Shown: piece after piece, positions 1 to 64,000 of the stretch | How the letters are laid out: each line of letters starts with the position of its first letter | How positions within the stretch are numbered: position 1 is the first letter of the stretch | DNA from: Ignavibacteriota bacterium | GTDB lineage: Bacteria > Bacteroidota > Ignavibacteria > Tepidaquicellales > Tepidaquicellaceae | DNA length: 64,000 nt | NCBI GenBank assembly: GCA_026390735.1 | Contig: JAPLFJ010000069.1 | Coordinates: 124,001 to 188,000 of the forward strand | Reading direction: 5' to 3' | The notes under the pieces: generated by a model | What the model saw: only the letters and a program-made list of their open reading frames with translations | Database searches by the model: none | What the model was told of the DNA's origin: nothing | Program-made: the position numbers and the translations under genes

Positions 1-2
1 CT

Positions 3-824
3 TCTGCCTCAGTTTGTCAGGTTGGAACAGGAACTGACTCCTCAAAATTTCCCTTCTCTACTTACTGGATGGACTGCAGAACACAAATGCTGTTTAACTC
101 TACTGATATAAGTGCATGTGGAACGCATAATGGAAATATTACAGGAATAGGATTTAAAGTGTTTTCAGTTGCTCCACAGATTATGAACGGTTTTAATATT
201 AGGTTCCAGACTACAACTCAAACATCTTTAACGGGGTTTGTTAATTCAGGCTGGCAAACTGTATATTCGGGAACTTATGCTGTACAGGATACAGGCTGGC
301 AATTTATTAATTTCCAGAATCCTAATTTCTGGTACCAGCAAAACACCAATTTATTAGTAGAAATATGTTTTCATAATACTTCCTACACTGAATATTCTTA
401 TGTTTATGCAACTCAGGCTATCGGAATGACCTGGGGATACTATATGGATAACATACCGGGTTGTACTATGACGGGAGGAAGTATGCAGACTAAAAGACCA
501 AATATAATATTTTTTATTAACCCAATTGTTGGTGCTAACGGAAACAGTAATAATATTCCGGATAAATATATATTGTATCAAAACTATCCGAATCCGTTCA
601 ATCCTGTCACAAAAATAAATTATAATATAGCCAAAAATGGTTTTGTAAGTTTAAGAGTTTATGACATGCTCGGAAGGGAAATCCGCACTCTTGTAAATGA
701 AGAGAAGCCCGCAGGCTCATACTCCGTAGATTTCAACGCCACTGAATTTTCCACAGGTGTCTATTTCTACAAACTGGAATCAAAAGAATTCACTGACGTC
801 AAAAGAATGCTGTTGATTAAGTGA
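3..824 (+). CDS. T9SS-exported protein, 3' part only (5' end outside window)
   Basis: The reading frame is open to the left edge, so this is the C-terminal 273 residues of a longer gene; the first ATG inside the window (69) is not a credible start because the frame continues upstream with matching sequence. The visible part is a beta-rich domain (nt 3-540, motif RTQMLFN near its start) of the kind that repeats in large Bacteroidota surface proteins. The T9SS type A sorting domain follows (nt 558-821), with YPNPFNP, GREIRTLV and a terminal KRMLLIK. The product should cross the outer membrane through the type IX machinery and be released or anchored at the surface. Substrate or ligand is unknown. 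A strong terminator follows the stop codon. Confidence 0.85.
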   Translation, partial: SASVCQVGTGTDSSKFPFSTYWMDCRTQMLFNSTDISACGTHNGNITGIGFKVFSVAPQIMNGFNIRFQTTTQTSLTGFVNSGWQTVYSGTYAVQDTGWQFINFQNPNFWYQQNTNLLVEICFHNTSYTEYSYVYATQAIGMTWGYYMDNIPGCTMTGGSMQTKRPNIIFFINPIVGANGNSNNIPDKYILYQNYPNPFNPVTKINYNIAKNGFVSLRVYDMLGREIRTLVNEEKPAGSYSVDFNATEFSTGVYFYKLESKEFTDVKRMLLIK

Positions 825-851
825 TTCCTAACAAAAATTGTGTTTATAACC

Positions 852-882
852 AAAAGCCCGCTCATCAAAGCGGGCTTTTTTA
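852..882 (+). terminator. Rho-independent terminator
   Basis: Stem AGCCCGCT (855-862) pairs with AGCGGGCT (869-876) around a 6-nt loop, followed by a T run. It lies 28 nt after the stop of the T9SS cargo gene and ends its transcript. Confidence 0.9.
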
Positions 883-930
883 TTAGCAAAAGTTTTTATA
901 AAAAGGGTCCGGATTCTTAAGACTAATCAG

Positions 931-962
931 AGACCAAGGATAGACCAAGGATAGACCAAGAT
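931..962. repeat. 11-bp tandem repeat, three copies
   Basis: The unit AGACCAAGGAT occurs at 931-941 and 942-952, with a slightly changed third copy at 953-962. It lies between two convergent genes and has no visible coding role. Confidence 0.7.
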
Positions 963-1061
963 AAGACTATCGTGTTTTATTACAAATTTTCCTGTCAGAT
1001 GGCAAAATTCGGTTAAAAAATAGTATTATATGTGAAGGGGTATGGAATGGGTATTATTTCT

Positions 1062-2330
1062 TTAAAAGAAAGATATGAATAACATTATGTTCAGGTATGT
1101 TACTATTAATCCTATTAAGATTAATATATACTTTGTATAAACGTTGTTTACGTGTTTACCCATTATTTTCTTTGATGATGTGAGGTATATCTGCAGGAAG
1201 ATTGTGAGGGGAAGTTGTATGCTGAGTATCATTTGCGAAATTATAAGTCCTTTGAACGGGTCGGATATGAACAGTATGATTATCAGTGCGGCTACAAGGG
1301 ATATTCCCACTCCGAGTTTTGAGTGACTGTCTTTTATGTCGTATGGTTCACCGAACATTCCAGCGAGTATTGAACCGCCTGCCATTCCTGAGGTAATGCT
1401 TGATGCAAAGCCTGCGAAGAGCAGTGCGATTGCGAATACCATTCCTGCATAAGGTCCGAGAAGAGGCTCTAACAGTGATTTCGACTGCTGCAGTTCGCTC
1501 ACAGAAATGCTGTTCTTAAAAAACGTAGCTGCTGCGAGTATTATCATCGCGCTGTTTATCGCCCAGCCGACTATCATTGAGAAGAGTGTGTCGTAGAATT
1601 CGTAGTCAAGTTGTTTCTTTATTACTTCTTCATCTTTTAAATTCCACTGACGGCTTTGTATTATTTCGCTGTGAAGAAAAAGGTTGTGAGGCATTACGAC
1701 TGCGCCGAGTACTGCCATTATTATCAGGATTGAACCGTCGGGGATAGTCGGTGTGACCCAGCCCATTGCTGCACTTCCCCAGTTTACGTCTGCGAGAAAA
1801 AGTTCGTATATGAATGATATTCCGATTATTGAAACGAAACCGATAATGTATTTTTCAATCTTTCTGTATGAATTTGTGTAGAGCAGAAACCCGACTATGA
1901 TTACTACAATCAGTGAACCGATTTTTATGGGTATGTGAAATAGCATTTCCATCGCTATTGCAGCACCGAGAATTTCTGCAAGAGAAGTGGAGATTGATGC
2001 AAAGACTGCAGAACTCAGAACTGTTCTTGAGACTATTTTTGGAGTGTGATGAGTTGCTGCTTCCGAAAGACAAAGTCCCGATACGATTCCAAGGTGAGCT
2101 ACGTTATGCTGAAGTATGATTAACATAATAGTTGAGAGTGTAATCATCCACAGCAGAGTGTAGCCGTAATCAGCGCCTGCGGAAATGTTAGAAGCCCAGT
2201 TGCCGGGATCTATGAAGCCCACAGTAACAAGCAGTCCGGGACCTATGTATTTGAATATTTCAAGGCCTCCGAAACCGGGTTTATGTTCCTTCTTGTTGCG
2301 TAAGTCTTTTATGAAATTTCCAAGTCCCAT
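1062..2330 (-). CDS. Nramp-family divalent metal ion transporter
   Basis: A 422-residue membrane protein with about 11 transmembrane helices. The two unwound-helix signatures of Nramp (MntH) transporters are intact: DPGN at residues 41-44 in helix 1 and MPHN at 213-216 in helix 6, with Ala210 three residues before the metal-binding Met213. Known members import Mn2+ or Fe2+ with protons across the inner membrane; an intact Met suggests transition-metal selectivity. It begins 3 nt after the stop of the MFS gene on the same strand, so the two are probably co-transcribed with nusB. No metal-responsive operator was recognised. Confidence 0.9.
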   Translation of the reverse strand: MGLGNFIKDLRNKKEHKPGFGGLEIFKYIGPGLLVTVGFIDPGNWASNISAGADYGYTLLWMITLSTIMLIILQHNVAHLGIVSGLCLSEAATHHTPKIVSRTVLSSAVFASISTSLAEILGAAIAMEMLFHIPIKIGSLIVVIIVGFLLYTNSYRKIEKYIIGFVSIIGISFIYELFLADVNWGSAAMGWVTPTIPDGSILIIMAVLGAVVMPHNLFLHSEIIQSRQWNLKDEEVIKKQLDYEFYDTLFSMIVGWAINSAMIILAAATFFKNSISVSELQQSKSLLEPLLGPYAGMVFAIALLFAGFASSITSGMAGGSILAGMFGEPYDIKDSHSKLGVGISLVAALIIILFISDPFKGLIISQMILSIQLPLTIFLQIYLTSSKKIMGKHVNNVYTKYILILIGLIVTYLNIMLFISFF

Positions 2331-2333
2331 CGT

Positions 2334-3587
2334 TTATGATTTGTTTGGTGATTCTTCTTTAACGTATTTCAGCATCCAGAGTCCGAGGAGGAAGAAACCA
2401 GTTAATGAAAATATTGCAAGTTTCTGAGAACCTGTCAGCCACGATATAAGCCCGAATGTCAAAGGACCAACAAGTGTTGAAGTTTTCTCGAATAAAGAAT
2501 AAAACCCGAAGAACTCTGTTTTGATTTCAAACGGAGTAAGTTCCGTCATCAGTGTTCGTGATAAACTCTGAGTTGAGCCAAGGAAGAGTCCTGCAACCCC
2601 CCCTACGATGAAGAAGTAATGTATTTTCATACTGCCGAATATCAGGTATGAATTGTTATCGACGAATAAGAATATGAACACAAGTATTGCTATCCAGAAG
2701 AGAATGTTTACTATTATTGACTTCTTAACTCCGAGTACGTCGCCGAGTTTAGCAAAGATTAAAGAGCCGAGCATTGCAGTAAACTGTACGATGATGAAGA
2801 ATATGGCGAGTTCAATGGTTTCGAAGTTCAAAGATTTCTTCGCGTATATTCCCGAGAAAAATATGATTGTGTTCACAGAATCTATGTAGAGAAAATATGA
2901 AAAGAGAAAGTTTCTAAGGTTTTTATATTTATTTATATGCTTTATCGTGTCTATAACTTTCTTAAACCCATATGCGATATTGCTGGTGGACCTGTCGTCA
3001 TTGTGGTTTATGCTTCTCTTTTCTTTGAGGAATAAAAACAACGGCAGTGAAAACACGAGAAAGAACAATGCTGTAATAAGGAATAGAAAGTTGTAATTAT
3101 CTTTCAGCGGAAAGACCATAAGCACTGAAACAAGCGAGCCGACGTAGCCGACTGCGTATCCGTAAGAAGAAACTTTGTTGTAATCCTTCTCTTCAACCAT
3201 ATCGGAAATGAAAGCATCGTAGAACGTAAGTCCTGTCTGAAAGCCGATGTTGGAGACTATAAATAATATTAGCCCGAATATTATAGTCCCGGGTCCCGTG
3301 AAGTACATCAGTGCGGTAGGCACGATGCACAGCAGTGTGAACAGAAACAGATAATGCTTTTTGTTCGAAGTCCTGTCTGCGATAGCTCCGAAGACGGGAT
3401 TCAGAAGAGCGGAAATAATCATAGAGATGTTTATTCCGATAGACCAGTATAAGTCACCTATTGGCTGTTTTGCACATACTACATCGGTAAAGTAAACCGC
3501 AAAGACAAAAGCAACAACGATAACAGCATAGGACGAATTAGCAAAGTCGAAAAGCGTCCATATAAAAACCTGCCGTTTATTTTTCAT
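2334..3587 (-). CDS. UMF1-family MFS transporter
   Basis: About 417 residues and 12 hydrophobic helices. The N-terminus [12 protein letters not shown] is the family signature of UMF1/Atg22-like permeases, and a charged cytoplasmic loop near residues 190-215 separates the two six-helix halves. Bacterial UMF1 proteins are probably effluxers of small molecules such as amino acids; the substrate is not known. I chose the ATG at 3587, which overlaps the nusB stop by 11 nt. A TTG seven codons upstream (3608) is in frame but lies deeper inside nusB and is less likely. Confidence 0.88.
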
Positions 3588-4047
3588 CCTCTGGCGTGTT
3601 AAACTCAATCAAACCCCTGCCTGTTTTGTTGAGTTTGTTTTCTTTTCTTAAATCGTTCAGGATTGCATCGAGCACTCCGTTTATAAACTTCGGACTTTTG
3701 CGCGTGCAGTACATTTTTGCGAGTTCAATGGCTTCGTTAATTGAAACCTTCGGTGGTATTTCGGGAAAGAACATCAGTTCGGCAATGCCGATTCTGATTA
3801 TGATTTTATCTATAAGTGATACTCTTTCGTATTCCCAGTTTTTAATCTTTGTCCTGATGGCTAAATCGAGTGCCCGCTGGTGTTTTAAAACCGCATCAAT
3901 AAGGTCAGATGCAAATACATATTTATCCATATCAGTTAATTCCACGAGTAAATCCTTCTTAACTTTATCAAGATGCTCTTTTGCAATCTGATAAGCGTAC
4001 AAAACCTCAAGGGCTTTTATTCTAACGAGTCTGCGTTGTGATGCCAT
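3577..4047 (-). CDS. nusB: Transcription antitermination factor NusB
   Basis: A 156-residue all-helical protein. It starts with the conserved [16 protein letters not shown] region and contains the family segment around [12 protein letters not shown] followed by [11 protein letters not shown]. NusB binds boxA RNA with NusE (S10) and supports antitermination on rRNA operons. It heads a minus-strand group with the UMF1 and Nramp genes and overlaps the next gene by 11 nt. Length and motifs match the family, so the call is firm. Confidence 0.93.
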
Positions 4048-4083
4048 TTTAAAGAACTAATGTTTATATTTATACAAATATAG

Positions 4084-5064
4084 TTAACCTATACCAAAAA
4101 GCCAAAATATTAATACGGCAAAAGATTCCTTTATACAGAAATTTATGTAACTCTCTGTGGATAACGGAGTATCCGATGAGAATGCATCCGCATTAATGTT
4201 GTTAAATTTACACATTTCGGTTGCACGAAACAAATGGAAATTGTCTGAAATAAGTATAATCTTTTGGTAATTGAATTTCTTGTAATATTTAGTTTTAACA
4301 AACTGTATCTGTTCGTTAGTGGAGTTCGACTTTGCCTCTACGAACAGGTTTCTCGGGTCAACTCCGTACTTTATCAGTTCGTTCTTCTGTACTTCGGCTT
4401 CTGTTAATTCATTCGGCGAACCTCCGCCCGTGAGTATTAACTTGGAAACGTATTTCTTCTCGTAGATTTCAAACCCTTTGTTAATCCTTTCCCTCAGTAC
4501 GGGTGAAGGTCTGTTGCCGCCCCATACTGCCGCGCCGAGTATGACACCTGCATCGGCTTTCTTCTTGCCTGATTTGTAATTGTCGGCATTGTCAGAAAAA
4601 TTGTAGACGAAGTATATTGTGGTGAGGAACAAAACCACGAAGAATAAAAGTATGTAGCCGAGGTTGTTAAATACGTGAAGTTTCTTTGAGGCCGAGAAGT
4701 ATACAAGTACGGAAGAGACGAGAATGAAGACTTTGAATATGAAGTATGCTACGTACAGTATGACTTTATAATCTTTGTCGCCAACTGTATAGGATAAAAG
4801 TATGATGGCAACGCTCACAACTTCAACAATCAGCAGTGCAAGCAGAACGCCGTTTCTGTACTTGCTCTTTGAAAATATGTTTAATAACACAAAAACTATG
4901 AGCATCAGAGTCATTCCGTTGGAGATTAAATTTCCGGTTTTAAAGACCGAAAATTCGTCGAGCATCATATTCTGGTTCGAATATCTGAGGTTAACCAGCA
5001 GAAATTCCGAAAATACCGCAACGATGACTATAAAGAATAATATAAAGTTCTTAGTTTTAAACAC
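4084..5064 (-). CDS. SanA/YdcF-like (DUF218) membrane protein
   Basis: A 326-residue protein with four or five N-terminal transmembrane helices (to about residue 155) and a C-terminal DUF218 domain. The domain shows the family signatures ADAGVILGAAVWG, ILTGGGSPNEL and ISDNFHLFRA. Relatives (SanA, ElyC, YdcF) act in envelope maintenance, but their reaction is not settled. The start codon is GTG. It sits 36 nt upstream of nusB on the same strand and may be the first gene of that transcript. Confidence 0.82.
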   Translation of the reverse strand: MFKTKNFILFFIVIVAVFSEFLLVNLRYSNQNMMLDEFSVFKTGNLISNGMTLMLIVFVLLNIFSKSKYRNGVLLALLIVEVVSVAIILLSYTVGDKDYKVILYVAYFIFKVFILVSSVLVYFSASKKLHVFNNLGYILLFFVVLFLTTIYFVYNFSDNADNYKSGKKKADAGVILGAAVWGGNRPSPVLRERINKGFEIYEKKYVSKLILTGGGSPNELTEAEVQKNELIKYGVDPRNLFVEAKSNSTNEQIQFVKTKYYKKFNYQKIILISDNFHLFRATEMCKFNNINADAFSSDTPLSTESYINFCIKESFAVLIFWLFGIG

Positions 5065-5147
5065 GATTTCAAGATTAATTTATCATAAGTAAGTTAAGTA
5101 AAAATTAATTATTTTGAAATTGCTTTAAAAAATACATAATTTATACA

Positions 5148-5768
5148 ATGTTTATCACATTTGAAGGAATAGACCTTAGCGGCAAATCTACTCAGGCGAA
5201 ATTGCTGTACGAATATCTTCGCAGAAAAAAGAAAAAAGTAATACTCGTAAGGGAACCGGGCGGTACACCTACCTCGGAAAAGATACGGGATATACTTCTG
5301 GACAAGTCATTGAAGGGAATGTTTTCTCTGACGGAGTTTTTACTGTTCTCCGCATCGCGGCATCAGTTAACTGAAGAAGTAATAAAACCGCATCTTAAGA
5401 AGGGGTACTTCGTAATATGCGACAGGTATTACGATTCTTCCACGGCATACCAGGGATACGGGGGGAAGATAGAGATGAATATCATTAAAAATATTAATGC
5501 GATTGCGTCGAATAAATTAAACCCTGACGTCACTTTTTTTGTTGATATAGATATGAGGGAATCTGCTAAACGCAGGTATTCCATGAAGAAGACAAAAGAC
5601 AGGATGGAAAGCAAGAAAGTGGATTACTTTAACAAGGTGATAAAGGGGTACAGGAGTCTGGCTAAACTCAACAGAAACCGTTTTGTTCTGCTTGACGGTA
5701 AAAGAACGATAGAAGAATTGCAAAACGACATTTTAAATACATTAAAGAAAAAGAATAAGAATGTTTAA
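5148..5768 (+). CDS. tmk: Thymidylate kinase
   Basis: A 206-residue dTMP kinase that makes dTDP for DNA synthesis. The P-loop GIDLSGKST lies at residues 7-15 (most relatives have DGSGKST, so Leu replaces Gly here). The DR motif is in VICDRYYDSSTAYQGYG, and REPGGT follows the P-loop as expected. It is the first gene of a long plus-strand run, diverging from the SanA-like gene, and overlaps the next gene by 8 nt. Confidence 0.95.
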   Translation: MFITFEGIDLSGKSTQAKLLYEYLRRKKKKVILVREPGGTPTSEKIRDILLDKSLKGMFSLTEFLLFSASRHQLTEEVIKPHLKKGYFVICDRYYDSSTAYQGYGGKIEMNIIKNINAIASNKLNPDVTFFVDIDMRESAKRRYSMKKTKDRMESKKVDYFNKVIKGYRSLAKLNRNRFVLLDGKRTIEELQNDILNTLKKKNKNV

Positions 5769-7419
5769 ACTTAAGAAGGCTGTAAAGATACTCGTGATTA
5801 TATTGCTTATGCAGTCGTGCACAGGTTATGCCCAGCTTAAAGAAGATGTGTACGATAAGATTAACAGGAATATGGAAATATTCGGTGACGTATATAAGGA
5901 AATACTTCTGAACTATGTGGATAAGATAAATGCCGATAAGTTTTTCGAGGCAGGGATTAGTGGTATGCTCGGAACGCTTGACCCTTACACGGTTTATTAC
6001 GGCGAGCACGACAGGGAATCACTCGAACTGATTACAGCAGGTAAATACGGAGGTATAGGAATCTCAATAAGTTTCAGGGATTCTGCGATAATAATTACTG
6101 ACTTAATGAACGGGTACGAAGCAGAAAGAAAAGGACTGAGACGCGGGGACGTTATCAAAAAGATAGACGGCAATGATGTTACGGGATTAGAGAATGAATC
6201 GGTAAGGAAAAGGGTAAGAGGTCAGGTTGGAACGAAGTTATCCTTAACCGTGGAAAGAGACAATGAGAATCTTAACTTTGAACTCGTAAGACAGGAAATT
6301 ATACTTAAGGATATTTCATACTTTGGCTTCCTTAAAAACGCAGATAAGAATATAGCATACATAAAACTGGACAGGTTCGGAACCAATTCAGACAGGGAAT
6401 TTGACAATGTTCTGAAGACACTGAAATCACAGAAAGAAATTAACGGACTGATAATCGACCTCAGGAATAACGGCGGCGGATTTTTAAATTCTTCAATCGA
6501 TATACTTAACAAACTTGTTGAGAAAAATAATCTGTTGCTTACTACCAAAGCAAACAAGAAGGATTCTGAAGTTAAGTACTTCTCAAAAGAAACTCCTTTG
6601 ATAGGGAAAGATATTCCGCTTGTTGTTCTGGTGAATCAGGGAACGGCGTCTGCTTCTGAAATTATGGCAGGTGCACTGCAGGACCTTGACAGGGCTGTGA
6701 TTGTCGGCGTTAAGTCATTCGGAAAAGGGCTTGTGCAGAACATAAAAGATTTAAACTTCGATACTCATCTGAAGATTACGATTGCAAGATACTTCACTCC
6801 TTCGGGAAGATGGATACAGAGCAAAGATTATTTTCTTGAGAATAAATACGGAGTGTTTTCAAACTCGGAAACGTTTGCGAAGAAAGAGTTTAAGACACTT
6901 AACGGAAGGCTCGTCTATGCAAACGGCGGAATTATGCCCGACGTGGAAGTGAAGACTGAAGGCGAGAGCGAACTTCATAAGGCGTTAATCGGTAAGGATG
7001 TGTTCTTCAAGTATGCACTGGCATACGTTGCAAAGAACCAGGGCATAAAAGTATTCCGGGCAACTGACGAAACTTACTCCGACTTCAGACAGTTTCTGAA
7101 CGAGAAAGGTTTTGACTATAAATCTGTTTCGGAGAAGAAACTTGACGAACTTAAAAAGTCGCTGACTCAGAGTAAACTTGACGATAAACTTTCGTCATAC
7201 CTTGGTACGATTGAACAGACAATCAACAGTGATGAGGAGAATGAATACATAAAGGCAAAGGATGAGATTAAAAGAAGTATCGAAGCGGAAATAAACAGGA
7301 TGATTGTTGAAGAGAAGGAACAGATTGAAGGGACTTTTGATTCCGACAGTCAGCTGCAGGAAGCAATAAGCATTATACTCGATAAAGCAAGATATTCAAA
7401 CATACTGGGAATACAATAA
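5761..7419 (+). CDS. S41-family C-terminal processing peptidase
   Basis: A 552-residue exported serine protease. The N-terminus is hydrophobic and ends LLMQSC, so it may be a lipoprotein. A PDZ domain spans about residues 95-168 (YGGIGISI, GLRRGDVI). The protease domain has GTASASE with predicted nucleophile Ser297 and GVKSFGKGLVQ with Lys322; the 25-residue spacing matches the known Ser-Lys dyad of CtpA/Prc. A helical tail of about 170 residues extends past the catalytic core. Family members trim C-termini of periplasmic proteins. It overlaps tmk by 8 nt. Confidence 0.93.
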   Translation: MFKLKKAVKILVIILLMQSCTGYAQLKEDVYDKINRNMEIFGDVYKEILLNYVDKINADKFFEAGISGMLGTLDPYTVYYGEHDRESLELITAGKYGGIGISISFRDSAIIITDLMNGYEAERKGLRRGDVIKKIDGNDVTGLENESVRKRVRGQVGTKLSLTVERDNENLNFELVRQEIILKDISYFGFLKNADKNIAYIKLDRFGTNSDREFDNVLKTLKSQKEINGLIIDLRNNGGGFLNSSIDILNKLVEKNNLLLTTKANKKDSEVKYFSKETPLIGKDIPLVVLVNQGTASASEIMAGALQDLDRAVIVGVKSFGKGLVQNIKDLNFDTHLKITIARYFTPSGRWIQSKDYFLENKYGVFSNSETFAKKEFKTLNGRLVYANGGIMPDVEVKTEGESELHKALIGKDVFFKYALAYVAKNQGIKVFRATDETYSDFRQFLNEKGFDYKSVSEKKLDELKKSLTQSKLDDKLSSYLGTIEQTINSDEENEYIKAKDEIKRSIEAEINRMIVEEKEQIEGTFDSDSQLQEAISIILDKARYSNILGIQ

Positions 7420-7420
7420 A

Positions 7421-8545
7421 ATGAGAATAGGTATACTTGGCGGCGGACAGCTTGCAAGAATGATGATTGAAGAGACTTCGAAGTATGGATTTGAGTTTGT
7501 GATATACACCGAAGAGGCAAATTCGCCCGCTGGAAAGATTTGCGGTAAGGAAATTACGGGTAAGTTCAGCGATACTGAACGGCTTAATGCGTTTTGTAAA
7601 GAGTGCGATATAGTTACATTAGAAAACGAGTTTATAGACAGAAAGTATATTGAACACATAGAGCAGAGCGGGAAAGTCTGTCTGCCGGGTTCTGATATAG
7701 TAGGAATGATTCAGGACAAGTATGTACAGAAGCAGACACTCGGGAAAATGAATATCCCCGTCCCTGAATTTGAAGAAGTGAGTTCAACGGAGGATATTAA
7801 GAAGTTTGCAGAAGCTCACGGCTATCCCGTGATTCTTAAGTCACGTACGATGGGGTACGATGGAAAAGGAAACTATAAGATTGATAACGAAGGTGAGATA
7901 AAGGATGCTTATGATTTGCTCGGTAAAAGGGGCAAACTGATGTGCGAAGAGTTTATAGGTTTTAAGAGGGAACTGGCAGTCCAGATTGTCAGAAGCAGTA
8001 ACGGTGAAGTGAAAGTTTATCCCGTTGTTGAGTCTGAACAGAAGAACCATATCTGCCATCTGGTAAAAGCGGACAGCGGGTTTAATGATAAAGTATCAAA
8101 AGAGATTAAAAGAATTGCGATTAAACTGGTTGAACGCATTTCTTATGTTGGAGTTCTTGCGGTTGAACTGTTTCAGATGGAAAACGGAAAGATATACGTT
8201 AACGAACTTGCTCCGCGTGTGCATAATACCGGGCATTACACGATTGAAGGATGTTATACTTCGCAGTTCGAAAACCATATACGTGCAATTACAGGATTAC
8301 CGCTTGGCCTGACAGGTATGAAATACAATAATGCAGTAATGATAAATTTAATAGGCGAAAGAAACGGTAAAGCAGACCTGAATGGGTATTCGGAATTAAT
8401 TAAAGACCCGATGGCAAACATACATTTTTACGGAAAAGATGAAACAAGGGTGGGAAGAAAAATGGGGCATATAACGGTTACGGGTGATGATATGGAAGTT
8501 GTATTAAATAAAGCACAAAGTTATCTTTCACAAATAAAATTTTAA
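7421..8545 (+). CDS. purK: 5-(carboxyamino)imidazole ribonucleotide synthase
   Basis: A 374-residue ATP-grasp enzyme. It opens with GILGGGQLARMM, the PurK signature, and has KSRTMGYDGKGNY in the ATP-binding region and the metal-binding LAPRVHNTGHYTIE segment. It converts AIR plus bicarbonate and ATP to N5-CAIR in purine synthesis. The partner mutase purE is not in this window. It starts one base after the stop of the protease gene, so translation is probably coupled. Confidence 0.95.
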   Translation: MRIGILGGGQLARMMIEETSKYGFEFVIYTEEANSPAGKICGKEITGKFSDTERLNAFCKECDIVTLENEFIDRKYIEHIEQSGKVCLPGSDIVGMIQDKYVQKQTLGKMNIPVPEFEEVSSTEDIKKFAEAHGYPVILKSRTMGYDGKGNYKIDNEGEIKDAYDLLGKRGKLMCEEFIGFKRELAVQIVRSSNGEVKVYPVVESEQKNHICHLVKADSGFNDKVSKEIKRIAIKLVERISYVGVLAVELFQMENGKIYVNELAPRVHNTGHYTIEGCYTSQFENHIRAITGLPLGLTGMKYNNAVMINLIGERNGKADLNGYSELIKDPMANIHFYGKDETRVGRKMGHITVTGDDMEVVLNKAQSYLSQIKF

Positions 8546-8550
8546 GAATT

Positions 8551-9474
8551 ATGTTTACAATTTTCTTTATACTGTTAATAGTCGTTGTAGTTTTAACGAT
8601 TGTTAAAAAGCAGAACGAAGTAACACCACAGGCTATTAAATCTATTAGCTTAGCCCGCGTTATTATTCTCGTTGCAATGGCAATAGTGCTGATGACATCT
8701 GCGCTGGTGCAAATCGGACCGGGACACGTAGGTGTTCCTATACTTTTCGGAAGCGTACAGGACAACGTTCTGAAAAGCGGACTAAACTTTGTTAATCCGC
8801 TCGTAGAAGTTCAAAAGCTCGACACGCGCATACAGGCATACACAATGAGCGGCGTTAAAGACGAAGGGGCTGTTCAGGGAGATGATGCTATTACATCATT
8901 ATCTTCTGATGGATTAAGTCTAAAACTTGATGTTACTGTCTGGTTTAAACTTAGCGAGAATGAAACACCAAACCTTTTAAGAAGTATAGGTACTGACTAT
9001 ATCGAAAAGATTGTCAGACCTGCTACAAGGACTGCATTAAGAGATGTTACCGTTATGTTTACTGCAACCGATATTTATTCTTCAAAGCGTGATGATTTTA
9101 TAAGTGAAATTACTAAGAACCTGGAAAAATCATTTGCTGGAAAAGGTATTCTTCTTGAAAAAATATTATTAAGAAACGTAGAACTTCCTGCAAGAGTTAA
9201 AGAAGCGATAGATGAGAAGATTGCAGCCGAACAAAGATCACAACAAATGGTTTACACACTTCAGAAGGAAAAACAGGAAGCCGAAAGAAAGAAAGTTGAA
9301 GCCGGTGGTATTGCAGATGCACAACGGATTATTTCGAATACAATTAATCCTCAGTATTTACAGTGGAAATACATTGAGGCTTTAAAAGAATTAATGAATT
9401 CAAAGAATAATACAATCGTTATTACGCCTTATGACCAGAAGTTAACACCTTTACTTAATTTAAATCAAAAGTGA
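8551..9474 (+). CDS. Prohibitin-like SPFH-domain membrane protein
   Basis: A 307-residue protein with one or two N-terminal transmembrane segments (residues 1-15 and about 30-52), an SPFH/band-7 domain (about 55-240; starts GPGHVGVPILFG) and a charged coiled coil (AAEQRSQQMVYTLQKEKQEA). Prohibitins and stomatins form large ring complexes that organise membranes and protease partners. Here it follows an S41 protease and purK closely. No specific partner can be named from the sequence. Confidence 0.85.
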   Translation: MFTIFFILLIVVVVLTIVKKQNEVTPQAIKSISLARVIILVAMAIVLMTSALVQIGPGHVGVPILFGSVQDNVLKSGLNFVNPLVEVQKLDTRIQAYTMSGVKDEGAVQGDDAITSLSSDGLSLKLDVTVWFKLSENETPNLLRSIGTDYIEKIVRPATRTALRDVTVMFTATDIYSSKRDDFISEITKNLEKSFAGKGILLEKILLRNVELPARVKEAIDEKIAAEQRSQQMVYTLQKEKQEAERKKVEAGGIADAQRIISNTINPQYLQWKYIEALKELMNSKNNTIVITPYDQKLTPLLNLNQK

Positions 9475-9477
9475 TAA

Positions 9478-10800
9478 TTGAGGTTTTTAAAAGGTAATAT
9501 TAACCGTAAAATAAAACTCCTTTTTGGATTTTTGGTTTTATCAATTTCTCTTACTTTTTTGGTAAATTGTAAGAGTAATAAAGTTGACGGTGTTGAGGAA
9601 AAGAACAGGGTTGATACAGGTTCTGCGAAGGATACATCGAATAAAAATAAAACGGAGAGTAAAGACAGTTTGAAAGATTTAAGTGACGTATTTAAACTGC
9701 ATTATGATGCCACGGTTATCGACACTCATAATGATTTTCTTTATCAGACTTTTAAACGTGGTGCTGATTTAGGAAAACGGGAAAGTGGCATTCAGTCAGG
9801 GCTTCCGCGTTTCAAAGACGGCGGAGTCGATATGCAGGTATTCGCTGTCTGGATTCCCGGGTCTGAAGAAAAGCATGCGTATGCATTTGCGATTGAACAG
9901 ACAGAAAGACTGAAGAAATTTGAGAAAGAGTATTCTGATATATTTGAGATTGCGTATTACTACGAAGACGCAATAAGTGTTCTGAACAAGAAGAAGTTCT
10001 GCGGAATGATGGGTATCGAGGATGGTGCAGCAGTATTGAATGATATAGAAAACGTTGATAAACTTTACAATGCGGGCATAAGGTACATCGGTCTTACGTG
10101 GAATAAATCAAACCGTATAGGAACTTCCGCAAGGGACGAAAGCGAAGGCAGAAAGAATGCAGGACTTACGGACTTTGGCAGGAAGGTTGTCAAAAGAATG
10201 GATGAAATCGGAATGCTTGTTGACGTATCGCATTCAGGTGAGAAAACATTCTGGGATGTTGTCGAAAACACTAAAGGTCCTTTTATTGCATCGCATTCAA
10301 ACTGTTATGCTTTAAACCCGCACTTCAGAAACCTGAAGGATGATCAGATTAAGGCTATTGCGGAACGGGGCGGCGTGATTATGATTAACTTCCTCGATGA
10401 TTTTATTAACGAAGGCGGAAAGAATACAAGAGTTGCGAGTTACTATTCGAAGTATAAAAGTGAAATTGATAAGATGTATTCAGAGAACAACGGTGATATG
10501 GTTGCCTTTAATATGAAGAGGTATCAGTTTATGAAAGACAATCCGATTAAAGGCGGTACTTCGCTCGATGATATGATAGACCACATCGACCATATTAAAG
10601 CTCTTGTCGGCGTAGACTATATAGGGCTTGGTTCTGATTTTGACGGGGGAATTATTCCGCCGAATGAATTGTACGATGCGACCTGCTATCCGGTTATATC
10701 GGCAAGGCTGTTCGAAAGAGGTTATACAGGCGAGGAAATAAGAAAGATTCTCGGCCTTAATTTTTTAAGAGTGTTGAAACAGGTTTGTTCTAAAAATTAA
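9478..10800 (+). CDS. Membrane dipeptidase-like M19 lipoprotein
   Basis: A 440-residue zinc peptidase of the renal dipeptidase family. The only start that includes the export signal is TTG at 9478. The signal ends in the lipobox LVNC, so the protein should be lipid-anchored. Zinc-site motifs are present: VIDTHNDF (HxD), IEDGAA, VDVSHSGEKTF, IASHSN and GLGSDFDGG. Relatives cleave dipeptides, including D-amino-acid ones. A serine- and lysine-rich linker (about residues 33-70) separates anchor and catalytic domain. Confidence 0.9.
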   Translation: MRFLKGNINRKIKLLFGFLVLSISLTFLVNCKSNKVDGVEEKNRVDTGSAKDTSNKNKTESKDSLKDLSDVFKLHYDATVIDTHNDFLYQTFKRGADLGKRESGIQSGLPRFKDGGVDMQVFAVWIPGSEEKHAYAFAIEQTERLKKFEKEYSDIFEIAYYYEDAISVLNKKKFCGMMGIEDGAAVLNDIENVDKLYNAGIRYIGLTWNKSNRIGTSARDESEGRKNAGLTDFGRKVVKRMDEIGMLVDVSHSGEKTFWDVVENTKGPFIASHSNCYALNPHFRNLKDDQIKAIAERGGVIMINFLDDFINEGGKNTRVASYYSKYKSEIDKMYSENNGDMVAFNMKRYQFMKDNPIKGGTSLDDMIDHIDHIKALVGVDYIGLGSDFDGGIIPPNELYDATCYPVISARLFERGYTGEEIRKILGLNFLRVLKQVCSKN

Positions 10801-10807
10801 TTATTTA

Positions 10808-11209
10808 ATGAAGCCAGAAGAAATATTGGATAGTTTTAATTCATCAGTAAAAAAAGTTGATGATGCAAAAATCAATCAGGTTTTAGGTAAAGAGAAGGCG
10901 ATAGAGGAAAAACGGTCTAAACTAAACCCTGTAAAATTCTTTATGCTTTTCAAGCAGGTGAAACTTGCTTTCGAAATGCTTAAAGATTATAAACAGAAGA
11001 AATACAGGAGTGTGCCATGGAAGGCAATTGCGATGATTGTCACCGCACTTGTGTATTTTCTTAATCCTATAGACTTAATCCCTGACTTTTTAGGGGTTAT
11101 AGGATTTACTGACGATGCTATCGTGCTTGCTTTTGTTTTTAAATCAATCAGAGATGAACTTATAAAATATTGCGACTGGAGAGGGCTTAATGCAGAGGAT
11201 TATTTTTAA
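10808..11209 (+). CDS. DUF1232 (YkvA-like) small membrane protein
   Basis: A 133-residue protein with a basic N-terminal half and a DUF1232 core. The core signature YFLNPIDLIPDFLGVIGFTDDA is interrupted here only for length; it sits around residues 83-105, and two hydrophobic stretches flank it. The family function is unknown. The stop codon is directly followed by the ATG of the phosphoesterase gene, so the two are translationally coupled. Confidence 0.85.
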   Translation: MKPEEILDSFNSSVKKVDDAKINQVLGKEKAIEEKRSKLNPVKFFMLFKQVKLAFEMLKDYKQKKYRSVPWKAIAMIVTALVYFLNPIDLIPDFLGVIGFTDDAIVLAFVFKSIRDELIKYCDWRGLNAEDYF

Positions 11210-12007
11210 ATGAGTAAAAACGTAAAGATATTATTTATCGGAGATGTTATTGGTGTACCGGGGTTAAACATTGTAAAGTTAGTGCTTCCGGGTATCATAG
11301 AAAAAGAGAAAATAGATTTTGTTATCGCAAACGGCGAGAATATGTCGGACGGAATGGGTGTTCTGAAAAGAGATGCTGATGAATTGCTTGCATTGCCGAT
11401 TAATGTTCTGACGGGCGGAAACCATACGCTGGATAAGATTCAATCGCATAAATTTATTGCAGAGTCTAAGAATTTATTGAGACCGCTGAATTATCCGAAA
11501 GGTGTTTATGGAACAGGACTTGGAATTTATAATATCACAGAGAAGAATGTTAAGATTGCAGTGGTTAACCTGATTGGCAGGGTGTTTATGAAACCGCTCG
11601 ACTGTCCTTTCAGGGCTTTCGACAGGATTTACGAAAAGATTAAAGAGGAAACCAACATTGTATTCGTTGATTTTCACGCAGAGGCAACGTCTGAAAAAAT
11701 AGCATTCGGCTGGTATGCGGACGGAAGAGCTTCTGTGGTAGTGGGTACACATACACACGTCCAGACAGCCGACAGCAGGGTTTTACCGAACGGAACGGCG
11801 TACATAACGGACGTTGGAATGACTGGGCCGTATGAATCAGTAATAGGAATGAAGAAAGAGGCATCAATAAGAAGATACATTATGGGTACTCCCCATAAAC
11901 ACGAAGTTGCCGAGGGCGACGTTAAATTTGCAGCAATAATCGCAGATGTAAACGCTGAAACCGGAAAGGCAAATTCAATTAAAAGAATTATTTATCCTGA
12001 ATTTTAA
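11210..12007 (+). CDS. YmdB-type metallophosphoesterase (TIGR00282 family)
   Basis: A 265-residue cytoplasmic di-metal phosphoesterase. Metal-ligand motifs appear in order: FIGDVIG near the N-terminus, ANGEN, TGGNHTLD, DFHAEATSEK and VGTHTHVQTAD. Known relatives (Bacillus YmdB, Deinococcus DR1281) hydrolyse 2',3'-cyclic nucleotides, and YmdB affects biofilm and motility gene expression. Here the gene ends the plus-strand run that starts at tmk. Confidence 0.9.
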   Translation: MSKNVKILFIGDVIGVPGLNIVKLVLPGIIEKEKIDFVIANGENMSDGMGVLKRDADELLALPINVLTGGNHTLDKIQSHKFIAESKNLLRPLNYPKGVYGTGLGIYNITEKNVKIAVVNLIGRVFMKPLDCPFRAFDRIYEKIKEETNIVFVDFHAEATSEKIAFGWYADGRASVVVGTHTHVQTADSRVLPNGTAYITDVGMTGPYESVIGMKKEASIRRYIMGTPHKHEVAEGDVKFAAIIADVNAETGKANSIKRIIYPEF

Positions 12008-12019
12008 AATACTATTGTT

Positions 12020-12898
12020 ATGGGATTAAAATATTTAAGTTATTTAGTAATCGTTTTATCGTTTGTTTACATCTTAGGATGTGATAACCAGCAGGCAAGT
12101 TATGAAGAATCCGGAGTCGGCGGAATAATTATTGATTCCGCCACTAAAAAAGGATTACCAGGGGTTTCTGTTGTACTCGATCAGGCAAAAACCTCTACAC
12201 TTACGGACAGTAATGGATTTTATTATATTGGCCATATAGGTGTTCCTTCGTCAGCAGGAAATTATTATATTACGTTCTCAAAGTCTGGTTATAATACAAT
12301 TAAAAGTTTTGCTATACTTTATGCAGGTGACACAACAAGAAGGGTGAATTATGCTATGCTTAATGCAACTAATAGTCAGGTTTTTATAGCAAACAATTTA
12401 ATCGTTTCTGAATATGAGAATAAATGGTCTATGGGAATTTTAAACTTTTACCATCTTTTTGTTACAAATGACAGTATATGGTATGATGATGATGCAGTTT
12501 TGCTGGATTCAGCAGGCACAAACACTAATTTCAGTTTTCATGCGGGTGGTTATGCACAACCTGTTCCCGGCTGGGATACAAGGTTTACAAATTTGCTCGG
12601 GTATTACTCTCAATATGATTTTGATACACTATCACGTATAGACGTCGGAGCCAGGCCGATTAATCCAAACACAGATTTCCCGACACAACGTACAAATTCT
12701 TTTAATGCTCCTTTAAGCCAGAGCCCTGTATACGGGTTTTATTTGCTTGGAAGGTATAATTACGATCCGGGTTATCCAAGGGTCTATGGATTACTTAGAA
12801 TTGAGAATTTTTATTATGATAACGCTTCAAACACATATAAAGCTGTCGTGGATGTGAAAATAAACCGTAGTGAGCAAAACTATTTTCTTTTAAATTGA
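12020..12898 (+). CDS. Lipoprotein with carboxypeptidase-regulatory-like domain
   Basis: A 292-residue lipoprotein; the signal ends in ILGC. Residues 33-110 form a carboxypeptidase-regulatory-like beta sandwich (GGIIIDSATKKGLPGVSV, TDSNGFYYI, SGYNTIK). The C-terminal 180 residues match no family I know, but correspond in layout to the next gene, and both end in a VDVKINR/VDVKVNR strand. The two are probably a duplicated pair. The role is unknown; such domains are usually structural or adhesive. Confidence 0.7.
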   Translation: MGLKYLSYLVIVLSFVYILGCDNQQASYEESGVGGIIIDSATKKGLPGVSVVLDQAKTSTLTDSNGFYYIGHIGVPSSAGNYYITFSKSGYNTIKSFAILYAGDTTRRVNYAMLNATNSQVFIANNLIVSEYENKWSMGILNFYHLFVTNDSIWYDDDAVLLDSAGTNTNFSFHAGGYAQPVPGWDTRFTNLLGYYSQYDFDTLSRIDVGARPINPNTDFPTQRTNSFNAPLSQSPVYGFYLLGRYNYDPGYPRVYGLLRIENFYYDNASNTYKAVVDVKINRSEQNYFLLN

Positions 12899-12964
12899 TT
12901 TTTTTATTATAATTGAAAAATTCGATAATTTATTGTAAATTCAAACATACTCTTAAATAATTTA

Positions 12965-13864
12965 ATGCTTAATATGAAAAAATTTCTAATTGTGATGTTA
13001 TTATCAATAACACCTCTTTATTTTTTAACGATTTCAGGTTGTGAATCAACTTCGTCTGTTAAAAACGGAGACGGAGTAATCAGGGGTATTATTCAGGACT
13101 CTACTTCTTCAAGTAATCTTGATAGTGTTATTATATCAACAACTCCCGCTACAAAAACCGTAATGACCACATCAACTGGTGCTTTTCTGATTTCAGGTGT
13201 ATCTGACGGTACCTACACTGTTACAGCTAGAAAACCCGGATACTTTACGCGTACAGTAACCGCTGTTGTTTTAGATGCGGATACCGCAACTGCCAATGCA
13301 AAAATGAGGTTTACAGGTGTTTATACTTATAATGGTCTCACTGTACAGGAAAATAATGCTATTTATACAAATTTAAGTGCTGTTAATCTTTACAATGGAG
13401 TCGTTATTAATGAGTTTACAGCAAACGATCCTAATAAAGACATTCAAATGCGTAATTCCTACGATTCCTTGGGTGCAAGTATAGATTTTTATCTGAGGTC
13501 AGGTGACTTAGCCAAAGTACGTGCAGGTTCACAAACTTTCTTTGGAGCTCCTTTAACCAATCCAAAGACAGGTCTGCAGACTTTTACAAAAGCAGAATTT
13601 GATACTCTGTCCAGTATATACGATTTTACAGGCAACCTGAATACGTACTTTACTGAAAATGCAACCGCCACCTTTAATTACTTCCCTGATGGTTCAAACG
13701 CTGTTTATCCGTTCTTTTTAGCGGGCAGAAACGCTGCTACCCCTGGAGTAATCGGTGTTATATATTTACGGAATTCCTATTTCGGAGTCGGCAACTATTT
13801 CTATGTAGTAATTGATGTTAAAGTTAACAGATTAGGTTATAATATTTTTAACGGCAATCAATAA
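12965..13864 (+). CDS. Paralogous lipoprotein with carboxypeptidase-regulatory-like domain
   Basis: A 299-residue lipoprotein, signal ending ISGC. The start may be 12965 or the ATG three codons later (MKKFLIVM). It has the same plan as its upstream neighbour: a regulatory-like domain (RGIIQDSTSSSNLDSVII, GAFLISGVSDGTYTV), then a long beta-rich tail ending VIDVKVNR. The 66-nt AT-rich gap to the upstream copy and the terminator after it suggest a two-gene unit. Function unknown. Confidence 0.7.
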   Translation: MLNMKKFLIVMLLSITPLYFLTISGCESTSSVKNGDGVIRGIIQDSTSSSNLDSVIISTTPATKTVMTTSTGAFLISGVSDGTYTVTARKPGYFTRTVTAVVLDADTATANAKMRFTGVYTYNGLTVQENNAIYTNLSAVNLYNGVVINEFTANDPNKDIQMRNSYDSLGASIDFYLRSGDLAKVRAGSQTFFGAPLTNPKTGLQTFTKAEFDTLSSIYDFTGNLNTYFTENATATFNYFPDGSNAVYPFFLAGRNAATPGVIGVIYLRNSYFGVGNYFYVVIDVKVNRLGYNIFNGNQ

Positions 13865-13874
13865 TAAGTTTTTG

Positions 13875-13910
13875 AAGCCGTACTGATTTTACATTAGTAC
13901 GGCTTTTTTT
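13875..13910 (+). terminator. Rho-independent terminator
   Basis: A perfect 10-bp stem, AAGCCGTACT (13875-13884) with AGTACGGCTT (13896-13905), then a T run. It closes the lipoprotein pair. Confidence 0.92.
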
Positions 13911-13920
13911 ATTTACGACT

Positions 13921-14454
13921 ATGGTTCCAATTTTCCAAAAATTGAATTTTACAAAAAGCGAAATCAGAGTTCTATTTGTCCTGCTTTTAATTCTTTTTCT
14001 TGGCGTGGGAATTAAAATTACCAAAGGATTTATTTCGGATGATTCCGCATTGTTTGATTACGCTAAGTCGGACAGGATGTTCAGGGATAAGTCTGATAAC
14101 CTTCTGTCTGTTCTGAGTGATACAAACATTGTTGTTGATTCTCTCTTCTCAAAAGGTGAACTTAAAACCATCAACAGTATTAAAAGCAGCGAAGACAGTT
14201 TAAAAAACATTGATGGTAAGAAGAAGAAAAAGGGTAAAAAGGGCGACGACCTTAAGGAAAAGAGTATTAACATTAACACGGCAACAAAAGAACAGTTAAT
14301 TCTTTTGCCGGGTATCGGCGATTCTACTGCCGACAAAATACTGATGTACAGAAAAGAACATGGCGCATTTAAGAACATTGAAGACATTATGAAGATAAAA
14401 GGTATTGGCACTAAGAAGTTTGAAAAGATGAAACCTTACATAACAACAGATTAA
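13921..14454 (+). CDS. ComEA-like helix-hairpin-helix protein
   Basis: A 177-residue protein with one N-terminal transmembrane helix (residues 17-35), a lysine/serine-rich linker and a C-terminal double helix-hairpin-helix domain (about 110-177: SININTATKEQLILLPGIG, then IKGIGTKKFEKMKPYI). This is the layout of ComEA, the envelope DNA receptor for natural transformation, though many Bacteroidota have such proteins without proven competence. The ATG lies only 11 nt beyond the previous terminator. The PilM-like gene follows at 9 nt. Confidence 0.8.
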   Translation: MVPIFQKLNFTKSEIRVLFVLLLILFLGVGIKITKGFISDDSALFDYAKSDRMFRDKSDNLLSVLSDTNIVVDSLFSKGELKTINSIKSSEDSLKNIDGKKKKKGKKGDDLKEKSININTATKEQLILLPGIGDSTADKILMYRKEHGAFKNIEDIMKIKGIGTKKFEKMKPYITTD

Positions 14455-14463
14455 ATACATAAT

Positions 14464-15345
14464 TTGAGCGACTTATACATAGAATATTCAGGTAATTACA
14501 TCAGAATGCTGCAAATCGAAAACAAGACGGTAAAGTTTATTGACCAGCTTGAGTTTGTTGATGCAAGGTATTTCTATCTCGAACCAAAAATTAATCATAA
14601 AAAGATAAATGAGGTTACCGAGTTAATCATTAATAATCTGAAACGGAACAATCTTTTTACCGATAACATTAAGTTTGTCCTGGATTCCAGACTGGCATAC
14701 ATAAGTTGTATTCCGCTTGACTACTCGGACGAAGTGGAAAACATTAATTCCAGTTTAATCTGGGAAATCTCAAACTTCTTTCCCGAGAATTATAAAAATT
14801 ATAAAGTCACTTACCAGAAATTAGTTCACAAAAGCAAAGAACTCGAGCATCTTGGCAACACACTTATTATAGCATACCATAAGAACATTGCCGAAATAAC
14901 AAGGCGCATTTCCGAGATTTCTTCCCTGAAGATATCCAACTTAAACTTCGATGTCTTTTCCGCGGGTGCATATTTAAACAACGGGTCTAATAAGAATTAT
15001 GCCGCCCTTGGTTGTAAAAAAGACAGACTCGACCTCTCCGTGTATCTGGACGGCAAAATAAGTTTTTTCCTTCCTGTTTATGTAAAAGATAATGCGAAGG
15101 ATGTATTGCAGGCAGAGATATATAAAGTCCTGAAACTTTCCGGTTACGAAGAAATCCAGGATGTCTTTCTTTACGGTGACGATGTCTGCCCTCAGATATT
15201 AAACATGCTGGAAGGCTTTCACTTGAAACATAAGTTCCATCTTACTGACCCGTTTAAAGATTATTCGGTAGATGCTTCGCTGCTTGAAGACAGGGCCGAA
15301 GCACTGAACTCTTTTTCATTCACCCCGCTTTTCGGACTTAAATAA
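14464..15345 (+). CDS. Divergent PilM-like (actin-fold) protein
   Basis: A 293-residue protein starting with TTG. I do not recognise it at family level, but its plan resembles PilM of type IV pili: an early YIRMLQIENKTVKF strand pair, a VLDSRLAYISCIPLDY segment like the PilM region before the IWEISNFFPE helix, and a later NLNFDVFSAGAYLN segment. PilM binds ATP and organises the inner-membrane pilus platform. No pilN, pilO or pilQ lies nearby. Its neighbour is ComEA-like, which fits a DNA-uptake theme, but this is inference. Confidence 0.5.
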   Translation: MSDLYIEYSGNYIRMLQIENKTVKFIDQLEFVDARYFYLEPKINHKKINEVTELIINNLKRNNLFTDNIKFVLDSRLAYISCIPLDYSDEVENINSSLIWEISNFFPENYKNYKVTYQKLVHKSKELEHLGNTLIIAYHKNIAEITRRISEISSLKISNLNFDVFSAGAYLNNGSNKNYAALGCKKDRLDLSVYLDGKISFFLPVYVKDNAKDVLQAEIYKVLKLSGYEEIQDVFLYGDDVCPQILNMLEGFHLKHKFHLTDPFKDYSVDASLLEDRAEALNSFSFTPLFGLK

Positions 15346-15346
15346 T

Positions 15347-15889
15347 ATGAGAGTTATTTCCGGATTTCTCAGAAGCCGCACAATCATTGTACCAAGTTCG
15401 GTTAAAAACCTCCGCCCCACTACAGACAGGGCAAGGGAAACTCTCTTCAACGTCATTACAAGCAGGTTTAATATTTACGGAATGAAAGTACTGGACCTAT
15501 ATTCCGGTTCTGGCAGTTTCGGTATCGAATGCGTTTCCCGCAATGCTTCCAAATGCACCTTCGTGGACAGGTTTCCGGATACCGTAAAAAGAAACATAAC
15601 AGATTTAGGTATCGCTGATAAATCACTGGCGGTTAAAGATGATGCAATAAGATATTTGAAAAACAATAGAAGTCTTGATTACGATATTATCTTCGCCGAC
15701 CCGCCTTATGACTACACAAAGTATAACGAACTGATTGATCTAATCTCTGGTTTTCAGGGTACATTCGTTCTGGAACATTCAGAAAAATATTTGCCCTTGG
15801 AAATACATTCAAAATATATATTTTTGAAGAAGAAGGTTGGAATAGCAATTTTCACATTTTTTGATTTTAAACTGACTGAAGATGAGTAA
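15347..15889 (+). CDS. rsmD: 16S rRNA (guanine(966)-N(2))-methyltransferase
   Basis: A 180-residue class I SAM methyltransferase. It starts with the family-typical MRVISGFLRSR and LRPTTDRARETLFNVI, has the SAM-binding VLDLYSGSGSFGIE and the catalytic DPPY (around residue 118). It methylates G966 of 16S rRNA. It overlaps coaD by 8 nt; rsmD-coaD is a common bacterial pair, which supports the call. Confidence 0.94.
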   Translation: MRVISGFLRSRTIIVPSSVKNLRPTTDRARETLFNVITSRFNIYGMKVLDLYSGSGSFGIECVSRNASKCTFVDRFPDTVKRNITDLGIADKSLAVKDDAIRYLKNNRSLDYDIIFADPPYDYTKYNELIDLISGFQGTFVLEHSEKYLPLEIHSKYIFLKKKVGIAIFTFFDFKLTEDE

Positions 15890-16376
15890 GAAAAACATAG
15901 CAATATACCCCGGAACGTTCGACCCTGTTACCAACGGCCACCTTGATATTATCGACAGGGCAGTAAAACTGTTCGACGAAGTTGTCGTCGGTGTTGCTTT
16001 TAACATCAACAAAACACCTTTGTTTACAAAAGAAGAACGACGCGATTTAATCATAAAGGTAACAAAGAAATATAAAAACGTTCGTGTCGCGATGTTTAAC
16101 GGTCTCCTCGTCGATTTTGCAAAGCAGCAGAAGGCAACAGTCATTCTCAGGGGCTTAAGGGCTATATCAGATTTTGAGTATGAATTTCAGATGTCTTTAA
16201 CTAACAGAAAACTTGCTCCGGGAATAACAACAATGTTCTTAATGCCGAACGAAAAATATACTTATCTGAATTCTTCTCTGGTAAGGGAGCTGTCAAAATT
16301 AAAAGGGGACATCAGTAGTTTTGTGCCCCCCGCGGTTGAAAAATCTCTTAAACTTAAATTAAAACAAAAACTATAA
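15882..16376 (+). CDS. coaD: Phosphopantetheine adenylyltransferase
   Basis: A 164-residue nucleotidyltransferase of coenzyme A synthesis. The TxGH-type motif is in YPGTFDPVTNGHLDII, ILRGLRAISDFEYEFQM is the phosphopantetheine region, and the C-terminal NSSLVRELSKLKGDISSFV is conserved. It transfers AMP from ATP to 4'-phosphopantetheine. The 3' end overlaps the convergent thioredoxin-fold gene by 6 nt. Confidence 0.96.
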   Translation: MSKKNIAIYPGTFDPVTNGHLDIIDRAVKLFDEVVVGVAFNINKTPLFTKEERRDLIIKVTKKYKNVRVAMFNGLLVDFAKQQKATVILRGLRAISDFEYEFQMSLTNRKLAPGITTMFLMPNEKYTYLNSSLVRELSKLKGDISSFVPPAVEKSLKLKLKQKL

Positions 16377-16853
16377 TATCTTTCCTAAGTCTGTGTTCTG
16401 GTACTTGTTCTCTGCAAAATACTTCAGCAGTTTTTCAAAGTCGCCTGCTTCAACATAACCGGAAAACGCACTCACAGTCTCTCCGTTGTAGTTAAACTTC
16501 AGCAGTGAACCGTCAGGCCCCAGGAATACGTGTGTCGGATATCCTGTTGCACCGAAAAATTTTGCCAGTGACGCAGATGTATAATCTTTACCGCCGTACT
16601 TTATTTTATCACTTCCCATAGCATTCAGTTTAACATAAACAAAATTGTCATTTACGTAACTGCTTATATTCGGGCTTGAATATACCTGGTCCATCTTCTG
16701 CGACCATGTATCACTTTCCGAATATATGTTTACCACTATCTTTTTGTTCTGCGACTTTCCTTTTGAAAGCCCGTCGCTAAAAGACGTCTGAGCATTCATC
16801 ACACCTGCCATTAACAATATCATTACTACCAGACTAAAAATTCTTGCTTTCAT
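16371..16853 (-). CDS. Exported thioredoxin-fold protein without active-site cysteines
   Basis: A 160-residue protein with a cleavable signal peptide (to about residue 22, VMNAQ). The fold is that of the thioredoxin_7/DUF255 group: VVNIYSESDTWSQKMDQV, then YVKLNAM, ATGYPTHVFLGPDG with the cis-Pro loop intact. The usual WCxxCKxM is replaced by TWSQKM, and the whole protein has no cysteine. It therefore cannot do disulfide chemistry and may be a binding or chaperone version. It sits downstream of a TlpA-like gene that keeps its CPNC motif. Confidence 0.75.
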   Translation of the reverse strand: MKARIFSLVVMILLMAGVMNAQTSFSDGLSKGKSQNKKIVVNIYSESDTWSQKMDQVYSSPNISSYVNDNFVYVKLNAMGSDKIKYGGKDYTSASLAKFFGATGYPTHVFLGPDGSLLKFNYNGETVSAFSGYVEAGDFEKLLKYFAENKYQNTDLGKIL

Positions 16854-16927
16854 AATTTTGTTATATACTTTTAAACTAAAAGCCTTTTAAATTGTTCCGG
16901 CTTTCTGCTTTTCTAAATATCAATAAA

Positions 16928-18154
16928 TTAAAGTAAACTTTCAATAGTTTTAATGATTTCCTCTTTCGTCTTCGTATAGTGCTCTCCTGTTCCCGGTCCC
17001 GAAAACCCTGTGTAAACTGTTACAATTTTATGTTCTTTGTTAATGTATAGTGTTGTCGGATAACCGTTCAGTTTTTCTATGAACGGAAGCGTCTCGCTTA
17101 TGTTCTTCCCAACCTCACCTGCATACAGAAAATCATATTTTGCGTTAAGCTGTTTCACAAACCTCTCAATCCTTTCTTTCGACTCTTCAAAGTTGTTCGT
17201 TTCAAAACTTAAGCCGATTATCTGAAGTCCTTTTGGATTGTACTTCGGAAACAACTCATTGAAAAATCTCGTCTCGTCCATACAGTTCGGACACCACGAA
17301 CCCATCAGCTGCACAACCACAGGTTTGTCTTTATACTTCTCATCGCTTAAACTTATTCTCTTTCCCGTCATATCGGCAAAAGTAAAATCAATCACACCCG
17401 TTCCTTCTTTTATCTTCGTTATAGTTTCCGGCTCAGGCAGTTTGAAGTTTTCATTCTTTACGGCAATCCATTGCTCTCTCCACTTTGGTCCGCCTATCAG
17501 TAATCCGTTTTCAAGCCTGCCGTCTTTTGTTATATCAGCAGTTATAAGTATTGTGTGATTTCCGTCTACTGACGAAAGCTTAAGTTTACTTCCTGTAACT
17601 ATACCGTCAAGGTATCTGTGGTCTCCCGCCGTTGTCAGAAATGTACCCGTAAGTTTATTTCCTGTCTGTCTGAATTCACCCACTATCTTATACTCTGCCG
17701 AATCCCCGGGCGATACTGTGGTTTCCCATTTACCTGAAATATTGTCCGCAGGTGGGACTATTTCTCCGCCGAACCTTATCTCCTTTCCCGCCACAGCATA
17801 AAACGGCATCGTGTACTTGCTCCTCGAACCGACGTGATAGTACAGCCCTGCAAGCGAATCTTTCGATACTATTCTTGCTTTAATTTCATCCTTAAAGACA
17901 GGCAGTTTAATGAACACCGAATCCCCCGCATACGAAATCTCAGTCACGGGTATTCTTTCCTCTGCGTTTATTATTGTTATCTCATCTTTTCCGTCATTTA
18001 CTTTATTCCATATAAACTGAAAAGGCATTTGCGATTCTGCGGGTACGTCGTTCAACTGAATGTTCCCTCTCCAGACACCTTTTGTCACCGTCTGCTTTCC
18101 GCAGGAAGAGAAAACAGTAGAAACGAGCAGAATTATAATTATTGTATACTTCAT
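16928..18154 (-). CDS. TlpA-like thioredoxin-domain lipoprotein
   Basis: A 408-residue lipoprotein (signal ends FSSC). The first 250 residues are beta-rich and of an unassigned type found in front of redoxin domains of Bacteroidota. The C-terminal 140 residues are a TlpA/AhpC-TSA domain with active site GSWCPNC, LSFETNNFEESKERIERFV and a cis-Pro near NGYPTTLYI. It should reduce disulfides in the periplasm, for example for cytochrome c maturation. The gap to the downstream cysteine-less paralogue is 74 nt. Confidence 0.85.
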   Translation of the reverse strand: MKYTIIIILLVSTVFSSCGKQTVTKGVWRGNIQLNDVPAESQMPFQFIWNKVNDGKDEITIINAEERIPVTEISYAGDSVFIKLPVFKDEIKARIVSKDSLAGLYYHVGSRSKYTMPFYAVAGKEIRFGGEIVPPADNISGKWETTVSPGDSAEYKIVGEFRQTGNKLTGTFLTTAGDHRYLDGIVTGSKLKLSSVDGNHTILITADITKDGRLENGLLIGGPKWREQWIAVKNENFKLPEPETITKIKEGTGVIDFTFADMTGKRISLSDEKYKDKPVVVQLMGSWCPNCMDETRFFNELFPKYNPKGLQIIGLSFETNNFEESKERIERFVKQLNAKYDFLYAGEVGKNISETLPFIEKLNGYPTTLYINKEHKIVTVYTGFSGPGTGEHYTKTKEEIIKTIESLL

Positions 18155-18338
18155 AAAATGTATTTTTTGAAAAATATAGTATATTCTTTAAAAACACTAT
18201 GAAGAAAAGGAAACTTTCGTATGGAAACTAAAGTTTCAAAAAAGCAACTTTAGTTTTCTTTTTGCAAATATACCCCTTAAATACAGCCAGAAATCGATAT
18301 ATTATCTGGCATGTAAATTGATAGTATATAATTAGAAA

Positions 18339-18428
18339 ATGATTTTACCCCATAGCCTATTACATAGGCTGTCCTCCCTTACAAAATAAGGACCCAAAAA
18401 AACCTCGTTTAACCCGACGAGGTTTTTT
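18339..18428 (+). ncRNA. Candidate small RNA of about 90 nt
   Basis: Hairpin AGCCTAT/ATAGGCT (18354-18370), a second imperfect hairpin GTCC...GGAC (18371-18393) exposing CCTCC, and a terminator (18399-18428) follow one another without any open frame. A TATAAT hexamer at 18327-18332 could start it near 18339. It is not one of the classic RNAs (tmRNA, SRP RNA, RNase P, 6S) as far as I can see. The alternative is an attenuated leader of the membrane-protein gene at 18563. The ends are guesses. Confidence 0.35.
18399..18428 (+). terminator. Rho-independent terminator
   Basis: Stem AAAACCTCG (18399-18407) with CGAGGTTTT (18418-18426), then further T. It lies 135 nt upstream of the next gene, so it either ends a small RNA or attenuates that gene. 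Confidence 0.8.
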
Positions 18429-18562
18429 GTTGCCCTTTTTCATTTTATGTGAATTATTTGAATTAAAATGTACGTTGCTTTTTTTGTAATTATTTGTCCC
18501 GAAAGTGAAACAATTTTATCTTTTATATGTTTAAGTGAATATAGTTAATTTAATATTCATAA

Positions 18563-18943
18563 ATGGGGAGAGAGTTATTCGTAATATCCTGCGGGATATT
18601 TAACATCAGTTTCGGCATTCTGCATTTGTTTTTCTGGAAACTTTTCGACTGGAAACATGACCTGCAAAAAATTTCATATTACAACCGTGCTACTGTACAA
18701 ATACTAAATTTAAGAATGATTTATGTATTCATTTCGGTTGGGTTCATTATGGTTTTGTTCAGGGCAGACATTATGTATTCTGCGCTGGGTAACGCAATCC
18801 TGGTCGGAGTGCTTCTGTTCTGGCTTGGAAGATTAATCGAGCAGTTAATATTTCTCAGAGAAAAATCTCTGAAGGTTATTGCGCTTACTGCAGTTATAAT
18901 TATCGGACTTGCATTGCACATCCTTGCACTTACACTAAGTTAA
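18563..18943 (+). CDS. Small four-helix membrane protein, family unknown
   Basis: A 126-residue hydrophobic protein with four likely transmembrane helices (about 4-24, 51-66, 72-91 and 102-125), a short loop with FDWKHDLQKISYYNRA between the first two, and a GRLIEQLIFL segment. I do not recognise the family confidently. It stands alone between two terminators, so it is a single-gene transcript. Confidence 0.7.
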   Translation: MGRELFVISCGIFNISFGILHLFFWKLFDWKHDLQKISYYNRATVQILNLRMIYVFISVGFIMVLFRADIMYSALGNAILVGVLLFWLGRLIEQLIFLREKSLKVIALTAVIIIGLALHILALTLS

Positions 18944-18946
18944 AAC

Positions 18947-18981
18947 AAAAGGGGTTCTGCTTTTTAAACAGAACCCTTTTT
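18947..18981 (+). terminator. Rho-independent terminator
   Basis: A stem of AAAAGGGGTTCTG with CAGAACCCTTTT, beginning 4 nt after the stop codon of the membrane-protein gene and ending in T residues. Confidence 0.88.
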
Positions 18982-19020
18982 GCAAAGAAATATTTTATAT
19001 CTTTTACTTTAAAAAATCTT

Positions 19021-19062
19021 TTCTCTGTTTACTCTGTGCGCTCTGTGGTGAAAATCTTTTAA
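19021..19062. repeat. Dispersed intergenic repeat (CTCTGTGCGCTCTGTGGTGAAA type)
   Basis: This string, read on the other strand, belongs to the same family as TTTTCACCGCAGAGGACGC at 22875-22893. Such strings recur between genes in many bacterial genomes. No function is visible. Confidence 0.55.
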
Positions 19063-19070
19063 TCATTAAT

Positions 19071-19437
19071 AATCAGTCTTTATCATTTATTTAGTGTACC
19101 AATCTTTTATCTCTTACTCTAAAATAAAACCAGTGTAAATCAGTTTTTATCATTTTTTTCAGTGTGCGTTCTTTCTATCTCTTACTCTAAATTAATTTCA
19201 GTGAAATCAGTCTTTATCATTTTATTCAGTGTGCCAATCTTTTTATCTCTTATTCTAAATTAAAATCAGTGTGAATCAGTCTTTATCATTTATTTAGTGT
19301 ACCAATCTTTTATCTCTTACTCTAAATTAAAATCCGTGTAAATCCGTTTAATCCGTGTAAATCAGCGTTCTATTCTTTAATATCTTAAAAATCAGTGTGA
19401 ATCAGTCTCTATCATTTTATTCAGTGTGCCAATCTTT
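19071..19437. repeat. Degenerate 67-bp tandem repeat, six copies
   Basis: Copies begin at AATCAGT or AATCCGT at 19071, 19138, 19205, 19274, 19341 and 19400; spacing is 67, 67, 69, 67 and 59 bp, and the last copy is cut at 38 bp. Shared core pieces are CTTTATCATTT, CAGTGTGCCAATCTTT and ATCTCTTACTCTAAATTAAA. The array ends 2 bp before the 3' end of the pepP-like gene. No long open frame crosses it in a sensible way. Confidence 0.88.
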
Positions 19438-19439
19438 CC

Positions 19440-20729
19440 TCACGAGTTCATTATTTCTTCTATCTCGTCTGCTTCGAGCGGTATGTTTCTCATTAAATCA
19501 AAGTTGCCTTTTTCCTTCACGAGTATGTTATTCTCAAGTCTGATTCCGATTCCTTCTTCAAGTATGTATATTCCCGGTTCGACAGTGAACACCATTCCGG
19601 GTTTGTAAGGAGTTTCAAAATACCCTACGTCGTGAACGTCAAGTCCCAGGAAGTGCGACACGTTGTGCATAAAGTATTTCTTGTACGCAGGCCAGCTCGG
19701 GTCCTGTTTCTTTATGTCGCTCATCTTCAGCAGTTTCAGGTTTATAAGTTCTCTTTCCATATTTTCTTCAGTTGCCTTCTGTATGTCTTTCCAGATTCCG
19801 CCCTTCGTTACCATTGCAGTTGTAGCTTTCATCACGTTTAGTACTGCGTTGTAAACTTTCTTCTGCCTCTTCGTAAACTTTCCGTTCACGGGAATAGCCC
19901 TTGTCATATCAGCGTTGTAATTATTAACTGCTGCACCTGTATCAATCAGTAGTACGTCTCCGTCTTTGCATGGTTTGTCGTTTTCAATGTAGTGAAGCAC
20001 GCAGGCACTTTTGCCCGATGCTATGATTGGAGCGTAGTCTGCAAAGCCGCCGCCGTTGCGGACGAACTCGTGTACAAATTCTGCTTCCACTTCGTATTCC
20101 ATCACACCGGGTTTTAAGAACTTCAGCACTCTTCTGAAACCTTTTTCAGTGAGGTCGCAGGCGTGCTGCATCATTTCTATTTCTTCCTTCGACTTGTACA
20201 TACGCAGTCTGTTTATAACTGGTGCAAGTCTGTGGTAGTTGTGGAGCGGGAATTCTTCTTTGCATTTCCTGGTGAACCTTGCGGCGCGTGTTTCCACTTC
20301 TATCACGGCGCGCTTGTGTTCGTTTGAGTTTATGTAAACGTTGTCGGCATCTGTGATGAGGTTTCTGAAGACACCGTCAAAGCTTGAGAGCCAGACTATG
20401 TTTTCGATTCCAGTCTTTGCGCGTGCTTCTTCTTTAGAAAGTTTTTTGCCTTCCCATATTGCTATGAGTTCGCTGGTTTCTTTCAGGAAGAGGACTTCTT
20501 TGAAATCGGGATTCGGCGAGTCGGGAAAGATTACAAGGATTGTTTCTTCCTGTGAAACGCCTGTGAGCCAGAGGAAGTCGCTGCTTTGTCTGAACTTCAT
20601 TGTGCCGTCGGAGTTTGTGGGCATTGCATCGTTTGAGATGACGACTGCCATCGAACCCGGCTTTAATTCCTTTGCGAGTTTCTTTCTGTTGTTTATGTAA
20701 ACCTCTTTTGAGATTGTAATATTTTTCAT
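19440..20729 (-). CDS. pepP: Xaa-Pro aminopeptidase (M24B)
   Basis: A 429-residue metallopeptidase with an N-terminal AMP_N domain (about 1-140) and a pita-bread catalytic domain. Metal ligands appear in the expected order: DTGAAVNNYNADMTR (two Asp), HNVSHFLGLDVHDVG (His), VEPGIYI (Glu) and RLENNILV (Glu). It removes N-terminal residues preceding proline, in the cytoplasm. It is a single gene bordered by repeat-rich DNA on both sides. Confidence 0.92.
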   Translation of the reverse strand: MKNITISKEVYINNRKKLAKELKPGSMAVVISNDAMPTNSDGTMKFRQSSDFLWLTGVSQEETILVIFPDSPNPDFKEVLFLKETSELIAIWEGKKLSKEEARAKTGIENIVWLSSFDGVFRNLITDADNVYINSNEHKRAVIEVETRAARFTRKCKEEFPLHNYHRLAPVINRLRMYKSKEEIEMMQHACDLTEKGFRRVLKFLKPGVMEYEVEAEFVHEFVRNGGGFADYAPIIASGKSACVLHYIENDKPCKDGDVLLIDTGAAVNNYNADMTRAIPVNGKFTKRQKKVYNAVLNVMKATTAMVTKGGIWKDIQKATEENMERELINLKLLKMSDIKKQDPSWPAYKKYFMHNVSHFLGLDVHDVGYFETPYKPGMVFTVEPGIYILEEGIGIRLENNILVKEKGNFDLMRNIPLEADEIEEIMNS

Positions 20730-20830
20730 TGTTGTAAAATTAATTTTCTCTCTAATGTGGAAAGTTAAAATATTTATTATTAATAATCTATAATATTAAT
20801 CGTATGTCTGAATATATTAGAGACACTGAA

Positions 20831-20886
20831 GATTCCCCTCTTGGGAGAGGTGGATGTCTGCTTAAGCAGACAGACGGGGTGGGTTA
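20831..20886. repeat. Dispersed repeat of the CCCCTCTTGGGAGAGG...GACGGGGTGGG type
   Basis: A short widespread kind of intergenic element. It contains the perfect 16-bp palindrome GTCTGCTTAAGCAGAC at 20856-20871. No coding role. Confidence 0.6.
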
Positions 20887-20917
20887 ATTCATTATCAAAT
20901 TGTTTATTTTCAGTTTC

Positions 20918-21001
20918 TCATTTTACCAGCACCATCCTTTTCGTTTCTTTATGCCCTTTTATAAACTCAATTATTCTAATTACATTGAAAAAATAAGTAT
21001 C
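20918..21001 (-). pseudogene. Remnant of a T9SS sorting domain
   Basis: On the minus strand, codons just before a TGA at 20918-20920 read EFIKGHKETKRMVLVK, preceded by DTYFFNVIRI. This is the last part of a type A sorting domain (compare VYFYKLESKEFTDVKRMLLIK split across 758-821 in the first gene). Upstream the frame has no sorting-domain sequence such as YPNPFNP. I read it as the tail of a lost cargo gene. Confidence 0.7.
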
Positions 21002-21325
21002 CCATAACCAGAACTTTCTTTGCGTTTATTCCTTTTTACCTTGACAATCAAATCCATATTTTGTATATTATATTATCATCAGAACTCTCTGATTTTATCA
21101 GTGGAATTCGTTAAAATTGTCTATATTCCTTGACTTAACGATATAAACTACTGATAATACAACAAAATCCTAAATTATCCACTCACAGTCCCCTGAAAGT
21201 CCACTCATATTCCCCTTGTACTCCATTTATATAGGCACTATCTTGGCGGAAACGCCCTAATCCCGCCCTGAAAGAACGGGTACGGATAATAGGAATACAT
21301 CTTATTTAAAACTCATACTGATTAT

Positions 21326-22117
21326 ATGGCGCAATTGGTAAAAAGCACTTTAGGACTCCCGATCGGGAAACACGGCAAAACAATCTTCAGAAGAAACAAA
21401 AGAAAGATATTCACTTACGAAGCCTCCGGCGAACCGATGAAGATTAAGTCAGAAATTGCAAAGAACAACAGGCTCGGGTTCGGCAGACTCGGTAAATTCT
21501 GTAACTTCGTAAATAAATCTAAACTGATTAAACTTGTCTGGAAAAAATCAAAGCAGCCCGGCACTGCTACCAACAGACAAATTCTGAAGTACAATCACAA
21601 GTCTTTTAAATCAAGTGGAATTAGTTCAGGCATAAATATCTTACCCGAATCAATGTTCATTCATTCTCCCGAAGTTCATCTTGACGAAAACAAATTGGTT
21701 TTCAGCTTCACTACCAGGGACACAAACTGGAATAATTACGACGAACGTTATGCAGACTTTAATCCGCCGTACGTATTCATCGCAATGATTCACGCAAAAG
21801 ACCCCGTGAAACCCGATAACGAACAGAAATCTGTAAACGTGATGCTCGAAGAATATTCAGAAGCAGGACCTTTCTCTCGCGATGAAGCAACAAGTTATGC
21901 ATTCGACGTTCCCAAAAAAGCATTCTCATTCATAAAAGATTATAACACAGTACTCGTCTTTCCCGCAATCATCCAAATTGATGAATACAACACTCCCGTC
22001 AAATGGGCAGAAACGGGCGGCATATACGTCAAAGGTAAAAAACCGCCGGTAATAGCACCTGAGCCTGTAAAGCCAATAGAAAAACCCGGTAAATCTTTCC
22101 GCATAGAATATATGTGA
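21326..22117 (+). CDS. Uncharacterised protein, DUF6266-like N-terminus
   Basis: A 263-residue soluble protein without signal peptide. The N-terminal third is basic (KHGKTIFRRNKRKIFTYEA, then FGRLGKFCNFVNKSKLIKLVWKK) and resembles in style the short Bacteroidota DUF6266 proteins. The middle is beta-rich (FSFTTRDTNWNNYDERYADF) and the C-terminus proline-rich (PPVIAPEPVKPIEKPGK). I cannot assign a function. It stands alone, with repeats on both sides and possible leader hairpins upstream. Confidence 0.65.
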   Translation: MAQLVKSTLGLPIGKHGKTIFRRNKRKIFTYEASGEPMKIKSEIAKNNRLGFGRLGKFCNFVNKSKLIKLVWKKSKQPGTATNRQILKYNHKSFKSSGISSGINILPESMFIHSPEVHLDENKLVFSFTTRDTNWNNYDERYADFNPPYVFIAMIHAKDPVKPDNEQKSVNVMLEEYSEAGPFSRDEATSYAFDVPKKAFSFIKDYNTVLVFPAIIQIDEYNTPVKWAETGGIYVKGKKPPVIAPEPVKPIEKPGKSFRIEYM

Positions 22118-22130
22118 GGAAAATTTAACA

Positions 22131-22428
22131 GGAGTCTCATCGAAACGGAATTTAAAAATTGATATTGTTTAGTTGTAACACAAATTAAATATATTTTAAA
22201 AGAGTCCCGCATATCAATTAATATTTGCCGGACTACAAATGAAATATATTTAAAAAGAGTCCCGTAGGGACGGAATATCAATAGCGACAAGTAACTATAT
22301 ATATTTAGTCCCGTAGGGATGGCATATCAGGATAATTATAAATGAAATCGTTTTTATATGTCATCCCTACGGGACTTAATTCGTTAATGCTTTTATGCTA
22401 TTGATATGTCGCACCTACGGTGCTTAAT
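22131..22428. repeat. Cluster of GTCCCGTAGGGACGG-type short repeats
   Basis: Copies at 22257-22282 and 22305-22328 are well preserved; 22355-22380 is inverted; 22403-22428 is a diverged inverted copy (GCACCTACGGTGC core); 22131-22153 and 22202-22218 are degraded. The copies at 22305 and 22355 can fold into one stem of about 20 bp. Each is followed by ATATC-like sequence, so they share an edge. Confidence 0.8.
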
Positions 22429-22559
22429 AATTTATTATTGCAAATTATCTCTTTGCCTGAAAATATCTTTATCAGTGAGAATCAATCATAATCATCTCTT
22501 ATGTTGTGCCATTGTTTGAACAGACCAAGTAGCGAGAAACCATCCGTATTATCGAAAAG

Positions 22560-22636
22560 AATGCCGTTAGGCATTCCATATCTGTAGCATTGAGAATTAC
22601 AGTAATCACAATGCCGCCAGGTATTGCATATTTAAA
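22560..22636. repeat. Two copies of an ATGCCGTTAGGCATT-type palindrome
   Basis: Copy 1 AATGCCGTTAGGCATTCC at 22560-22577 and copy 2 AATGCCGCCAGGTATTGC at 22610-22627; both continue with ATAT. Copy 2 lies directly beyond the stop codon of the truncated small gene at 22655. Confidence 0.65.
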
Positions 22637-22654
22637 CTGTCTGAGAGGTTTTTA

Positions 22655-22786
22655 TTATAGTGTTGTGAGTGCTAAGATTTGTAGATCGGGAGTGTTCGGG
22701 TTGTATTTTGGTCCGAAGCCCGTGCATTGCGAAATAACGATTCCAAAGTTGGCAACGTTTTTCGCGTGTCCAGTTTCTTCTGCCAT
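22655..22786 (-). pseudogene. Truncated small conserved protein (43 residues)
   Basis: From the ATG at 22784-22786 the minus strand reads MAEETGHAKNVANFGIVIS, then QCTGFGPKYNPNTPDLQIL, and stops at 22655-22657. The start resembles a Bacteroidota family of roughly 200 residues that I recall with the opening TGHAKNVxNF and a GYGxxYNP segment. Here the frame is cut after 43 residues, just before a palindromic repeat. It may be a relic or a very short survivor. Confidence 0.6.
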
Positions 22787-22874
22787 GATTAAATGGGTTT
22801 AGTTAGTTGAAATAGTTAGAGTAATTTATTTAGAAATATATTTTTAGGAAAGGTAAAAAATATGGGACAGATTT

Positions 22875-22912
22875 TTCACCGCAGAGGACGCTAAGAGCGC
22901 AAAGGGGGGGGG
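22875..22912. repeat. Dispersed CACCGCAGAGGACGC repeat with nine-G run
   Basis: TTTTCACCGCAGAGGACGC (from 22875) is followed by TAAGAGCGCAAAG and an uninterrupted run of nine G. It is the inverted relative of the string at 19021-19062. Confidence 0.55.
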
Positions 22913-22962
22913 ATGTTCCGACAGTTCGGGCTCTGTGAGTGTTATGCGAATGAGGGAGATAT

Positions 22963-23000
22963 ATTAGTAGAGATTCCTGCTAAGAGCATGCAGGAATGAC
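22963..23000. repeat. Hairpin repeat ATTCCTGC...GCAGGAATGACAG, copy 1
   Basis: TTAGTAGAGATTCCTGC, a short loop, then GCAGGAATGACAG. A second copy of the same family begins at 44739. Both lie between genes. Confidence 0.65.
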
Positions 23001-23043
23001 AGTTGAGGGGAAGTGTGTGCAATAAGATTGTACTGTTATTTAC

Positions 23044-23559
23044 TTATTCGCTATCAGTTAATATTAAGGATCTATTATCTTTTTCTCTGAATTTAAAGTA
23101 GCTCCAACCCAGTAAATTATTATTTATTGTTAAGCTGAAATACTCTTTGCCTTCGTAAGACTTATTATACCAATAATTGAAATTATGTTTCTGAAGATCA
23201 GTGATATTAAGATTTCTGTTATTAATAAAATCCATTAATTCTTCTTTGCTGTATGGAATTCTGTTATTAATACTTTTAAAATCATCTATTGAATATACAA
23301 TAACATAACCATTAGTTCTTATTTCGCTTATCATTAACCCTCTGATATACAGAAAAGTCAAAACAGATGACAGTATTACAAATACAGATAAAACAGTAAT
23401 AAAACTCTTAATGTACTTTTTCCTAAATAATATAGTTAATATTGTAAATGCGGTTATGAGTAACAACGACAGTTTAAAGATTACTTTCAGACTGAAAAAA
23501 TTATCGTGAAAAGGTAAAGCAAAATCAGCAATAAAACTATTTAGTGCATCAACAGCCAT
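23044..23559 (-). CDS. Uncharacterised membrane protein
   Basis: A 171-residue protein with an N-terminal segment (1-20), two clear transmembrane helices (about 25-46 and 51-75) and a polar C-terminal half (DDFKSINNRIPYSKEELMDF; later NYWYNKSYEGKEYFSLTINN). I do not recognise the family. The AT-rich coding sequence and its position among repeats suggest an accessory gene. Confidence 0.6.
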   Translation of the reverse strand: MAVDALNSFIADFALPFHDNFFSLKVIFKLSLLLITAFTILTILFRKKYIKSFITVLSVFVILSSVLTFLYIRGLMISEIRTNGYVIVYSIDDFKSINNRIPYSKEELMDFINNRNLNITDLQKHNFNYWYNKSYEGKEYFSLTINNNLLGWSYFKFREKDNRSLILTDSE

Positions 23560-23639
23560 TGTTTGAATTATTCTTATTATTATTTTAGATTTACCATAAC
23601 GTGCACATTTTGGAGATGTTTTTCAATTCGATAATGAGT

Positions 23640-23750
23640 GCACGGGGTGGAGGGAGATGATAGCTGTGCCTTCCCAAGCTGGAGCTTGAGGAAGGAGGGA
23701 ACTGACAACAGACAACTACCAACTGACAACTATCAACGGACAACTAAAAT
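23640..23750. repeat. Two dispersed repeats: CCCAAGCTGGAGCTTGAGGAA and (ACAACT)n
   Basis: TTCCCAAGCTGGAGCTTGAG (23672-23691) is a palindrome-like element related to the one at 41132. It is followed by CTGACAACAGACAACTACC and similar units to 23746, a degenerate ACAACTGAC repeat. Both types are common between genes in other bacteria. No promoter could be picked out with confidence. Confidence 0.6.
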
Positions 23751-23790
23751 ACTGAATATTATTCTTTCATTTAAAATACTATTTTGATAT

Positions 23791-24825
23791 ATGAGTGATT
23801 TTAATTTCAGGAGTGTTAAACTTTCGGACTATACTACGATTAAGCTTGGGGGTGCGGCGAGTAAGTTCGTGGAGTGCGGGACGGATAAGGATTTGTTCGA
23901 TGCGCTTGCTTTTGCGGCTGAGCACGGGATGCGGTTTCACGTTCTTGGCGGAGGGAGCAATACTGTTTTTCCTGATGAGGGTTACGACGGTATGATTATT
24001 TATGTGAATACTAAGGGCATTGAAAAAGCGGGAGACCTTTTTGCAGTGAAGGCGGGTGAGCGCTGGGATGACTTTGTGAAGTATGCAGTGGGATTGAATT
24101 ATTCGGGGATTGAGTGTCTTTCGGGGATTCCGGGAAGTACGGGCGCGACACCGATTCAGAACGTTGGTGCGTACGGACAGGAAGTTTCGAACGTGATAGA
24201 AACTGTTAAGGCGATTGACGTTCGGACTTTGAAGGCTGTGGAGTTTAAAAACGCGGAGTGTGATTTTTCGTACAGGAACAGCAGGTTTAAATCGAAAGAT
24301 AAAAACAGGTATATAGTTACGGAAGTTGTTTTCAGACTGAATGCATCGGGAGCGGCAGAAATTAAGTATAAAGAATTGGATGATTATTTAGGAACTTATC
24401 ACGGAATTAATTCATTAAATAATGTAAGAGATGCCGTGATGAGCATAAGAGGAAAAAAGTCTATGGTTTATGATGAAAACGACGGGGATTCGCATTCCTG
24501 CGGCTCGTTCTTTACAAATCCAGTTTTAAATTCCGCTGAGTTCGAATGTTTTATTTCTGTTTGCAAGAGTTTAAATTTAGAAGCAAACAGTTTTAGAGCG
24601 GGGGATAAGTATAAAATTTCTGCGGCGTGGCTGATAGAGAAATCTGGGTTTGAAAAAGGGTATACGGAAAACGGGATTGGGATTTCGAATAAACATACTT
24701 TAGCGATTGTGAACAGAGGTGGTTCGGCGAGCGAACTGATTGAATTCTCTGAAAGAATAAAGCAAACAGTGTATAATAAGTTCAAAATAAGTCTTGAAAG
24801 AGAGCCCGAGGTGGTTTTAGGGTAA
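23791..24825 (+). CDS. murB: UDP-N-acetylenolpyruvoylglucosamine reductase
   Basis: A 344-residue FAD enzyme of peptidoglycan precursor synthesis. FAD-binding motifs are HVLGGGSNTVFPDEGYDG (around 50-67) and SGIPGSTGATPIQNVGAYG. The proton-donor serine lies in SCGSFFTNPV, and the C-terminal EREPEVVL carries the catalytic Glu. The length fits the E. coli-like type I enzymes. It stands apart from any mur cluster and is transcribed with mtaB 49 nt downstream, probably. Confidence 0.95.
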   Translation: MSDFNFRSVKLSDYTTIKLGGAASKFVECGTDKDLFDALAFAAEHGMRFHVLGGGSNTVFPDEGYDGMIIYVNTKGIEKAGDLFAVKAGERWDDFVKYAVGLNYSGIECLSGIPGSTGATPIQNVGAYGQEVSNVIETVKAIDVRTLKAVEFKNAECDFSYRNSRFKSKDKNRYIVTEVVFRLNASGAAEIKYKELDDYLGTYHGINSLNNVRDAVMSIRGKKSMVYDENDGDSHSCGSFFTNPVLNSAEFECFISVCKSLNLEANSFRAGDKYKISAAWLIEKSGFEKGYTENGIGISNKHTLAIVNRGGSASELIEFSERIKQTVYNKFKISLEREPEVVLG

Positions 24826-24874
24826 GAAAATATTTTGCATTAATTATACTAATGAAAATTTGTAAATTAATTTG

Positions 24875-26212
24875 ATGAAAAGCGTAGCTTTACACACACT
24901 TGGATGTAAGTTGAATTATAGTGAGACTTCGACTTTGGCTAAGCAATTTGAAGATAAAGGGATGAAGTTGAGTAATTATGGCGAGAAATCCGATATTTTT
25001 GTTTTAAATACATGTTCTGTTACTGATAATGCCGATAAGGAATGCAGGCAGATAATCAGGAGTGTTCTGAGGAATAATCCGGAGACTTACGTGATTGTAA
25101 CAGGATGCTATGCACAGCTTCAGCCGGGCGAGATAGCGGGGATTGAGGGAGTTGATTTGATTCTGGGCTCGAAGGAAAAGCTGCGGTTGTTTGAATATCT
25201 GGAGGATGTTGAAAGTCCGTCGTGTATTTTCAAAGAACCGGAATCGAAGATATTTGTTTCGGAAGTGGGCGGTAAAGATGATGAGATAAAAGGTGCGTTT
25301 TCGGCTGATATAGATTCGCGGACGAGGGCGTTCCTGAAGATTCAGGACGGCTGCGATTACGGATGTTCGTTCTGTACGATTCCGATGGCGAGGGGAGTTT
25401 CGAGAAGTCTGCCGCTGAATGAAGTGGTGGATAACGCAAAGAAGATAATTGATTCGGGATATAAGGAGATAATTTTAACAGGTGTTAATACAGGTGATTA
25501 CAGGTATATTGCAGAAGGTAAGACGAATAAGTTAATCGATGTTCTGCTTGAACTTGAGAAACTTGAGATTGAAAGAGTAAGAATAAGTTCTATAGAGCCG
25601 AATCTTTTAACGGATGAGGTTATTAGTCTGGTGAAGAGTTCGGATAAGATTTGCAACCATTTTCACATTCCGCTTCAGAGCGGGGACGCAGATATTCTGA
25701 AGCTGATGAGAAGAAGGTACAATCTTGGATTCTTCCGTGAACTTATTGAAAAGGTGATCGTAGAGATTCCGGATGTTGGTGTGGGGATTGATGTGATAAT
25801 AGGTTTCCCAGGTGAGACGGATGAGAACTTTAAGAACACGTATGATTTTCTGAATAGCCTGCAGATAAGTTATCTGCACGTGTTCAGTTATTCTGAAAGG
25901 AAGAACACGCTGGCGGTTACGATGTCCGGGAAAGTGGATATTGCGAAGAGAAAGCAGAGAAGTGAAACTTTAAGGAACTTATCTGCGAAGAAGAAGTATG
26001 ATTTCTATTCGCGCTTTATCGGAACGAAGCAGAAGGTGCTGTTCGAAAACAGAGTGATGAACAGCGGTGGTACAGATTACATAGAAGGCTGGACGAATAA
26101 TTACGTACGTGTAAGAATTAACAACGATGTAAGTTTACAAAACGGAATTTCGGAAGTAGTCTTAAATAATTTAAACGGGATAAAATCCGTTGAGAGTTTA
26201 ATAAGTAAATAA
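24875..26212 (+). CDS. mtaB: tRNA threonylcarbamoyladenosine methylthiotransferase
   Basis: A radical-SAM methylthiotransferase of 445 residues that turns t6A37 into ms2t6A37 in tRNA. The N-terminal UPF0004 domain opens HTLGCKLNYSET, the MtaB version of the cluster-binding segment. The radical-SAM cysteines are in GCDYGCSFCTIP, and a TRAM-like domain closes the protein (ENRVMNSGGTDYIEGWTNNY). I chose the ATG at 24875; a TTG directly before it (24872) is also possible. Confidence 0.93.
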   Translation: MKSVALHTLGCKLNYSETSTLAKQFEDKGMKLSNYGEKSDIFVLNTCSVTDNADKECRQIIRSVLRNNPETYVIVTGCYAQLQPGEIAGIEGVDLILGSKEKLRLFEYLEDVESPSCIFKEPESKIFVSEVGGKDDEIKGAFSADIDSRTRAFLKIQDGCDYGCSFCTIPMARGVSRSLPLNEVVDNAKKIIDSGYKEIILTGVNTGDYRYIAEGKTNKLIDVLLELEKLEIERVRISSIEPNLLTDEVISLVKSSDKICNHFHIPLQSGDADILKLMRRRYNLGFFRELIEKVIVEIPDVGVGIDVIIGFPGETDENFKNTYDFLNSLQISYLHVFSYSERKNTLAVTMSGKVDIAKRKQRSETLRNLSAKKKYDFYSRFIGTKQKVLFENRVMNSGGTDYIEGWTNNYVRVRINNDVSLQNGISEVVLNNLNGIKSVESLISK

Positions 26213-26241
26213 ATAAAGCATAAAATTAAAACATATAAGGT

Positions 26242-26733
26242 ATGAAACTGTTCTTAATCAGACACGCAGAAGCAATTGACTATGAAACTGAATCAGTAAG
26301 GTCAGACGATTTAAGGTTTATAACTCCTAAAGGACGGAAAACTTCAGCAACCGTTTTCAAGTCTTTGAAGGATTTCTTTCTTGACCTTGATAAGGTTTTC
26401 ACGAGCCCGCTAATACGCTCGGTACAAACGGCAGAAGTTCTTGCTGCTACTTTGAAGTACAAGCACGACGTTGAGATAGCGAACGAATTGCTGCTTAACG
26501 GTACTGCTTCAAAAGTAATGCAGCTCCTGAAACGCAACACTGTATTTAATTCTATCGCACTCGTAGGACACGAACCGCTTATGTCATTGCTGGTTGAAAG
26601 TCTTTCGGACAGAAAAGAATTAAACTTCCAGTTCAGGAAATCGGGCGTTTGCTATATCGATTACGATGCCGATAAAGGCACCGGTAAGTTTGAGTGGTAT
26701 TACAACTACAAGAACTCGGAATTCGTCAAGTAA
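26242..26733 (+). CDS. sixA: SixA-like phosphohistidine phosphatase
   Basis: A 163-residue histidine-phosphatase-superfamily protein. The catalytic LIRHAEA is at the N-terminus (His8), with FTSPLIRSVQTAEVL and the second histidine in LVGHEPLMSLL. SixA dephosphorylates phosphohistidine, for example on HPt or PTS proteins. Which phosphoprotein it serves here is not clear. The ABC ATPase gene follows after 13 nt. Confidence 0.88.
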   Translation: MKLFLIRHAEAIDYETESVRSDDLRFITPKGRKTSATVFKSLKDFFLDLDKVFTSPLIRSVQTAEVLAATLKYKHDVEIANELLLNGTASKVMQLLKRNTVFNSIALVGHEPLMSLLVESLSDRKELNFQFRKSGVCYIDYDADKGTGKFEWYYNYKNSEFVK

Positions 26734-26746
26734 AACAAGAACTGAA

Positions 26747-27556
26747 ATGATATCGCCTTTATTATCAGTTGAGTCTGTGGATTTTTCTTACAGCGGAGAC
26801 AGGGTTATACTTAATGGTATTAATCTTTCTTTCGAAAAAGGAAAGTTCTATTCTGTCATAGGCAGGAACGGCTCGGGTAAATCCACTCTCGTTAAATTAA
26901 TCACAGGACTGCTCAAAGATTTTAAAGGTAATGTTTCTTTCGAAGGGAAAAACATATCTTCGTTTCCGTCTAAATATCTTGCACGCAAAATATCATATAT
27001 TCCTCAGCATAACGTCTTCTTCGATTCTGATATTAAGGTCACAGATTTTCTTGCACTGGGCAGATACTCATACAAACCGTTCTCACAGTTCCGCAGTACT
27101 AAAGATGACGCAGATGTTGTTGATTATGCTCTTGAACTTCTTTCTATAAAAGATCTTGCAGACAAGAACCTCGGCAATATATCGGGCGGAGAAAAGCAGA
27201 AGGTGATTATTGCGCTTTCGCTCGTTCAGCTTAACTGTGCGGATGAACTCGACGGCAAGATGCTCGTTGTGGATGAACCGCTCACTTATTTAGACGTTCA
27301 TTATCAATTTGATATTTTTAATGTTTTACGTAATTTAAACAGGGAGAAGGGGCTGACGATTGTTACCGTTACCCACGACCTTAATGTCGCAATAAAATAC
27401 ACAGACGAAACGATTCTGCTCGAAAACGGAAGCGTCGTTTCAAAAGGAAATACACTGGATATTATCACTGAAGACACTCTCACAAAGTACTTTATGATAA
27501 AGTCGCAGGTTGTTAATTTCGAGAATGAACATCATATTAATTTTATAACAAATTAA
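26747..27556 (+). CDS. ABC transporter ATP-binding protein (FecE/BtuD-like)
   Basis: A 269-residue ATPase. Walker A is GRNGSGKST, the signature NISGGEKQKV and Walker B MLVVDEP followed by a TVTHDLN switch. The arrangement and length resemble ATPases for iron-siderophore, haem or cobalamin importers. No permease or binding protein is adjacent, so the partners are elsewhere. The start is the ATG at 26747; an in-frame ATG at 26666 would overlap sixA by 68 nt and add a low-complexity leader. Confidence 0.87.
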   Translation: MISPLLSVESVDFSYSGDRVILNGINLSFEKGKFYSVIGRNGSGKSTLVKLITGLLKDFKGNVSFEGKNISSFPSKYLARKISYIPQHNVFFDSDIKVTDFLALGRYSYKPFSQFRSTKDDADVVDYALELLSIKDLADKNLGNISGGEKQKVIIALSLVQLNCADELDGKMLVVDEPLTYLDVHYQFDIFNVLRNLNREKGLTIVTVTHDLNVAIKYTDETILLENGSVVSKGNTLDIITEDTLTKYFMIKSQVVNFENEHHINFITN

Positions 27557-27567
27557 TAACAACATAT

Positions 27568-28338
27568 ATGAACAGAGATTTTAAAAAGATAATACTGCAG
27601 GATATGGGTCAGACTAAAAAGCTGATACTCAACCGTCCTGACAAAAGAAACTCGCTCGACGATGAGATGATAAAGGAACTGACAGATGCCGTAAACTTCC
27701 TATCGGAAGATGATGGTACGAAGTCGATTATCATCACAGGTGCAGGCGGAAATTTCTGTTCGGGATTGTTCCTGGACTATCTGCATAAGATTCAGGACTT
27801 CGATGTTCTTCAGAACAAGAAGGATTCAAGCAACTATAAGAACCTGCTTCTCGCAATCTATGGCTGCAGCAAGCCGACCATCGCAATGGTTGACGGTTAT
27901 GCTCTCGCAGGCGGATGCGGTATTGCGAGTGCGTGTGACCTGATAGTGGCTTCTGATAAAGCACAGTTCGGTTACACTGAAGTCCGCATAGGATTTATTC
28001 CTGCAATCGTTATGATATTCCTTTTAAAGCGTGTGAGCGAAACTCACGCAAAAGATTTACTGCTTACGTCAAAGTTTATAAACGGAACAGAAGCACACAA
28101 GATTGGTTTTGTGAACTACGTTGTAGAAGATTATATGCTCGAAAGTTATACAGATAAACTCTGCGAAAGTTTAAACCAGCTTCCGTCGAGTTCTGTAATG
28201 CTCACAAAGGAAATGTTCAAGAACATTTCTTCGATGGGATTCGAAGCATCGCTTGAGTATGCTGTGGATATGAACACACTTACACGTATGTCCGAAGACT
28301 GCAAGAACGGAATCAAGAAGTTCCTAACTAAGAAGTAA
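27568..28338 (+). CDS. Enoyl-CoA hydratase/isomerase family protein
   Basis: A 256-residue crotonase-fold protein. LNRPDKRNSLDDEM, the oxyanion-hole segments ITGAGGNFCSG and DGYALAGGCGIASACDL, and FGYTEVRIGFIPA are typical. In the last segment the catalytic Glu of many hydratases is at the usual place (TEVRIG). The substrate cannot be read from the sequence. It follows the ABC gene by 11 nt. Confidence 0.85.
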   Translation: MNRDFKKIILQDMGQTKKLILNRPDKRNSLDDEMIKELTDAVNFLSEDDGTKSIIITGAGGNFCSGLFLDYLHKIQDFDVLQNKKDSSNYKNLLLAIYGCSKPTIAMVDGYALAGGCGIASACDLIVASDKAQFGYTEVRIGFIPAIVMIFLLKRVSETHAKDLLLTSKFINGTEAHKIGFVNYVVEDYMLESYTDKLCESLNQLPSSSVMLTKEMFKNISSMGFEASLEYAVDMNTLTRMSEDCKNGIKKFLTKK

Positions 28339-28388
28339 TTCAATCGTATAATAATTAAAATTATTTTATAACATAAATAACAATAAAA

Positions 28389-29456
28389 ATGACTGACGCG
28401 AAAAAGTATAAAGAGCTGCAATACCTGGACAGGAATGAGTCGCAGTACGGACCGACTCCCAAGTGTTATGACTTTTTAAAGACTGTAACTATTGACGAGC
28501 TTTCCTGTTATTCAAGGGACTTTGCCTTTGGAATCAAATCAAGTTTGTCAAAAATGATTGCCGATGAATTCAAACTTCCTGAAAAACAGGTTATCCTTTC
28601 TTACGGAAGCGAAGATTTATTAAAACAGATTATACATTACTATCTCGATAGAAAAGAAAAGATTTTAATCCCTAGGGAAGCCTGGTGGTATTATAAGAAG
28701 GTTGCCTATGAAGTCGGCGGTTTCAACGTTGAGTATCCTATGGGTAAAGGTTTTGAAGACGGAGTTGCAACATTTACTTACGACGTCGATAAGATGATTG
28801 AAATATACGACAGGGAAAAACCAAGGATAGTTTTAATAGCCTCACCGAATAACCCTACAGGAAACAAAATCTCGAAGGATGATTTACACCGCTTCCTCGA
28901 TGCCTGCCGCGGTGCACTCGTTATGATTGACGAAGCATACTGGGGATTTGGTTCAATGGAAAACGATTACGTTAAACCGTTCCTGGATGAATTCCCGAAC
29001 CTTGTTATCTGCAGAACATTCTCAAAGTACTTTGGTCTTGCAGGACTCAGAATCGGATATGCATTCACAGGTAAGAACCTTGAAGAACTTATGAACTATA
29101 CAGTAAGGTATTTAGGATTCAACAGATTATCTGAAAAGCTTGGTGCAATTGCTTATAAAGACTTAGACTACTATGAAAAGATTACAAAGTTAATGCAGGA
29201 AGATAAAGAGTATTTCTACAAAGAGTTCTCAAAGATGGATGGATTCACTCCTTATAAGTCTTATGCTAACTTTATGCTTGTAGATATGCCGCACGACATC
29301 AGAAAAGATCTGAACAAGTTCTTAAAGGACAGAAACCTTCTGATTAAATTCCTCGATGAAGAAGCATTTAAGACAGAAACAAGAATCACACTCGGTACAA
29401 GGGAACAGAATATGTACTTAATGGATTCTATTAAAGAATTTTTAGCAAAGAAATAA
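28389..29456 (+). CDS. PLP-dependent aminotransferase, HisC/CobD-like
   Basis: A 355-residue fold-type I PLP enzyme. PNNPTGNKI is the usual substrate/PLP loop, ALVMIDEAYWGF carries the PLP-binding Asp and Tyr, and the Schiff-base lysine is in RTFSKYFGLAGLRIGYAF. It resembles histidinol-phosphate aminotransferase, but no his genes are near. The related CobD-type enzymes decarboxylate phosphothreonine or phosphoserine. Its operon with a LicC-like cytidylyltransferase and a CDP-alcohol transferase makes an amino-alcohol phosphate route worth considering. It overlaps the DUF192 gene by 1 nt. Confidence 0.8.
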   Translation: MTDAKKYKELQYLDRNESQYGPTPKCYDFLKTVTIDELSCYSRDFAFGIKSSLSKMIADEFKLPEKQVILSYGSEDLLKQIIHYYLDRKEKILIPREAWWYYKKVAYEVGGFNVEYPMGKGFEDGVATFTYDVDKMIEIYDREKPRIVLIASPNNPTGNKISKDDLHRFLDACRGALVMIDEAYWGFGSMENDYVKPFLDEFPNLVICRTFSKYFGLAGLRIGYAFTGKNLEELMNYTVRYLGFNRLSEKLGAIAYKDLDYYEKITKLMQEDKEYFYKEFSKMDGFTPYKSYANFMLVDMPHDIRKDLNKFLKDRNLLIKFLDEEAFKTETRITLGTREQNMYLMDSIKEFLAKK

Positions 29457-30025
29457 TGGCGAATCAGAAAGTTGAAGAAAAGAAACCGAACGTAGTTCTT
29501 TATGTGCTGATTTTAGTGGTGGTTATCGTTGCAGGATATTTTATATATACTATGATTAATGATAAAAAACCTATTGAACATAAAGTGAATACAGAAAAAG
29601 TAGATAAGCAGAAGGAAACTCAGGAGCCCCAGTTTAAGAAACAGGGTGAACTGGAATTTGTCAGCGCGAAAGATAAAAAGGTCATTAAGAAGGTTGATAT
29701 AGAGATTGCTGATAATGACGCAAAGCGCCAACGCGGACTTATGTTCAGAAAAACCATGGAAGAAACGCAGGGAATGCTCTTTGTGTTTGTTGCTTCCGAA
29801 CTTCAGTCTTTCTGGATGAAGAACACCGTGCTTTCTCTCGATATTATGTTCGTGAATGAGAATAAAGAAATTGTAAAGATACATAAGAACACAACACCAT
29901 TTTCAGAAAAGTCTTTGCCTTCAGATAAGAAATCAATGTACGTAGTTGAAGTGATAGCAGGATTCTCCGATAAGTATGGTGTTAAAGAAGGCGATAAGAT
30001 AGATTTTAAGATAACTAATTATTGA
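29456..30025 (+). CDS. DUF192-family exported protein
   Basis: A 189-residue protein with one N-terminal transmembrane helix (residues 14-34), a charged linker and a C-terminal DUF192 domain (about 75-187). The domain has RQRGLMFRKTMEETQGMLFV and FWMKNTVLSLDIMFV, the family core. Function of the family is unknown. It overlaps the next gene by a TTGA. Confidence 0.85.
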   Translation: MANQKVEEKKPNVVLYVLILVVVIVAGYFIYTMINDKKPIEHKVNTEKVDKQKETQEPQFKKQGELEFVSAKDKKVIKKVDIEIADNDAKRQRGLMFRKTMEETQGMLFVFVASELQSFWMKNTVLSLDIMFVNENKEIVKIHKNTTPFSEKSLPSDKKSMYVVEVIAGFSDKYGVKEGDKIDFKITNY

Positions 30026-32163
30026 AGAACAAGAATAAAATAAGGTCTGAATACCTGTTCAGCAGGGAACTAAGCTGGATAGAGTTTAACAAGCGAGTAC
30101 TGGAAGAGGCTGGAGATAAAACCCAGCCTTTACTCGAAAGGGTAAAATTTCTTTCAATCTTCAGTACGAACCTTGATGAATTCTTTATGATTCGTGTCTC
30201 AGGTCTGAAAAGACAGGTCTTCAGCGAAGTTAACGAAACAACTTCCGACGGACTTACCGCTCAGGAACAGCGCGAATTTGTTTATCAGGAACTCTGTCCG
30301 CAGGTTAAGGAAGCGTACAGGATTTTTAACGAAGAGATTGTACCTAAACTCGATGAGAACAATATCAGGTTCTATAAGTACAGTGAACTCGATGAAGATG
30401 AAAAGGCAAGACTCGATAAGTATTTCGATAATGAGATTTATCCCGTCCTTACTCCAATAGCGATGGACAACGTTCATCCGTTTCCTAATTTGGTCAACAG
30501 GACACTTGCATTCGCAATAGTACTTGATGACCCCGATACAGAAGTCAGGGAAGATAAAGTCTCTGTTCTTCAGATACCGGGAAACTTTTCAAGATTCCTT
30601 CCGATAGGTAAGGAAAACAGTAATCAGTATATTTTACTCGAAGATGTTATTGAAGCCAACGCAAGCAAGTTATTCCAGGGAATGGAAATCACTGATTGCT
30701 ATGCTTTCCGTATAACAAGAAATGCCGACCTTGAACTCGAAGAGGAAGAAGCTGGCGATTTGCTTACACTCATCGAAGAAGAAGTTAAGAAAAGAAGGCT
30801 CGGAGTCATCGTCCGCCTTGAAGTGGAAGAAAAGATTCCTGATAAGATTCTGAACTTTCTTATAGATGACCTCGAACTCGATGACATAGAAATATATAAA
30901 GTTGACGGTCCTATCAACCTTGGCGATTTATTGTATTTGTACAGAATTGATAAACGTGCAATAAAAGACGAAGGTTATATGCCCCGCATTTCGTCGTTCT
31001 TCCTCGAAGAAGATGATTTCTTTAAGGCAATCAGGAAACGCGACATTCTGCTGCACCATCCGTTCTATTCCTTCTCTTCTGTAACCGAGTTTATCGCACA
31101 GGCAGCAGAGGATAAGAACGTCTATGCAATAAAGATGATTCTCTACAGAACCAGCGGTGATTCTCCTATAATTAAATCACTGATTCACGCTGCGGAAAAC
31201 GGTAAGCAGGTAACTGCAGTCGTTGAACTTAAAGCAAGGTTCGATGAAGAGAACAATATTATCTGGGCAAAGAAACTTGAGAACGCAGGAGTACACGTCG
31301 TGTACGGAATATCGGGGTTAAAGACTCACTGCAAACTTTTGCTCGTAGTCAGAAAAGAATCGGGTAAGATGACAAGGTATCTGCATTTAAGTACAGGCAA
31401 CTATAATCCTGTAACTTCAAGAATCTATACTGACTTTGGACTTTTTACCTGCAATGAAGATTTCTGCAAGGATGCATCAGACTTATTCAACTATCTGACA
31501 GGACATTCAAAACAGAAAACTTACAATAAGTTTCTTGTTGCACCTTATACGATGAGAAAGTCTCTGATTGGTTTTATCGATGCAGAAATTGAAAGTCACA
31601 AAGCTAACGGTAACGGACACATTATTATAAAAGCTAATTCACTCGTAGATGATAAATTTATCTTTAAACTTTTCCAGGCTTCAAACGCAGGTGTAAAGAT
31701 TGATTTAATCGTAAGAGGAATCTGCAGACTCCGCCCCGGTATTAAAGGAATCAGTGAGAACATTCGTGTAATAAGTGTGGTAGGAAGATTTCTTGAACAC
31801 AGCAGAATATATTATTTCTACAATAACGGAAAACCCGTAATCTATTCTGGCTCTGCTGATATTATGCAGAGGAATTTTGACCGCCGCGTTGAAATGCTCT
31901 ATCCTATCGATCATCCGAAAATCAAGGAAGACCTCGAAGAGATTTTATGCCTGTACCTGAAGGATAACGTTAAAGCGAGGGTGCTGAACAGCGATGGAAT
32001 TTACACAAAGATTGAAGTCCCTGAGAATGAAAAGGGAGAGAAAGAATATTTTAACGCACAGGAGTATTTTGTTACTCAGGTTAAGAAGAAGTCTCTTGTT
32101 GAATCAAAGAAAGAATACAAGAAAAGAATAAAGAAATTAAAACAGAGAAAAATAGTACAATGA
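30022..32163 (+). CDS. ppk1: Polyphosphate kinase 1
   Basis: A 713-residue enzyme that makes polyphosphate from ATP. The start is TTG within the overlap TTGA with the upstream stop. Motifs: LSWIEFNKRVLEEA and STNLDEFFMIRVSG near the N-terminus, VYAIKMILYRTSGDSPI, KARFDEENNI, and LKTHCKLLLV, which carries the autophosphorylated histidine. HLSTGNYNP and RRVEMLYPI close the PLD-like domains. Length matches the family. Polyphosphate affects stress survival and energy storage. Confidence 0.95.
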   Translation: MKNKNKIRSEYLFSRELSWIEFNKRVLEEAGDKTQPLLERVKFLSIFSTNLDEFFMIRVSGLKRQVFSEVNETTSDGLTAQEQREFVYQELCPQVKEAYRIFNEEIVPKLDENNIRFYKYSELDEDEKARLDKYFDNEIYPVLTPIAMDNVHPFPNLVNRTLAFAIVLDDPDTEVREDKVSVLQIPGNFSRFLPIGKENSNQYILLEDVIEANASKLFQGMEITDCYAFRITRNADLELEEEEAGDLLTLIEEEVKKRRLGVIVRLEVEEKIPDKILNFLIDDLELDDIEIYKVDGPINLGDLLYLYRIDKRAIKDEGYMPRISSFFLEEDDFFKAIRKRDILLHHPFYSFSSVTEFIAQAAEDKNVYAIKMILYRTSGDSPIIKSLIHAAENGKQVTAVVELKARFDEENNIIWAKKLENAGVHVVYGISGLKTHCKLLLVVRKESGKMTRYLHLSTGNYNPVTSRIYTDFGLFTCNEDFCKDASDLFNYLTGHSKQKTYNKFLVAPYTMRKSLIGFIDAEIESHKANGNGHIIIKANSLVDDKFIFKLFQASNAGVKIDLIVRGICRLRPGIKGISENIRVISVVGRFLEHSRIYYFYNNGKPVIYSGSADIMQRNFDRRVEMLYPIDHPKIKEDLEEILCLYLKDNVKARVLNSDGIYTKIEVPENEKGEKEYFNAQEYFVTQVKKKSLVESKKEYKKRIKKLKQRKIVQ

Positions 32164-32186
32164 AAAAAGGACAGGGTATTTAATTT

Positions 32187-33044
32187 ATGAGTTGGTATTC
32201 AGAATATAAAAGTTCTTTAAAGGGTTATGATGTCGAGGAATTGCTTGATATCTTCTTCTACAGACCAATGTCATTCCTGTTCGTAAAGTTAATCTATTCA
32301 ACTGACATTACTCCCAACCAGATATCAATCGTTTCAATGTTGTTCGGAATTCTTACGGGCGTTATGTTTGGATTCGGAACACACCAGTTCTTTGTATTCG
32401 GTGCTATCGCATTACTGATTTCCAACGTTCTTGATTGTGCAGACGGACAACTTGCCAGACTTAAAAAGAACGGTACGGGTATCGGCAGAATTATTGACGG
32501 ATTTATAGATTACATAACGGGCTTATCAATCTATGTAGGTATCGGAATAGGTCTTAGCATTGCAACGGGCGATTATCTTTATGTGTGGGTTATTACTGCT
32601 ATAGGAGGTTTCTCAAGAGTACTGCAGAATATGATGTTCGATAATTTCCGTAACAGGTATCTTGCAAACGTATACGACAAAGGTTCAAATCTTGACAAGG
32701 AAATAGAAGAGTACTCACGTCTTAAAAGAATTATAGATAAAACAAAAGGACGCTATGTAGAAAAGTTTCTTGTTAACATATACATCAAGTATGCATCGGT
32801 ACAGAACAAAACTGCAAAAGATGAAAAGATGAACGTCTCCTCTGAGGTTTATAAGAACAAGAATATTATGTTACTCAGGGCATGGAGCTGGATTGGTTCA
32901 ACTACTCATTTAACAGCAGTTATGATTGCGTGTGTTCTTAACCGTGTTGATTTGTACTTATGGGTTACTTTTACGCTTGGCAACCTTCTGTTAATCTCTT
33001 TTTACATCATTCAAAAGAAAGTTTTAAACGATTTATCTAAATAA
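32187..33044 (+). CDS. CDP-alcohol phosphatidyltransferase family protein
   Basis: A 285-residue membrane enzyme. The catalytic signature is complete: DCADGQLAR, eight residues, then GRIIDGFID, fitting D-x2-DG-x2-AR-x8-G-x3-D-x3-D. About six transmembrane helices surround it. Such enzymes transfer a phosphoalcohol from a CDP-linked donor to an alcohol acceptor, for example in phospholipid synthesis. Its acceptor is unknown. The next gene encodes a cytidylyltransferase 3 nt away, which could supply the CDP-alcohol. Confidence 0.9.
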   Translation: MSWYSEYKSSLKGYDVEELLDIFFYRPMSFLFVKLIYSTDITPNQISIVSMLFGILTGVMFGFGTHQFFVFGAIALLISNVLDCADGQLARLKKNGTGIGRIIDGFIDYITGLSIYVGIGIGLSIATGDYLYVWVITAIGGFSRVLQNMMFDNFRNRYLANVYDKGSNLDKEIEEYSRLKRIIDKTKGRYVEKFLVNIYIKYASVQNKTAKDEKMNVSSEVYKNKNIMLLRAWSWIGSTTHLTAVMIACVLNRVDLYLWVTFTLGNLLLISFYIIQKKVLNDLSK

Positions 33045-33047
33045 TAT

Positions 33048-33788
33048 ATGCAGGCAATTATTCTTGCGGCAGGTCTCGCTAAAAGATTAAGACCATTAAC
33101 CGACACTACTCCGAAATGTTTGCTCGATGTTGCAGGCAGGAACCTGCTGCACAGGACTATGGACAATGTTATTTCTAACGGCATTACAGACTTTGTATTC
33201 GTTACGGGGTACAGGGAAAATATGATTAAGGATTATTTAAAGGCCAAATTTTCGAACGTTAAAATAGATTTTCTGACTAACGCTGATTACGCTAACAATA
33301 ATAATTCTTATTCTCTCTGGATGACTAAGGATTTAATTAAAGATGATTTTATACTTCTCGACAGTGACATTCTTTTCAATGCCGGGATAATAACTAAACT
33401 GCTTGCAGATACAAATGATAACGCAGCAGCGGTTAACCTGAAAGTGAAACTTGACGAAGAGCAGATTAAAGTTACTCTCGATGCCGAAAACAGAATCCTG
33501 AGAATGGCTAAAGATGTACCGCTTAATGAAGCAAGGGGTGAGTCAATAGGTATAGAAAAGTTCTCAAAGAGTTTTGGTAAAGAAATATTTGATATACTCG
33601 ACAGAAAGATATTAAAGGAAAATAACGTTAATGAATTTTATGAAAAGACGTTCGAAGAAGTAATAGCCCGCAATGACGCGAGGAACAGTATATATTGTGT
33701 AGATGTTTCAGATTATGAGTGCATTGAGATAGATACTGTTGAAGATTACTATAAGGCACAAAACGAATTTAAACACTTAAAACATTGA
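33048..33788 (+). CDS. LicC-like sugar/aminoalcohol-phosphate nucleotidyltransferase
   Basis: A 246-residue nucleotidyltransferase. The N-terminal IILAAGLAKRLRPLTDTTPK is the nucleotide loop, YANNNNSYSLWM resembles the choline-phosphate-binding part of LicC, LLDSDILF carries a metal Asp, and RGESIGIEKFS is common to phosphocholine and phosphonate cytidylyltransferases. The best guess is CTP plus an aminoalcohol phosphate giving a CDP-alcohol for the previous enzyme. It overlaps the rhomboid gene by TTGA. Confidence 0.8.
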   Translation: MQAIILAAGLAKRLRPLTDTTPKCLLDVAGRNLLHRTMDNVISNGITDFVFVTGYRENMIKDYLKAKFSNVKIDFLTNADYANNNNSYSLWMTKDLIKDDFILLDSDILFNAGIITKLLADTNDNAAAVNLKVKLDEEQIKVTLDAENRILRMAKDVPLNEARGESIGIEKFSKSFGKEIFDILDRKILKENNVNEFYEKTFEEVIARNDARNSIYCVDVSDYECIEIDTVEDYYKAQNEFKHLKH

Positions 33789-34726
33789 ATAATTACAGAA
33801 GAGGTTTAGGCGGGTTTAGTATGTTTCCGCCTGTTATAAAGTACCTGTTGATTTCGAACATCGCAGTGTTTCTGCTGCAGTACTTCTTCCTTGGAATGCT
33901 GAAGTCTGGTAATACTGCACTTGGAGATTTATTCGTTAAAAACTTTGCATTGTTTACAATCAACTCTCCGTTCTTTAAACCATGGCAAGTATTTACCTAT
34001 CAGTATTTACACGGAGGATTTTCTCACCTGTTCTTTAATATGTTTGCACTCTGGATGTTCGGAATGGAACTGGAAAACCTCTGGGGTTCAAAAACATTCT
34101 TCATATATTATACGGTTTGCGGTGTTGGAGCAGGTCTTGCAAATATATTGATTGCACCACTCTTTACTACTATGGCACCTAACGTTCCGACAGTAGGTGC
34201 ATCGGGTTCTATCTACGGAGTGCTTATCGCATTCGGAATGATATTTCCGAACAGGCTTATATACATTTACTTTATGCTTCCGATAAAAGCAAAATATCTT
34301 GTTGTTATATATATTTTAGTAGAGGTCTTTGCTGTTGCTTCTCAGTCCGGACCGGGTATAGCCCACTTTGCGCACCTTGGCGGTGGTGTTGTTGGATTCC
34401 TCTATGTTTATTTCATAATGAACAAAGGTAAACCAATGCAGTTCAAAGACCAGAACAAAACATCTAATGTTTTCGATAACTTCAAGGATATGTTCGAAAA
34501 GAAGAAAGAAGAAGAACCGCCTGTGTATAAACGTCCCGCAAACATTTATGATGCAAACTTTGAAGATATGACAAACAGTAAGTATGAAGATGATATGAGA
34601 AGGAATGAAAAGGAAACAGTGGCAAAGATTGATGCCATTCTTGATAAGTTAAGCGCTAACGGATACGGAAGCCTTACTGATGAAGAGAAAAGAATATTAT
34701 TCCAGGAGAGTAAGAAGTTAAGATGA
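33785..34726 (+). CDS. Rhomboid-family intramembrane serine protease
   Basis: A 313-residue membrane protein starting with TTG. Six transmembrane helices lie within residues 18-215. The nucleophile serine is in VGASGSIYGVLIAFG and the catalytic histidine in AHFAHLGGGVVGF; HGGFSHLFFNMFALWMFG is the conserved helix-2 segment. The C-terminal 100 residues are charged and cytoplasmic. Substrates are unknown. The stop overlaps the ispG start (ATGA). Confidence 0.9.
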   Translation: MNNYRRGLGGFSMFPPVIKYLLISNIAVFLLQYFFLGMLKSGNTALGDLFVKNFALFTINSPFFKPWQVFTYQYLHGGFSHLFFNMFALWMFGMELENLWGSKTFFIYYTVCGVGAGLANILIAPLFTTMAPNVPTVGASGSIYGVLIAFGMIFPNRLIYIYFMLPIKAKYLVVIYILVEVFAVASQSGPGIAHFAHLGGGVVGFLYVYFIMNKGKPMQFKDQNKTSNVFDNFKDMFEKKKEEEPPVYKRPANIYDANFEDMTNSKYEDDMRRNEKETVAKIDAILDKLSANGYGSLTDEEKRILFQESKKLR

Positions 34727-36627
34727 TTCTGCCGAAACCTGTTTATCAGAGATTCAAGACAAGAGTCGTGAACATAGGAGATTTGCCTCTCGGAGGAGAC
34801 AACCCAATCCGTTTGCAGTCTATGACTACAACCGATTCTATGGACACAATCGCAACCGTCGAACAGTCAATCAGAATAATCGAAGCAGGCGGGGAATACG
34901 TTCGCATTACTGCACCAAGCATTAAAGAAGCAAACAACCTTCTTGAAATCAAAAATGAATTACGTAAGAGGGGATACAAAGCCCCGCTTATTGCCGATAT
35001 ACACTTCACTCCCAATGCCGCTGAAATAGCAGCACGAATCGTTGAGAAGGTAAGAGTCAATCCGGGTAACTATGCAGATAAGAAGAAGTTTGAAACGATT
35101 GAGTACACTGATAATGAATATTCAGGAGAACTCGAAAGAATAAGGAATAAGTTTATACCTTTAATAAAAATCTGCAAAGAATACGGCACGGCAATGCGTA
35201 TAGGTACAAACCACGGTTCTTTGTCGGACAGGATTATGAGCAGGTTTGGTGATACTCCCGAAGGTATGGTCGAATCTGCAATGGAGTTTCTGAGAATCTG
35301 TGAGGGTGAGAACTACTACAACATAGTTCTTTCAATGAAGTCAAGTAATCCGCAGGTAATGGTTCAGGCATATCGTATGCTCGTTAAGCAGATGATGAAT
35401 GAAAGTATGAATTATCCTTTTCATCTGGGAGTAACAGAAGCAGGTGACGGGGAAGACGGACGCATTAAATCATCACTCGGAATCGGTACACTGCTCGAAG
35501 AAGGACTCGGCGACACGGTCAGGGTTTCTCTGACTGAAGAACCCGAGTATGAAATACCTGTCTGTAAAACTCTTGTAGAAAGATACAGTGATTTCTCAAA
35601 ATCATTAACTGATACATTTAAGTTTTCCGAAACAATTAATCCGTTCGCTTATTCAAGACGCGAAAGTTCTTCAATGAATAACATTGGCGGTAAGAACGTA
35701 CCCGTAGTTGTATTTGATGCGAACGATGAAATCATAAAGTCTCACGAAGCACTTCGCGAAGTCGGATACTATTACAGTGAATCTCTCGATAAGTGGAACA
35801 TCGGTGACATGGCTCCTGATTATATTTACCTTGGTTCAAGGAACCTCGGTTATAGTCTGCCGGGTACACTTAAGAAAATATTCGATTATGCTTTCTTGAA
35901 CACGCGTGAAGACAAATCGGATTCTTTACCATTGCTGAATACATCTGAATATCTTGCTCTGGACAACTTAAACTTCAATAAATTCTTAGAGATTAACAAT
36001 CTGTCAGATGAAATACTTAAAAAGATATCATCTGATAAGAATCTTACACTAATAATTAACACAAAAGATTCTCTTTCTTACAGAAGCATCAGAGACTTTG
36101 CTGAAAAGTCAATCTCCGATAAAATCGATTGCCCTGTTATAATAAAACGTAATTATGATAATCTTTCCGAAGATAAGTTTATGGTTTATCCCGCAACTGA
36201 TGTCGGGGGACTACTGATTGACGGCTTCGGTGACGGTATCTGGCTTGAGTCAAACACAGTATCAAAGAAAGTAATTAACAGTATTTCATTCGGAATACTT
36301 CAGGCATCAAGAACCCGTATATCCAAAACAGAATACATTTCCTGTCCATCCTGCGGCAGAACACTTTTCGATTTACAGGAAACGACTGCAAAGGTTCGCG
36401 AGAAAACAAGCCACCTCAAAGGTCTGAAGATTGCAATTATGGGCTGTATCGTAAACGGTCCCGGCGAAATGGCAGATGCAGATTACGGATACGTGGGAAG
36501 TGGTGTTGGAAAAATAACACTGTACAAAGGCAAGGAGGTTATACGAAGAAGCATCGACTCAGAAACAGCAGTAGAAGAACTTATAAACCTCATCAAAGAA
36601 AACAACGACTGGGTTAATCCCGAATAA
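34723..36627 (+). CDS. ispG: (E)-4-hydroxy-3-methylbut-2-enyl-diphosphate synthase, long form
   Basis: A 634-residue enzyme of the MEP isoprenoid pathway that reductively converts MEcPP to HMBPP using a [4Fe-4S] cluster. The TIM-barrel part holds IRLQSMTTTDSMDT and RVNPGNYADKKKFE. The cluster domain at the C-terminus has YISCPSCGRTLFD and MGCIVNGPGEMADADYGYVG. The extra domain of about 200 residues between them is the large-insert form seen in Bacteroidota and plants; E. coli IspG is much shorter. It overlaps the rhomboid gene. Confidence 0.94.
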   Translation: MILPKPVYQRFKTRVVNIGDLPLGGDNPIRLQSMTTTDSMDTIATVEQSIRIIEAGGEYVRITAPSIKEANNLLEIKNELRKRGYKAPLIADIHFTPNAAEIAARIVEKVRVNPGNYADKKKFETIEYTDNEYSGELERIRNKFIPLIKICKEYGTAMRIGTNHGSLSDRIMSRFGDTPEGMVESAMEFLRICEGENYYNIVLSMKSSNPQVMVQAYRMLVKQMMNESMNYPFHLGVTEAGDGEDGRIKSSLGIGTLLEEGLGDTVRVSLTEEPEYEIPVCKTLVERYSDFSKSLTDTFKFSETINPFAYSRRESSSMNNIGGKNVPVVVFDANDEIIKSHEALREVGYYYSESLDKWNIGDMAPDYIYLGSRNLGYSLPGTLKKIFDYAFLNTREDKSDSLPLLNTSEYLALDNLNFNKFLEINNLSDEILKKISSDKNLTLIINTKDSLSYRSIRDFAEKSISDKIDCPVIIKRNYDNLSEDKFMVYPATDVGGLLIDGFGDGIWLESNTVSKKVINSISFGILQASRTRISKTEYISCPSCGRTLFDLQETTAKVREKTSHLKGLKIAIMGCIVNGPGEMADADYGYVGSGVGKITLYKGKEVIRRSIDSETAVEELINLIKENNDWVNPE

Positions 36628-36645
36628 TAATTTAAATCAATCTAT

Positions 36646-37308
36646 ATGAAAGCTTTAATCATACACGCACATCCCGAAGAAAAGTCTTTTTGTTCTGCGC
36701 TTAAGAACACTGCAGTGGAATTCTTTTCTTCCAACGGAAATGAAGTAAAGGTGTCAGACCTTTATAAGATGGGATTCAACCCTGTTGGAGGTAAAGAAGA
36801 TTTTAAAGAAGCGGATAATACAGATTTCTTTAAGTATCAGCTTGAACAGGCAAACGCAGTCACTAAGGATTTATTTACTGATGATATCAAAGCAGAGATG
36901 GAGAAGTTTCTATGGGCGGATGTTGTGATATTCAATTTCCCACTCTGGTGGTTTTCCGTACCGGCTATAATGAAAGGCTGGGTTGACCGTGTATTTGCCA
37001 TGGGTTTCTGTTACGGGGCAGGCAAGGGTGTTTATGAAAACGGCACGTTCAGGGATAAGACATCTTTTCTGTGTCTGACAACAGGCGGACCCGAGCAGTC
37101 ATATCAGGAAGGTGTATTCAACGGTGACATTAATAAAATCCTCTTTCACGTTAATCACGGAATGCTTCACTTTGTAGGGATGAAAGTTCTTCCGCAGTTT
37201 GTCTGTTATGGTGCTGCAAGGATTACAGATGAAGAAAGAAAGTCAAAGCTCGAGGAATACAAATCTTATCTTGCTACCATTAATACTACCAAACCAATTT
37301 TCGAATAA
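36646..37308 (+). CDS. NAD(P)H dehydrogenase (quinone), flavodoxin-like
   Basis: A 220-residue protein of the NQO/MdaB-like flavodoxin-fold family. It opens MKALIIHAHPEEKSFCSAL; IFNFPLWWFSVPAIMKGWVDRVF and the FCLTTGG-type segment LCLTTGGPEQSY form the FMN and quinone sites. It should reduce quinones by two electrons with NAD(P)H in the cytoplasm. It is the last gene of the operon that starts near 28389; a strong terminator follows. Confidence 0.88.
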   Translation: MKALIIHAHPEEKSFCSALKNTAVEFFSSNGNEVKVSDLYKMGFNPVGGKEDFKEADNTDFFKYQLEQANAVTKDLFTDDIKAEMEKFLWADVVIFNFPLWWFSVPAIMKGWVDRVFAMGFCYGAGKGVYENGTFRDKTSFLCLTTGGPEQSYQEGVFNGDINKILFHVNHGMLHFVGMKVLPQFVCYGAARITDEERKSKLEEYKSYLATINTTKPIFE

Positions 37309-37310
37309 TA

Positions 37311-37345
37311 AAGAAGGGCTGCCATATTAATGGCAGCCCTTCTTT
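37311..37345. terminator. Bidirectional terminator
   Basis: A perfect 15-bp stem AAGAAGGGCTGCCAT (37311-37325) with its complement (37330-37344) around ATTA. T-rich DNA on the right and A-rich on the left let it work for both convergent genes. Confidence 0.93.
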
Positions 37346-37360
37346 TAAAGCTTAACCTTC

Positions 37361-38860
37361 TTATTTTATAACCGACATTCTCTTTACATCTGAGAATCCG
37401 TTTACTTCCATCTTATAGAAATAAACACCTGAAGATAAATTCTTTGCGTCAAATTTGTAATTGTAGTTTCCGGGATTCATTTCCTGAGACACTAAAGTTG
37501 ATACTTCTCTTCCGAGTATATCAAATACTTTAATACTAACCAAACCTGCTTTTGATATTGAGAAATTAATGTTTGTTGTCGGATTGAACGGATTCGGATA
37601 GTTCTGTGATAATTTATAAGATGCAGGAGTCTGTGATTCATTGTTACCTGTTTTTGTGAGCAAAAATCTGTTCCAGTAAACCTTTCTTCCTGCGCCGCTT
37701 CCACCGACCCATGCTGTCCCTACGTCTGCACCACCTACTTCAATAATAATTGGTTTGTAATTCCTTGTAGACCAGTTCGGATAGTATTGCGATATTTGCG
37801 ACAAACCGTAGAATGTTTGCGGAGTACCTGCAACTGCATACTTGTACATAAGTTTATCTGTAAGGTTTGTTGCTCCGCCCGACTGTAAACTGTCGCTGTA
37901 ATAAATAAAATCACAATATTTCGTTGTCGTTCCGCTAATTCCTATATTAAAATAATATTCATCTGTGTTCGGATTTCCAGCTGCGAGGAAAGGTGCACTG
38001 TATGTTACACCATTGTCTGTGCTTGTCATACATTTAATATCGATTGCACCTGAATATCCTTCTGTGTAATAAAACCAGACATTACTGTTCGCTGCTATTA
38101 CATCAAACTCATTACGAAAAGCCAGAGAATCTGTCATAGTCGTAAAACTAATAGATCCTATTGTACCGGGAGCCGTTTCTCTGTATTTTGCAACACGGAG
38201 CATTGATCTTTCAGGCACGGGATTCAGATATCCTCTGTAAACCGCAAATAAGGTATCAGATGTTACAGACATATTCATTCTCACGTTTTTACTGAGTGAT
38301 GCAACATATCCTGTATTTTGCCAGGTCATTCCGAAATCTGTAGAACCCCATCTCCTTAATCCACCTGATTCTGTTGTAATCCAAAGATAAACAGAATTTG
38401 TAGAACTTTTAACTACGTCAAAATCATTTACATTAAGTGAGTCGAAAGCTTTCATTGCATTTGTCATGATATTCCATCTGTAAACCTGTGTACCGTAAGT
38501 GAACCAACAAAGGACAGAATCATTGCTCATTGCAAGCATTTTAAGACGCGGGAAATTAATTCTGTTGGTAATTGAGTTTGGATGAGTTGTCCAGGTATTT
38601 CCCTGGTCGGTTGACTTGCGGATAATCAGTCCTGATGTTGTTGACAACGTATCATTTATTGCAATGTATATAGTTCCGTTTGGTGTAGAAACACCTGCCA
38701 TCGGACCTATTGGTTCAAAATTAAGAATTAATGCGTTTGCGCCCCAGTCACCGCCTCCGCTTGGGTTTGGCTGGAGCCCTGTTCCTACCTGTAATTCCTG
38801 CGAGTACAGGAATAGTGGTACGAATAACATTACTAATAAAGTAATAAATACTTTTCTCAT
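37361..38860 (-). CDS. T9SS-exported sialidase-like beta-propeller protein
   Basis: A 499-residue secreted protein. It has a signal peptide (ending LYSQE near residue 21), a beta-rich middle with Asp-box-like motifs such as KSTDQGNTWTTH, STDFGMTWQNTG and STDNGVTYSAPF (the BNR/sialidase-type propeller), and a T9SS type A sorting domain at about 415-499 (NYPNPFNPTTNI, GREVSTLV, KRMSVIK). The propeller's substrate is unknown; similar proteins are often only structurally sialidase-like. It is a single gene with a long AT-rich upstream region. Confidence 0.85.
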   Translation of the reverse strand: MRKVFITLLVMLFVPLFLYSQELQVGTGLQPNPSGGGDWGANALILNFEPIGPMAGVSTPNGTIYIAINDTLSTTSGLIIRKSTDQGNTWTTHPNSITNRINFPRLKMLAMSNDSVLCWFTYGTQVYRWNIMTNAMKAFDSLNVNDFDVVKSSTNSVYLWITTESGGLRRWGSTDFGMTWQNTGYVASLSKNVRMNMSVTSDTLFAVYRGYLNPVPERSMLRVAKYRETAPGTIGSISFTTMTDSLAFRNEFDVIAANSNVWFYYTEGYSGAIDIKCMTSTDNGVTYSAPFLAAGNPNTDEYYFNIGISGTTTKYCDFIYYSDSLQSGGATNLTDKLMYKYAVAGTPQTFYGLSQISQYYPNWSTRNYKPIIIEVGGADVGTAWVGGSGAGRKVYWNRFLLTKTGNNESQTPASYKLSQNYPNPFNPTTNINFSISKAGLVSIKVFDILGREVSTLVSQEMNPGNYNYKFDAKNLSSGVYFYKMEVNGFSDVKRMSVIK

Positions 38861-39141
38861 TGAAAAATCCTCTCTGTTTAATTTTTTAAAATGTTGTTAA
38901 AACCCTTGATACCTTATTAAAAATTTATTAATTCAAATTTCAGTGTTAAAAATAATATAATCAAGTCTATATTCTGATGTTATCTTTACCACTACTTAAT
39001 ACAAGACACCTGATTTTATACTGTATCTAATCGTTTAACATATGTCTTTGATATTTTATGTTTGATATTTAATCTACCTGTAATGCACTTATTCTTAAGC
39101 CGAAAATGTTTAAATTTCACACTTCATTAAATTAATATTTT

Positions 39142-40497
39142 ATGGCAAAGATAGATATTACGGAAAAGGTTGTTTCTCTTGCAAAGCGCAGAGGTTTTGT
39201 GTTTCAGTCGTCTGAAATTTACGGCGGATTAAACGGATGCTGGGACTACGGTCCACTCGGTGTAGAAATGCTCAACAACATAAAGCAGTCATGGTGGAAA
39301 GAAATGACCTACCGCGAAAACATCGAAGGTATCGATGCTGCTATTCTTATGCATCCCCGCGTTTGGGAAGCATCCGGACACGTTGAGAATTTCACAGATC
39401 CAATGGTAGATTGCAAAGAGTGCAAAGGACGCTTCCGTGCTGACCAGCTTGAAGAAACAGACTGCGGCAACAAGGGTTACAAAGGACGCAAGGCTATCAA
39501 GTGCCATCAGGAAGGCAAGTTTACAGAGGCAAGAAATTTTAATTTAATGTTTAAGACATTCGTAGGTCCGCTCGAAGATTCTTCAAACGTTGTTTACCTG
39601 CGTCCCGAAACGGCACAGGGAATTTACGTGAACTTCCTGAACGTGAAGGAAGCATCGAGGCAGAAACTTCCGTTCGGAATTGCGCAAATCGGCAAGGCAT
39701 TCAGGAATGAAATCAACACAAAGAACTTTCTTTTCCGAACACGCGAGTTCGAACAGATGGAAATGCAGTTCTTTATCCGTCCTGATGAAGATGAAAAGTG
39801 GTTTGAATACTGGAAGGAACAGCGTGTTAACTGGTTTATTAAAAACGGAATCCCGAAAGAAAAGCTTAACATACACGTACACGAAAAACTTGCGCACTAT
39901 GCAAAAGCAGCAGTCGATATTGAATACGAATTCCCGTTTGGCTTCGGTGAGATAGAAGGCATTCATAACAGAACTGATTTCGATTTAAAGCGTCATACAG
40001 AATACTCAGGAAAGAAACTCGAATACTTCGACGACCAGACCAAGGAACGTTTCACACCATTCGTGATTGAAACCTCTGCTGGTGCATCAAGAAGTTTTAT
40101 GGCATTCCTTTTAAACTCGTACGATGAAGAAGAAGTAGTAAAGGAAAATTCAGACGGCACAAAGTCGACAGAAGTCCGCACAGTGCTTCATCTGCATCCA
40201 TCATTCGCACCAATCAAGGCAGCAGTATTTCCACTGGTTAACCGCGACGGAATGCAGGACATAGCCGCAAACATCACAGAAGACTTAAGAAATTATATGA
40301 GAGTATTCTACGACGATTCAGGTGCAGTTGGCAGAAGGTACCGTCGTCAGGACGAATGCGGAACACCTTATTGCATAACTGTAGATTCCGAAACATTGAC
40401 GAATAACACAGTCACAATCCGCGACCGCGACACTATGGCACAGGAAAGAATCAACAAGGATAATCTTGTAGAGTTTATATTGAAGAAGATAAAATAA
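39142..40497 (+). CDS. glyS: Glycyl-tRNA synthetase (single-chain type)
   Basis: A 451-residue class II synthetase of the alpha2 type. FVFQSSEIYGGLNGCWDYGPLG is split by length but begins near residue 20; LRPETAQGIYVNF and FRTREFEQMEMQFF are the class II motif regions, and VIETSAGASRSFMAFL is motif 3. A Cys-pair insertion (CKECKGRF...CHQEGKF) may bind zinc. The C-terminal anticodon domain follows (LHPSFAPIKAAVFPL). The terminator at 40517 ends the transcript. Confidence 0.95.
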   Translation: MAKIDITEKVVSLAKRRGFVFQSSEIYGGLNGCWDYGPLGVEMLNNIKQSWWKEMTYRENIEGIDAAILMHPRVWEASGHVENFTDPMVDCKECKGRFRADQLEETDCGNKGYKGRKAIKCHQEGKFTEARNFNLMFKTFVGPLEDSSNVVYLRPETAQGIYVNFLNVKEASRQKLPFGIAQIGKAFRNEINTKNFLFRTREFEQMEMQFFIRPDEDEKWFEYWKEQRVNWFIKNGIPKEKLNIHVHEKLAHYAKAAVDIEYEFPFGFGEIEGIHNRTDFDLKRHTEYSGKKLEYFDDQTKERFTPFVIETSAGASRSFMAFLLNSYDEEEVVKENSDGTKSTEVRTVLHLHPSFAPIKAAVFPLVNRDGMQDIAANITEDLRNYMRVFYDDSGAVGRRYRRQDECGTPYCITVDSETLTNNTVTIRDRDTMAQERINKDNLVEFILKKIK

Positions 40498-40516
40498 GAT
40501 AAATTATAGTATAAAG

Positions 40517-40543
40517 AAACGGGAGCTTAGGCTCCCGTTTTTG
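40517..40543 (+). terminator. Rho-independent terminator
   Basis: A perfect 10-bp stem AAACGGGAGC (40517-40526) with GCTCCCGTTT (40531-40540), loop TTAG, then T residues, 19 nt after the glycyl-tRNA synthetase stop. Confidence 0.93.
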
Positions 40544-40548
40544 TTTGG

Positions 40549-40773
40549 TTAAATTAAACTTATGAATTCTTCCAGCGATAAACCTGCCTGTCTGATTATT
40601 GCACGCAATGTTCCTTTGGCTATTTCTTTATGGTTTGGAATTGTTAATCTGCGGAATGGATAATGACTGTTTCTTAAAATTATATGACTTCCTGTCTGAT
40701 GATCAATTTCATATCCGAGCTTTAGTAAAGCTTTGATTAATTCATTTGCCGACAAGACAGGCAAGCTACTCAC
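40549..40773 (-). CDS. hicA: HicA-like mRNA interferase toxin
   Basis: A 74-residue protein of the HicA/YcfA family with a double-stranded-RNA-binding-like fold. LPVLSANELIKALLKLGYE, the catalytic histidine in TGSHIILRN and TIPNHKEIAKGTLRAIIRQAG match the family. The start is GTG and overlaps the hicB stop by 4 nt (GTGA). HicA toxins cleave mRNA when free of HicB. The antitoxin gene precedes it, which is the less common hicBA order. Confidence 0.88.
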   Translation of the reverse strand: MSSLPVLSANELIKALLKLGYEIDHQTGSHIILRNSHYPFRRLTIPNHKEIAKGTLRAIIRQAGLSLEEFISLI

Positions 40774-40982
40774 CCTGCAATCTCCACAATTTCTTCTGAG
40801 ATGGAAGGCGGAATCGGCTCATTGCGTTTCTTCAAACTTTCTATGTAACCTTGTATTGCATCCTTTGCGTTATCGATTGCTTCTGTTCTTGTTTTCCCTT
40901 GCGAAACACAACCGGGTAAGGAAGGGACTTCTGCAACAAACATATTGTCCTCGTCCTGCTCTATTAAAATTCTATATTTCAT
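40770..40982 (-). CDS. hicB: HicB-like antitoxin
   Basis: A 70-residue partial RNase-H-fold protein. IEQDEDNMFVAEVPSLPGC and SQGKTRTEAIDNAKDAIQGY are the HicB core. There is no added C-terminal DNA-binding domain, so it is the short form found in many hicBA pairs. It neutralises the HicA product of the overlapping downstream gene and should be in the same transcript. Confidence 0.9.
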   Translation of the reverse strand: MKYRILIEQDEDNMFVAEVPSLPGCVSQGKTRTEAIDNAKDAIQGYIESLKKRNEPIPPSISEEIVEIAG

Positions 40983-41079
40983 TTTTATACTTTGATTGAA
41001 AATATGAAAAATTGGTTGATAATTAAAGTCTAAGAATATAACGTAATGATACCGAAATTAGTTTGATTCCTTCTATTCT

Positions 41080-41185
41080 CTCATTCCCAACGTCTACCCT
41101 GGTGACGCAGGAAGGATTATTATTACGCGTTCCCAAGCTGGCGGTTTAAGAGCGAACCACTTCGTGGCTTGAGAACAAGAACGTG
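41080..41185. repeat. Dispersed CGTTCCCAAGCTGG-type repeat
   Basis: CATTCCCAACGTCTACCCTGG (from 41087) and GCGTTCCCAAGCTGGCGG (from 41130) lie in front of the 3' end of the next minus-strand gene; the latter recalls 23672. GAACCACTTCGTGGCTTGAG contains a small hairpin (CCAC/GTGG). No coding role visible. Confidence 0.5.
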
Positions 41186-41187
41186 TT

Positions 41188-42723
41188 TTATTTTATCAGC
41201 AGCATCTTCTTCGTCTCAGTAAATCCGTCAGTTATCAGTTTATAGAAATACACTCCACTGTTTAATTTACTCCCATCTAATGAGGCTTCATACGTTCCGG
41301 GCTTGAGAGATTCGTTTACGAGTGTTTGAACTTCGCGGCCCATTATATCGTACACCATAATCTTCACATTCCCATTACGCATAACATCAAACTTTATCTT
41401 AGTGGTCGGATTGAAGGGGTTTGGATAGTTCTGGCTTAGTGAGTAAGCAGAAGGTATTTCAGTTCCAATTAATGAAATATTTATAATCTGTGAGTATTTG
41501 ATTGTTGTCAAACCAGGAGGACTATACCCGGTTACATAAATATTGTATAAAGAATCTATGATGAGATCTCTTGTTTCACTAAAACTACCTATTGTATATG
41601 CTTTGCTCCAGATTAGATCCCCATTCTTCGAATACTTTCTGGTTATAATATAATGATAATCTGGTCCCGAATAGCAATAGGAACCTGTTGCATAGCAATT
41701 CCCATATTTATCCACGACTATTTTTAAAAATCTATCATCATAGTTAGTTGAGGTCAAATAATATTTTTCCCATAGTTTTGTCCCAGTAGTATTGTATTTT
41801 ACAACTAAACAGGCTCTTGAATAATTTTGATAGGGTGTACAAAAACCTGCAATAAAAACATTTGATGAATCGTCAACAGCTATAGAGTAGGGCCAGTCAT
41901 AATGATTTGTCGTAAATGTCTTAACCCATTTTGTAGTACCAGTTGAATCATATTTAGCGGTTATGCAGTCCATTTCCGATGATAGTCCGTATATGTCACC
42001 TGTTACAAAGAGATTACCTTTTTTGTCAAGTGTTAAAGCCATTGGCTCGGCACCAGATATTGTATTTGTTTCCCATATTAATTTCCCATCTGAATTGCAT
42101 TTAATTATTTTTAAACCCCATCCTGCAATAAAAATATTATTATGACTATCCATTACCATGTCTCTACCGTCATCGGATTCGTAATATATTCTTGTCCATA
42201 AGGAATCTCCATTTGAAGCATTATATTTTATTAATAATGACACAAATTCATACTGAACCAAACAGATATCACCTAAAACATACACATACCCATCTGTACC
42301 AATAATAACCTTAACTGCTAAATCAAGTGAATATCCAGGATTACTAAATCTGGAAACCCACTGGATAGTACCTTGAGGATTAAATTTTATAGTAAGAATA
42401 TCTCTTGAAGATTCATTCGTTGTAGTAGTTATAACATAAATGTTGTTATTGTTGTCTATTGCTAATGATACTGCTCCGTTACAAGATTGCGGATATATAG
42501 TTGTCCAGATTACTGTTCCGTTATTGGAATATTTAATCACCACTATTTCACCACCAGACTCACCTGCTACTACTATATTCCCTGAATTATCAAATTTAAT
42601 AATGTTACCACTAGAGGAATAATTATTAATATTCTGATGTATTGATACCCATTCTTGAGTTACTTGCGCAGATATAATATTAACAAATACAAATAATATT
42701 ATTGACAAAAACAGATTTCTCAT
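41188..42723 (-). CDS. T9SS-exported SBBP beta-propeller protein
   Basis: A 511-residue secreted protein with a signal peptide (to about residue 20, ISAQV). The middle is a series of about eight beta-propeller (SBBP) repeats, each with a variant of DNSGNIVVAGESGG, for example DKKGNLFVTGDIYG and DKYGNCYATGSYCY. The T9SS type A sorting domain spans about 425-511 (NYPNPFNPTTKIKFDV, GREVQTLV, KKMLLIK). Such propellers occur in large secreted surface proteins of this group; no enzymatic residues are evident. It is a single gene. Confidence 0.88.
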   Translation of the reverse strand: MRNLFLSIILFVFVNIISAQVTQEWVSIHQNINNYSSSGNIIKFDNSGNIVVAGESGGEIVVIKYSNNGTVIWTTIYPQSCNGAVSLAIDNNNNIYVITTTTNESSRDILTIKFNPQGTIQWVSRFSNPGYSLDLAVKVIIGTDGYVYVLGDICLVQYEFVSLLIKYNASNGDSLWTRIYYESDDGRDMVMDSHNNIFIAGWGLKIIKCNSDGKLIWETNTISGAEPMALTLDKKGNLFVTGDIYGLSSEMDCITAKYDSTGTTKWVKTFTTNHYDWPYSIAVDDSSNVFIAGFCTPYQNYSRACLVVKYNTTGTKLWEKYYLTSTNYDDRFLKIVVDKYGNCYATGSYCYSGPDYHYIITRKYSKNGDLIWSKAYTIGSFSETRDLIIDSLYNIYVTGYSPPGLTTIKYSQIINISLIGTEIPSAYSLSQNYPNPFNPTTKIKFDVMRNGNVKIMVYDIMGREVQTLVNESLKPGTYEASLDGSKLNSGVYFYKLITDGFTETKKMLLIK

Positions 42724-42936
42724 TTTATATTCTTGTTTTAAATTTTCTCATCATATTTTATTATAAGAAGAAAAAATACATTTATAAGTAGAATGTATCC
42801 ATTTGTTTTAAATTAAGAATTTAACTCATTAATAGTAACAGAATTATTTTGTTCCAAACTACCAACTCCCCCCTGAAACATTTTTCCGATTCTTAAGTTT
42901 AAAGATTAACATTTATAAACTTTAAACTTATTGAAT

Positions 42937-44352
42937 ATGAAAAATTCATTTAAGAAAAGCGCTTCCCAGGTGTTAATCATCATTGTCGTTTTGAGTTCTA
43001 TTATATTTGCAGCGTTGACTGTGAGCAGTACTCAAAAGGATAATCGTGATGTATTCAAGGGAAAGGTTTTTAAAGCCGTAACTAACGATGACCCGATTAC
43101 TTTCTCATCGCAGTTGAACAACAGGTACTACTACGACAACAACAATGTTTACCTGAACCTTGAAGTGAAAAGCAGTGAGGTTTCGAACAAGGCTATCAGG
43201 CGTACGCCTTTGAATGTGTCTGTCGTTATCGATAAGAGCGGCTCTATGGCAGAGAAGAACAAGCTCGAGTTTGTCAAGAAAGCAGTTGAACACATTATCG
43301 ATGAACTTGAAAACGACGACTACGTATCAATCGTTACGTACGACGATAACGTTAGTGTTGTGCTGGAGTCGGGCAGGATTGAAGATAAGTCTTCCATCAA
43401 AAGAATCGTTTCGAACATTCAGTCGGGCGGGTTCACAAACCTGAGCGGAGGAATGCTGAAAGGTTTCAAGCAGGTTGAAAGCACATACCGCAGAGGCTAC
43501 GTAAACAGAGTTCTGTTGCTTTCAGATGGCATTGCAAACCGCGGAGTTTCGGACCGCGCGGCAATCAACGACCTCGTGAGAGAGCAGAGTCGCAAGTACG
43601 GAATTACGATTTCAACTTTCGGTGTGGGGAATGATTTCAACGAAAACCTCATGGCGGACATTGCAGACTACGGCAAAGGAAATTATTACTACATAAAAGA
43701 GTCTGAAGAGATTCCAAGAATATTTGCCAGCGAGCTGAAAGGCGTAAGATATCTGACGGGACAGGATTCCAAAATCCGCGTGAAGTTTCCTTCTGACTAT
43801 CTGACTGTCAGCAAAGTTTACGGATACCCTTACGAAATTTTCGGAGATGAAATAATTATTGACCTGAAGGATGTTTTCGCAGGGCAGAATAAAACTGTGC
43901 TGATAAAGTTCGACATAAGGAAAAAGTTTGCAAAGAACTTAAAGTTCAAATCTGATTTTGAATATTTAAATCCTGAAGAGAATCTTGAAAAAGTTTCCAG
44001 GTCTGTATTGAATACGATTGAGCCGGTGAGCAGTGCGGATGAATTTAATAAAGGTTATGAACTAAACGTTCAGCAGAGCGTTGTGGTTTTTGAAGCAAAC
44101 GAACTTATGGAACAGGCGCTGAAAGAAGCCGACAACGGCAACTACAGCGAGGCACGCGCAAAGCTGAAGGAAAGCAAGGATTATATGAGCAAGCAGGACA
44201 TACAGCCGTCGCCGGGGATGCAAAAGCAGGAAAAGAATATTGATGACTACGGCAAGCAGCTTGAATCAGCAGACAAAAAGACTGATGAAGAAAAGAAAGA
44301 AATGCAGAAAGCCGGCAAGTACGAAAACTACGGCACGAGAAAGAACCAGTAG
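42937..44352 (+). CDS. von Willebrand factor type A domain protein
   Basis: About 471 residues. One N-terminal transmembrane or signal helix (about 9-28) is followed by a VWA domain (about 88-265) with an intact MIDAS motif, VVIDKSGSMAE, and LLLSDGIANRGVSD. A beta-sandwich and a coiled C-terminal region with many Lys, Glu and Gln close the protein (DNGNYSEARAKLKESKDYM). It should face the periplasm. I prefer the ATG at 42937; TTG at 42931 is an alternative. No BatA/MoxR neighbours are present. Confidence 0.85.
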   Translation: MKNSFKKSASQVLIIIVVLSSIIFAALTVSSTQKDNRDVFKGKVFKAVTNDDPITFSSQLNNRYYYDNNNVYLNLEVKSSEVSNKAIRRTPLNVSVVIDKSGSMAEKNKLEFVKKAVEHIIDELENDDYVSIVTYDDNVSVVLESGRIEDKSSIKRIVSNIQSGGFTNLSGGMLKGFKQVESTYRRGYVNRVLLLSDGIANRGVSDRAAINDLVREQSRKYGITISTFGVGNDFNENLMADIADYGKGNYYYIKESEEIPRIFASELKGVRYLTGQDSKIRVKFPSDYLTVSKVYGYPYEIFGDEIIIDLKDVFAGQNKTVLIKFDIRKKFAKNLKFKSDFEYLNPEENLEKVSRSVLNTIEPVSSADEFNKGYELNVQQSVVVFEANELMEQALKEADNGNYSEARAKLKESKDYMSKQDIQPSPGMQKQEKNIDDYGKQLESADKKTDEEKKEMQKAGKYENYGTRKNQ

Positions 44353-44382
44353 AGAAAACGAAACGACACTCATAATATCAGG

Positions 44383-44416
44383 GACGGGGGTCTGCTACGG
44401 CAGACTCCCGTTTTTG
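44383..44416 (+). terminator. Rho-independent terminator
   Basis: ACGGGGGTCTGC pairs with GCAGACTCCCGT (one bulged G) around TACG, followed by TTTT, 30 nt after the VWA gene. Confidence 0.9.
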
Positions 44417-44520
44417 TTTGTGGAAAGCTGATACTAAGTTCCTGCAAGGAGATCCATGCCTCATTCCACGGTGCTGTAACGGTAGTGAAGCGAATCTGCA
44501 GCGAAGTTATCTGGCACTTT

Positions 44521-44564
44521 GAAGGCATGTTGATGGCATATTGAAGGCATGTTAAAGGCATATT
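44521..44564. repeat. 22-bp tandem repeat, two copies (four 11-bp halves)
   Basis: GAAGGCATGTTGATGGCATATT (22 bp) is described by its halves: GAAGGCATGTT and GATGGCATATT, then GAAGGCATGTT and AAAGGCATATT at 44543-44564. Confidence 0.7.
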
Positions 44565-44738
44565 GCAAATAAATGGCTGTTTTAGCAGGGGGATACGAGG
44601 CGTTTCTTTTTTGTAGAAGAATTTAAAATTGGGAAATGTGGTTGGGGATTGCTTTCATTTTGCACCATTTTGAGGCAATTATACAATAAGAGTTATGGCA
44701 GGAATCGTTTTAATTAAATATTAGTTTTATTCTGGAGA

Positions 44739-44806
44739 ATATAGTAGTAGAGATTCCCGCTAAAAAACGCTCCGCGTATCTGCTTTGCGAGTGGGAATGA
44801 CAGGTT
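44739..44806. repeat. Hairpin repeat ATTCCCGC...GGGAATGACAGG, copy 2
   Basis: TAGTAGAGATTCCCGCT (44739-) and CGAGTGGGAATGACAGG at the right end match the repeat at 22963-23000. The loop is longer here. A third partial string, GGAATGACAGG, lies near 44850. Confidence 0.65.
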
Positions 44807-44959
44807 GGGGAGGGTATGTGGAAAAGACAGGTTGTGGGAATCTGGTGGAATGACAGGATGGGAGATGATATATAAAATTAAAATATTTTGAAATGATTTC
44901 ACCTTTAATATATTTTTGAAATTGAACATCTTATACCTTTGTATAATAAATTTACTGGT

Positions 44960-45709
44960 ATGGAAAAATTAGCAACTGTAATTATGGCGGCGGGAAAAGG
45001 GAAACGTATGCGTAATCCTGAAAAGTCGAAAGTGATGTTTGACTTCAAAGGTGTGCCGATGATTGAGCACGTGATAAATCTTTCGCTGAAGATTGATTCT
45101 GAAATTATCATTCCGATTGTCGGGCATCAGAAACAGACTGTGATAGATTTTATTTCTGAAAGGTTTCCTGCGGAAATGGAATGTATCAGGTTTGCACATC
45201 AGGATGAACAACTCGGAACAGGACACGCGCTTATGCAAACTCGTGAGATTATGGAATTGTTCGACGGCGACGTGCTGATACTGTCAGGCGATGTGCCGCT
45301 GCTGAAGGCGGAGACAGTGATGAAGTTTTTGAATTATCATTACGGGAATAGTTTTCAGGCGAGTCTTCTGTCTGCGATTTTCGAAAATCCATTTGGGTAC
45401 GGGCGCGTGATTCGCAGTGAGGACGGGACTTTTGTGGAGACGGTTGAAGAGAAAGATGCAACGGATGAACAGAGGAAGATTAAGGAAATCAATTCGGGGA
45501 TTTACATCGTTGACTGTGCGCTGCTGTTTGAAGCACTGACTACACTGAAGACAGACAATGCTCAGGGCGAATATTACCTAACGGATATTTTCAAATACTT
45601 CAGGGATAAGAATATTAAAATCGGTGCAGTGCCCGTGGATAACAACGTAGAGATTACGGGTATCAACACTGTTGAACAATTAGAAGAATTAGAAAAATTA
45701 ATCGATTAA
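44960..45709 (+). CDS. GlmU-like uridylyltransferase domain protein (no acetyltransferase)
   Basis: A 249-residue nucleotidyltransferase with the same N-terminal motifs as GlmU: VIMAAGKGKRMRNPEKSK, DEQLGTGHALMQTREI and ILSGDVPLLKAET, and the PFGYGRVIRSEDG segment. It ends where the left-handed beta-helix acetyltransferase domain of GlmU would begin. It probably makes UDP-GlcNAc from GlcNAc-1-P or a similar UDP-sugar. The mutase gene follows by 2 nt. I chose the ATG at 44960 over a TTG at 44939. Confidence 0.85.
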   Translation: MEKLATVIMAAGKGKRMRNPEKSKVMFDFKGVPMIEHVINLSLKIDSEIIIPIVGHQKQTVIDFISERFPAEMECIRFAHQDEQLGTGHALMQTREIMELFDGDVLILSGDVPLLKAETVMKFLNYHYGNSFQASLLSAIFENPFGYGRVIRSEDGTFVETVEEKDATDEQRKIKEINSGIYIVDCALLFEALTTLKTDNAQGEYYLTDIFKYFRDKNIKIGAVPVDNNVEITGINTVEQLEELEKLID

Positions 45710-45711
45710 AT

Positions 45712-47079
45712 ATGTCAGAAATAATTTTTAGTGTTTCGGGTGTAAGGGGAATTTACGGCGACTCGCTGACGCTGCCTGTGGTAGTGCATTACACTCTTGC
45801 GTTTGCGAAGTTCTGCAGGGATAATAAAAAGAGCAGGAAGATAATTGTAGGGCGCGACGGAAGGCTGATGGGTGATGAAGTTTCGGCTGTTGCGATTTAT
45901 ACTTTATCGATTGCAGGTTTTGAAGTGATTGATATCGGCGTTGTGCCGACTCCTACTGTTCAGCTTGCAGTGGAAAAGCTGAAGGCGGCTGGAGGGATTG
46001 CAATCACAGCTTCGCACAATCCTCAGCAGTGGAACGGACTGAAGTTTCTGGATTCGGACGGGACGTTCCTGAAGAGCAAGCAAATAGATGAAGTAAAGAA
46101 AAACCTTAAGACTAATAAGTTCAGTTTTGTAAATATAGATAAACCTGCAAAGCTGAAGGTTGATGATACCTGGATTGACAAACACATCGGATATGTACTG
46201 AAACTGAATTACATAAACACAGCTAAGATAAAAAGAAGAAAGTTTAAAGTAGTTGTTGATGCGGTGAATGCTTCGGGTTCGGTGATTATACCAAGGCTTT
46301 TGAAAAAACTCGGATGTCAGGTTGTTGAACTTTATTGCAACGGATCAGGGAAGTTTCCGCATCTGCCTGAACCTCTTCCGCATAATTTAAAACTGCTGTC
46401 GGCCGGAGTACGTAAACACAAGGCGGACATTGGATTAGCCATTGACCCTGACGGCGACAGACTTGTTTTAATCTGTGAAGACGGTAAACCTTTTATAGAA
46501 GAGAATACAATCGTCACAGTTGTGAGGAATGTTTTAAAACATTCAAAGAAGAAGAACAAAGTGTGCGTGAATATGTCAACGACACGTGCGGTGGAAGATG
46601 TTGCGAACGATTACAAAGGAAAAGTATCAAGGACGCCTGTAGGCGAGATAAACGTTGTGAATGAAATGAAGAAGGTGAAAGCCATCGTTGGCGGTGAAGG
46701 CAGCGGAGGCGTGATTGTACCGAAGGTGCACTACGGACGCGATGCCAGTGTTGGTGTGGCGCTCGTGCTGAACGAACTTGCAGACTTTAAAGGAAAAGTT
46801 TCGGAATACAAAAACACTATTCCTCAGTATCACATTGAAAAGGCAAAGATAGAAACCAAGGGCGACCCATCGGGTCTTTTAAAAAGAATAGAAAAAGAAT
46901 ACAGGAAGAAAGACTGCAGGGTATCAACGCTCGACGGCGTGAAGTTTGACTTTGCCGAGTACTGGATACATTTGCGAAAGTCGAATACAGAGCCTATAAT
47001 CAGAATCATTACGGAAGCGAAGAGCAAGAAAGAAGCAGTACGAATACAAACAGAGTTTTTAAAAGGACTGAACTATTAA
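45712..47079 (+). CDS. glmM: Phosphoglucosamine mutase-like phosphohexomutase
   Basis: A 455-residue alpha-D-phosphohexomutase. The phosphoserine is in GIAITASHNPQQWNGLKF; SVSGVRGIYG and the metal loop IDPDGDRLVLI are typical, as is GGEGSGGVIV in the sugar-binding part. It converts GlcN-6-P to GlcN-1-P or a related sugar phosphate. Its position next to the GlmU-like gene supports a glmM role, but phosphomannomutase cannot be ruled out. Confidence 0.85.
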   Translation: MSEIIFSVSGVRGIYGDSLTLPVVVHYTLAFAKFCRDNKKSRKIIVGRDGRLMGDEVSAVAIYTLSIAGFEVIDIGVVPTPTVQLAVEKLKAAGGIAITASHNPQQWNGLKFLDSDGTFLKSKQIDEVKKNLKTNKFSFVNIDKPAKLKVDDTWIDKHIGYVLKLNYINTAKIKRRKFKVVVDAVNASGSVIIPRLLKKLGCQVVELYCNGSGKFPHLPEPLPHNLKLLSAGVRKHKADIGLAIDPDGDRLVLICEDGKPFIEENTIVTVVRNVLKHSKKKNKVCVNMSTTRAVEDVANDYKGKVSRTPVGEINVVNEMKKVKAIVGGEGSGGVIVPKVHYGRDASVGVALVLNELADFKGKVSEYKNTIPQYHIEKAKIETKGDPSGLLKRIEKEYRKKDCRVSTLDGVKFDFAEYWIHLRKSNTEPIIRIITEAKSKKEAVRIQTEFLKGLNY

Positions 47080-48057
47080 ATGCCGGACGTACTTTCAATA
47101 AAGAATCTGCGCACTTACTTTCACACTGACGACGGTCTTGCAAAGGCGGTTGACGGTGTGAGTTTTGAATTAAAGGAAGGCGAAACACTTGGTATTGTGG
47201 GAGAGTCAGGCTGCGGAAAGAGCGTAACGGCTCTTTCGATTTTGCGTTTGCTTCCTGACGGAGTGGGTGTGATTGAAGGCGGGGAGATACTTTTTGAAGG
47301 ACGCGATATCGTGAAAGTTTCCGACAAGGAAATCAGAAGCATTCGCGGGAATAAAATCAGCATGATATTTCAGGAACCGATGACTTCTCTGAATCCTGCA
47401 TACACCTGCGGGAATCAGATTGTGGAAGTTCTGAAAACTCACCGCGATATATCAAGCGCAGATGCGAAGACAAAGGCGATAGAAATATTAAAGAGTGTTG
47501 GTATTCCTTCGCCAGAACAGAGGTTTAAAGAATATCCGCATCAGTTATCGGGCGGTCTAAGGCAGAGAGTGATGATTGCAATAGCGCTTGCCTGCGAACC
47601 AAAGATACTGATAGCAGATGAGCCAACTACGGCACTGGACGTAACTGTTCAGGCGCAGATACTTGAACTAATTAAATCACTGCAGGCTAAGTTTGATATG
47701 AGTGTAATATTAATTACTCACGACCTTGGAGTTGTTGCCGAGACCTGCGATAGAGTGATAGTGATGTATGCTTCAAAGATAGTGGAAGAAGGACTGGCGT
47801 CAGAAGTATTCAACGAGCCGAAACATCCTTATACACTCGCTCTGATGGAATCCATTCCAAAGTTAAACGAGAAAAGAGAAAGACTATACACGATTGAAGG
47901 TTCTGTCCCGTCATCGCTGGAATACAACACGGGCTGTCACTTTGCGAACAGATGCAAGTACGCAGATGAAAAGTGTGTAAGTAAAGAACCAGCGTTGACA
48001 AAACTTTCGGAGACACATACTGCCTCTTGTTTTAAAATTAAAGAAACAGCACAATGA
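47080..48057 (+). CDS. Oligopeptide/dipeptide ABC transporter ATP-binding protein
   Basis: A 325-residue ATPase of the DppD/OppD type. Walker A GESGCGKSV, signature LSGGLRQRVMIAIAL, Walker B ILIADEPTTALDVTV and the C-terminal oligopeptide-ABC extension with a four-cysteine segment (CHFANRCKYADEKC...C) that binds an iron-sulfur cluster in some relatives. No permease or binding-protein gene adjoins it. It overlaps hutI by 4 nt (ATGA). Confidence 0.9.
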   Translation: MPDVLSIKNLRTYFHTDDGLAKAVDGVSFELKEGETLGIVGESGCGKSVTALSILRLLPDGVGVIEGGEILFEGRDIVKVSDKEIRSIRGNKISMIFQEPMTSLNPAYTCGNQIVEVLKTHRDISSADAKTKAIEILKSVGIPSPEQRFKEYPHQLSGGLRQRVMIAIALACEPKILIADEPTTALDVTVQAQILELIKSLQAKFDMSVILITHDLGVVAETCDRVIVMYASKIVEEGLASEVFNEPKHPYTLALMESIPKLNEKRERLYTIEGSVPSSLEYNTGCHFANRCKYADEKCVSKEPALTKLSETHTASCFKIKETAQ

Positions 48058-49307
48058 TATTACTAAAGAACATATCAAACCTTGTAACCTGTGCAAATCC
48101 TGAGAACAGAGCAAAACGCGGGAAGACGCAGGGCGATATTTATATGGTCGAGAAGGGTTACGTACTTTTCACAGACAAAATATTGTACGCCGGAAATTCT
48201 TCCGGGTTGAAAAATTATGTGAAGAACAATAAGGTAAAGAACTTCAAAGAAATTGACTGCACAGGCAAGACAGTAATGCCAGGATTTGTGGATTCACACA
48301 CGCACCTTGTGTTTGCGGGTTCTAGGGCAAACGAATATGAAATGAAGATTGAAGGCAGGTCTTATGAAGAGATTGCGGAGGCGGGCGGAGGAATTGCGTC
48401 AACCGTTAAAGCAGTACGAAAGACTTCAAAGAGTGAACTTAAGAAAATATCAGAGAAGAGACTTTATAACTTTATAAGACACGGAACGACAACGCTCGAA
48501 GCCAAGTCAGGATACGGACTCGACACAAAGAGCGAAATCAAAATGCTTGAAGTTATTAACGAACTTAACCGTGAAAATAAGTATGGAGCCGACATACTTC
48601 CAACGTTTCTCGGAGCACATTCCATTCCTTCGGGTATAAGCAAAAAGGATTACGTTGATACAGTATGTTATGAAATGATACCGAATGTTGCCAAAAGAAA
48701 AATTGCTAAATTCATAGATATTTTTTGTGAAAAAGGGTATTTTGACAAAGGAGACACTGAAAGAATTCTTTCAGCGGGAGCAAGTTATGGATTGATTCCA
48801 AAAGTCCACACGGACCAGTTTTATTCGATAGGCGGCATAGATGTTGCGAAGAAAGTTAAAGCAATATCTGTTGACCATCTGGAAGTTCTTAATGCAAAAG
48901 GCATTAAGACTTTAAAAGGAACTGACATCATAGCAACTCTATTACCCGGATGCTCATATTTCCTAAATATGATCTATCCGCCCGCGAGGAAGATAGTAGA
49001 AAACGGAATACCTGTTGCACTTGCGACAGATTTTAACCCGGGCAGTTGTATGACAGAAAACATACAGATGATAATGTCGCTGGCTTCCCTGAAAATGAAA
49101 ATGACGGCCGAAGAAATAATAAACGCTGTTACCATAAATGGTGCTTATGCATTGTTTATACAAGACAAAACAGGTAATCTTGCAGCAGGAAAACAGTCAG
49201 ATATACTAGTGTTTGATTTTCCAAACTATAATGATTTAATTTATCATTTTGGAGTAAATCAACTGGAGAAAGTATTCATAAAAGGAAAAAGCGTTCTATC
49301 AAATTAA
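48054..49307 (+). CDS. hutI: Imidazolonepropionase
   Basis: A 417-residue amidohydrolase of histidine breakdown that opens imidazolonepropionate to formiminoglutamate. MPGFVDSHTHLVFAGSRANEYE holds the HxH metal site (split by length near residues 76-97), and KSGYGLD and VALATDFNPGSC are typical. The other hut genes are not in this window. The protein is encoded directly after the ABC ATPase with ATGA overlap. Confidence 0.93.
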   Translation: MILLKNISNLVTCANPENRAKRGKTQGDIYMVEKGYVLFTDKILYAGNSSGLKNYVKNNKVKNFKEIDCTGKTVMPGFVDSHTHLVFAGSRANEYEMKIEGRSYEEIAEAGGGIASTVKAVRKTSKSELKKISEKRLYNFIRHGTTTLEAKSGYGLDTKSEIKMLEVINELNRENKYGADILPTFLGAHSIPSGISKKDYVDTVCYEMIPNVAKRKIAKFIDIFCEKGYFDKGDTERILSAGASYGLIPKVHTDQFYSIGGIDVAKKVKAISVDHLEVLNAKGIKTLKGTDIIATLLPGCSYFLNMIYPPARKIVENGIPVALATDFNPGSCMTENIQMIMSLASLKMKMTAEEIINAVTINGAYALFIQDKTGNLAAGKQSDILVFDFPNYNDLIYHFGVNQLEKVFIKGKSVLSN

Positions 49308-49320
49308 TTAATACTCATTA

Positions 49321-50544
49321 ATGGAGCACATGGTTCACAGCGAATCGGACAAGTACAAAAACGATTTGCTTGATGCATTTAAGAAAAAATTCGAGGGGAG
49401 ACTCAGCGATGAAGACCTTGCTTTCATAACAAGTTCATACGACAGGTATATGTTCGAAATGATAAAGCTTATGAGGGAAGGGAAATCTGCGCATGAGAAG
49501 TTCTTTGCTGACATTATCTTAAACTCCATAGATGCGATAGTCGGTTTTAACAATGAAGGTGAAATCTTTCTATGGAATAAAGGGGCAGAGAAAATATTCG
49601 GCTGGGAGAAAAGCGAAATAACAGGTAAGAATTTTAATGTTCTAATTCCGAAAGATATACTCTCTTCAGGCGAAGTTAATAAAATGCTCGCAAAGGTAAA
49701 AGAACAAGGATTCATTTCAAACCACGAAACACTCCGCATTACAAAAACCGGCGAATTAATAAACGTTAGTATATCGAGGTTTGTTATTTTTAATGAAAAG
49801 GGCGAGGATATAGGCAGTGTAGGTATTATCAGGGATATTACGACTGAGAAAAGGCTCGAAAAAGTACTACGCGAAAGAGAAAACCTTGCTCTTATAGGAG
49901 AAGTTGTATCGAGTATTGCACATAATCTTTCAAACCCGTTAAACATAATTTCAGGCAATGCCGATTATTTGTTGCTGGAGAAAAAAGAGGGCGACCCTGA
50001 TTATGAAGAACTGAAGGTTATCGTCGCAGAAGCGACACGCATAACTAAATCTATAAGGTCAATATTGAATTTTGCCAAGCCTCTTATTCCGATGCTTGAA
50101 AGTGTGAGCATAAATGAGCTGCTTGAAGAAGCAACAAGCGGGTTTAAGTTTTTAAAGGGGAATAAAAATGTGGAACTCAGCAAAAAGTTCGACAATAAGG
50201 TCCCGTCAATTAAAGTTGACAAAGAATTAGTAAAAGATGTTTTCTTAAATATAATCAGTAATGCAATCCAGGCTATTCCTTTAAACGTTAAAGGTTTGGT
50301 TGAAGTGAAAACTGTTTTCGACGGCAAGAAAATTATAACTGAGATTTCCGATAACGGTTCTGGCATTTCTCAGAAAGACTTACCGAATATTTTTAAACCA
50401 TTCTATACAACGAAAGGTTATGGAAAAGGAACCGGGCTCGGGCTGGCATTTGCAGACAGGGTAATCAAAGAACATAAAGGTTCGATTGAAGTTAAATCCG
50501 AACAAAACTCCGGCACATCGTTCATAATTTCAATATCTGTATAA
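49321..50544 (+). CDS. PAS-domain sensor histidine kinase
   Basis: A 407-residue cytoplasmic kinase without transmembrane helices. A PAS domain spans about residues 62-180 (NSIDAIVGFNNEGEIFLWN, GKNFNVLIP, SVGIIRDITTEK). The HisKA helix holds His201 in SSIAHNLSNPLN, and the ATPase domain has NIISNAIQAIP, DNGSGIS and GTGLGLAF. It probably phosphorylates the NtrC-type regulator encoded 101 nt downstream. What the PAS domain senses is unknown; there is no haem-binding signature I can see. Confidence 0.9.
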   Translation: MEHMVHSESDKYKNDLLDAFKKKFEGRLSDEDLAFITSSYDRYMFEMIKLMREGKSAHEKFFADIILNSIDAIVGFNNEGEIFLWNKGAEKIFGWEKSEITGKNFNVLIPKDILSSGEVNKMLAKVKEQGFISNHETLRITKTGELINVSISRFVIFNEKGEDIGSVGIIRDITTEKRLEKVLRERENLALIGEVVSSIAHNLSNPLNIISGNADYLLLEKKEGDPDYEELKVIVAEATRITKSIRSILNFAKPLIPMLESVSINELLEEATSGFKFLKGNKNVELSKKFDNKVPSIKVDKELVKDVFLNIISNAIQAIPLNVKGLVEVKTVFDGKKIITEISDNGSGISQKDLPNIFKPFYTTKGYGKGTGLGLAFADRVIKEHKGSIEVKSEQNSGTSFIISISV

Positions 50545-50645
50545 ATTTTCCTCTTTTTTGGTACAAAATAGAAACCGAAACTTTCATCATTATTGTGTGG
50601 AAATTTTCCCTAAAAGTACTTATTTTCCTTTAAATTTAAAACTTA

Positions 50646-51995
50646 ATGGCAGAAATTATAAAAGCGCTGGTTGTCGATGACGAACCGAATCAATCAAATC
50701 TAATCCGCAAAGTCCTTATAAAGAAGGGTTTAGACGTAACAGAGGAAAACGATAGTGCCGTAGCAAAAGAACTTATAAAAAGTAATTTTTATGATTTAAT
50801 AGTATCCGACTTACAAATGCCCGAGGTCTCGGGTATGGACCTGCTTACAATCACACCGAAAGAAACACTGTTTATTATGATTACGGGTTTCGGTTCTGTT
50901 TTATCTGCGGTTGATTCAATGAAAAACGGTGCTTATGATTACGTCAATAAGCCATTCAACCTTGATGAGTTTATTCTGAAGATTGAAAAAGCCATTGAGA
51001 AAATTAACATCACAAAAGAGTTATACAGTTTTAAGAATTTAGTAACGGATAAAGAGCCCTATCTGGGAATAATAGGAACAAGCAAAAGAATGATGGAGGT
51101 TTATGATTTTATAGATAAGACTTCCAAGATAAACGTTAATGTTCTGGTTCAGGGACAGAGCGGCACAGGGAAAGAATTAGTTGCAAGAGCATTGCATTTC
51201 AGCAGTGACAGAAAAGATCATCCGTTTGTTGCGATTAACTGCAGTGCAATACCTGAGAACCTGCTTGAAAGCGAATTGTTCGGACATACAAAAGGCGCAT
51301 TCACGGGTGCAATCGAAAACCAGAAAGGTGTTTTTGAACAGGCTAACAACGGAACGTTATTTCTTGATGAAATAGCCGAAATGCCTTATCAGTTGCAAGC
51401 TAAGCTCCTGCGCGTACTTGAAAACTGGGAATTTAAACCTATAGGAAGTGACAAGATAAAAACAGTTGACGTCAGATTAATCTCCGCAACAAATCAGAAC
51501 ATACAGGAAATGATCAGCAATAAACTTTTCAGGGAAGACCTTTTCTACAGAATCTCAACAATCTCTTTGAATCTTCCAACATTGAACGACAGGATATCTG
51601 ATATTCCAGCGCTAACTAATCACATACTTAAAAATATTTCTAAAAAGTTCGGTAAAGAAATTAAGATAGCGCCAGACGCCATTACACTTTTAACCAAGCA
51701 TAACTACAAAGGAAACGTAAGGGAACTTGAAAACATTCTTGAGCAGGCGGCGGTTTCTGCTACAAACAACAAGATTGAAGTAAAGAATCTTACAATCAGT
51801 GAAGATAAAACTTTCCTCGATGATTGTCTTGCAAATACAGATGGAATGAGTTTAAAAGATCTTGAAAGGAAGTATATACTAAAAGTTCTTGAAACAACAA
51901 ATGGCAACAAGAAGAAAGCTGCAGAGAAATTAGGGATAGACAGAAAGACGCTTTATAACAAATTAGCGGAGTTTGGCCTACTTATAAAAGAGTAA
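50646..51995 (+). CDS. NtrC-family sigma-54-dependent response regulator
   Basis: A 449-residue regulator: receiver domain (1-120, phospho-acceptor Asp55 in LIVSDLQMP), AAA+ domain (about 140-375) with [25 protein letters not shown] (the sigma-54-contact loop), [13 protein letters not shown] and FREDLFYRI, and a Fis-type helix-turn-helix at 410-449. It should activate promoters read by RNA polymerase with sigma-54. A matching promoter lies 170 nt downstream, in front of the cytochrome cluster. It shares the operon with the histidine kinase. Confidence 0.94.
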
Positions 51996-52166
51996 TTATT
52001 CCACACGACAAGTCCAATATATCTACACATATTTTTGCTATATTTGAGGAAGTTCTTAACCCCTGAATTAAGGTAAAAAGTTTACACGAAAAACTCTAAA
52101 AAGCCCCATATTTCTACATGTTTAATATTATTTTCCGCATATCCTACGTTTAAATCAAACATTCTT

Positions 52167-52182
52167 TGGTATAGTAATTGCA
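52167..52182 (+). promoter_or_regulatory. Sigma-54 (RpoN) promoter
   Basis: TGGTATAGTAATTGCA: GG and GC are in the places and spacing of the -24/-12 consensus (TGGCACG-N4-TTGCA), and the -12 part TTGCA is perfect. It lies 31 nt before the start of the receiver-like gene and 172 nt after the NtrC-type activator. Candidate activator sites upstream include an inverted repeat CTTAA...TTAAG (52055-52072), which I cannot confirm. Confidence 0.75.
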
Positions 52183-52213
52183 GTAATATTTGTAATTTCT
52201 ATTAATAAAAACT

Positions 52214-52603
52214 TTGAAATTTAGAATTAAAATATTTTGTCTAATTCCTGAAATTTGTGCACTTATTCAAAAAGTACTCGCAAAGTACGACTATGAGTTC
52301 AAATGTGTAAACACCATTAATGAGTTTCTGAAGAAATCGGAAGACGAGATTATCGATGAATGCGAGAATTCTGCTGACATTGTGATACTGGATCAGGAAC
52401 TGGACAAGGATTTTAAGTTAAAGCTGATAAAGAGGTTTGAAAGAATAGATTTTATATGTTTGCCTTCTCTGGATGAAAGCGATACCATTACGGAAAGCCC
52501 GGCAAACGTAAAACGTATTTCAGAACCTTTCAAATTAAGTGAATTTGAAGAGGTGTTATTACAAATAATCAAAAATAAATCAGAGTCAGATGTTAAAAAG
52601 TAA
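52214..52603 (+). CDS. Degenerate receiver-domain protein
   Basis: A 129-residue protein starting at TTG (no ATG fits). It looks like a CheY-type receiver: hydrophobic strand IKIFCL, IVILDQEL with the Asp in the phospho-acceptor place, and RISEPFKLSEFEEVL where receivers have KPF. The usual acidic pair after strand 1 is missing (LIPE) and the Lys before PF is Glu. It probably does not accept phosphate in the normal way. It overlaps the 19-haem cytochrome gene by 14 nt and is the first gene after the sigma-54 promoter. I cannot name the family. Confidence 0.6.
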   Translation: MKFRIKIFCLIPEICALIQKVLAKYDYEFKCVNTINEFLKKSEDEIIDECENSADIVILDQELDKDFKLKLIKRFERIDFICLPSLDESDTITESPANVKRISEPFKLSEFEEVLLQIIKNKSESDVKK

Positions 52604-54476
52604 AATAGCGGCATTAATATTATTGTTTGTATTTGTATTGGTTACAGGAGTCGTTGTTTTTAAGTTTAATTTAATCAGAGCAAGGGGTTCAGACGAATGT
52701 TTTGCCTGTCACGAGGACAAAACACTTGCAATGGATGTTAACGGCAAAAAGAAATCAATTTTTGTCGACCCTGTTCTTTTCAAAAATTCCACCCATAGTG
52801 CGTTTGACTGTAAGGATTGTCACGAGGGTTACAACCCTGACGAATTTCCTCATAACCCCAAGAAGGTTAAAATTAATTGCAGAGGGTGTCACGAAAAAGC
52901 AAAGAGTTTGGAAAACGGAGTTCATAAAAACAACGACTGTGCAGACTGCCATAACCCGCATAATCAGAAACCCGCAAAGGAAATGAAGGCAAATCAAACT
53001 GCCACATGCCTGAAATGTCATACAAACAGAAATGTTACGGATTACAATACGAGTATTCACGCAAAGAAAAATGTCGGTTGCGATGGCTGTCACAAAAGCG
53101 GTCACGATGCGAAGAAAATAACAAAGGGGGAAGTAGTACAGGTTTGCGGAAACTGTCATGGTTCTCATCAGAAGGACTTTAACAACAGTATTCATCAAAC
53201 CGTTATGAAGGGCGGAAATAAAAATACACCTACCTGTATTGATTGTCACGGTTCTCATAAAATCGTAGGGAATAAAATGTCAATTGAATCTATTGCGTGT
53301 CTGAAATGCCACCTTGACGAAAAATTATTCCCGGGAGACCAGAAAGGTTCTGCAAAATTTGTAGCGAAGTACAAAACAAGTATTCATTCCTCAATACAAA
53401 TAGACGGTAAACAGGCGGCAGGGTGTGTTGATTGCCACGGTAACCATATGATTGAATCCACAAACGACCCTACAAAATCTACTGTCAGAGCACGTATGAT
53501 GGAAACATGCGGAAAATGTCACACAAAAGAAATCGATCATTATTACAAATCTTCTCACGGGCAGGCTTATAAAAACGGAGATAATAATGCTCCAACCTGT
53601 TTCCAGTGCCATGGTGAGCATGGAATTAATTCAGTATTGCGATCAGACGATTTTTCAAAGATAAATCAGACTGAAATGTGTTTGTCGTGCCATCAGGATA
53701 ACAGGGTTAATAAAAACAAGGAAACACACCTAAACGACTATAAAAAGAGTTTTCATTACATAGCTTTGCAAAACGGAAACACTAAAGCGGCTACATGCAG
53801 TAATTGTCACGGACCTCATGAAATGAAACCGGCATCAGATCCTGAATCACAAATTTATAAAAAGAATGTAGATGGAACCTGTGGTCAAATCGGGTGCCAT
53901 GAACAGGAGAAAAAAGATTATTCAGGAAGTATTCATCACACGACTTTAATGTCTAAAGAAAACTCTGATTCTCCTACCTGTAACAGTTGTCACGGAGCAC
54001 ATCAGGTTGTTAACACTGATTCACTAGGAAAAGACCAGGGATCAAAACAAAAGGGTATCGTTAAATTATGTTCGAACTGTCACGCCTCTGTCGAGTTAGT
54101 GCGTAACAATAATTTACCTAATGTAGCCTCAAACTATAATGAAAGTTTTCACGGTCTGGCAGTCAGAGGTGGTTCAAACAAGGCTGCTTCCTGCGGAAGT
54201 TGTCATGGTAATCATAATATCCGACCATCAACCGATTCATTATCAACCATAAACAAGAAGAATCTTGGTCAGACTTGCGGTAAGTGTCATCCGGGTGCTG
54301 ATAATGTATTCCTGAACACAAAAATGCATATTCTTAAAGCAGAAACAGATAATCCAATGCTGTTCTGGATTACCAGATTTTATATACTCATGATTATTGG
54401 TGTTATTGGAGGAATGGTGTTGCATAATATTTTAGATTATCGCAGAAAATTAAAAGAGAAAAAGGCGGGACAATAG
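52590..54476 (+). CDS. 19-haem c-type cytochrome, membrane-anchored
   Basis: 628 residues with an N-terminal helix (7-27) and a C-terminal helix (about 590-612), so probably anchored with the haem domain in the periplasm. I count 18 CXXCH motifs (from CFACH to CGKCH) plus one CX4CH, CGQIGCH at nt 53880-53900. Repeats of the form SIH/SFH...C..CHG.H suggest internal duplication. The following gene, 2 nt away, encodes a di-haem cytochrome b, so the pair looks like a quinol:cytochrome c oxidoreductase of the bc type used in metal-respiring bacteria. Acceptor unknown. Confidence 0.88.
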   Translation: MLKSKIAALILLFVFVLVTGVVVFKFNLIRARGSDECFACHEDKTLAMDVNGKKKSIFVDPVLFKNSTHSAFDCKDCHEGYNPDEFPHNPKKVKINCRGCHEKAKSLENGVHKNNDCADCHNPHNQKPAKEMKANQTATCLKCHTNRNVTDYNTSIHAKKNVGCDGCHKSGHDAKKITKGEVVQVCGNCHGSHQKDFNNSIHQTVMKGGNKNTPTCIDCHGSHKIVGNKMSIESIACLKCHLDEKLFPGDQKGSAKFVAKYKTSIHSSIQIDGKQAAGCVDCHGNHMIESTNDPTKSTVRARMMETCGKCHTKEIDHYYKSSHGQAYKNGDNNAPTCFQCHGEHGINSVLRSDDFSKINQTEMCLSCHQDNRVNKNKETHLNDYKKSFHYIALQNGNTKAATCSNCHGPHEMKPASDPESQIYKKNVDGTCGQIGCHEQEKKDYSGSIHHTTLMSKENSDSPTCNSCHGAHQVVNTDSLGKDQGSKQKGIVKLCSNCHASVELVRNNNLPNVASNYNESFHGLAVRGGSNKAASCGSCHGNHNIRPSTDSLSTINKKNLGQTCGKCHPGADNVFLNTKMHILKAETDNPMLFWITRFYILMIIGVIGGMVLHNILDYRRKLKEKKAGQ

Positions 54477-54478
54477 TA

Positions 54479-55177
54479 ATGGCATCAGAAGAAAAATATT
54501 TAAGAATGACTTTGAATGAGAGAATCCAGCATTTTCTGCTTCTCTCTACTTTTATGACTTTGGTATTTACGGGATTTGCTTTAAAATATCCGGAAGCTTT
54601 CTGGGTTAAATGGACAATGTTTTTTATCGGCAAAAACGCTTTTGAATTAAGAGGAGTAGTACACAGAGTAGCGGCAGTATTGATGACTGGCGCTTCTGTA
54701 TATCATTTATTCTATATAATTTTTACAAGGCGCGGCAGAAAATTAGTAGCCGACCTTTGGTTCTACAAAAAAGACTTAACCGATTTATTTCAGTCCATAG
54801 GTTATATAACAGGCAAGAAGGACGAAAGACCAAAACTCGGAAGGTTCAGTTACATAGAAAAAGCAGAATACTGGGCAGTGGTCTGGGGAACGTTTGTAAT
54901 GGGTGCAACGGGAAGTCTGTTGTGGTTTCAGAATTACTTCCTTCCGATTATAAATGTTTACGGAATGGATATAGCGACTGCAGTCCACTGGTACGAAGCA
55001 ATATTGGCGTCACTTGCAATTCTGGTCTGGCACTTTTACTTTATTTTCATGAACCCTGATGTTGCACCTATGAATAAAGCCTGGTTTACAGGCTATCTGA
55101 CGCGGCACCAGATGGAAAATGAACATCCGCTGGAACTGGAAGAAATTGAGGCCCGGCAGCATAAAGAAAAGCTGTAG
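54479..55177 (+). CDS. Di-haem cytochrome b (formate dehydrogenase gamma-like)
   Basis: 232 residues, four transmembrane helices. Likely haem-ligand histidines are His18 (RIQHFLLLS) in helix 1, His62 and His76 in helix 2 (RGVVHRVAA, SVYHLFYI), and the two in TAVHWYEA and VWHFYFIF in helix 4. This pattern fits the FdnI/HybB-like cytochrome b561 fold, which takes electrons from quinol to haem c. It lies 2 nt after the 19-haem cytochrome. Confidence 0.85.
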   Translation: MASEEKYLRMTLNERIQHFLLLSTFMTLVFTGFALKYPEAFWVKWTMFFIGKNAFELRGVVHRVAAVLMTGASVYHLFYIIFTRRGRKLVADLWFYKKDLTDLFQSIGYITGKKDERPKLGRFSYIEKAEYWAVVWGTFVMGATGSLLWFQNYFLPIINVYGMDIATAVHWYEAILASLAILVWHFYFIFMNPDVAPMNKAWFTGYLTRHQMENEHPLELEEIEARQHKEKL

Positions 55178-55213
55178 TTTTAGATTATTATATCATTAAA
55201 CAGATTTTTAGAT

Positions 55214-55236
55214 AACTGCAGATTCAATCTGCAGTT
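55214..55236 (+). other. Intercistronic hairpin
   Basis: A perfect 10-bp stem AACTGCAGAT (55214-55223) with ATCTGCAGTT (55227-55236) and a 3-nt loop. No T run follows, so it is more likely an mRNA stability or processing element than a terminator. It lies between cytochrome b and the NapC-like gene. Confidence 0.6.
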
Positions 55237-55258
55237 TGCAATTTAAAAAAACAATATT

Positions 55259-57286
55259 ATGGATGAAGAAAAGAAAACCAAGAAAAGAAGATTGTTTAAA
55301 ACTGTAACAGGTTTTAGGAGATTTCTATTGTTTTCGGGAATATATTTTGTACTTTTTGTTATCATACTTGCGGCTACAGCCGAATATACTTCACGTCCGA
55401 GTTTTTGCCCGACCTGCCATTATATGGAGCCTTTTTATAACAGCTGGAAGTCTTCCTCGCATAATAAGATTCAGTGTGTGCAATGTCACTTTGAACCAGG
55501 GCTTGAAGGAAAGATAAAAGGAAAATTAAACGGGCTGGTTCAGATTGTCAGTTATGTGTCCACTTCATACAAGAAAAGAAAACCATGGGCCGATATACCT
55601 GATAACACATGTTCAAGAGAGGGTTGTCACGTAAATCAGTCTATACAGGATACGTTATACGAAACAAAAGGTGTGTCGTTTAATCACAAACATCACTTAT
55701 CTGAACTGAGGAGGGGCAAAAAATTAAAGTGTACAAGCTGTCACTCTCAGATTGTTCAGGGGTCTCATATGCAGGTAACTTATTCAACCTGCTTTAACTG
55801 CCACTTTCATAAATCAGATGACCCGGAACACAAATATGACAAGTTGTCGGATTGCCAGACCTGTCATAAACTAAAGAGCAAAACACAGGAACAGTTAGCA
55901 TCGATGAAGTATAATCATACTGTTGTTGTGAAAAATGATATGAACTGTTCGAGTTGTCACGTTAATGTAGTTTCAGGAAAAGGAGAAGTAGGCAAAGAGA
56001 GGTGTTTCCAGTGTCATTTTGAGGACAATAAAATAGACAAGTATAATGACATAGAATTCATGCATACGACGCATATTTCAAAGCACAGCATGAACTGTAT
56101 GTATTGCCATACTCCGATAAAGCATAAGATTGAAAAAATGGATGCCAATGCTCCGCCTGATTGTCAGAGCTGCCATACAGGAGCACACACTTATCAGGTA
56201 AGTCTGTTTGCAGGTGAAAACGGAAATAACACAGAAAACTTACCAAGTTCAATGTATGTAAGCGGAATAAACTGTAAAGGTTGTCACGTTCTGCACGAGA
56301 TTGATAAAAGGGACATTAACACTTCAAAGGCAAGCAAGAATGCCTGTGATCAGTGTCACGGAGAAGGTTATGGGAAATTAATTAAACAATGGGAAAACTC
56401 TTCAATTAAAAGACTTGCAACAATTAAGTCGATTTATGCTGTTGCAAAGAATATTGTAAGTTCATCCGGAAGTAACAGAAAAAATGAGGCATTGCTGAAA
56501 CTTGACGAAGCTTATCACAACATTAAAATTGTTGATATAGGGAAGAGTGTTCATAACATTCAGTTTGCCGATAAACTTCTTATCGGAAGTTATGGTATTA
56601 TGAATGAGGCGTTGAAAATGGTAGGTTCTACCAAAACGTTACCTGAGTTTAAGTCAAACTCAGAATTTGTTCCGAACGAATGTTATAATTGCCATGCGGG
56701 AATCCAGGAAGCAGACACAAAAGCATTCGGAAAACCTTTTTCACATAAAGGGCATATTGTAAAACAAAGATTACAGTGCAACAAATGTCATTCAAATGAC
56801 AACAAGCACGGACAGTTAATTATCACGCAATCAAGTTGTAACAATTGTCATCATAATAATGCTAAAACGAGTGAGTCCTGTAACGATTGTCACAAGATTC
56901 AATCGCAAACATTCAACGGTACACTGAACGGTAAAAACCAGCCTGATATAATGAAAGAGGGTGGAACGAAGTGTAATGATTGCCATCTGTCTTCATCTGT
57001 AATCGTTAAACCTGACTCCAAAATCTGTTCAAAATGTCATGACGCAGGATACAGCAACACAATGGCAGACTGGAAGAAAGATGTTACATCGCTGGTAAAG
57101 GAAGCCGATAATTTAATAAATGATGTAAAGAGCAAGGAGTTAAGCGAAGAAAACAAAACCGTAATAAATGAAACACGTAAGTTAATTAATATGGTTAATT
57201 CCAACCCAAGTCTTTATGTACATAATAACGAGTTGATAAGTTCTTTGTTATCTGAAAAAATAAAACTATTAAAGAAAATGAAGTAG
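55259..57286 (+). CDS. 18-haem cytochrome with NapC/NirT-like N-terminus
   Basis: 675 residues. One N-terminal transmembrane helix (about 21-42) precedes CPTCHYMEPFYNSW and CVQCHFEPG, the beginning of a NapC/NirT/NrfH-type domain that oxidises quinol. I count 17 CXXCH motifs and one CX4CH (CSREGCH, nt 55610-55630). A haem-free helical stretch at about residues 380-465 divides twelve haem sites from the last six, and another haem-free tail ends the protein. It is a fusion of a quinol dehydrogenase head with a long multihaem wire. Confidence 0.85.
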   Translation: MDEEKKTKKRRLFKTVTGFRRFLLFSGIYFVLFVIILAATAEYTSRPSFCPTCHYMEPFYNSWKSSSHNKIQCVQCHFEPGLEGKIKGKLNGLVQIVSYVSTSYKKRKPWADIPDNTCSREGCHVNQSIQDTLYETKGVSFNHKHHLSELRRGKKLKCTSCHSQIVQGSHMQVTYSTCFNCHFHKSDDPEHKYDKLSDCQTCHKLKSKTQEQLASMKYNHTVVVKNDMNCSSCHVNVVSGKGEVGKERCFQCHFEDNKIDKYNDIEFMHTTHISKHSMNCMYCHTPIKHKIEKMDANAPPDCQSCHTGAHTYQVSLFAGENGNNTENLPSSMYVSGINCKGCHVLHEIDKRDINTSKASKNACDQCHGEGYGKLIKQWENSSIKRLATIKSIYAVAKNIVSSSGSNRKNEALLKLDEAYHNIKIVDIGKSVHNIQFADKLLIGSYGIMNEALKMVGSTKTLPEFKSNSEFVPNECYNCHAGIQEADTKAFGKPFSHKGHIVKQRLQCNKCHSNDNKHGQLIITQSSCNNCHHNNAKTSESCNDCHKIQSQTFNGTLNGKNQPDIMKEGGTKCNDCHLSSSVIVKPDSKICSKCHDAGYSNTMADWKKDVTSLVKEADNLINDVKSKELSEENKTVINETRKLINMVNSNPSLYVHNNELISSLLSEKIKLLKKMK

Positions 57287-57325
57287 GTTGTTTCGATAGC
57301 TGTTTTAACTAAAAAAAGATAATAT

Positions 57326-58597
57326 ATGAGAGACAGAAAACATATAGTAACGATTTTTTCCTTAATTGTATTCGTTATTATTATTGGCGTGATAGCCCGG
57401 TTGATTTTAAAACCGGATTCTTTCGGCGAGCACGGTCAATACAGATGGAATGCAGTTTCTGAATTACAAAAACAGGAAATTGTGAACCAGAATATCAGTA
57501 CCTGCGCGAAATGTCATGATGATATTTATCAGTTGCATGAAAAAGATGCTCATTTTAGTGTCCCTTGTGTTGATTGCCATGGTGCAGGTAATTTACATGT
57601 ACTTTTTCATGAAGGGGGAGACAGCGCAAAACAAATTACAAAAGAACAGGCAGCTCTTCCAAAAGAATACAAACTTGAGGGTTGTCTTTTTTGTCACAAG
57701 AAATTAAAAGCAAGACCTTCGGATTTTCCGCAGATTAATCAGGAAGATCATTATAAGTTTCTTAATGTTCCTGACCTGAAGACTAAATGTATTGAATGCC
57801 ATAGTCCTCATCAGCCTGTATTCATGCTGACCGCAGTCAGGGAAGCAAGAATACACCCTATTGTTTACAGATGTACTGAGTGCCACGATAAAAAACCCGA
57901 GCAGAGCTTTAAGGAAGTTGCAGGCCACCCTGCAATATTTGAATGCAACGACTGTCATCCAAAGATAGTAAAGAGTTTTAATGAACGTCCGCACCATAAA
58001 TACATTGAATGCAGAACGTGTCACCTTTATCACAAAGAAAATGAAACAACCGGCAGAATATATAAGAATGGAAACGCAAGATTCTGTTTGCTTTGTCACG
58101 AAAAGAAACCATTCAAGGATGAAAATTATCCGCCTAAAATTGAATGGCCTTCTCACGTCGGAAATTCTAATATAATAACGAAAAGTGACGAAAAAATTTG
58201 TCTGAATTGTCATGCTGACAGAATTCACGATATGGATGTGAAGATAAGGGCAAACCCACATTCAAGTGACTGGGTCTCAACACACAAAAATTTTGCAAAG
58301 GTGCAATTAACCGTATGTCAGGGTTGTCACACAAGTAACGACTGTTCTTCGTGTCACTCAAAAACAAAACCTGTTTCTCATAATCAGAACTGGAGAAAGC
58401 AGCATCCGTCTTTTGGAGCGAAAAACCAATCAACCTGTGAGATGTGTCACAAAAAAGACGCGTGTATGAATTGTCATAAGTTGTCGATGCCGCATCCCAA
58501 AGGATTTGAGGATAACCACAAAGAAGTGGCTACACAAAAAGGTAAAGCGGTGTGTATGAACTGCCACAAAGAGGAATTTTGTAAACAATGCCATTAA
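57326..58597 (+). CDS. 15-haem c-type cytochrome, membrane-anchored
   Basis: 423 residues with an uncleaved N-terminal helix (about 7-28). I count 15 CXXCH motifs, from CAKCH near residue 54 to CKQCH, which forms the last five residues. Haems 10-15 are crowded into the last 100 residues. The next two genes encode an NrfC-like iron-sulfur protein and an NrfD-like quinol subunit, so this may be their electron acceptor, as NrfB or cytochrome c is in related complexes. Confidence 0.87.
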   Translation: MRDRKHIVTIFSLIVFVIIIGVIARLILKPDSFGEHGQYRWNAVSELQKQEIVNQNISTCAKCHDDIYQLHEKDAHFSVPCVDCHGAGNLHVLFHEGGDSAKQITKEQAALPKEYKLEGCLFCHKKLKARPSDFPQINQEDHYKFLNVPDLKTKCIECHSPHQPVFMLTAVREARIHPIVYRCTECHDKKPEQSFKEVAGHPAIFECNDCHPKIVKSFNERPHHKYIECRTCHLYHKENETTGRIYKNGNARFCLLCHEKKPFKDENYPPKIEWPSHVGNSNIITKSDEKICLNCHADRIHDMDVKIRANPHSSDWVSTHKNFAKVQLTVCQGCHTSNDCSSCHSKTKPVSHNQNWRKQHPSFGAKNQSTCEMCHKKDACMNCHKLSMPHPKGFEDNHKEVATQKGKAVCMNCHKEEFCKQCH

Positions 58598-58617
58598 ACT
58601 TAGATAAATAAAACAGA

Positions 58618-59376
58618 ATGGAAAAAATAGAAAGACGTCAATTTATTAAGTTAGGATTATTCAGCACTGCAGGAATTCTGGTTGGTTCGTTTTTTGCATT
58701 TGCGAAAACCGAAAAAGACATTGAAGTAAACAGTTATGAAGACTTGCTGAAATTCGACTGGGGTTATATTGTTGACACAACAAGATGCATCGGATGTGGT
58801 TCGTGCGTCCGCGCCTGTAAAGTTGAGAACGAAGTCCCTGAGGGATATTTCAGGACTTGGGTTGAAAGGTTTGAAATAACAAAAGATGAAACAGTATACG
58901 TAGATTCTCCAAAAGGTGCTATAGAAGGATTTAACAGGGATAATGCGCAAACCGCAGAAATTGTAAAAGCATTTTTTGTTCCTAAATTGTGTAATCACTG
59001 CTACGACGCCCCTTGTATACAGGTTTGTCCTGTCGGCGCATCTTATCGTTCTCCTGATAAAGTTGTTCTGGTTGACAAAGAACATTGTGTGGGTTGTGGT
59101 TATTGTGTACAGGCCTGTCCATACGGCGTCAGGTATATAAATGAAGAAAAGGGAGTAGCCGATAAATGTACTTTGTGTTATCACAGAATACAAAAAGGAT
59201 TAGCCCCTGCATGTGTAAATTCCTGTCCGAGAAATGCAAGGATATACGGTAATCTTAAAGATCCGAACAGTGAAATAAATAAGGTTCTCCATCAACGAAG
59301 GTATGGACTTCTGAAACCTGACCTGGGAACCAATCCAAAATGTTTCTATATTGGTTTAGATAAGGAGGTAAAATAA
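58618..59376 (+). CDS. NrfC/DmsB-like 4x[4Fe-4S] protein with Tat signal
   Basis: 252 residues. The twin-arginine signal is ERRQFIKLG followed by a hydrophobic stretch, so the folded protein is exported and probably stays anchored. Four cysteine groups fit four [4Fe-4S] clusters: CIGCGSCVRAC, CNHCYDAPCIQVCP, CVGCGYCVQACP and CTLCYHRIQ...CVNSCP. It passes electrons between the NrfD-like subunit encoded next and a cytochrome. Its last codons contain a perfect AAGGAGGT ribosome site for the next gene. Confidence 0.92.
   Translation: MEKIERRQFIKLGLFSTAGILVGSFFAFAKTEKDIEVNSYEDLLKFDWGYIVDTTRCIGCGSCVRACKVENEVPEGYFRTWVERFEITKDETVYVDSPKGAIEGFNRDNAQTAEIVKAFFVPKLCNHCYDAPCIQVCPVGASYRSPDKVVLVDKEHCVGCGYCVQACPYGVRYINEEKGVADKCTLCYHRIQKGLAPACVNSCPRNARIYGNLKDPNSEINKVLHQRRYGLLKPDLGTNPKCFYIGLDKEVK
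59362..59369 (+). promoter_or_regulatory. Perfect Shine-Dalgarno sequence
   Basis: AAGGAGGT, 6 nt before the ATG at 59376. It stands out because most genes in this window show no such sequence. It lies inside the end of the iron-sulfur gene, so it should raise NrfD synthesis in step. Confidence 0.75.
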
Positions 59377-60533
59377 TGGATACTCTAAGTAATTATATTT
59401 TCCCAAATGAATTTCATATTACCTGGACAGTTATGATTGTTTTATACCCGTACATAACAGGTATGGTCGCGGGCGCTTTTATAGTCTCATCTTTTTACCA
59501 TGTGTTTAATATGGAGAAACTTAAAACAGTGGCCAGATTTGCACTCGTATCATCATTGGCATTCCTGCTCTTTGCCACGGTTCCTCTTTTAAACCATCTG
59601 GGCCGACCAGAGCGTGCGTTCTATATTATGATGACTCCAAATTTCAGTTCAGCTATGAGCGGGTTCGGTTTTATTTATTCATTTTATATGATAATCGTTG
59701 TTCTGGAAATCTGGCTGAGTTATCGTGTTGAGATTATCGATAAATATAATAAATCCAATGGAATTGTAAAATTTATATACCTCGTTGTTTTATTGGGGAA
59801 CGCGAATGACAATGAAAACACAAGAAGGTTTGATAAACGATTAGTTATTGCATTAGCAAGTTTTGGAATACCCGTTGCTTGTATTCTGCACGGATATGTA
59901 GGTTTCCTTTTCGGTTCTATTAAGGCAAACCCATGGTGGTCAACACCTCTTATGTTTATAATATTTATTTTTTCTGCCATCGTTTCAGGCTTAGCGGTTT
60001 TGATATTTTTATATCAGTTTGTTCATTGGATGAGAAAAAGGAGTATAGACCAGGACTGCCTTGATTTAATGGCAAAATGGCTTTGGGGTTTTATGATAAT
60101 TGCAGTTACACTAGAACTTATGGAAGTTCTGTCAATTTCTTATGAAAACACAGAAAGATGGGCTATACTCAGACAATTAATAGACGGCAAACTAAAATTA
60201 TCTTACGTCTACTTGCAGATCGGACTGTTTTCTATTGTCCCATTTATTATGCTTACAATTACGTCTCTGTCTAAAATGAAAAACACTAAAGTGAAAAATC
60301 TTACAATATGGATTGCTTCGGTAATGCTGTTATTACAGGTTTTGTTTATGCGCTGGAATGTTGTTATTGGCGGACAATTGGTTTCTAAAAGTATGCGTGG
60401 GTTTACTGAATATTTTCCGGGATTGTGGGATAAAGAAGGACTTATTGTATCCTTCCTTATAATTTTAGTACCTTTTGTTTTATTGTATTTATTCGATAAG
60501 GTATTTCCGTTTTTCGGTGAGAAAAGCCATTAA
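59376..60533 (+). CDS. NrfD/PsrC-like quinol-interacting membrane subunit
   Basis: 385 residues with about nine or ten transmembrane helices. FATVPLLNHLGRPERAFYIM is a typical NrfD segment (split near residues 66-85) and LNHLGRPER is the most diagnostic. It should bind quinol and pass electrons to the iron-sulfur partner, whose stop codon overlaps its ATG by one base. The pair plus the 15-haem cytochrome resembles the NrfCD-type module of Cbc and alternative complex III families, without the molybdoenzyme subunit. Confidence 0.9.
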   Translation: MDTLSNYIFPNEFHITWTVMIVLYPYITGMVAGAFIVSSFYHVFNMEKLKTVARFALVSSLAFLLFATVPLLNHLGRPERAFYIMMTPNFSSAMSGFGFIYSFYMIIVVLEIWLSYRVEIIDKYNKSNGIVKFIYLVVLLGNANDNENTRRFDKRLVIALASFGIPVACILHGYVGFLFGSIKANPWWSTPLMFIIFIFSAIVSGLAVLIFLYQFVHWMRKRSIDQDCLDLMAKWLWGFMIIAVTLELMEVLSISYENTERWAILRQLIDGKLKLSYVYLQIGLFSIVPFIMLTITSLSKMKNTKVKNLTIWIASVMLLLQVLFMRWNVVIGGQLVSKSMRGFTEYFPGLWDKEGLIVSFLIILVPFVLLYLFDKVFPFFGEKSH

Positions 60534-60710
60534 GCAGAATTTGTAATAATATACATTTATAAGGAACACATGACAATTACCGGAGTTAAATAAAGAGGAT
60601 ATTAAGGCATTAAAAAGAGACAGAAAATATGTTGAAAAAAACAAATATTGAATTTAATTTTATACTAATAAAAACTATATTTAATTAACTTAAACTAAAA
60701 CCAAACAAAC

Positions 60711-61259
60711 ATGAAAAAGAAAATTTTCATCACTGTTAGTCTGACGTTATTCGTGGGAATGTTTTTGTTCTCATTTTCTGTTATTCCAACAGATAACGCA
60801 GGTCAGAACAAGTATGTTGGTGTCAGCAAATGTGGTCCTTGCCACAAGTCTGAGTCAGCCGGAAAACAACTTAGTATCTGGCAGGATTCCAAACATGCAA
60901 ATGCCTGGAAAACTTTAGAATCACCTGAAGCAGATAAAATTGCCAAGGATAAAGGATTCGGAAAAGCCAGTGAAACACCAGCATGTATCAAATGTCACGT
61001 TCTCGGAAAAGACCTTGACCCGTCTGAGTTTGCCGAAACATTCGACAAAACACAGGGTGTACAATGTGAAACTTGTCACGGTGCAGGTTCCGAATACAAG
61101 TCAACCATGAAAGACAAAGCAAAAGCCATCGAAAACGGATTAATCGTTGGTGCAGGTGAAACATTATGCACAGGCTGTCACAATTCTGAAAGTCCTTCAT
61201 TCAAAGGATTCAAGTATGATGAAATGTGGGCAAAAATTAAACATTCAAAAGGTAATTAA
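60711..61259 (+). CDS. Exported tetrahaem cytochrome (c554-like)
   Basis: 182 residues with a cleavable signal peptide (about residues 1-24). Four CXXCH motifs: CGPCH, CIKCH, CETCH and CTGCH. The KYVGVSKCGPCHKSE opening, the SKHANAWKTL segment and VQCETCHGAGSEY are typical of the cytochrome c554 family of small periplasmic electron carriers. It has its own 177-nt upstream gap and a terminator, so it may be made in larger amounts than its neighbours. It could shuttle electrons to the outer membrane. Confidence 0.87.
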   Translation: MKKKIFITVSLTLFVGMFLFSFSVIPTDNAGQNKYVGVSKCGPCHKSESAGKQLSIWQDSKHANAWKTLESPEADKIAKDKGFGKASETPACIKCHVLGKDLDPSEFAETFDKTQGVQCETCHGAGSEYKSTMKDKAKAIENGLIVGAGETLCTGCHNSESPSFKGFKYDEMWAKIKHSKGN

Positions 61260-61270
61260 TTGTTCTTAAT

Positions 61271-61308
61271 ATGAAGGTCATATATTTAATATGACCTTCA
61301 TTTTTTTA
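61271..61308 (+). terminator. Rho-independent terminator
   Basis: A perfect 13-bp stem ATGAAGGTCATAT (61271-61283) with its complement (61289-61301), then seven T. It may separate the tetrahaem gene from the porin gene or only lower read-through. Confidence 0.9.
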
Positions 61309-61346
61309 AATCTTAAGATTTATTTTATTAAAAATTACTTCATATT

Positions 61347-62672
61347 ATGAGGAAATTAATACTAGTTACGTTTATTTTGTTCTTTGCATTTCTTGCTTCG
61401 GGATATTCCCAGTCGTTAAATTTACGGTTAAACAGTTCTTTTTATACATGGAAAAGACTTGATGCCGTTCCCGAAACCTTAAAAAGTGCAACTTACACAA
61501 CGCATCTTACCGGTTATCAGAATATGGCTTTTGATCTTAATTTTGGTAAATGGACTTTTAGCACGTCCTTACAAACCGACGAAGATGTAATTAACAGAAA
61601 TGGGAGAGGTTTTTCTTACAGGTTTTACGATGCTTTTCTAAAAGGAAGTAATCTGTTTAATGTACTCGATTTGAAACTTGGCAGGCAATATGTCTCTGCA
61701 GGTTCCGGTAAAGGTACTATTGACGGAGCTCATTTTAAGTTAAAACTTGGAGAGAAAAAAGAGTATCAGATTATAGGATACGGTGGTTATCTTACACCGC
61801 TTGCCTATGATTTTGACAAGGAAGGTTACAAGAAAAAGTTATCTGAAAACTTTCTTGCAGGCGGACAGTTTCTTTATTACGGAATAAAGGACTTATATGC
61901 AGGATTGAGTTATGCCAACAAAAACCGGGCAATGGAACCATATTGGACTACACGTGCTGACTCAGTATTTAATCCTATGGATTATTATGTACAACCTGAG
62001 TCACAAGCTAATCAGTCGGCAGGTCTTGACCTTACATACAGATTAGCAAAAAGACATAACCTTTATGGAAAATTGTACTATGACTTTAATCAGAAAAGAA
62101 TTTTCAAAGGTGAATTCAACGGTTCTTTTGCTTTAAACGACAAAATTAAATTGTCAGTCGGTTATGATTATAAAGAACCGCAGTTAAGTGTTAATACTGT
62201 GTTCTGGGTTTTCAATTACCAGAAATATCAGGAAATACAGGGCGGCCTTGATTATTTAACGAAATTTATGGGAACCAACATTAATATATACGGAAGATTT
62301 GGCGGTGTTATTTACGACAAAGACAATTCATTGAAATTCCAGCTGGGCGTTTCCAGTTCTTCTTATGGGTTAGGTATAACAAAATATACAGGTTATTCCG
62401 GCGAGTCAGAAGGCGCTTTTGCGTATTTTAATCACGACATTGTTAAATCCTTCCTGGCTTTAACATCAAGTTTAAACTATTCAAGGTATAATCTCGGAAA
62501 CAGTAACAGCGATAAGGTAAATGTATTCGGTGGAACACTTGGTCTGACATACAGACCTGTAAGCCGTTTTTCAATCGACGCCCAGGGTCAGTTAATGACA
62601 AATGAAATTTATAAAACCGATACAAGATTCCTGATAGGATTCAATTACTGGCTCTTTAGCAATTTTAATTAA
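61347..62672 (+). CDS. Outer-membrane beta-barrel, possible porin of a cytochrome conduit
   Basis: 441 residues with a signal peptide (cut near YSQS, residue 22). The remainder alternates short amphipathic strands and ends in FLIGFNYWLFSNFN, with many aromatic residues, as in outer-membrane barrels; I estimate 16-20 strands. There is no CXXCH. It sits between a tetrahaem and a 14-haem cytochrome, the arrangement of porin-cytochrome complexes (MtrB- or OmbB-like role). The sequence does not resemble MtrB by eye, so the role rests on context. Confidence 0.7.
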   Translation: MRKLILVTFILFFAFLASGYSQSLNLRLNSSFYTWKRLDAVPETLKSATYTTHLTGYQNMAFDLNFGKWTFSTSLQTDEDVINRNGRGFSYRFYDAFLKGSNLFNVLDLKLGRQYVSAGSGKGTIDGAHFKLKLGEKKEYQIIGYGGYLTPLAYDFDKEGYKKKLSENFLAGGQFLYYGIKDLYAGLSYANKNRAMEPYWTTRADSVFNPMDYYVQPESQANQSAGLDLTYRLAKRHNLYGKLYYDFNQKRIFKGEFNGSFALNDKIKLSVGYDYKEPQLSVNTVFWVFNYQKYQEIQGGLDYLTKFMGTNINIYGRFGGVIYDKDNSLKFQLGVSSSSYGLGITKYTGYSGESEGAFAYFNHDIVKSFLALTSSLNYSRYNLGNSNSDKVNVFGGTLGLTYRPVSRFSIDAQGQLMTNEIYKTDTRFLIGFNYWLFSNFN

Positions 62673-62692
62673 TAACATAAGCATAATATATT

Positions 62693-63961
62693 ATGAGTTT
62701 AAAAAAGTTTTATATAGTATTTTTAAGTAGTGCAATATTGTTTGTATCGCTCACTGCTTATGTTTCCAAAAATAAGAGTTTAACAAATATTTTCGGTAAA
62801 TCGGAAGTTGTTAATGTGAGTATTGTAAGCAATAAAGATGTGATTAAATTTGATCACCAGTTCCATCTGTCAAAGGATGTCGGACTTGCCTGTAAGGATT
62901 GTCATAAAGGAGCTTTAGAGTCAAACAAGGTTTCTGATAACCTTAATCCTAAAATGGCTGACTGTTCAAGTTGTCACGACATAAAAGATAAGAAGAACTG
63001 TAAACAGTGTCACTACGACGGTGTTTATAAAGACTTTGCACCGGTGAAAAAAGAGATATTGTTCTCTCACAAAAAGCACGTCGGTCAGAAAATTGAATGT
63101 GCTCAGTGTCATACGGGTTTTGACAAAGTGAAATATTCATCCGACGCAGTTAACGGTGGTTTCCCGAATATGGAAAACTGCTACACATGTCATAACGGTA
63201 CAAAACAGGTTAATAATTGTGAGGCGTGTCATACAAACCTGACAAACCTTAAACCAAAAGACCATTTAAATTCAAATTATCTGAATGAGCATAAATTAGT
63301 GTACGATGTTGCTACAGGCAATAACAACAGCAACTGTATGATGTGTCATTCAGGTAACTTCTGTGAGAACTGTCACCAGCCGGCAAAATACAAAGGTGAA
63401 AATACAAAGGGTAATTTCTATGCACCTTATTACACCAAGGATTTTGCCACAAGAACAGACAGGGCTTCTTTACAGAAACTTACTACTGTTCATGACCTGA
63501 ATTATCAGTTTACACATGGATTAGATGCCAGACAAAAAAGTTTTGAATGTAAAACCTGTCACGACCCTATCGATTTCTGCGCGTCCTGTCACCAGAACGG
63601 TGGAAACCTTCCAACAGGCCTGATGCCGAAGAATCACTACCTTACAAACTTCAAAACATTTGGAGTAAATTCGGGTGGCGGTTTGCATGCAGACCTGGCG
63701 AAGAGAGATATGGAGTCATGTGAGGCCTGTCATAGTGTTAACGGTGCCGACCCTACCTGCGTTAAGTGTCATTTTGACAACGACGGTATAAAGGGTACAA
63801 ACCCAAAAACACACGAATCAGGATTTATGAAAGACACTCATGGAAGTTGGCATAATACAAAAGGGGCGGTATGTTATACGTGCCATACTGATCCTACGGC
63901 AAGACCGGACGGAAATTCCGGTGTTGGTTTCTGCGGTTACTGTCACGGCAAAAAAAAGTAA
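62693..63961 (+). CDS. 14-haem c-type cytochrome, exported
   Basis: 422 residues with an N-terminal hydrophobic segment (about 5-24) that may be a signal peptide or anchor; no lipobox. I count 14 CXXCH motifs, from CKDCH to CGYCH at the very end. FDHQFHL and FSHKKHV before haem groups supply distal histidines, as in c3/c7-type repeats. It starts 20 nt after the barrel gene and is a candidate for the haem wire inside or beside that barrel. Confidence 0.87.
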   Translation: MSLKKFYIVFLSSAILFVSLTAYVSKNKSLTNIFGKSEVVNVSIVSNKDVIKFDHQFHLSKDVGLACKDCHKGALESNKVSDNLNPKMADCSSCHDIKDKKNCKQCHYDGVYKDFAPVKKEILFSHKKHVGQKIECAQCHTGFDKVKYSSDAVNGGFPNMENCYTCHNGTKQVNNCEACHTNLTNLKPKDHLNSNYLNEHKLVYDVATGNNNSNCMMCHSGNFCENCHQPAKYKGENTKGNFYAPYYTKDFATRTDRASLQKLTTVHDLNYQFTHGLDARQKSFECKTCHDPIDFCASCHQNGGNLPTGLMPKNHYLTNFKTFGVNSGGGLHADLAKRDMESCEACHSVNGADPTCVKCHFDNDGIKGTNPKTHESGFMKDTHGSWHNTKGAVCYTCHTDPTARPDGNSGVGFCGYCHGKKK

Positions 63962-63970
63962 ATTATTAAG

Positions 63971-64000
63971 ATGATGAAAAAAATATTTTTAATCTATTCA
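63971..64000 (+). CDS. Start of a further exported protein (truncated by window edge)
   Basis: ATGATGAAAAAAATATT begins a frame reading MMKKIFLIYS to the edge, the usual start of a signal peptide. It follows the 14-haem gene by 9 nt, so the electron-transfer operon continues beyond the window. Confidence 0.6.
   Translation, partial: MMKKIFLIYS

Follow-up and report, generated by a model that had tools for sequence, protein, structure and literature searches.

The window, the whole 64,000-nucleotide stretch of DNA that was analysed, carries genes for a sensor kinase and an NtrC-family activator (EBP), followed on the same strand by a receiver-like gene and a series of cytochrome genes:

49321–50544, + strand: PAS-HisKA-HATPase sensor kinase, 407 aa (Pfam), with H201 in HNxxNP
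50646–51995, + strand: NtrC-family EBP, 449 aa, with receiver, AAA+ and Fis-type HTH
52214–52603, + strand: 129-aa degenerate receiver protein, whose gene opens the operon and starts with TTG
52590–54476, + strand: 18-haem c-type cytochrome, 628 aa (Pfam)
54479–55177, + strand: b-type cytochrome (Ni_hydr_CYTB), 232 aa (Pfam)
55259–57286, + strand: 17-haem cytochrome with a NapC/NirT-type N-terminus (Pfam)
57326–58597, + strand: 15-haem cytochrome (Pfam)
58618–59376, + strand: 4Fe-4S ferredoxin subunit (Pfam)
59376–60533, + strand: NrfD-type membrane subunit (Pfam)
60711–61259, + strand: 4-haem cytochrome c554-type protein (Pfam)
61271–61301, + strand: terminator-like hairpin, 13 pairs and a T run, between the c554-type and porin-like genes
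61347–62672, + strand: putative outer-membrane barrel protein, 441 aa, named from position and composition
62693–63961, + strand: 14-haem cytochrome (NCBIfam and haem-motif reading)

A preliminary description of this DNA had placed a sigma-54 promoter at 52167–52182, between an activator gene and the cytochrome cluster and directly in front of the latter. The site does lie between the EBP gene (50646–51995) and the cluster, but the gene that comes first is that of the receiver-like protein (52214–52603), not a cytochrome; it overlaps the 18-haem cytochrome gene, which starts at 52590, by 14 bases. Homologs of its product were found in 30 of 59 genomes (this one and 29 of 58 relatives). All 30 belong to the two families of a single order, and 15 genomes from elsewhere in the class had none. 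The protein has no Pfam match and, in NCBIfam, a sub-threshold match to DcuR alone; its predicted structure (model pLDDT 80.1) has the receiver fold, and its best PDB matches are receiver domains (2b4a, TM 0.71/0.78). The phosphorylatable Asp60 is invariant. A complete receiver active site is lacking: strand 1 carries no acidic pair, and the sequence reads SEP where the KP motif with its Lys would stand. We suggest that the 52214 product may tune the same sigma-54/EBP circuit.

Relatives of the b-type cytochrome in Gemmatimonadota, Verrucomicrobia and Acidobacteria (loci among L121–L165) are often fused to a multihaem domain, forming proteins of ~700–770 aa with 13 CXXCH motifs.

The hairpin at 61271–61301 may split or attenuate the operon, reducing or ending transcription before the last two genes. 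A strong hairpin with a T run at this point would suit an arrangement in which the promoter serves only the receiver gene and the cytochrome genes that come first, while the porin-like and 14-haem genes form a separate unit, as would locus L101, where the 18-haem/b cytochrome pair is on one strand and the genes for the porin and the 14-haem cytochrome are on the other. Against a separate unit, 22 of 29 relatives' loci have the porin gene behind the genes for the 18-haem and b cytochromes and in the same orientation, most of the other seven being ended by contig ends. We regard the separate unit as a serious possibility, though one that we are inclined to doubt. The barrel-like protein encoded at 61347 has no NCBIfam match.

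The activator, its probable kinase and candidate binding sites

The 50646 product carries SDLQMP at residue 54, KPF at 102 and GAFTGA at 217, and matches the Pfam families Sigma54_activat (3e-70), Response_reg (3.6e-20) and HTH_8 (5.3e-16); it thus combines the GAFTGA-bearing AAA+ domain, Fis-type HTH and receiver of an NtrC-family EBP. Among the best 25 of 109 NCBIfam families its scores fall below the equivalog cut-offs, the highest being AtoC (390.8 bits against 714) and NtrC (388 against 558.6). In 23 of 29 relatives' loci an EBP homolog precedes the receiver gene, with other genes intervening in some, and the loci without one are mostly ended by contig ends, apart from that of G013, where promoter and palindrome are present and no EBP was seen upstream at the locus.

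The kinase encoded at 49321 has no membrane segment evident at its N-terminus and looks cytosolic, as judged from its sequence. It has a homolog in 12 of 29 relatives' loci, adjoining the EBP in G004 and G012 and separated from it elsewhere. The adjacency of activator, kinase and promoter that the preliminary description emphasized holds in this genome, and does not extend to relatives in which the kinase is apart from the activator or unseen near it; for the same reason, we infer the pairing of kinase and activator rather than read it from gene order. The earlier claim had also been made to depend on rpoN, and it survived: the genome has one copy, and the gene is present in 59 of 59 genomes.

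The sites that might bind the activator are as follows:

50596–50612, + strand: candidate activator site TGTGGAAATTTTCCCTA, 34–50 bases before the EBP start
51989–52005, + strand: AGAGTAATTATTCCACA, the second candidate enhancer site, which lies 22 bases before AGTCCAATATATCTACA and overlaps the EBP stop codon
52011–52027, + strand: candidate enhancer site AGTCCAATATATCTACA, with right half-site TCTACA, in a block invariant in 5/5 species of the genus

Upstream of the -24 element, a palindrome, TGTRGA-N5-TCYACA, occurs in 21 of 29 loci, where 0.0 were expected. Its distance is fixed within clades: in f2 it is -63, or in one case -62 (10 of 11 loci); in g1, -53/-54 (two species); in g8, -65; in g10, -84; in g13, -85/-86; in g2, -92; and in g9, -96. 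Across 12 whole genomes the palindrome was found at 14 places, nine of them at the cytochrome-operon promoter, compared with seven places for the reversed pattern, our control for genome counts and an imperfect one, with base order altered; in six of the 12 genomes it occurs solely at that promoter. G030 has a second copy inside a 378-aa frame. A second perfect palindrome also lies at G016:C81:40973-40989 (in L063), ~1.9 kb upstream of the one at the promoter.

In its strict form the palindrome is absent from this genome (G000), G002 and G004, and in this species the candidate enhancer sites are degenerate in the left half. What the genus has is a distal pair of right half-sites, here TTCCACA and TCTACA, 22 bases apart and kept in 5/5 species. 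Scored with a matrix built from the relatives' palindromes, AGTCCAATATATCTACA ranks 7th in the window and AGAGTAATTATTCCACA 17th, the latter with TTCYACA invariant in 5/5 species of the genus. The best match of the whole 64 kb, by the matrix learned from other loci, is TGTGGAAATTTTCCCTA, and similar sites stand at -50 to -56 before the EBP in G004, G002, G001, G011 and G023; we think that the EBP gene may well be autoregulated through this site. We take the conserved upstream sites to be candidate binding sites of the 50646 product. The second best match in the window, TGTAGAAATGCTCAACA at 39261–39277, is one mismatch from the activator palindrome.

Because this genome has 34 strong sigma-54-type sites, it probably encodes other EBPs, and one of these could be the activator of a sigma-54-dependent promoter at 52167–52182, with the 50646 product controlling something else. 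The window's best palindrome-like site precedes 50646 itself rather than the operon, and the G013 promoter persists without a neighbouring EBP, both of which would agree with such an arrangement. It is nonetheless improbable, since EBP, promoter and palindrome co-occur throughout the order and the palindrome is found almost solely at the cytochrome-operon promoter.

The promoter element and its conservation

Two further features complete the control region:

52167–52182, + strand: sigma-54 promoter TGGTATAGTAATTGCA, with -24 TGG at 52167–52169 and -12 TTGCA at 52178–52182
52193, + strand: predicted +1, from standard sigma-54 spacing with C52181 as -12

Direct reading bore out the coordinates, the exact -24/-12 spacing and the TTGCA ascribed to TGGTATAGTAATTGCA in the preliminary description: GG at 52168–52169 and GC at 52180–52181 are ten bases apart, and TTGCA is intact. 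The element matches the sigma-54 context TGGCACG-N4-TTGC[AT], with TGGTAT instead of TGGCAC at -24 and TTGCA at -12. The same arithmetic puts the predicted start at 52193, in agreement with the one proposed earlier, if C52181 is -12. The predicted leader, from 52193 to the TTG at 52214, is 21 bases long, within a gap of 218 bases between the end of the EBP gene and that TTG.

Taken alone, TGGTATAGTAATTGCA is no better than chance, and the motif by itself is insufficient for recognition. TGGN9TGC occurs 15 times in the window where shuffles predict 16.3, TGGN8TTGCA three times where 1.9 are expected, and TGGTAYRN4TTGNW 23 times genome-wide compared with 17 for its reversed-pattern control.

We rate the element above chance because the same -24/-12 spacing is kept upstream of the orthologous gene. 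Thirty loci were oriented, of which 29 have readable upstream DNA (L021 ends with its contig 23 bases upstream); TGG[CT]A-N6-TTG stands upstream of the orthologous first gene in all 29, from one Ignavibacteria order, where 0.19 loci would be expected by chance (dinucleotide shuffles of 200 bases), although the loci are related by descent and do not amount to 29 independent trials. Counted from a point four bases ahead of TGG, the protein match begins 41–75 bases on, except in G009, where the distance is 172. In an alignment of five species of the genus, the only two invariant intergenic blocks are the promoter and the distal tandem site, and the rest of the intergenic DNA aligns poorly even within the genus. 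Locus L091, a near relative in Ignavibacteria, is 93% identical in the b cytochrome. A search for TGG[CT]A[CT]N6TTG[ACT] ahead of the cytochrome genes found no match in 17 outgroup or rearranged loci without the receiver gene, L101 among them.

At six loci in KSB1, Kryptoniota and Bacteroidetes (L146, L152, L155, L166, L167 and L170), an EBP of 38–43% identity lies near a related cytochrome cluster that has no receiver gene and no recognised -24/-12 upstream. The EBP is on the same strand as the cluster in L152 and L155, and on the opposite strand, with a kinase, in L146, L166, L167 and L170.

The motif could be accidental, and the operon could be driven from another point of the 218-base gap by a promoter of the primary sigma factor, but while sigma-54 motif counts equal chance and sigma-70-like matches are many, the latter too are at chance level (46 vs 44.1), and conservation in 29 of 29 orthologous loci against 0.19 expected, together with a five-species alignment that has no invariant block besides the distal site and -24/-12, makes this very improbable indeed.

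A sigma-54 switch before the electron-transfer cluster is thus very probably real. The proposal that a sigma-54 promoter for the cytochrome cluster is driven by the adjacent NtrC-type activator gains support from footprinting across relatives, from rpoN, from the domains of the activator and from the candidate palindrome, and we hold with considerable confidence that 52167–52182 is a working sigma-54 promoter, driven by the 50646 product, for an operon that runs from 52214 into the multihaem cluster. Sequence comparison shows the promoter and its candidate enhancer sites, the activator gene, rpoN and the order of the genes. On the mechanism that we favour, RpoN-RNA polymerase would sit at 52167–52182 as a closed complex; a presumed signal would lead to phosphorylation of the 50646 product, probably by the PAS kinase encoded at 49321, and the phosphorylated protein would bind at ~51989–52027, 140–180 bases upstream of -24, whereupon its GAFTGA-bearing AAA+ ring would open the closed complex. 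Transcription would begin near the predicted start, might extend past 61271, and would yield, besides the degenerate receiver, a bc-type complex of the inner membrane and multihaem carriers, with perhaps a conduit through the outer membrane; we assign these roles from family names.

Relation to known sigma-54 systems

In Geobacter, CbcBA is controlled by the NtrC-type regulator BccR. CbcBA of Geobacter sulfurreducens is described as induced when easily reduced acceptors are absent (PMC12307469). It resembles the present cluster in being a bc-type cytochrome pair, whereas phylum, gene content and gene order differ. The Geobacter RpoN regulon has been linked to extracellular-electron-transfer cytochromes, with the consensus TTGGCACGGTTTTTGCT, whose -12 element is TTGCT; the type of operon found here is not described in the part of that paper available to us (PMC2725144).

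The nearest documented case is DVU3142–ohcBAC of Desulfovibrio, for which sigma-54/EBP control is a comparative prediction (PMC4641369). There too an EBP gene adjoins an operon, which encodes a multihaem c cytochrome together with FeS and b-haem membrane subunits, and the predicted sigma-54 promoter and EBP sites are kept in relatives (PMC4641369). DVU3142 is a one-component EBP, divergent from the genes of an octahaem complex (PMC4641369), whereas here the EBP is of the two-component type and co-directional; unlike ohcBAC, the present operon begins with a degenerate receiver gene and encodes 18-, 17-, 15- and 14-haem cytochromes.

In the Bacteroidetes, the sigma-54 motif SM4 of Flavobacterium psychrophilum stands before chaperone and exported-protein genes (PMC9723704). 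Sites of this genome likewise precede an Hsp20-like gene and genes for secreted-looking proteins, and the cytochrome operon found here has no counterpart in the available text of the SM4 account (PMC9723704). Among the literature matches listed, none joined Ignavibacteria with sigma-54, from which we claim no absence from print.

The type of circuit is known; what this order has throughout is a variant of it, headed by a degenerate receiver and with a relaxed -12. For a lineage represented mostly by metagenome assemblies, it provides a concrete multihaem-cytochrome circuit, with promoter, enhancer sites, activator and probable kinase placed at named bases, at which the switching of electron export in these bacteria can now be tested.

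The -12 position in promoters, RpoN and activators

The "perfect TTGCA" of the preliminary description is correct for this genome's promoter, and it is no rule of the promoter family: the 29 orthologous promoters have TTGC in 10 and TTGT or TTGA in 19, so that the GC found at -13/-12 in the window is not kept throughout, and in f2 the sequence is TTGTA in 11/11. We considered that the relatives without TTGC had lost the promoter, as TGGN9TGC is present in 10 of 30, and rejected this, since their gaps hold the element with GT or GA. Nor do the TTGT and TTGA promoters look like products of decay, because TGGCACRN4TTGNW, with its strong -24, has 34 sites in this genome and its reversed pattern two. 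The promoter of an Hsp20-like gene varies between species in the same way, reading TTGAT in G000, TTGCT in G011 and TTGTA in G029 and G030.

Sorted by their -12 base, the 34 strong sites have A in 15, T in 10, C in nine and G in none; all 25 A/T sites and seven of the nine C sites are intergenic (genome G000, L171–L199). By comparison, 21 of 25 TGGN8TTGCW sites without TGGYA fall inside genes of this genome. With 25 TTGWW sites, this genome ranks first of 148 in the phylum, and the next has 15. In f24, a family of 30 genomes of the same phylum, an approximate hand tally gave ~102 TTGCW sites (control 16) and ~135 TTGWW sites (control 34); we had considered that freedom at -12 was confined to the order, and this tally hints that it may occur more widely. 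Ten genomes of other phyla had C in 23, T in nine, A in eight and G in six of 46 sites, a hand count unfiltered for intergenic position, which makes no sharp contrast with the C 9, A 15, T 10 and G 0 of 34 sites found here.

On the side of the sigma factor, the -24-reading box of RpoN, ARRTV[AT]KYRE, is intact in 20 of 21 genomes read, the pattern failing to capture that of G012. The helix-turn-helix (L001) reads MDISTVSR here and MHESTISR in PDB sigma-54. The position that E378 holds in E. coli/Klebsiella is occupied by I, V, T, P or S in this genome and in 19 of 20 relatives (L211–L229; G048 left out). E378 has been called highly conserved (PMC5505868), and genetics implicates it, together with L25, in recognition of the -12 GC, while the reading of the -12 fork junction by sigma-54 is described as unresolved in the part of that paper available to us (PMC4496707).

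On the side of the activator, PspF with Y in place of F in its loop is reported to have no longer bound stably to DNA carrying a mismatch at -12/-11 (PMC5505868). The f2 EBPs have GAYTGA in 9/9 read (L096, L097, L099, L106, L111 and L115 included), one of them printed as GAYTG, and the f1 EBPs have GAFTGA in 15/15 read. As a general cause of the relaxed -12, the change of F to Y in GAFTGA was rejected, because the promoters of eight f1 species lack the GC although GAFTGA is present in each f1 EBP that was read. A weak -24 (TGGTAT) goes together with TTGC in one clade (FastTree, 18-haem and b cytochromes), and the link carries no statistical weight because it is confined to that clade.

The pieces from sigma factor, promoter and activator fit a joint drift. 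We put forward tentatively, with doubt only a little ahead of belief, that the RpoN of Ignavibacteria lost its strict reading of the -12 GC because E378 was replaced, so that C, A or T, and not G, would be accepted after TTG where the -24 is strong; at the cytochrome promoter the clade with a weak -24 has TTGCA and the TTGTA family has GAYTGA, and promoter, sigma and activator would have drifted together. The correspondence has its limits, in that f1 species with GAFTGA use TTGA or TTGT and E378 is replaced in TTGC species as well. If the relaxation is true, searches that demand TTGC would overlook a large part of the regulon (here 25 of the 34 strong sites), and the lineage would serve as a natural experiment in the reading of the -12 fork junction by sigma-54. 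Many of the strong sites lie 50–90 bases before genes whose products start like secreted proteins, and the TTG[A/T] sites of G000 suggest a large envelope-type sigma-54 regulon with a relaxed -12.

What the first reader, a model, noticed from the sequence alone, without database searches (positions are those of the whole stretch)
52214..63961. Seventy-haem electron-transfer island under sigma-54 control
Seen: nine consecutive plus-strand genes (52590-63961) encode five c-type cytochromes with 19, 18, 15, 4 and 14 haem motifs (68 CXXCH and 2 CX4CH), a di-haem cytochrome b, an NrfC-like and an NrfD-like subunit, and an outer-membrane barrel. Known: such parts build quinol-oxidising inner-membrane complexes and porin-cytochrome conduits in metal-reducing bacteria. 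Inferred: a complete route from the quinone pool to outside the cell in a T9SS-type (Ignavibacteria-like) organism. The combination and gene order match no named system I know.
Basis: partly seen in the sequence, partly recalled or inferred. Interest (0 to 1): 0.88.

Follow-up and report, generated by a model that had tools for sequence, protein, structure and literature searches.

The report
Ignavibacterial porin-cytochrome conduit operon
This is a large gene cluster that most likely carries respiratory electrons from the inner membrane to the outside of an Ignavibacteria cell; its outer-membrane core is an already published type of conduit, here bundled with an unusually complete and variable set of inner-membrane feeders and a conserved RNA hairpin that may set the ratio of its parts.

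Summary
In detail: nine plus-strand genes with 68 CXXCH and 2 CX4CH motifs at the stated places. The operon does not end with the window. Ten bases on lies a 279-aa lipoprotein-like cytochrome with six CXXCH and one CX4CH, then cytochrome-maturation genes ccmC, ccmE, ccmF, giving 77 haem motifs. Across Ignavibacteria a four-gene core (tetrahaem c554-type, barrel, 14-haem, surface lipoprotein) is almost invariant, while the inner-membrane genes vary. That core matches the porin-cytochrome (Pcc) cluster IALB_1840-1837 described in Ignavibacterium album in 2014 (PMC4245776), so "no named system" is wrong for the core. The 19-haem protein plus cytochrome b is a split form of a CbcL-like fusion seen in other families. 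Sigma-54 control is well supported. New here: a covarying terminator-like hairpin directly behind the tetrahaem gene, suggesting this cytochrome is made in excess of the conduit. Verdict: a real extracellular-electron-transfer operon, a new variant of a known kind, moderate interest. Function is inferred, not shown.

The parts
49321..50544 (+). PAS-domain histidine kinase (AtoS/NtrB type), putative sensor for the operon
   Evidence: PF00989, PF00512, PF02518; link to the operon by adjacency only
50646..51995 (+). NtrC-type response regulator, sigma-54 activator with GAFTGA
   Evidence: PF00158 3e-70, PF00072, PF02954; GAFTGA; next to the operon in many relatives
52167..52182 (+). sigma-54 promoter motif TGGTATAGTAATTGCA
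   Evidence: same motif at the homologous place in six further near-relative genomes, expected 0.005 in shuffles
52214..52603 (+). small degenerate receiver-like protein ('rec')
   Evidence: weak NCBIfam hit; conserved in position and in motifs D and SEPF-LSEL, but without the acidic pair and the lysine of working receivers
52590..54476 (+). c19: 19-haem c-type cytochrome with C-terminal membrane anchor
   Evidence: 18 CXXCH + CX4CH; in other families a like protein is fused to the cytochrome b domain
54479..55177 (+). cytochrome b of the FdnI/b561 type, putative quinol site
   Evidence: PF01292, TIGR01583; 1kqf_C E 4e-5; His 18, 62, 76, 170, 185, 216 conserved
55259..57286 (+). c18: 18-haem cytochrome with NrfH/NapC-like membrane-anchored N-terminus
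   Evidence: TIGR03153 3.7e-16 (below cut-off), PF03264; NrfH 2j7a_C E 9e-6
57326..58597 (+). c15: 15-haem cytochrome, optional cassette
   Evidence: in 6 of 99 relatives
58618..59376 (+). NrfC/TtrB/DsrO-like 4Fe-4S subunit with twin-arginine signal, optional cassette
59376..60533 (+). NrfD-like membrane subunit, optional cassette
   Evidence: PF03916 4.7e-35
60711..61259 (+). c4: tetrahaem c554-family cytochrome, first gene of the conserved core
   Evidence: PF13435 1.5e-17; profile matches Nitrosomonas cytochrome c554, E 1.9e-12; directly before the barrel in 68 of 80 loci
61271..61301 (+). conserved hairpin with T-run (terminator-like, possible attenuator) between c4 and the barrel
   Evidence: z -4.9; 5 of 11 pairs with compensatory change, all cells paired
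61347..62672 (+). outer-membrane beta-barrel, about 22-24 strands, conduit sheath
   Evidence: model; barrel matches; adjacent to c14 in 79 of 80 loci
62693..63961 (+). c14: 14-haem c7-type cytochrome, putative trans-barrel or periplasmic wire
   Evidence: all 14 motifs, 12 other His and 2 Met conserved; profile matches 3ov0 (Geobacter c7 polymer), E 2.6e-24. The next gene (c6lp, 7 haem motifs) starts 10 nt beyond, outside the window

Best explanation
A sigma-54-controlled operon for extracellular electron transfer in an Ignavibacteria bacterium. Inferred path: quinol is oxidised at the cytochrome b (working with the 19-haem protein as a split CbcL-like enzyme), at the NrfH-like anchored 18-haem protein, and optionally at an NrfCD-type complex with the 15-haem protein; electrons pass through periplasmic haem chains, probably helped by an abundant tetrahaem c554-type carrier, into the 14-haem protein held in the wide barrel, and out to the seven-haem surface lipoprotein encoded just beyond the window. 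The last four genes are a Pcc-type porin-cytochrome conduit, the ignavibacterial branch already reported in I. album. Shown by sequence: the parts, their order, the class-wide co-conservation, the promoter motif, the hairpin. Inferred: membrane topology, complex formation, direction of electron flow, acceptor, attenuation.
For: Conserved core: barrel next to 14-haem in 79 of 80 loci, 14-haem next to surface cytochrome 79 of 80, tetrahaem next to barrel 68 of 80; barrel in 102 of 148 relatives and, in a phylum-wide draw, essentially only in this class. Match to published Pcc: I. album periplasmic cytochrome IALB_1838 is described as 400 aa with 14 haem motifs, IALB_1837 as an outer-membrane cytochrome with an atypical motif, IALB_1839 porin, IALB_1840 extra periplasmic cytochrome; the Ignavibacterium sp. 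locus L151 here has a 400-aa 14-haem protein in the same four-gene order, with an atypical motif in the last gene. Fused haem-rich/cytochrome b proteins occur in about 20 loci of other families. Barrel model pLDDT 88. Sigma-54 site plus adjacent sigma-54 activator. ccm genes in the same run. Loci include MAGs named Melioribacter roseus; the species is an Fe(III) reducer according to PMC6137239.
Against: No experiment on any of these proteins. I. album itself, with the core, was reported unable to use Fe(III) or Mn(IV) oxides (PMC4245776), so the acceptor may be something else. The 14-haem model is poor (pLDDT 52), so insertion into the barrel is not tested. OmbB of Geobacter could not be compared directly.
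Confidence: 0.85

Rival explanations
1. The conduit works inward or serves a non-mineral partner: electrons are exchanged with other cells, soluble sulphur or nitrogen compounds, or humics, rather than with Fe(III) minerals.
For: I. album carries the core but was reported not to respire Fe(III) or Mn(IV) oxides (PMC4245776); the same genome also has ORFs that look like NrfH/NrfA, alternative complex III and cytochrome bd.
Against: Loci include MAGs named Melioribacter roseus, a species reported to reduce Fe(III), and Ignavibacteria were found in anode biofilms (PMC7399161).
Confidence: 0.35
2. The genes are several independent respiratory modules (Nrf/Hmc-like enzyme, CbcL-like enzyme, conduit) that sit together for regulation only and do not form one path.
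For: Inner-membrane genes differ between families, and the c15-FeS-NrfD cassette is in only 6 of 99 relatives and in different slots.
Against: In the window's family and order the core mostly follows c19, cytb and c18 on the same strand; tight spacing and overlapping genes.
Confidence: 0.2
3. The tetrahaem c4 is the subunit of an OmcE-like extracellular nanowire.
For: Tetrahaem, secreted, placed next to a conduit; possibly over-produced (hairpin).
Against: Only two conserved non-motif histidines and one methionine for four haems in an alignment of 77 sequences, whereas an OmcE-like wire needs every haem bis-His (general knowledge); profile hit to 7tfs (OmcE, from memory) is not significant (E 0.33).
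Confidence: 0.07
4. The barrel is an ordinary solute or TonB-dependent porin that happens to lie beside cytochrome genes.
For: Best structural alignments are to TonB-dependent receptor barrels, Z about 20, as expected for a 22-strand-sized barrel.
Against: No plug domain in the 419-residue model; strict linkage to the 14-haem gene across a whole class.
Confidence: 0.04

Closest known systems
Pcc cluster of Ignavibacterium album JCM 16511 (IALB_1837-1840), PMC4245776
   Same: Same four parts: extra periplasmic cytochrome, porin, 14-haem periplasmic cytochrome of about 400 aa, outer-membrane cytochrome with an atypical haem motif
   Different: Here the same strand also carries the quinol-linked genes, an NrfCD cassette, ccm genes and a sigma-54 system; a hairpin behind the tetrahaem gene is not mentioned in the parts of the paper read
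Geobacter OmbB-OmaB-OmcB (Pcc)
   Same: Porin, periplasmic multihaem, outer-surface multihaem in adjacent genes
   Different: 8- and 12-haem partners in Geobacter versus 14 and 7 here; PMC4245776 places the I. album porin and cytochrome outside the Geobacter groups; OmbB not compared here
Shewanella MtrCAB / PioAB
   Same: Barrel plus multihaem cytochrome idea
   Different: PF11854 absent from the barrel and the whole genome; 14 rather than 10 haems; smaller barrel
CbcL / MtrH / MtoC quinone oxidoreductases
   Same: Multihaem c domain with FdnI-like cytochrome b; fused form in relatives
   Different: Split into two genes in the window; 19 haems
NrfH/NapC and ImcH
   Same: N-terminal NrfH-like anchored domain of the 18-haem protein
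   Different: Far more haems; below curated cut-off for NrfH; ImcH not compared
NrfCD, Hmc, Qrc, DsrOP complexes
   Same: 4Fe-4S plus NrfD pair beside a multihaem cytochrome
   Different: 15-haem partner; optional cassette

Membership tests
Pcc porin-cytochrome conduit | Adjacent genes for porin, periplasmic multihaem cytochrome and outer-membrane cytochrome | tested here: met
   the third gene lies just beyond the window; locations are predictions
Pcc porin-cytochrome conduit | Porin of about 18-22 predicted strands, smaller than MtrB | tested here: inconclusive
   Model shows 24 strand segments, two of them short, so 22-24
Pcc porin-cytochrome conduit | Homology to a published Pcc member | tested here: inconclusive
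Pcc porin-cytochrome conduit | Electron transfer across a membrane | not testable with these tools
   Needs proteoliposomes or mutants
Mtr/Pio/Mto conduit | MtrB/PioB barrel family PF11854 | tested here: not met
   No hit for the barrel or in the genome
Mtr/Pio/Mto conduit | 10-haem MtrA-type partner | tested here: not met
   14 conserved motifs
CbcL-like quinone oxidoreductase | Multihaem c domain plus FdnI-type cytochrome b | tested here: met
   c19 + cytb adjacent; PF01292
CbcL-like quinone oxidoreductase | Both in one polypeptide | tested here: not met
   Two genes in the window; fused in other families
OmcE-type cytochrome nanowire | All haems bis-His, with ligands to match | tested here: not met
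   Two non-motif His and one Met conserved for four haems; ligands from a neighbouring subunit would be the same residues, so do not help
OmcE-type cytochrome nanowire | Sequence relation to OmcE | tested here: inconclusive
   7tfs E 0.33
TonB-dependent receptor | N-terminal plug domain | tested here: not met
   Model is barrel from residue 2 to 416
Sigma-54-dependent operon | -24/-12 promoter and NtrC-type activator | tested here: met
   transcription not measured

The most novel reading that the evidence does not exclude
The Ignavibacteria conduit is an independently evolved porin-cytochrome system, with its own barrel family and a near-obligate c554-type tetrahaem partner whose excess over the conduit is set by a conserved RNA terminator, so that one operon writes the whole quinone-to-surface path and its stoichiometry.
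Probability: 0.25. Interest if true: 0.6.

Novelty: new variant of a known kind. Interest (0 to 1): 0.45.

Why it matters
Extracellular electron transfer outside Proteobacteria is known mostly from scattered clusters. This shows a core that is nearly constant across a whole class, with exchangeable quinol-side modules, and makes a clear prediction about which parts are essential (the core four) and which may tune the redox range (the inner-membrane modules). The hairpin gives a simple, testable idea for how a carrier can be made in excess of its outer-membrane conduit.

Tried and rejected
A single-protein scan of named genomes with the barrel found nothing; the 14-haem alignment worked. The AlphaFold model of the 14-haem protein was too poor to use (pLDDT 52), so fit inside the barrel was not judged. 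No match to MtrB/PioB was seen among the structural hits shown, which does not exclude a relation. Nanowire reading of c4 rejected on ligand count. Rfam: nothing at gathering threshold and one sub-threshold chance-like hit. No tRNA in the window. Geobacter OmbB, ImcH and I. album JCM 16511 proteins could not be fetched; the 2014 Geobacter Pcc paper is not held. A search for papers naming IALB_1838 found only PMC4245776. An alignment of the hairpin with L090 included failed because that stem has a different sequence.

Full report
Observation. No other ORF of 100 aa or more in the window has two CXXCH motifs. The window ends inside the operon: the next gene, 10 nt on, encodes a 279-aa lipoprotein-like cytochrome (start ending in LYGC) with six CXXCH and one CX4CH, and carries the Geobacter C4xCH/C2xCH domain; a small lipoprotein and ccmC, ccmE, ccmF follow. 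The run therefore holds 77 haem motifs and part of a haem-attachment machinery.

Host. Close relatives fetched by name are Ignavibacteria, including Melioribacter roseus-labelled MAGs, Stygiobacter electus and Ignavibacterium sp..

Conserved core. In 80 named loci the order barrel > 14-haem occurs 79 times, 14-haem > surface cytochrome 79 times, tetrahaem > barrel 68 times. The barrel is found in 102 of 148 relatives; in a phylum-wide sample of 394 genomes it is confined to the class but for one weak hit. All 14 haem motifs of the 14-haem protein are conserved, with 12 further histidines and two methionines, that is one possible axial ligand for each haem. Its profile matches the Geobacter c7-polymer structure 3ov0.

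Already known. Shi and colleagues (PMC4245776) list a Pcc cluster in Ignavibacterium album: porin IALB_1839, periplasmic IALB_1838 (400 aa, 14 haem motifs, the largest they found), outer-membrane IALB_1837 with an atypical motif, extra periplasmic cytochrome IALB_1840. The Ignavibacterium sp. locus L151 shows this set with a 400-aa, 14-haem protein. Later papers report Pcc-type porins in further Ignavibacteria (PMC7399161; PMC6137239). That the window's core is this family is thus very likely, although I could not align the I. album JCM 16511 proteins themselves.

Inner-membrane modules vary. c19 and the cytochrome b are separate genes in the window's family and order, but in about 20 loci of other families a cytochrome b domain with 39-55% identity is fused to a 13- to 18-haem protein. 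This points to a split CbcL-like quinone oxidoreductase; PMC4245776 describes b-type-like membrane cytochromes beside other pcc clusters. c18 starts with an NrfH/NapC-like anchored domain. The c15-FeS-NrfD cassette is in 6 of 99 relatives and sits either after c18 or between cytb and c18, so it is an optional module. A different NrfD-FeS-12-haem cluster on contig C69 of the same genome has homologues beside the core in several other loci.

Regulation. The NtrC-type regulator has the sigma-54 interaction domain and GAFTGA. TGGTATAGTAATTGCA at 52167 fits the -24/-12 consensus, 31 nt before the first gene of the run. The strict motif recurs at the homologous place in six further near-relative genomes; shuffles give 0.005 for all 26 loci (the list holds some genomes twice and the shuffles keep only base composition). 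More distant relatives lack it. The small receiver-like gene in front of c19 keeps a phospho-acceptor-like aspartate but lacks the acidic pair and the lysine, so it may be a pseudo-receiver.

Hairpin. Directly behind c4 lies a 13-pair stem with a T-run (z -4.9). All five species of the genus that were looked at have it, with 5 of 11 pairs showing compensatory change and all cells paired, against at most 55% when slid (five sequences only, and the structure came from one of them). Two further genomes of the family have a stem of different sequence in the same gap. Most other genes of the run lack one, apart from candidates behind cytb, ccmE and ccmF. The simplest reading is partial termination, giving more c4 than conduit; it remains untested. 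In other families c4 and the barrel are mostly 10-40 nt apart and no stem was found.

Barrel. The model is an all-beta barrel without plug, pLDDT 88. Structural hits are generic large barrels, best TonB-dependent receptors at Z about 20: a size match, not a relation. MtrB/PioB (PF11854) is absent from the genome.

Tetrahaem. c4 belongs to the c554 family. With two conserved non-motif histidines and one methionine for four haems, an OmcE-like bis-His wire is unlikely; a periplasmic or membrane-attached carrier, perhaps with an open haem, is more likely.

Judgement. What is shown is anatomy and co-conservation. That the operon moves electrons from quinol to the outside is the best inference; the acceptor is open, since I. 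album was reported not to use Fe(III) or Mn(IV) oxides.

Noticed in passing
G000 contig C69 5211-11998 (locus L012): A second NrfD / 4Fe-4S / 12-haem cluster with its own NtrC-type two-component pair; homologues lie beside the conduit core in L057, L089, L098, L121, L131 and others.
   Followed up: partly
window 61271-61301: Covarying hairpin plus T-run between the tetrahaem and barrel genes, present in the genus and, with different sequence, in two further genomes.
   Followed up: yes
window 52214-52603: Conserved pseudo-receiver-like protein with a SEPF-LSEL motif, overlapping the first cytochrome gene.
   Followed up: partly
window 19071-19438: Tandem repeat of a 67-bp unit, about four copies, in an intergenic stretch.
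   Followed up: no
window 44512-44565: Short 11/22-bp tandem repeat TTGAAGGCATA.
   Followed up: no
L095 3317-11876 (same genome as L073): One genome carries two tandem copies of the four-gene core.
   Followed up: no
L058:1978-4602 (same gene in L134): Surface cytochrome gene enlarged to 874 aa with 28 haem motifs in one Melioribacteraceae genome.
   Followed up: no
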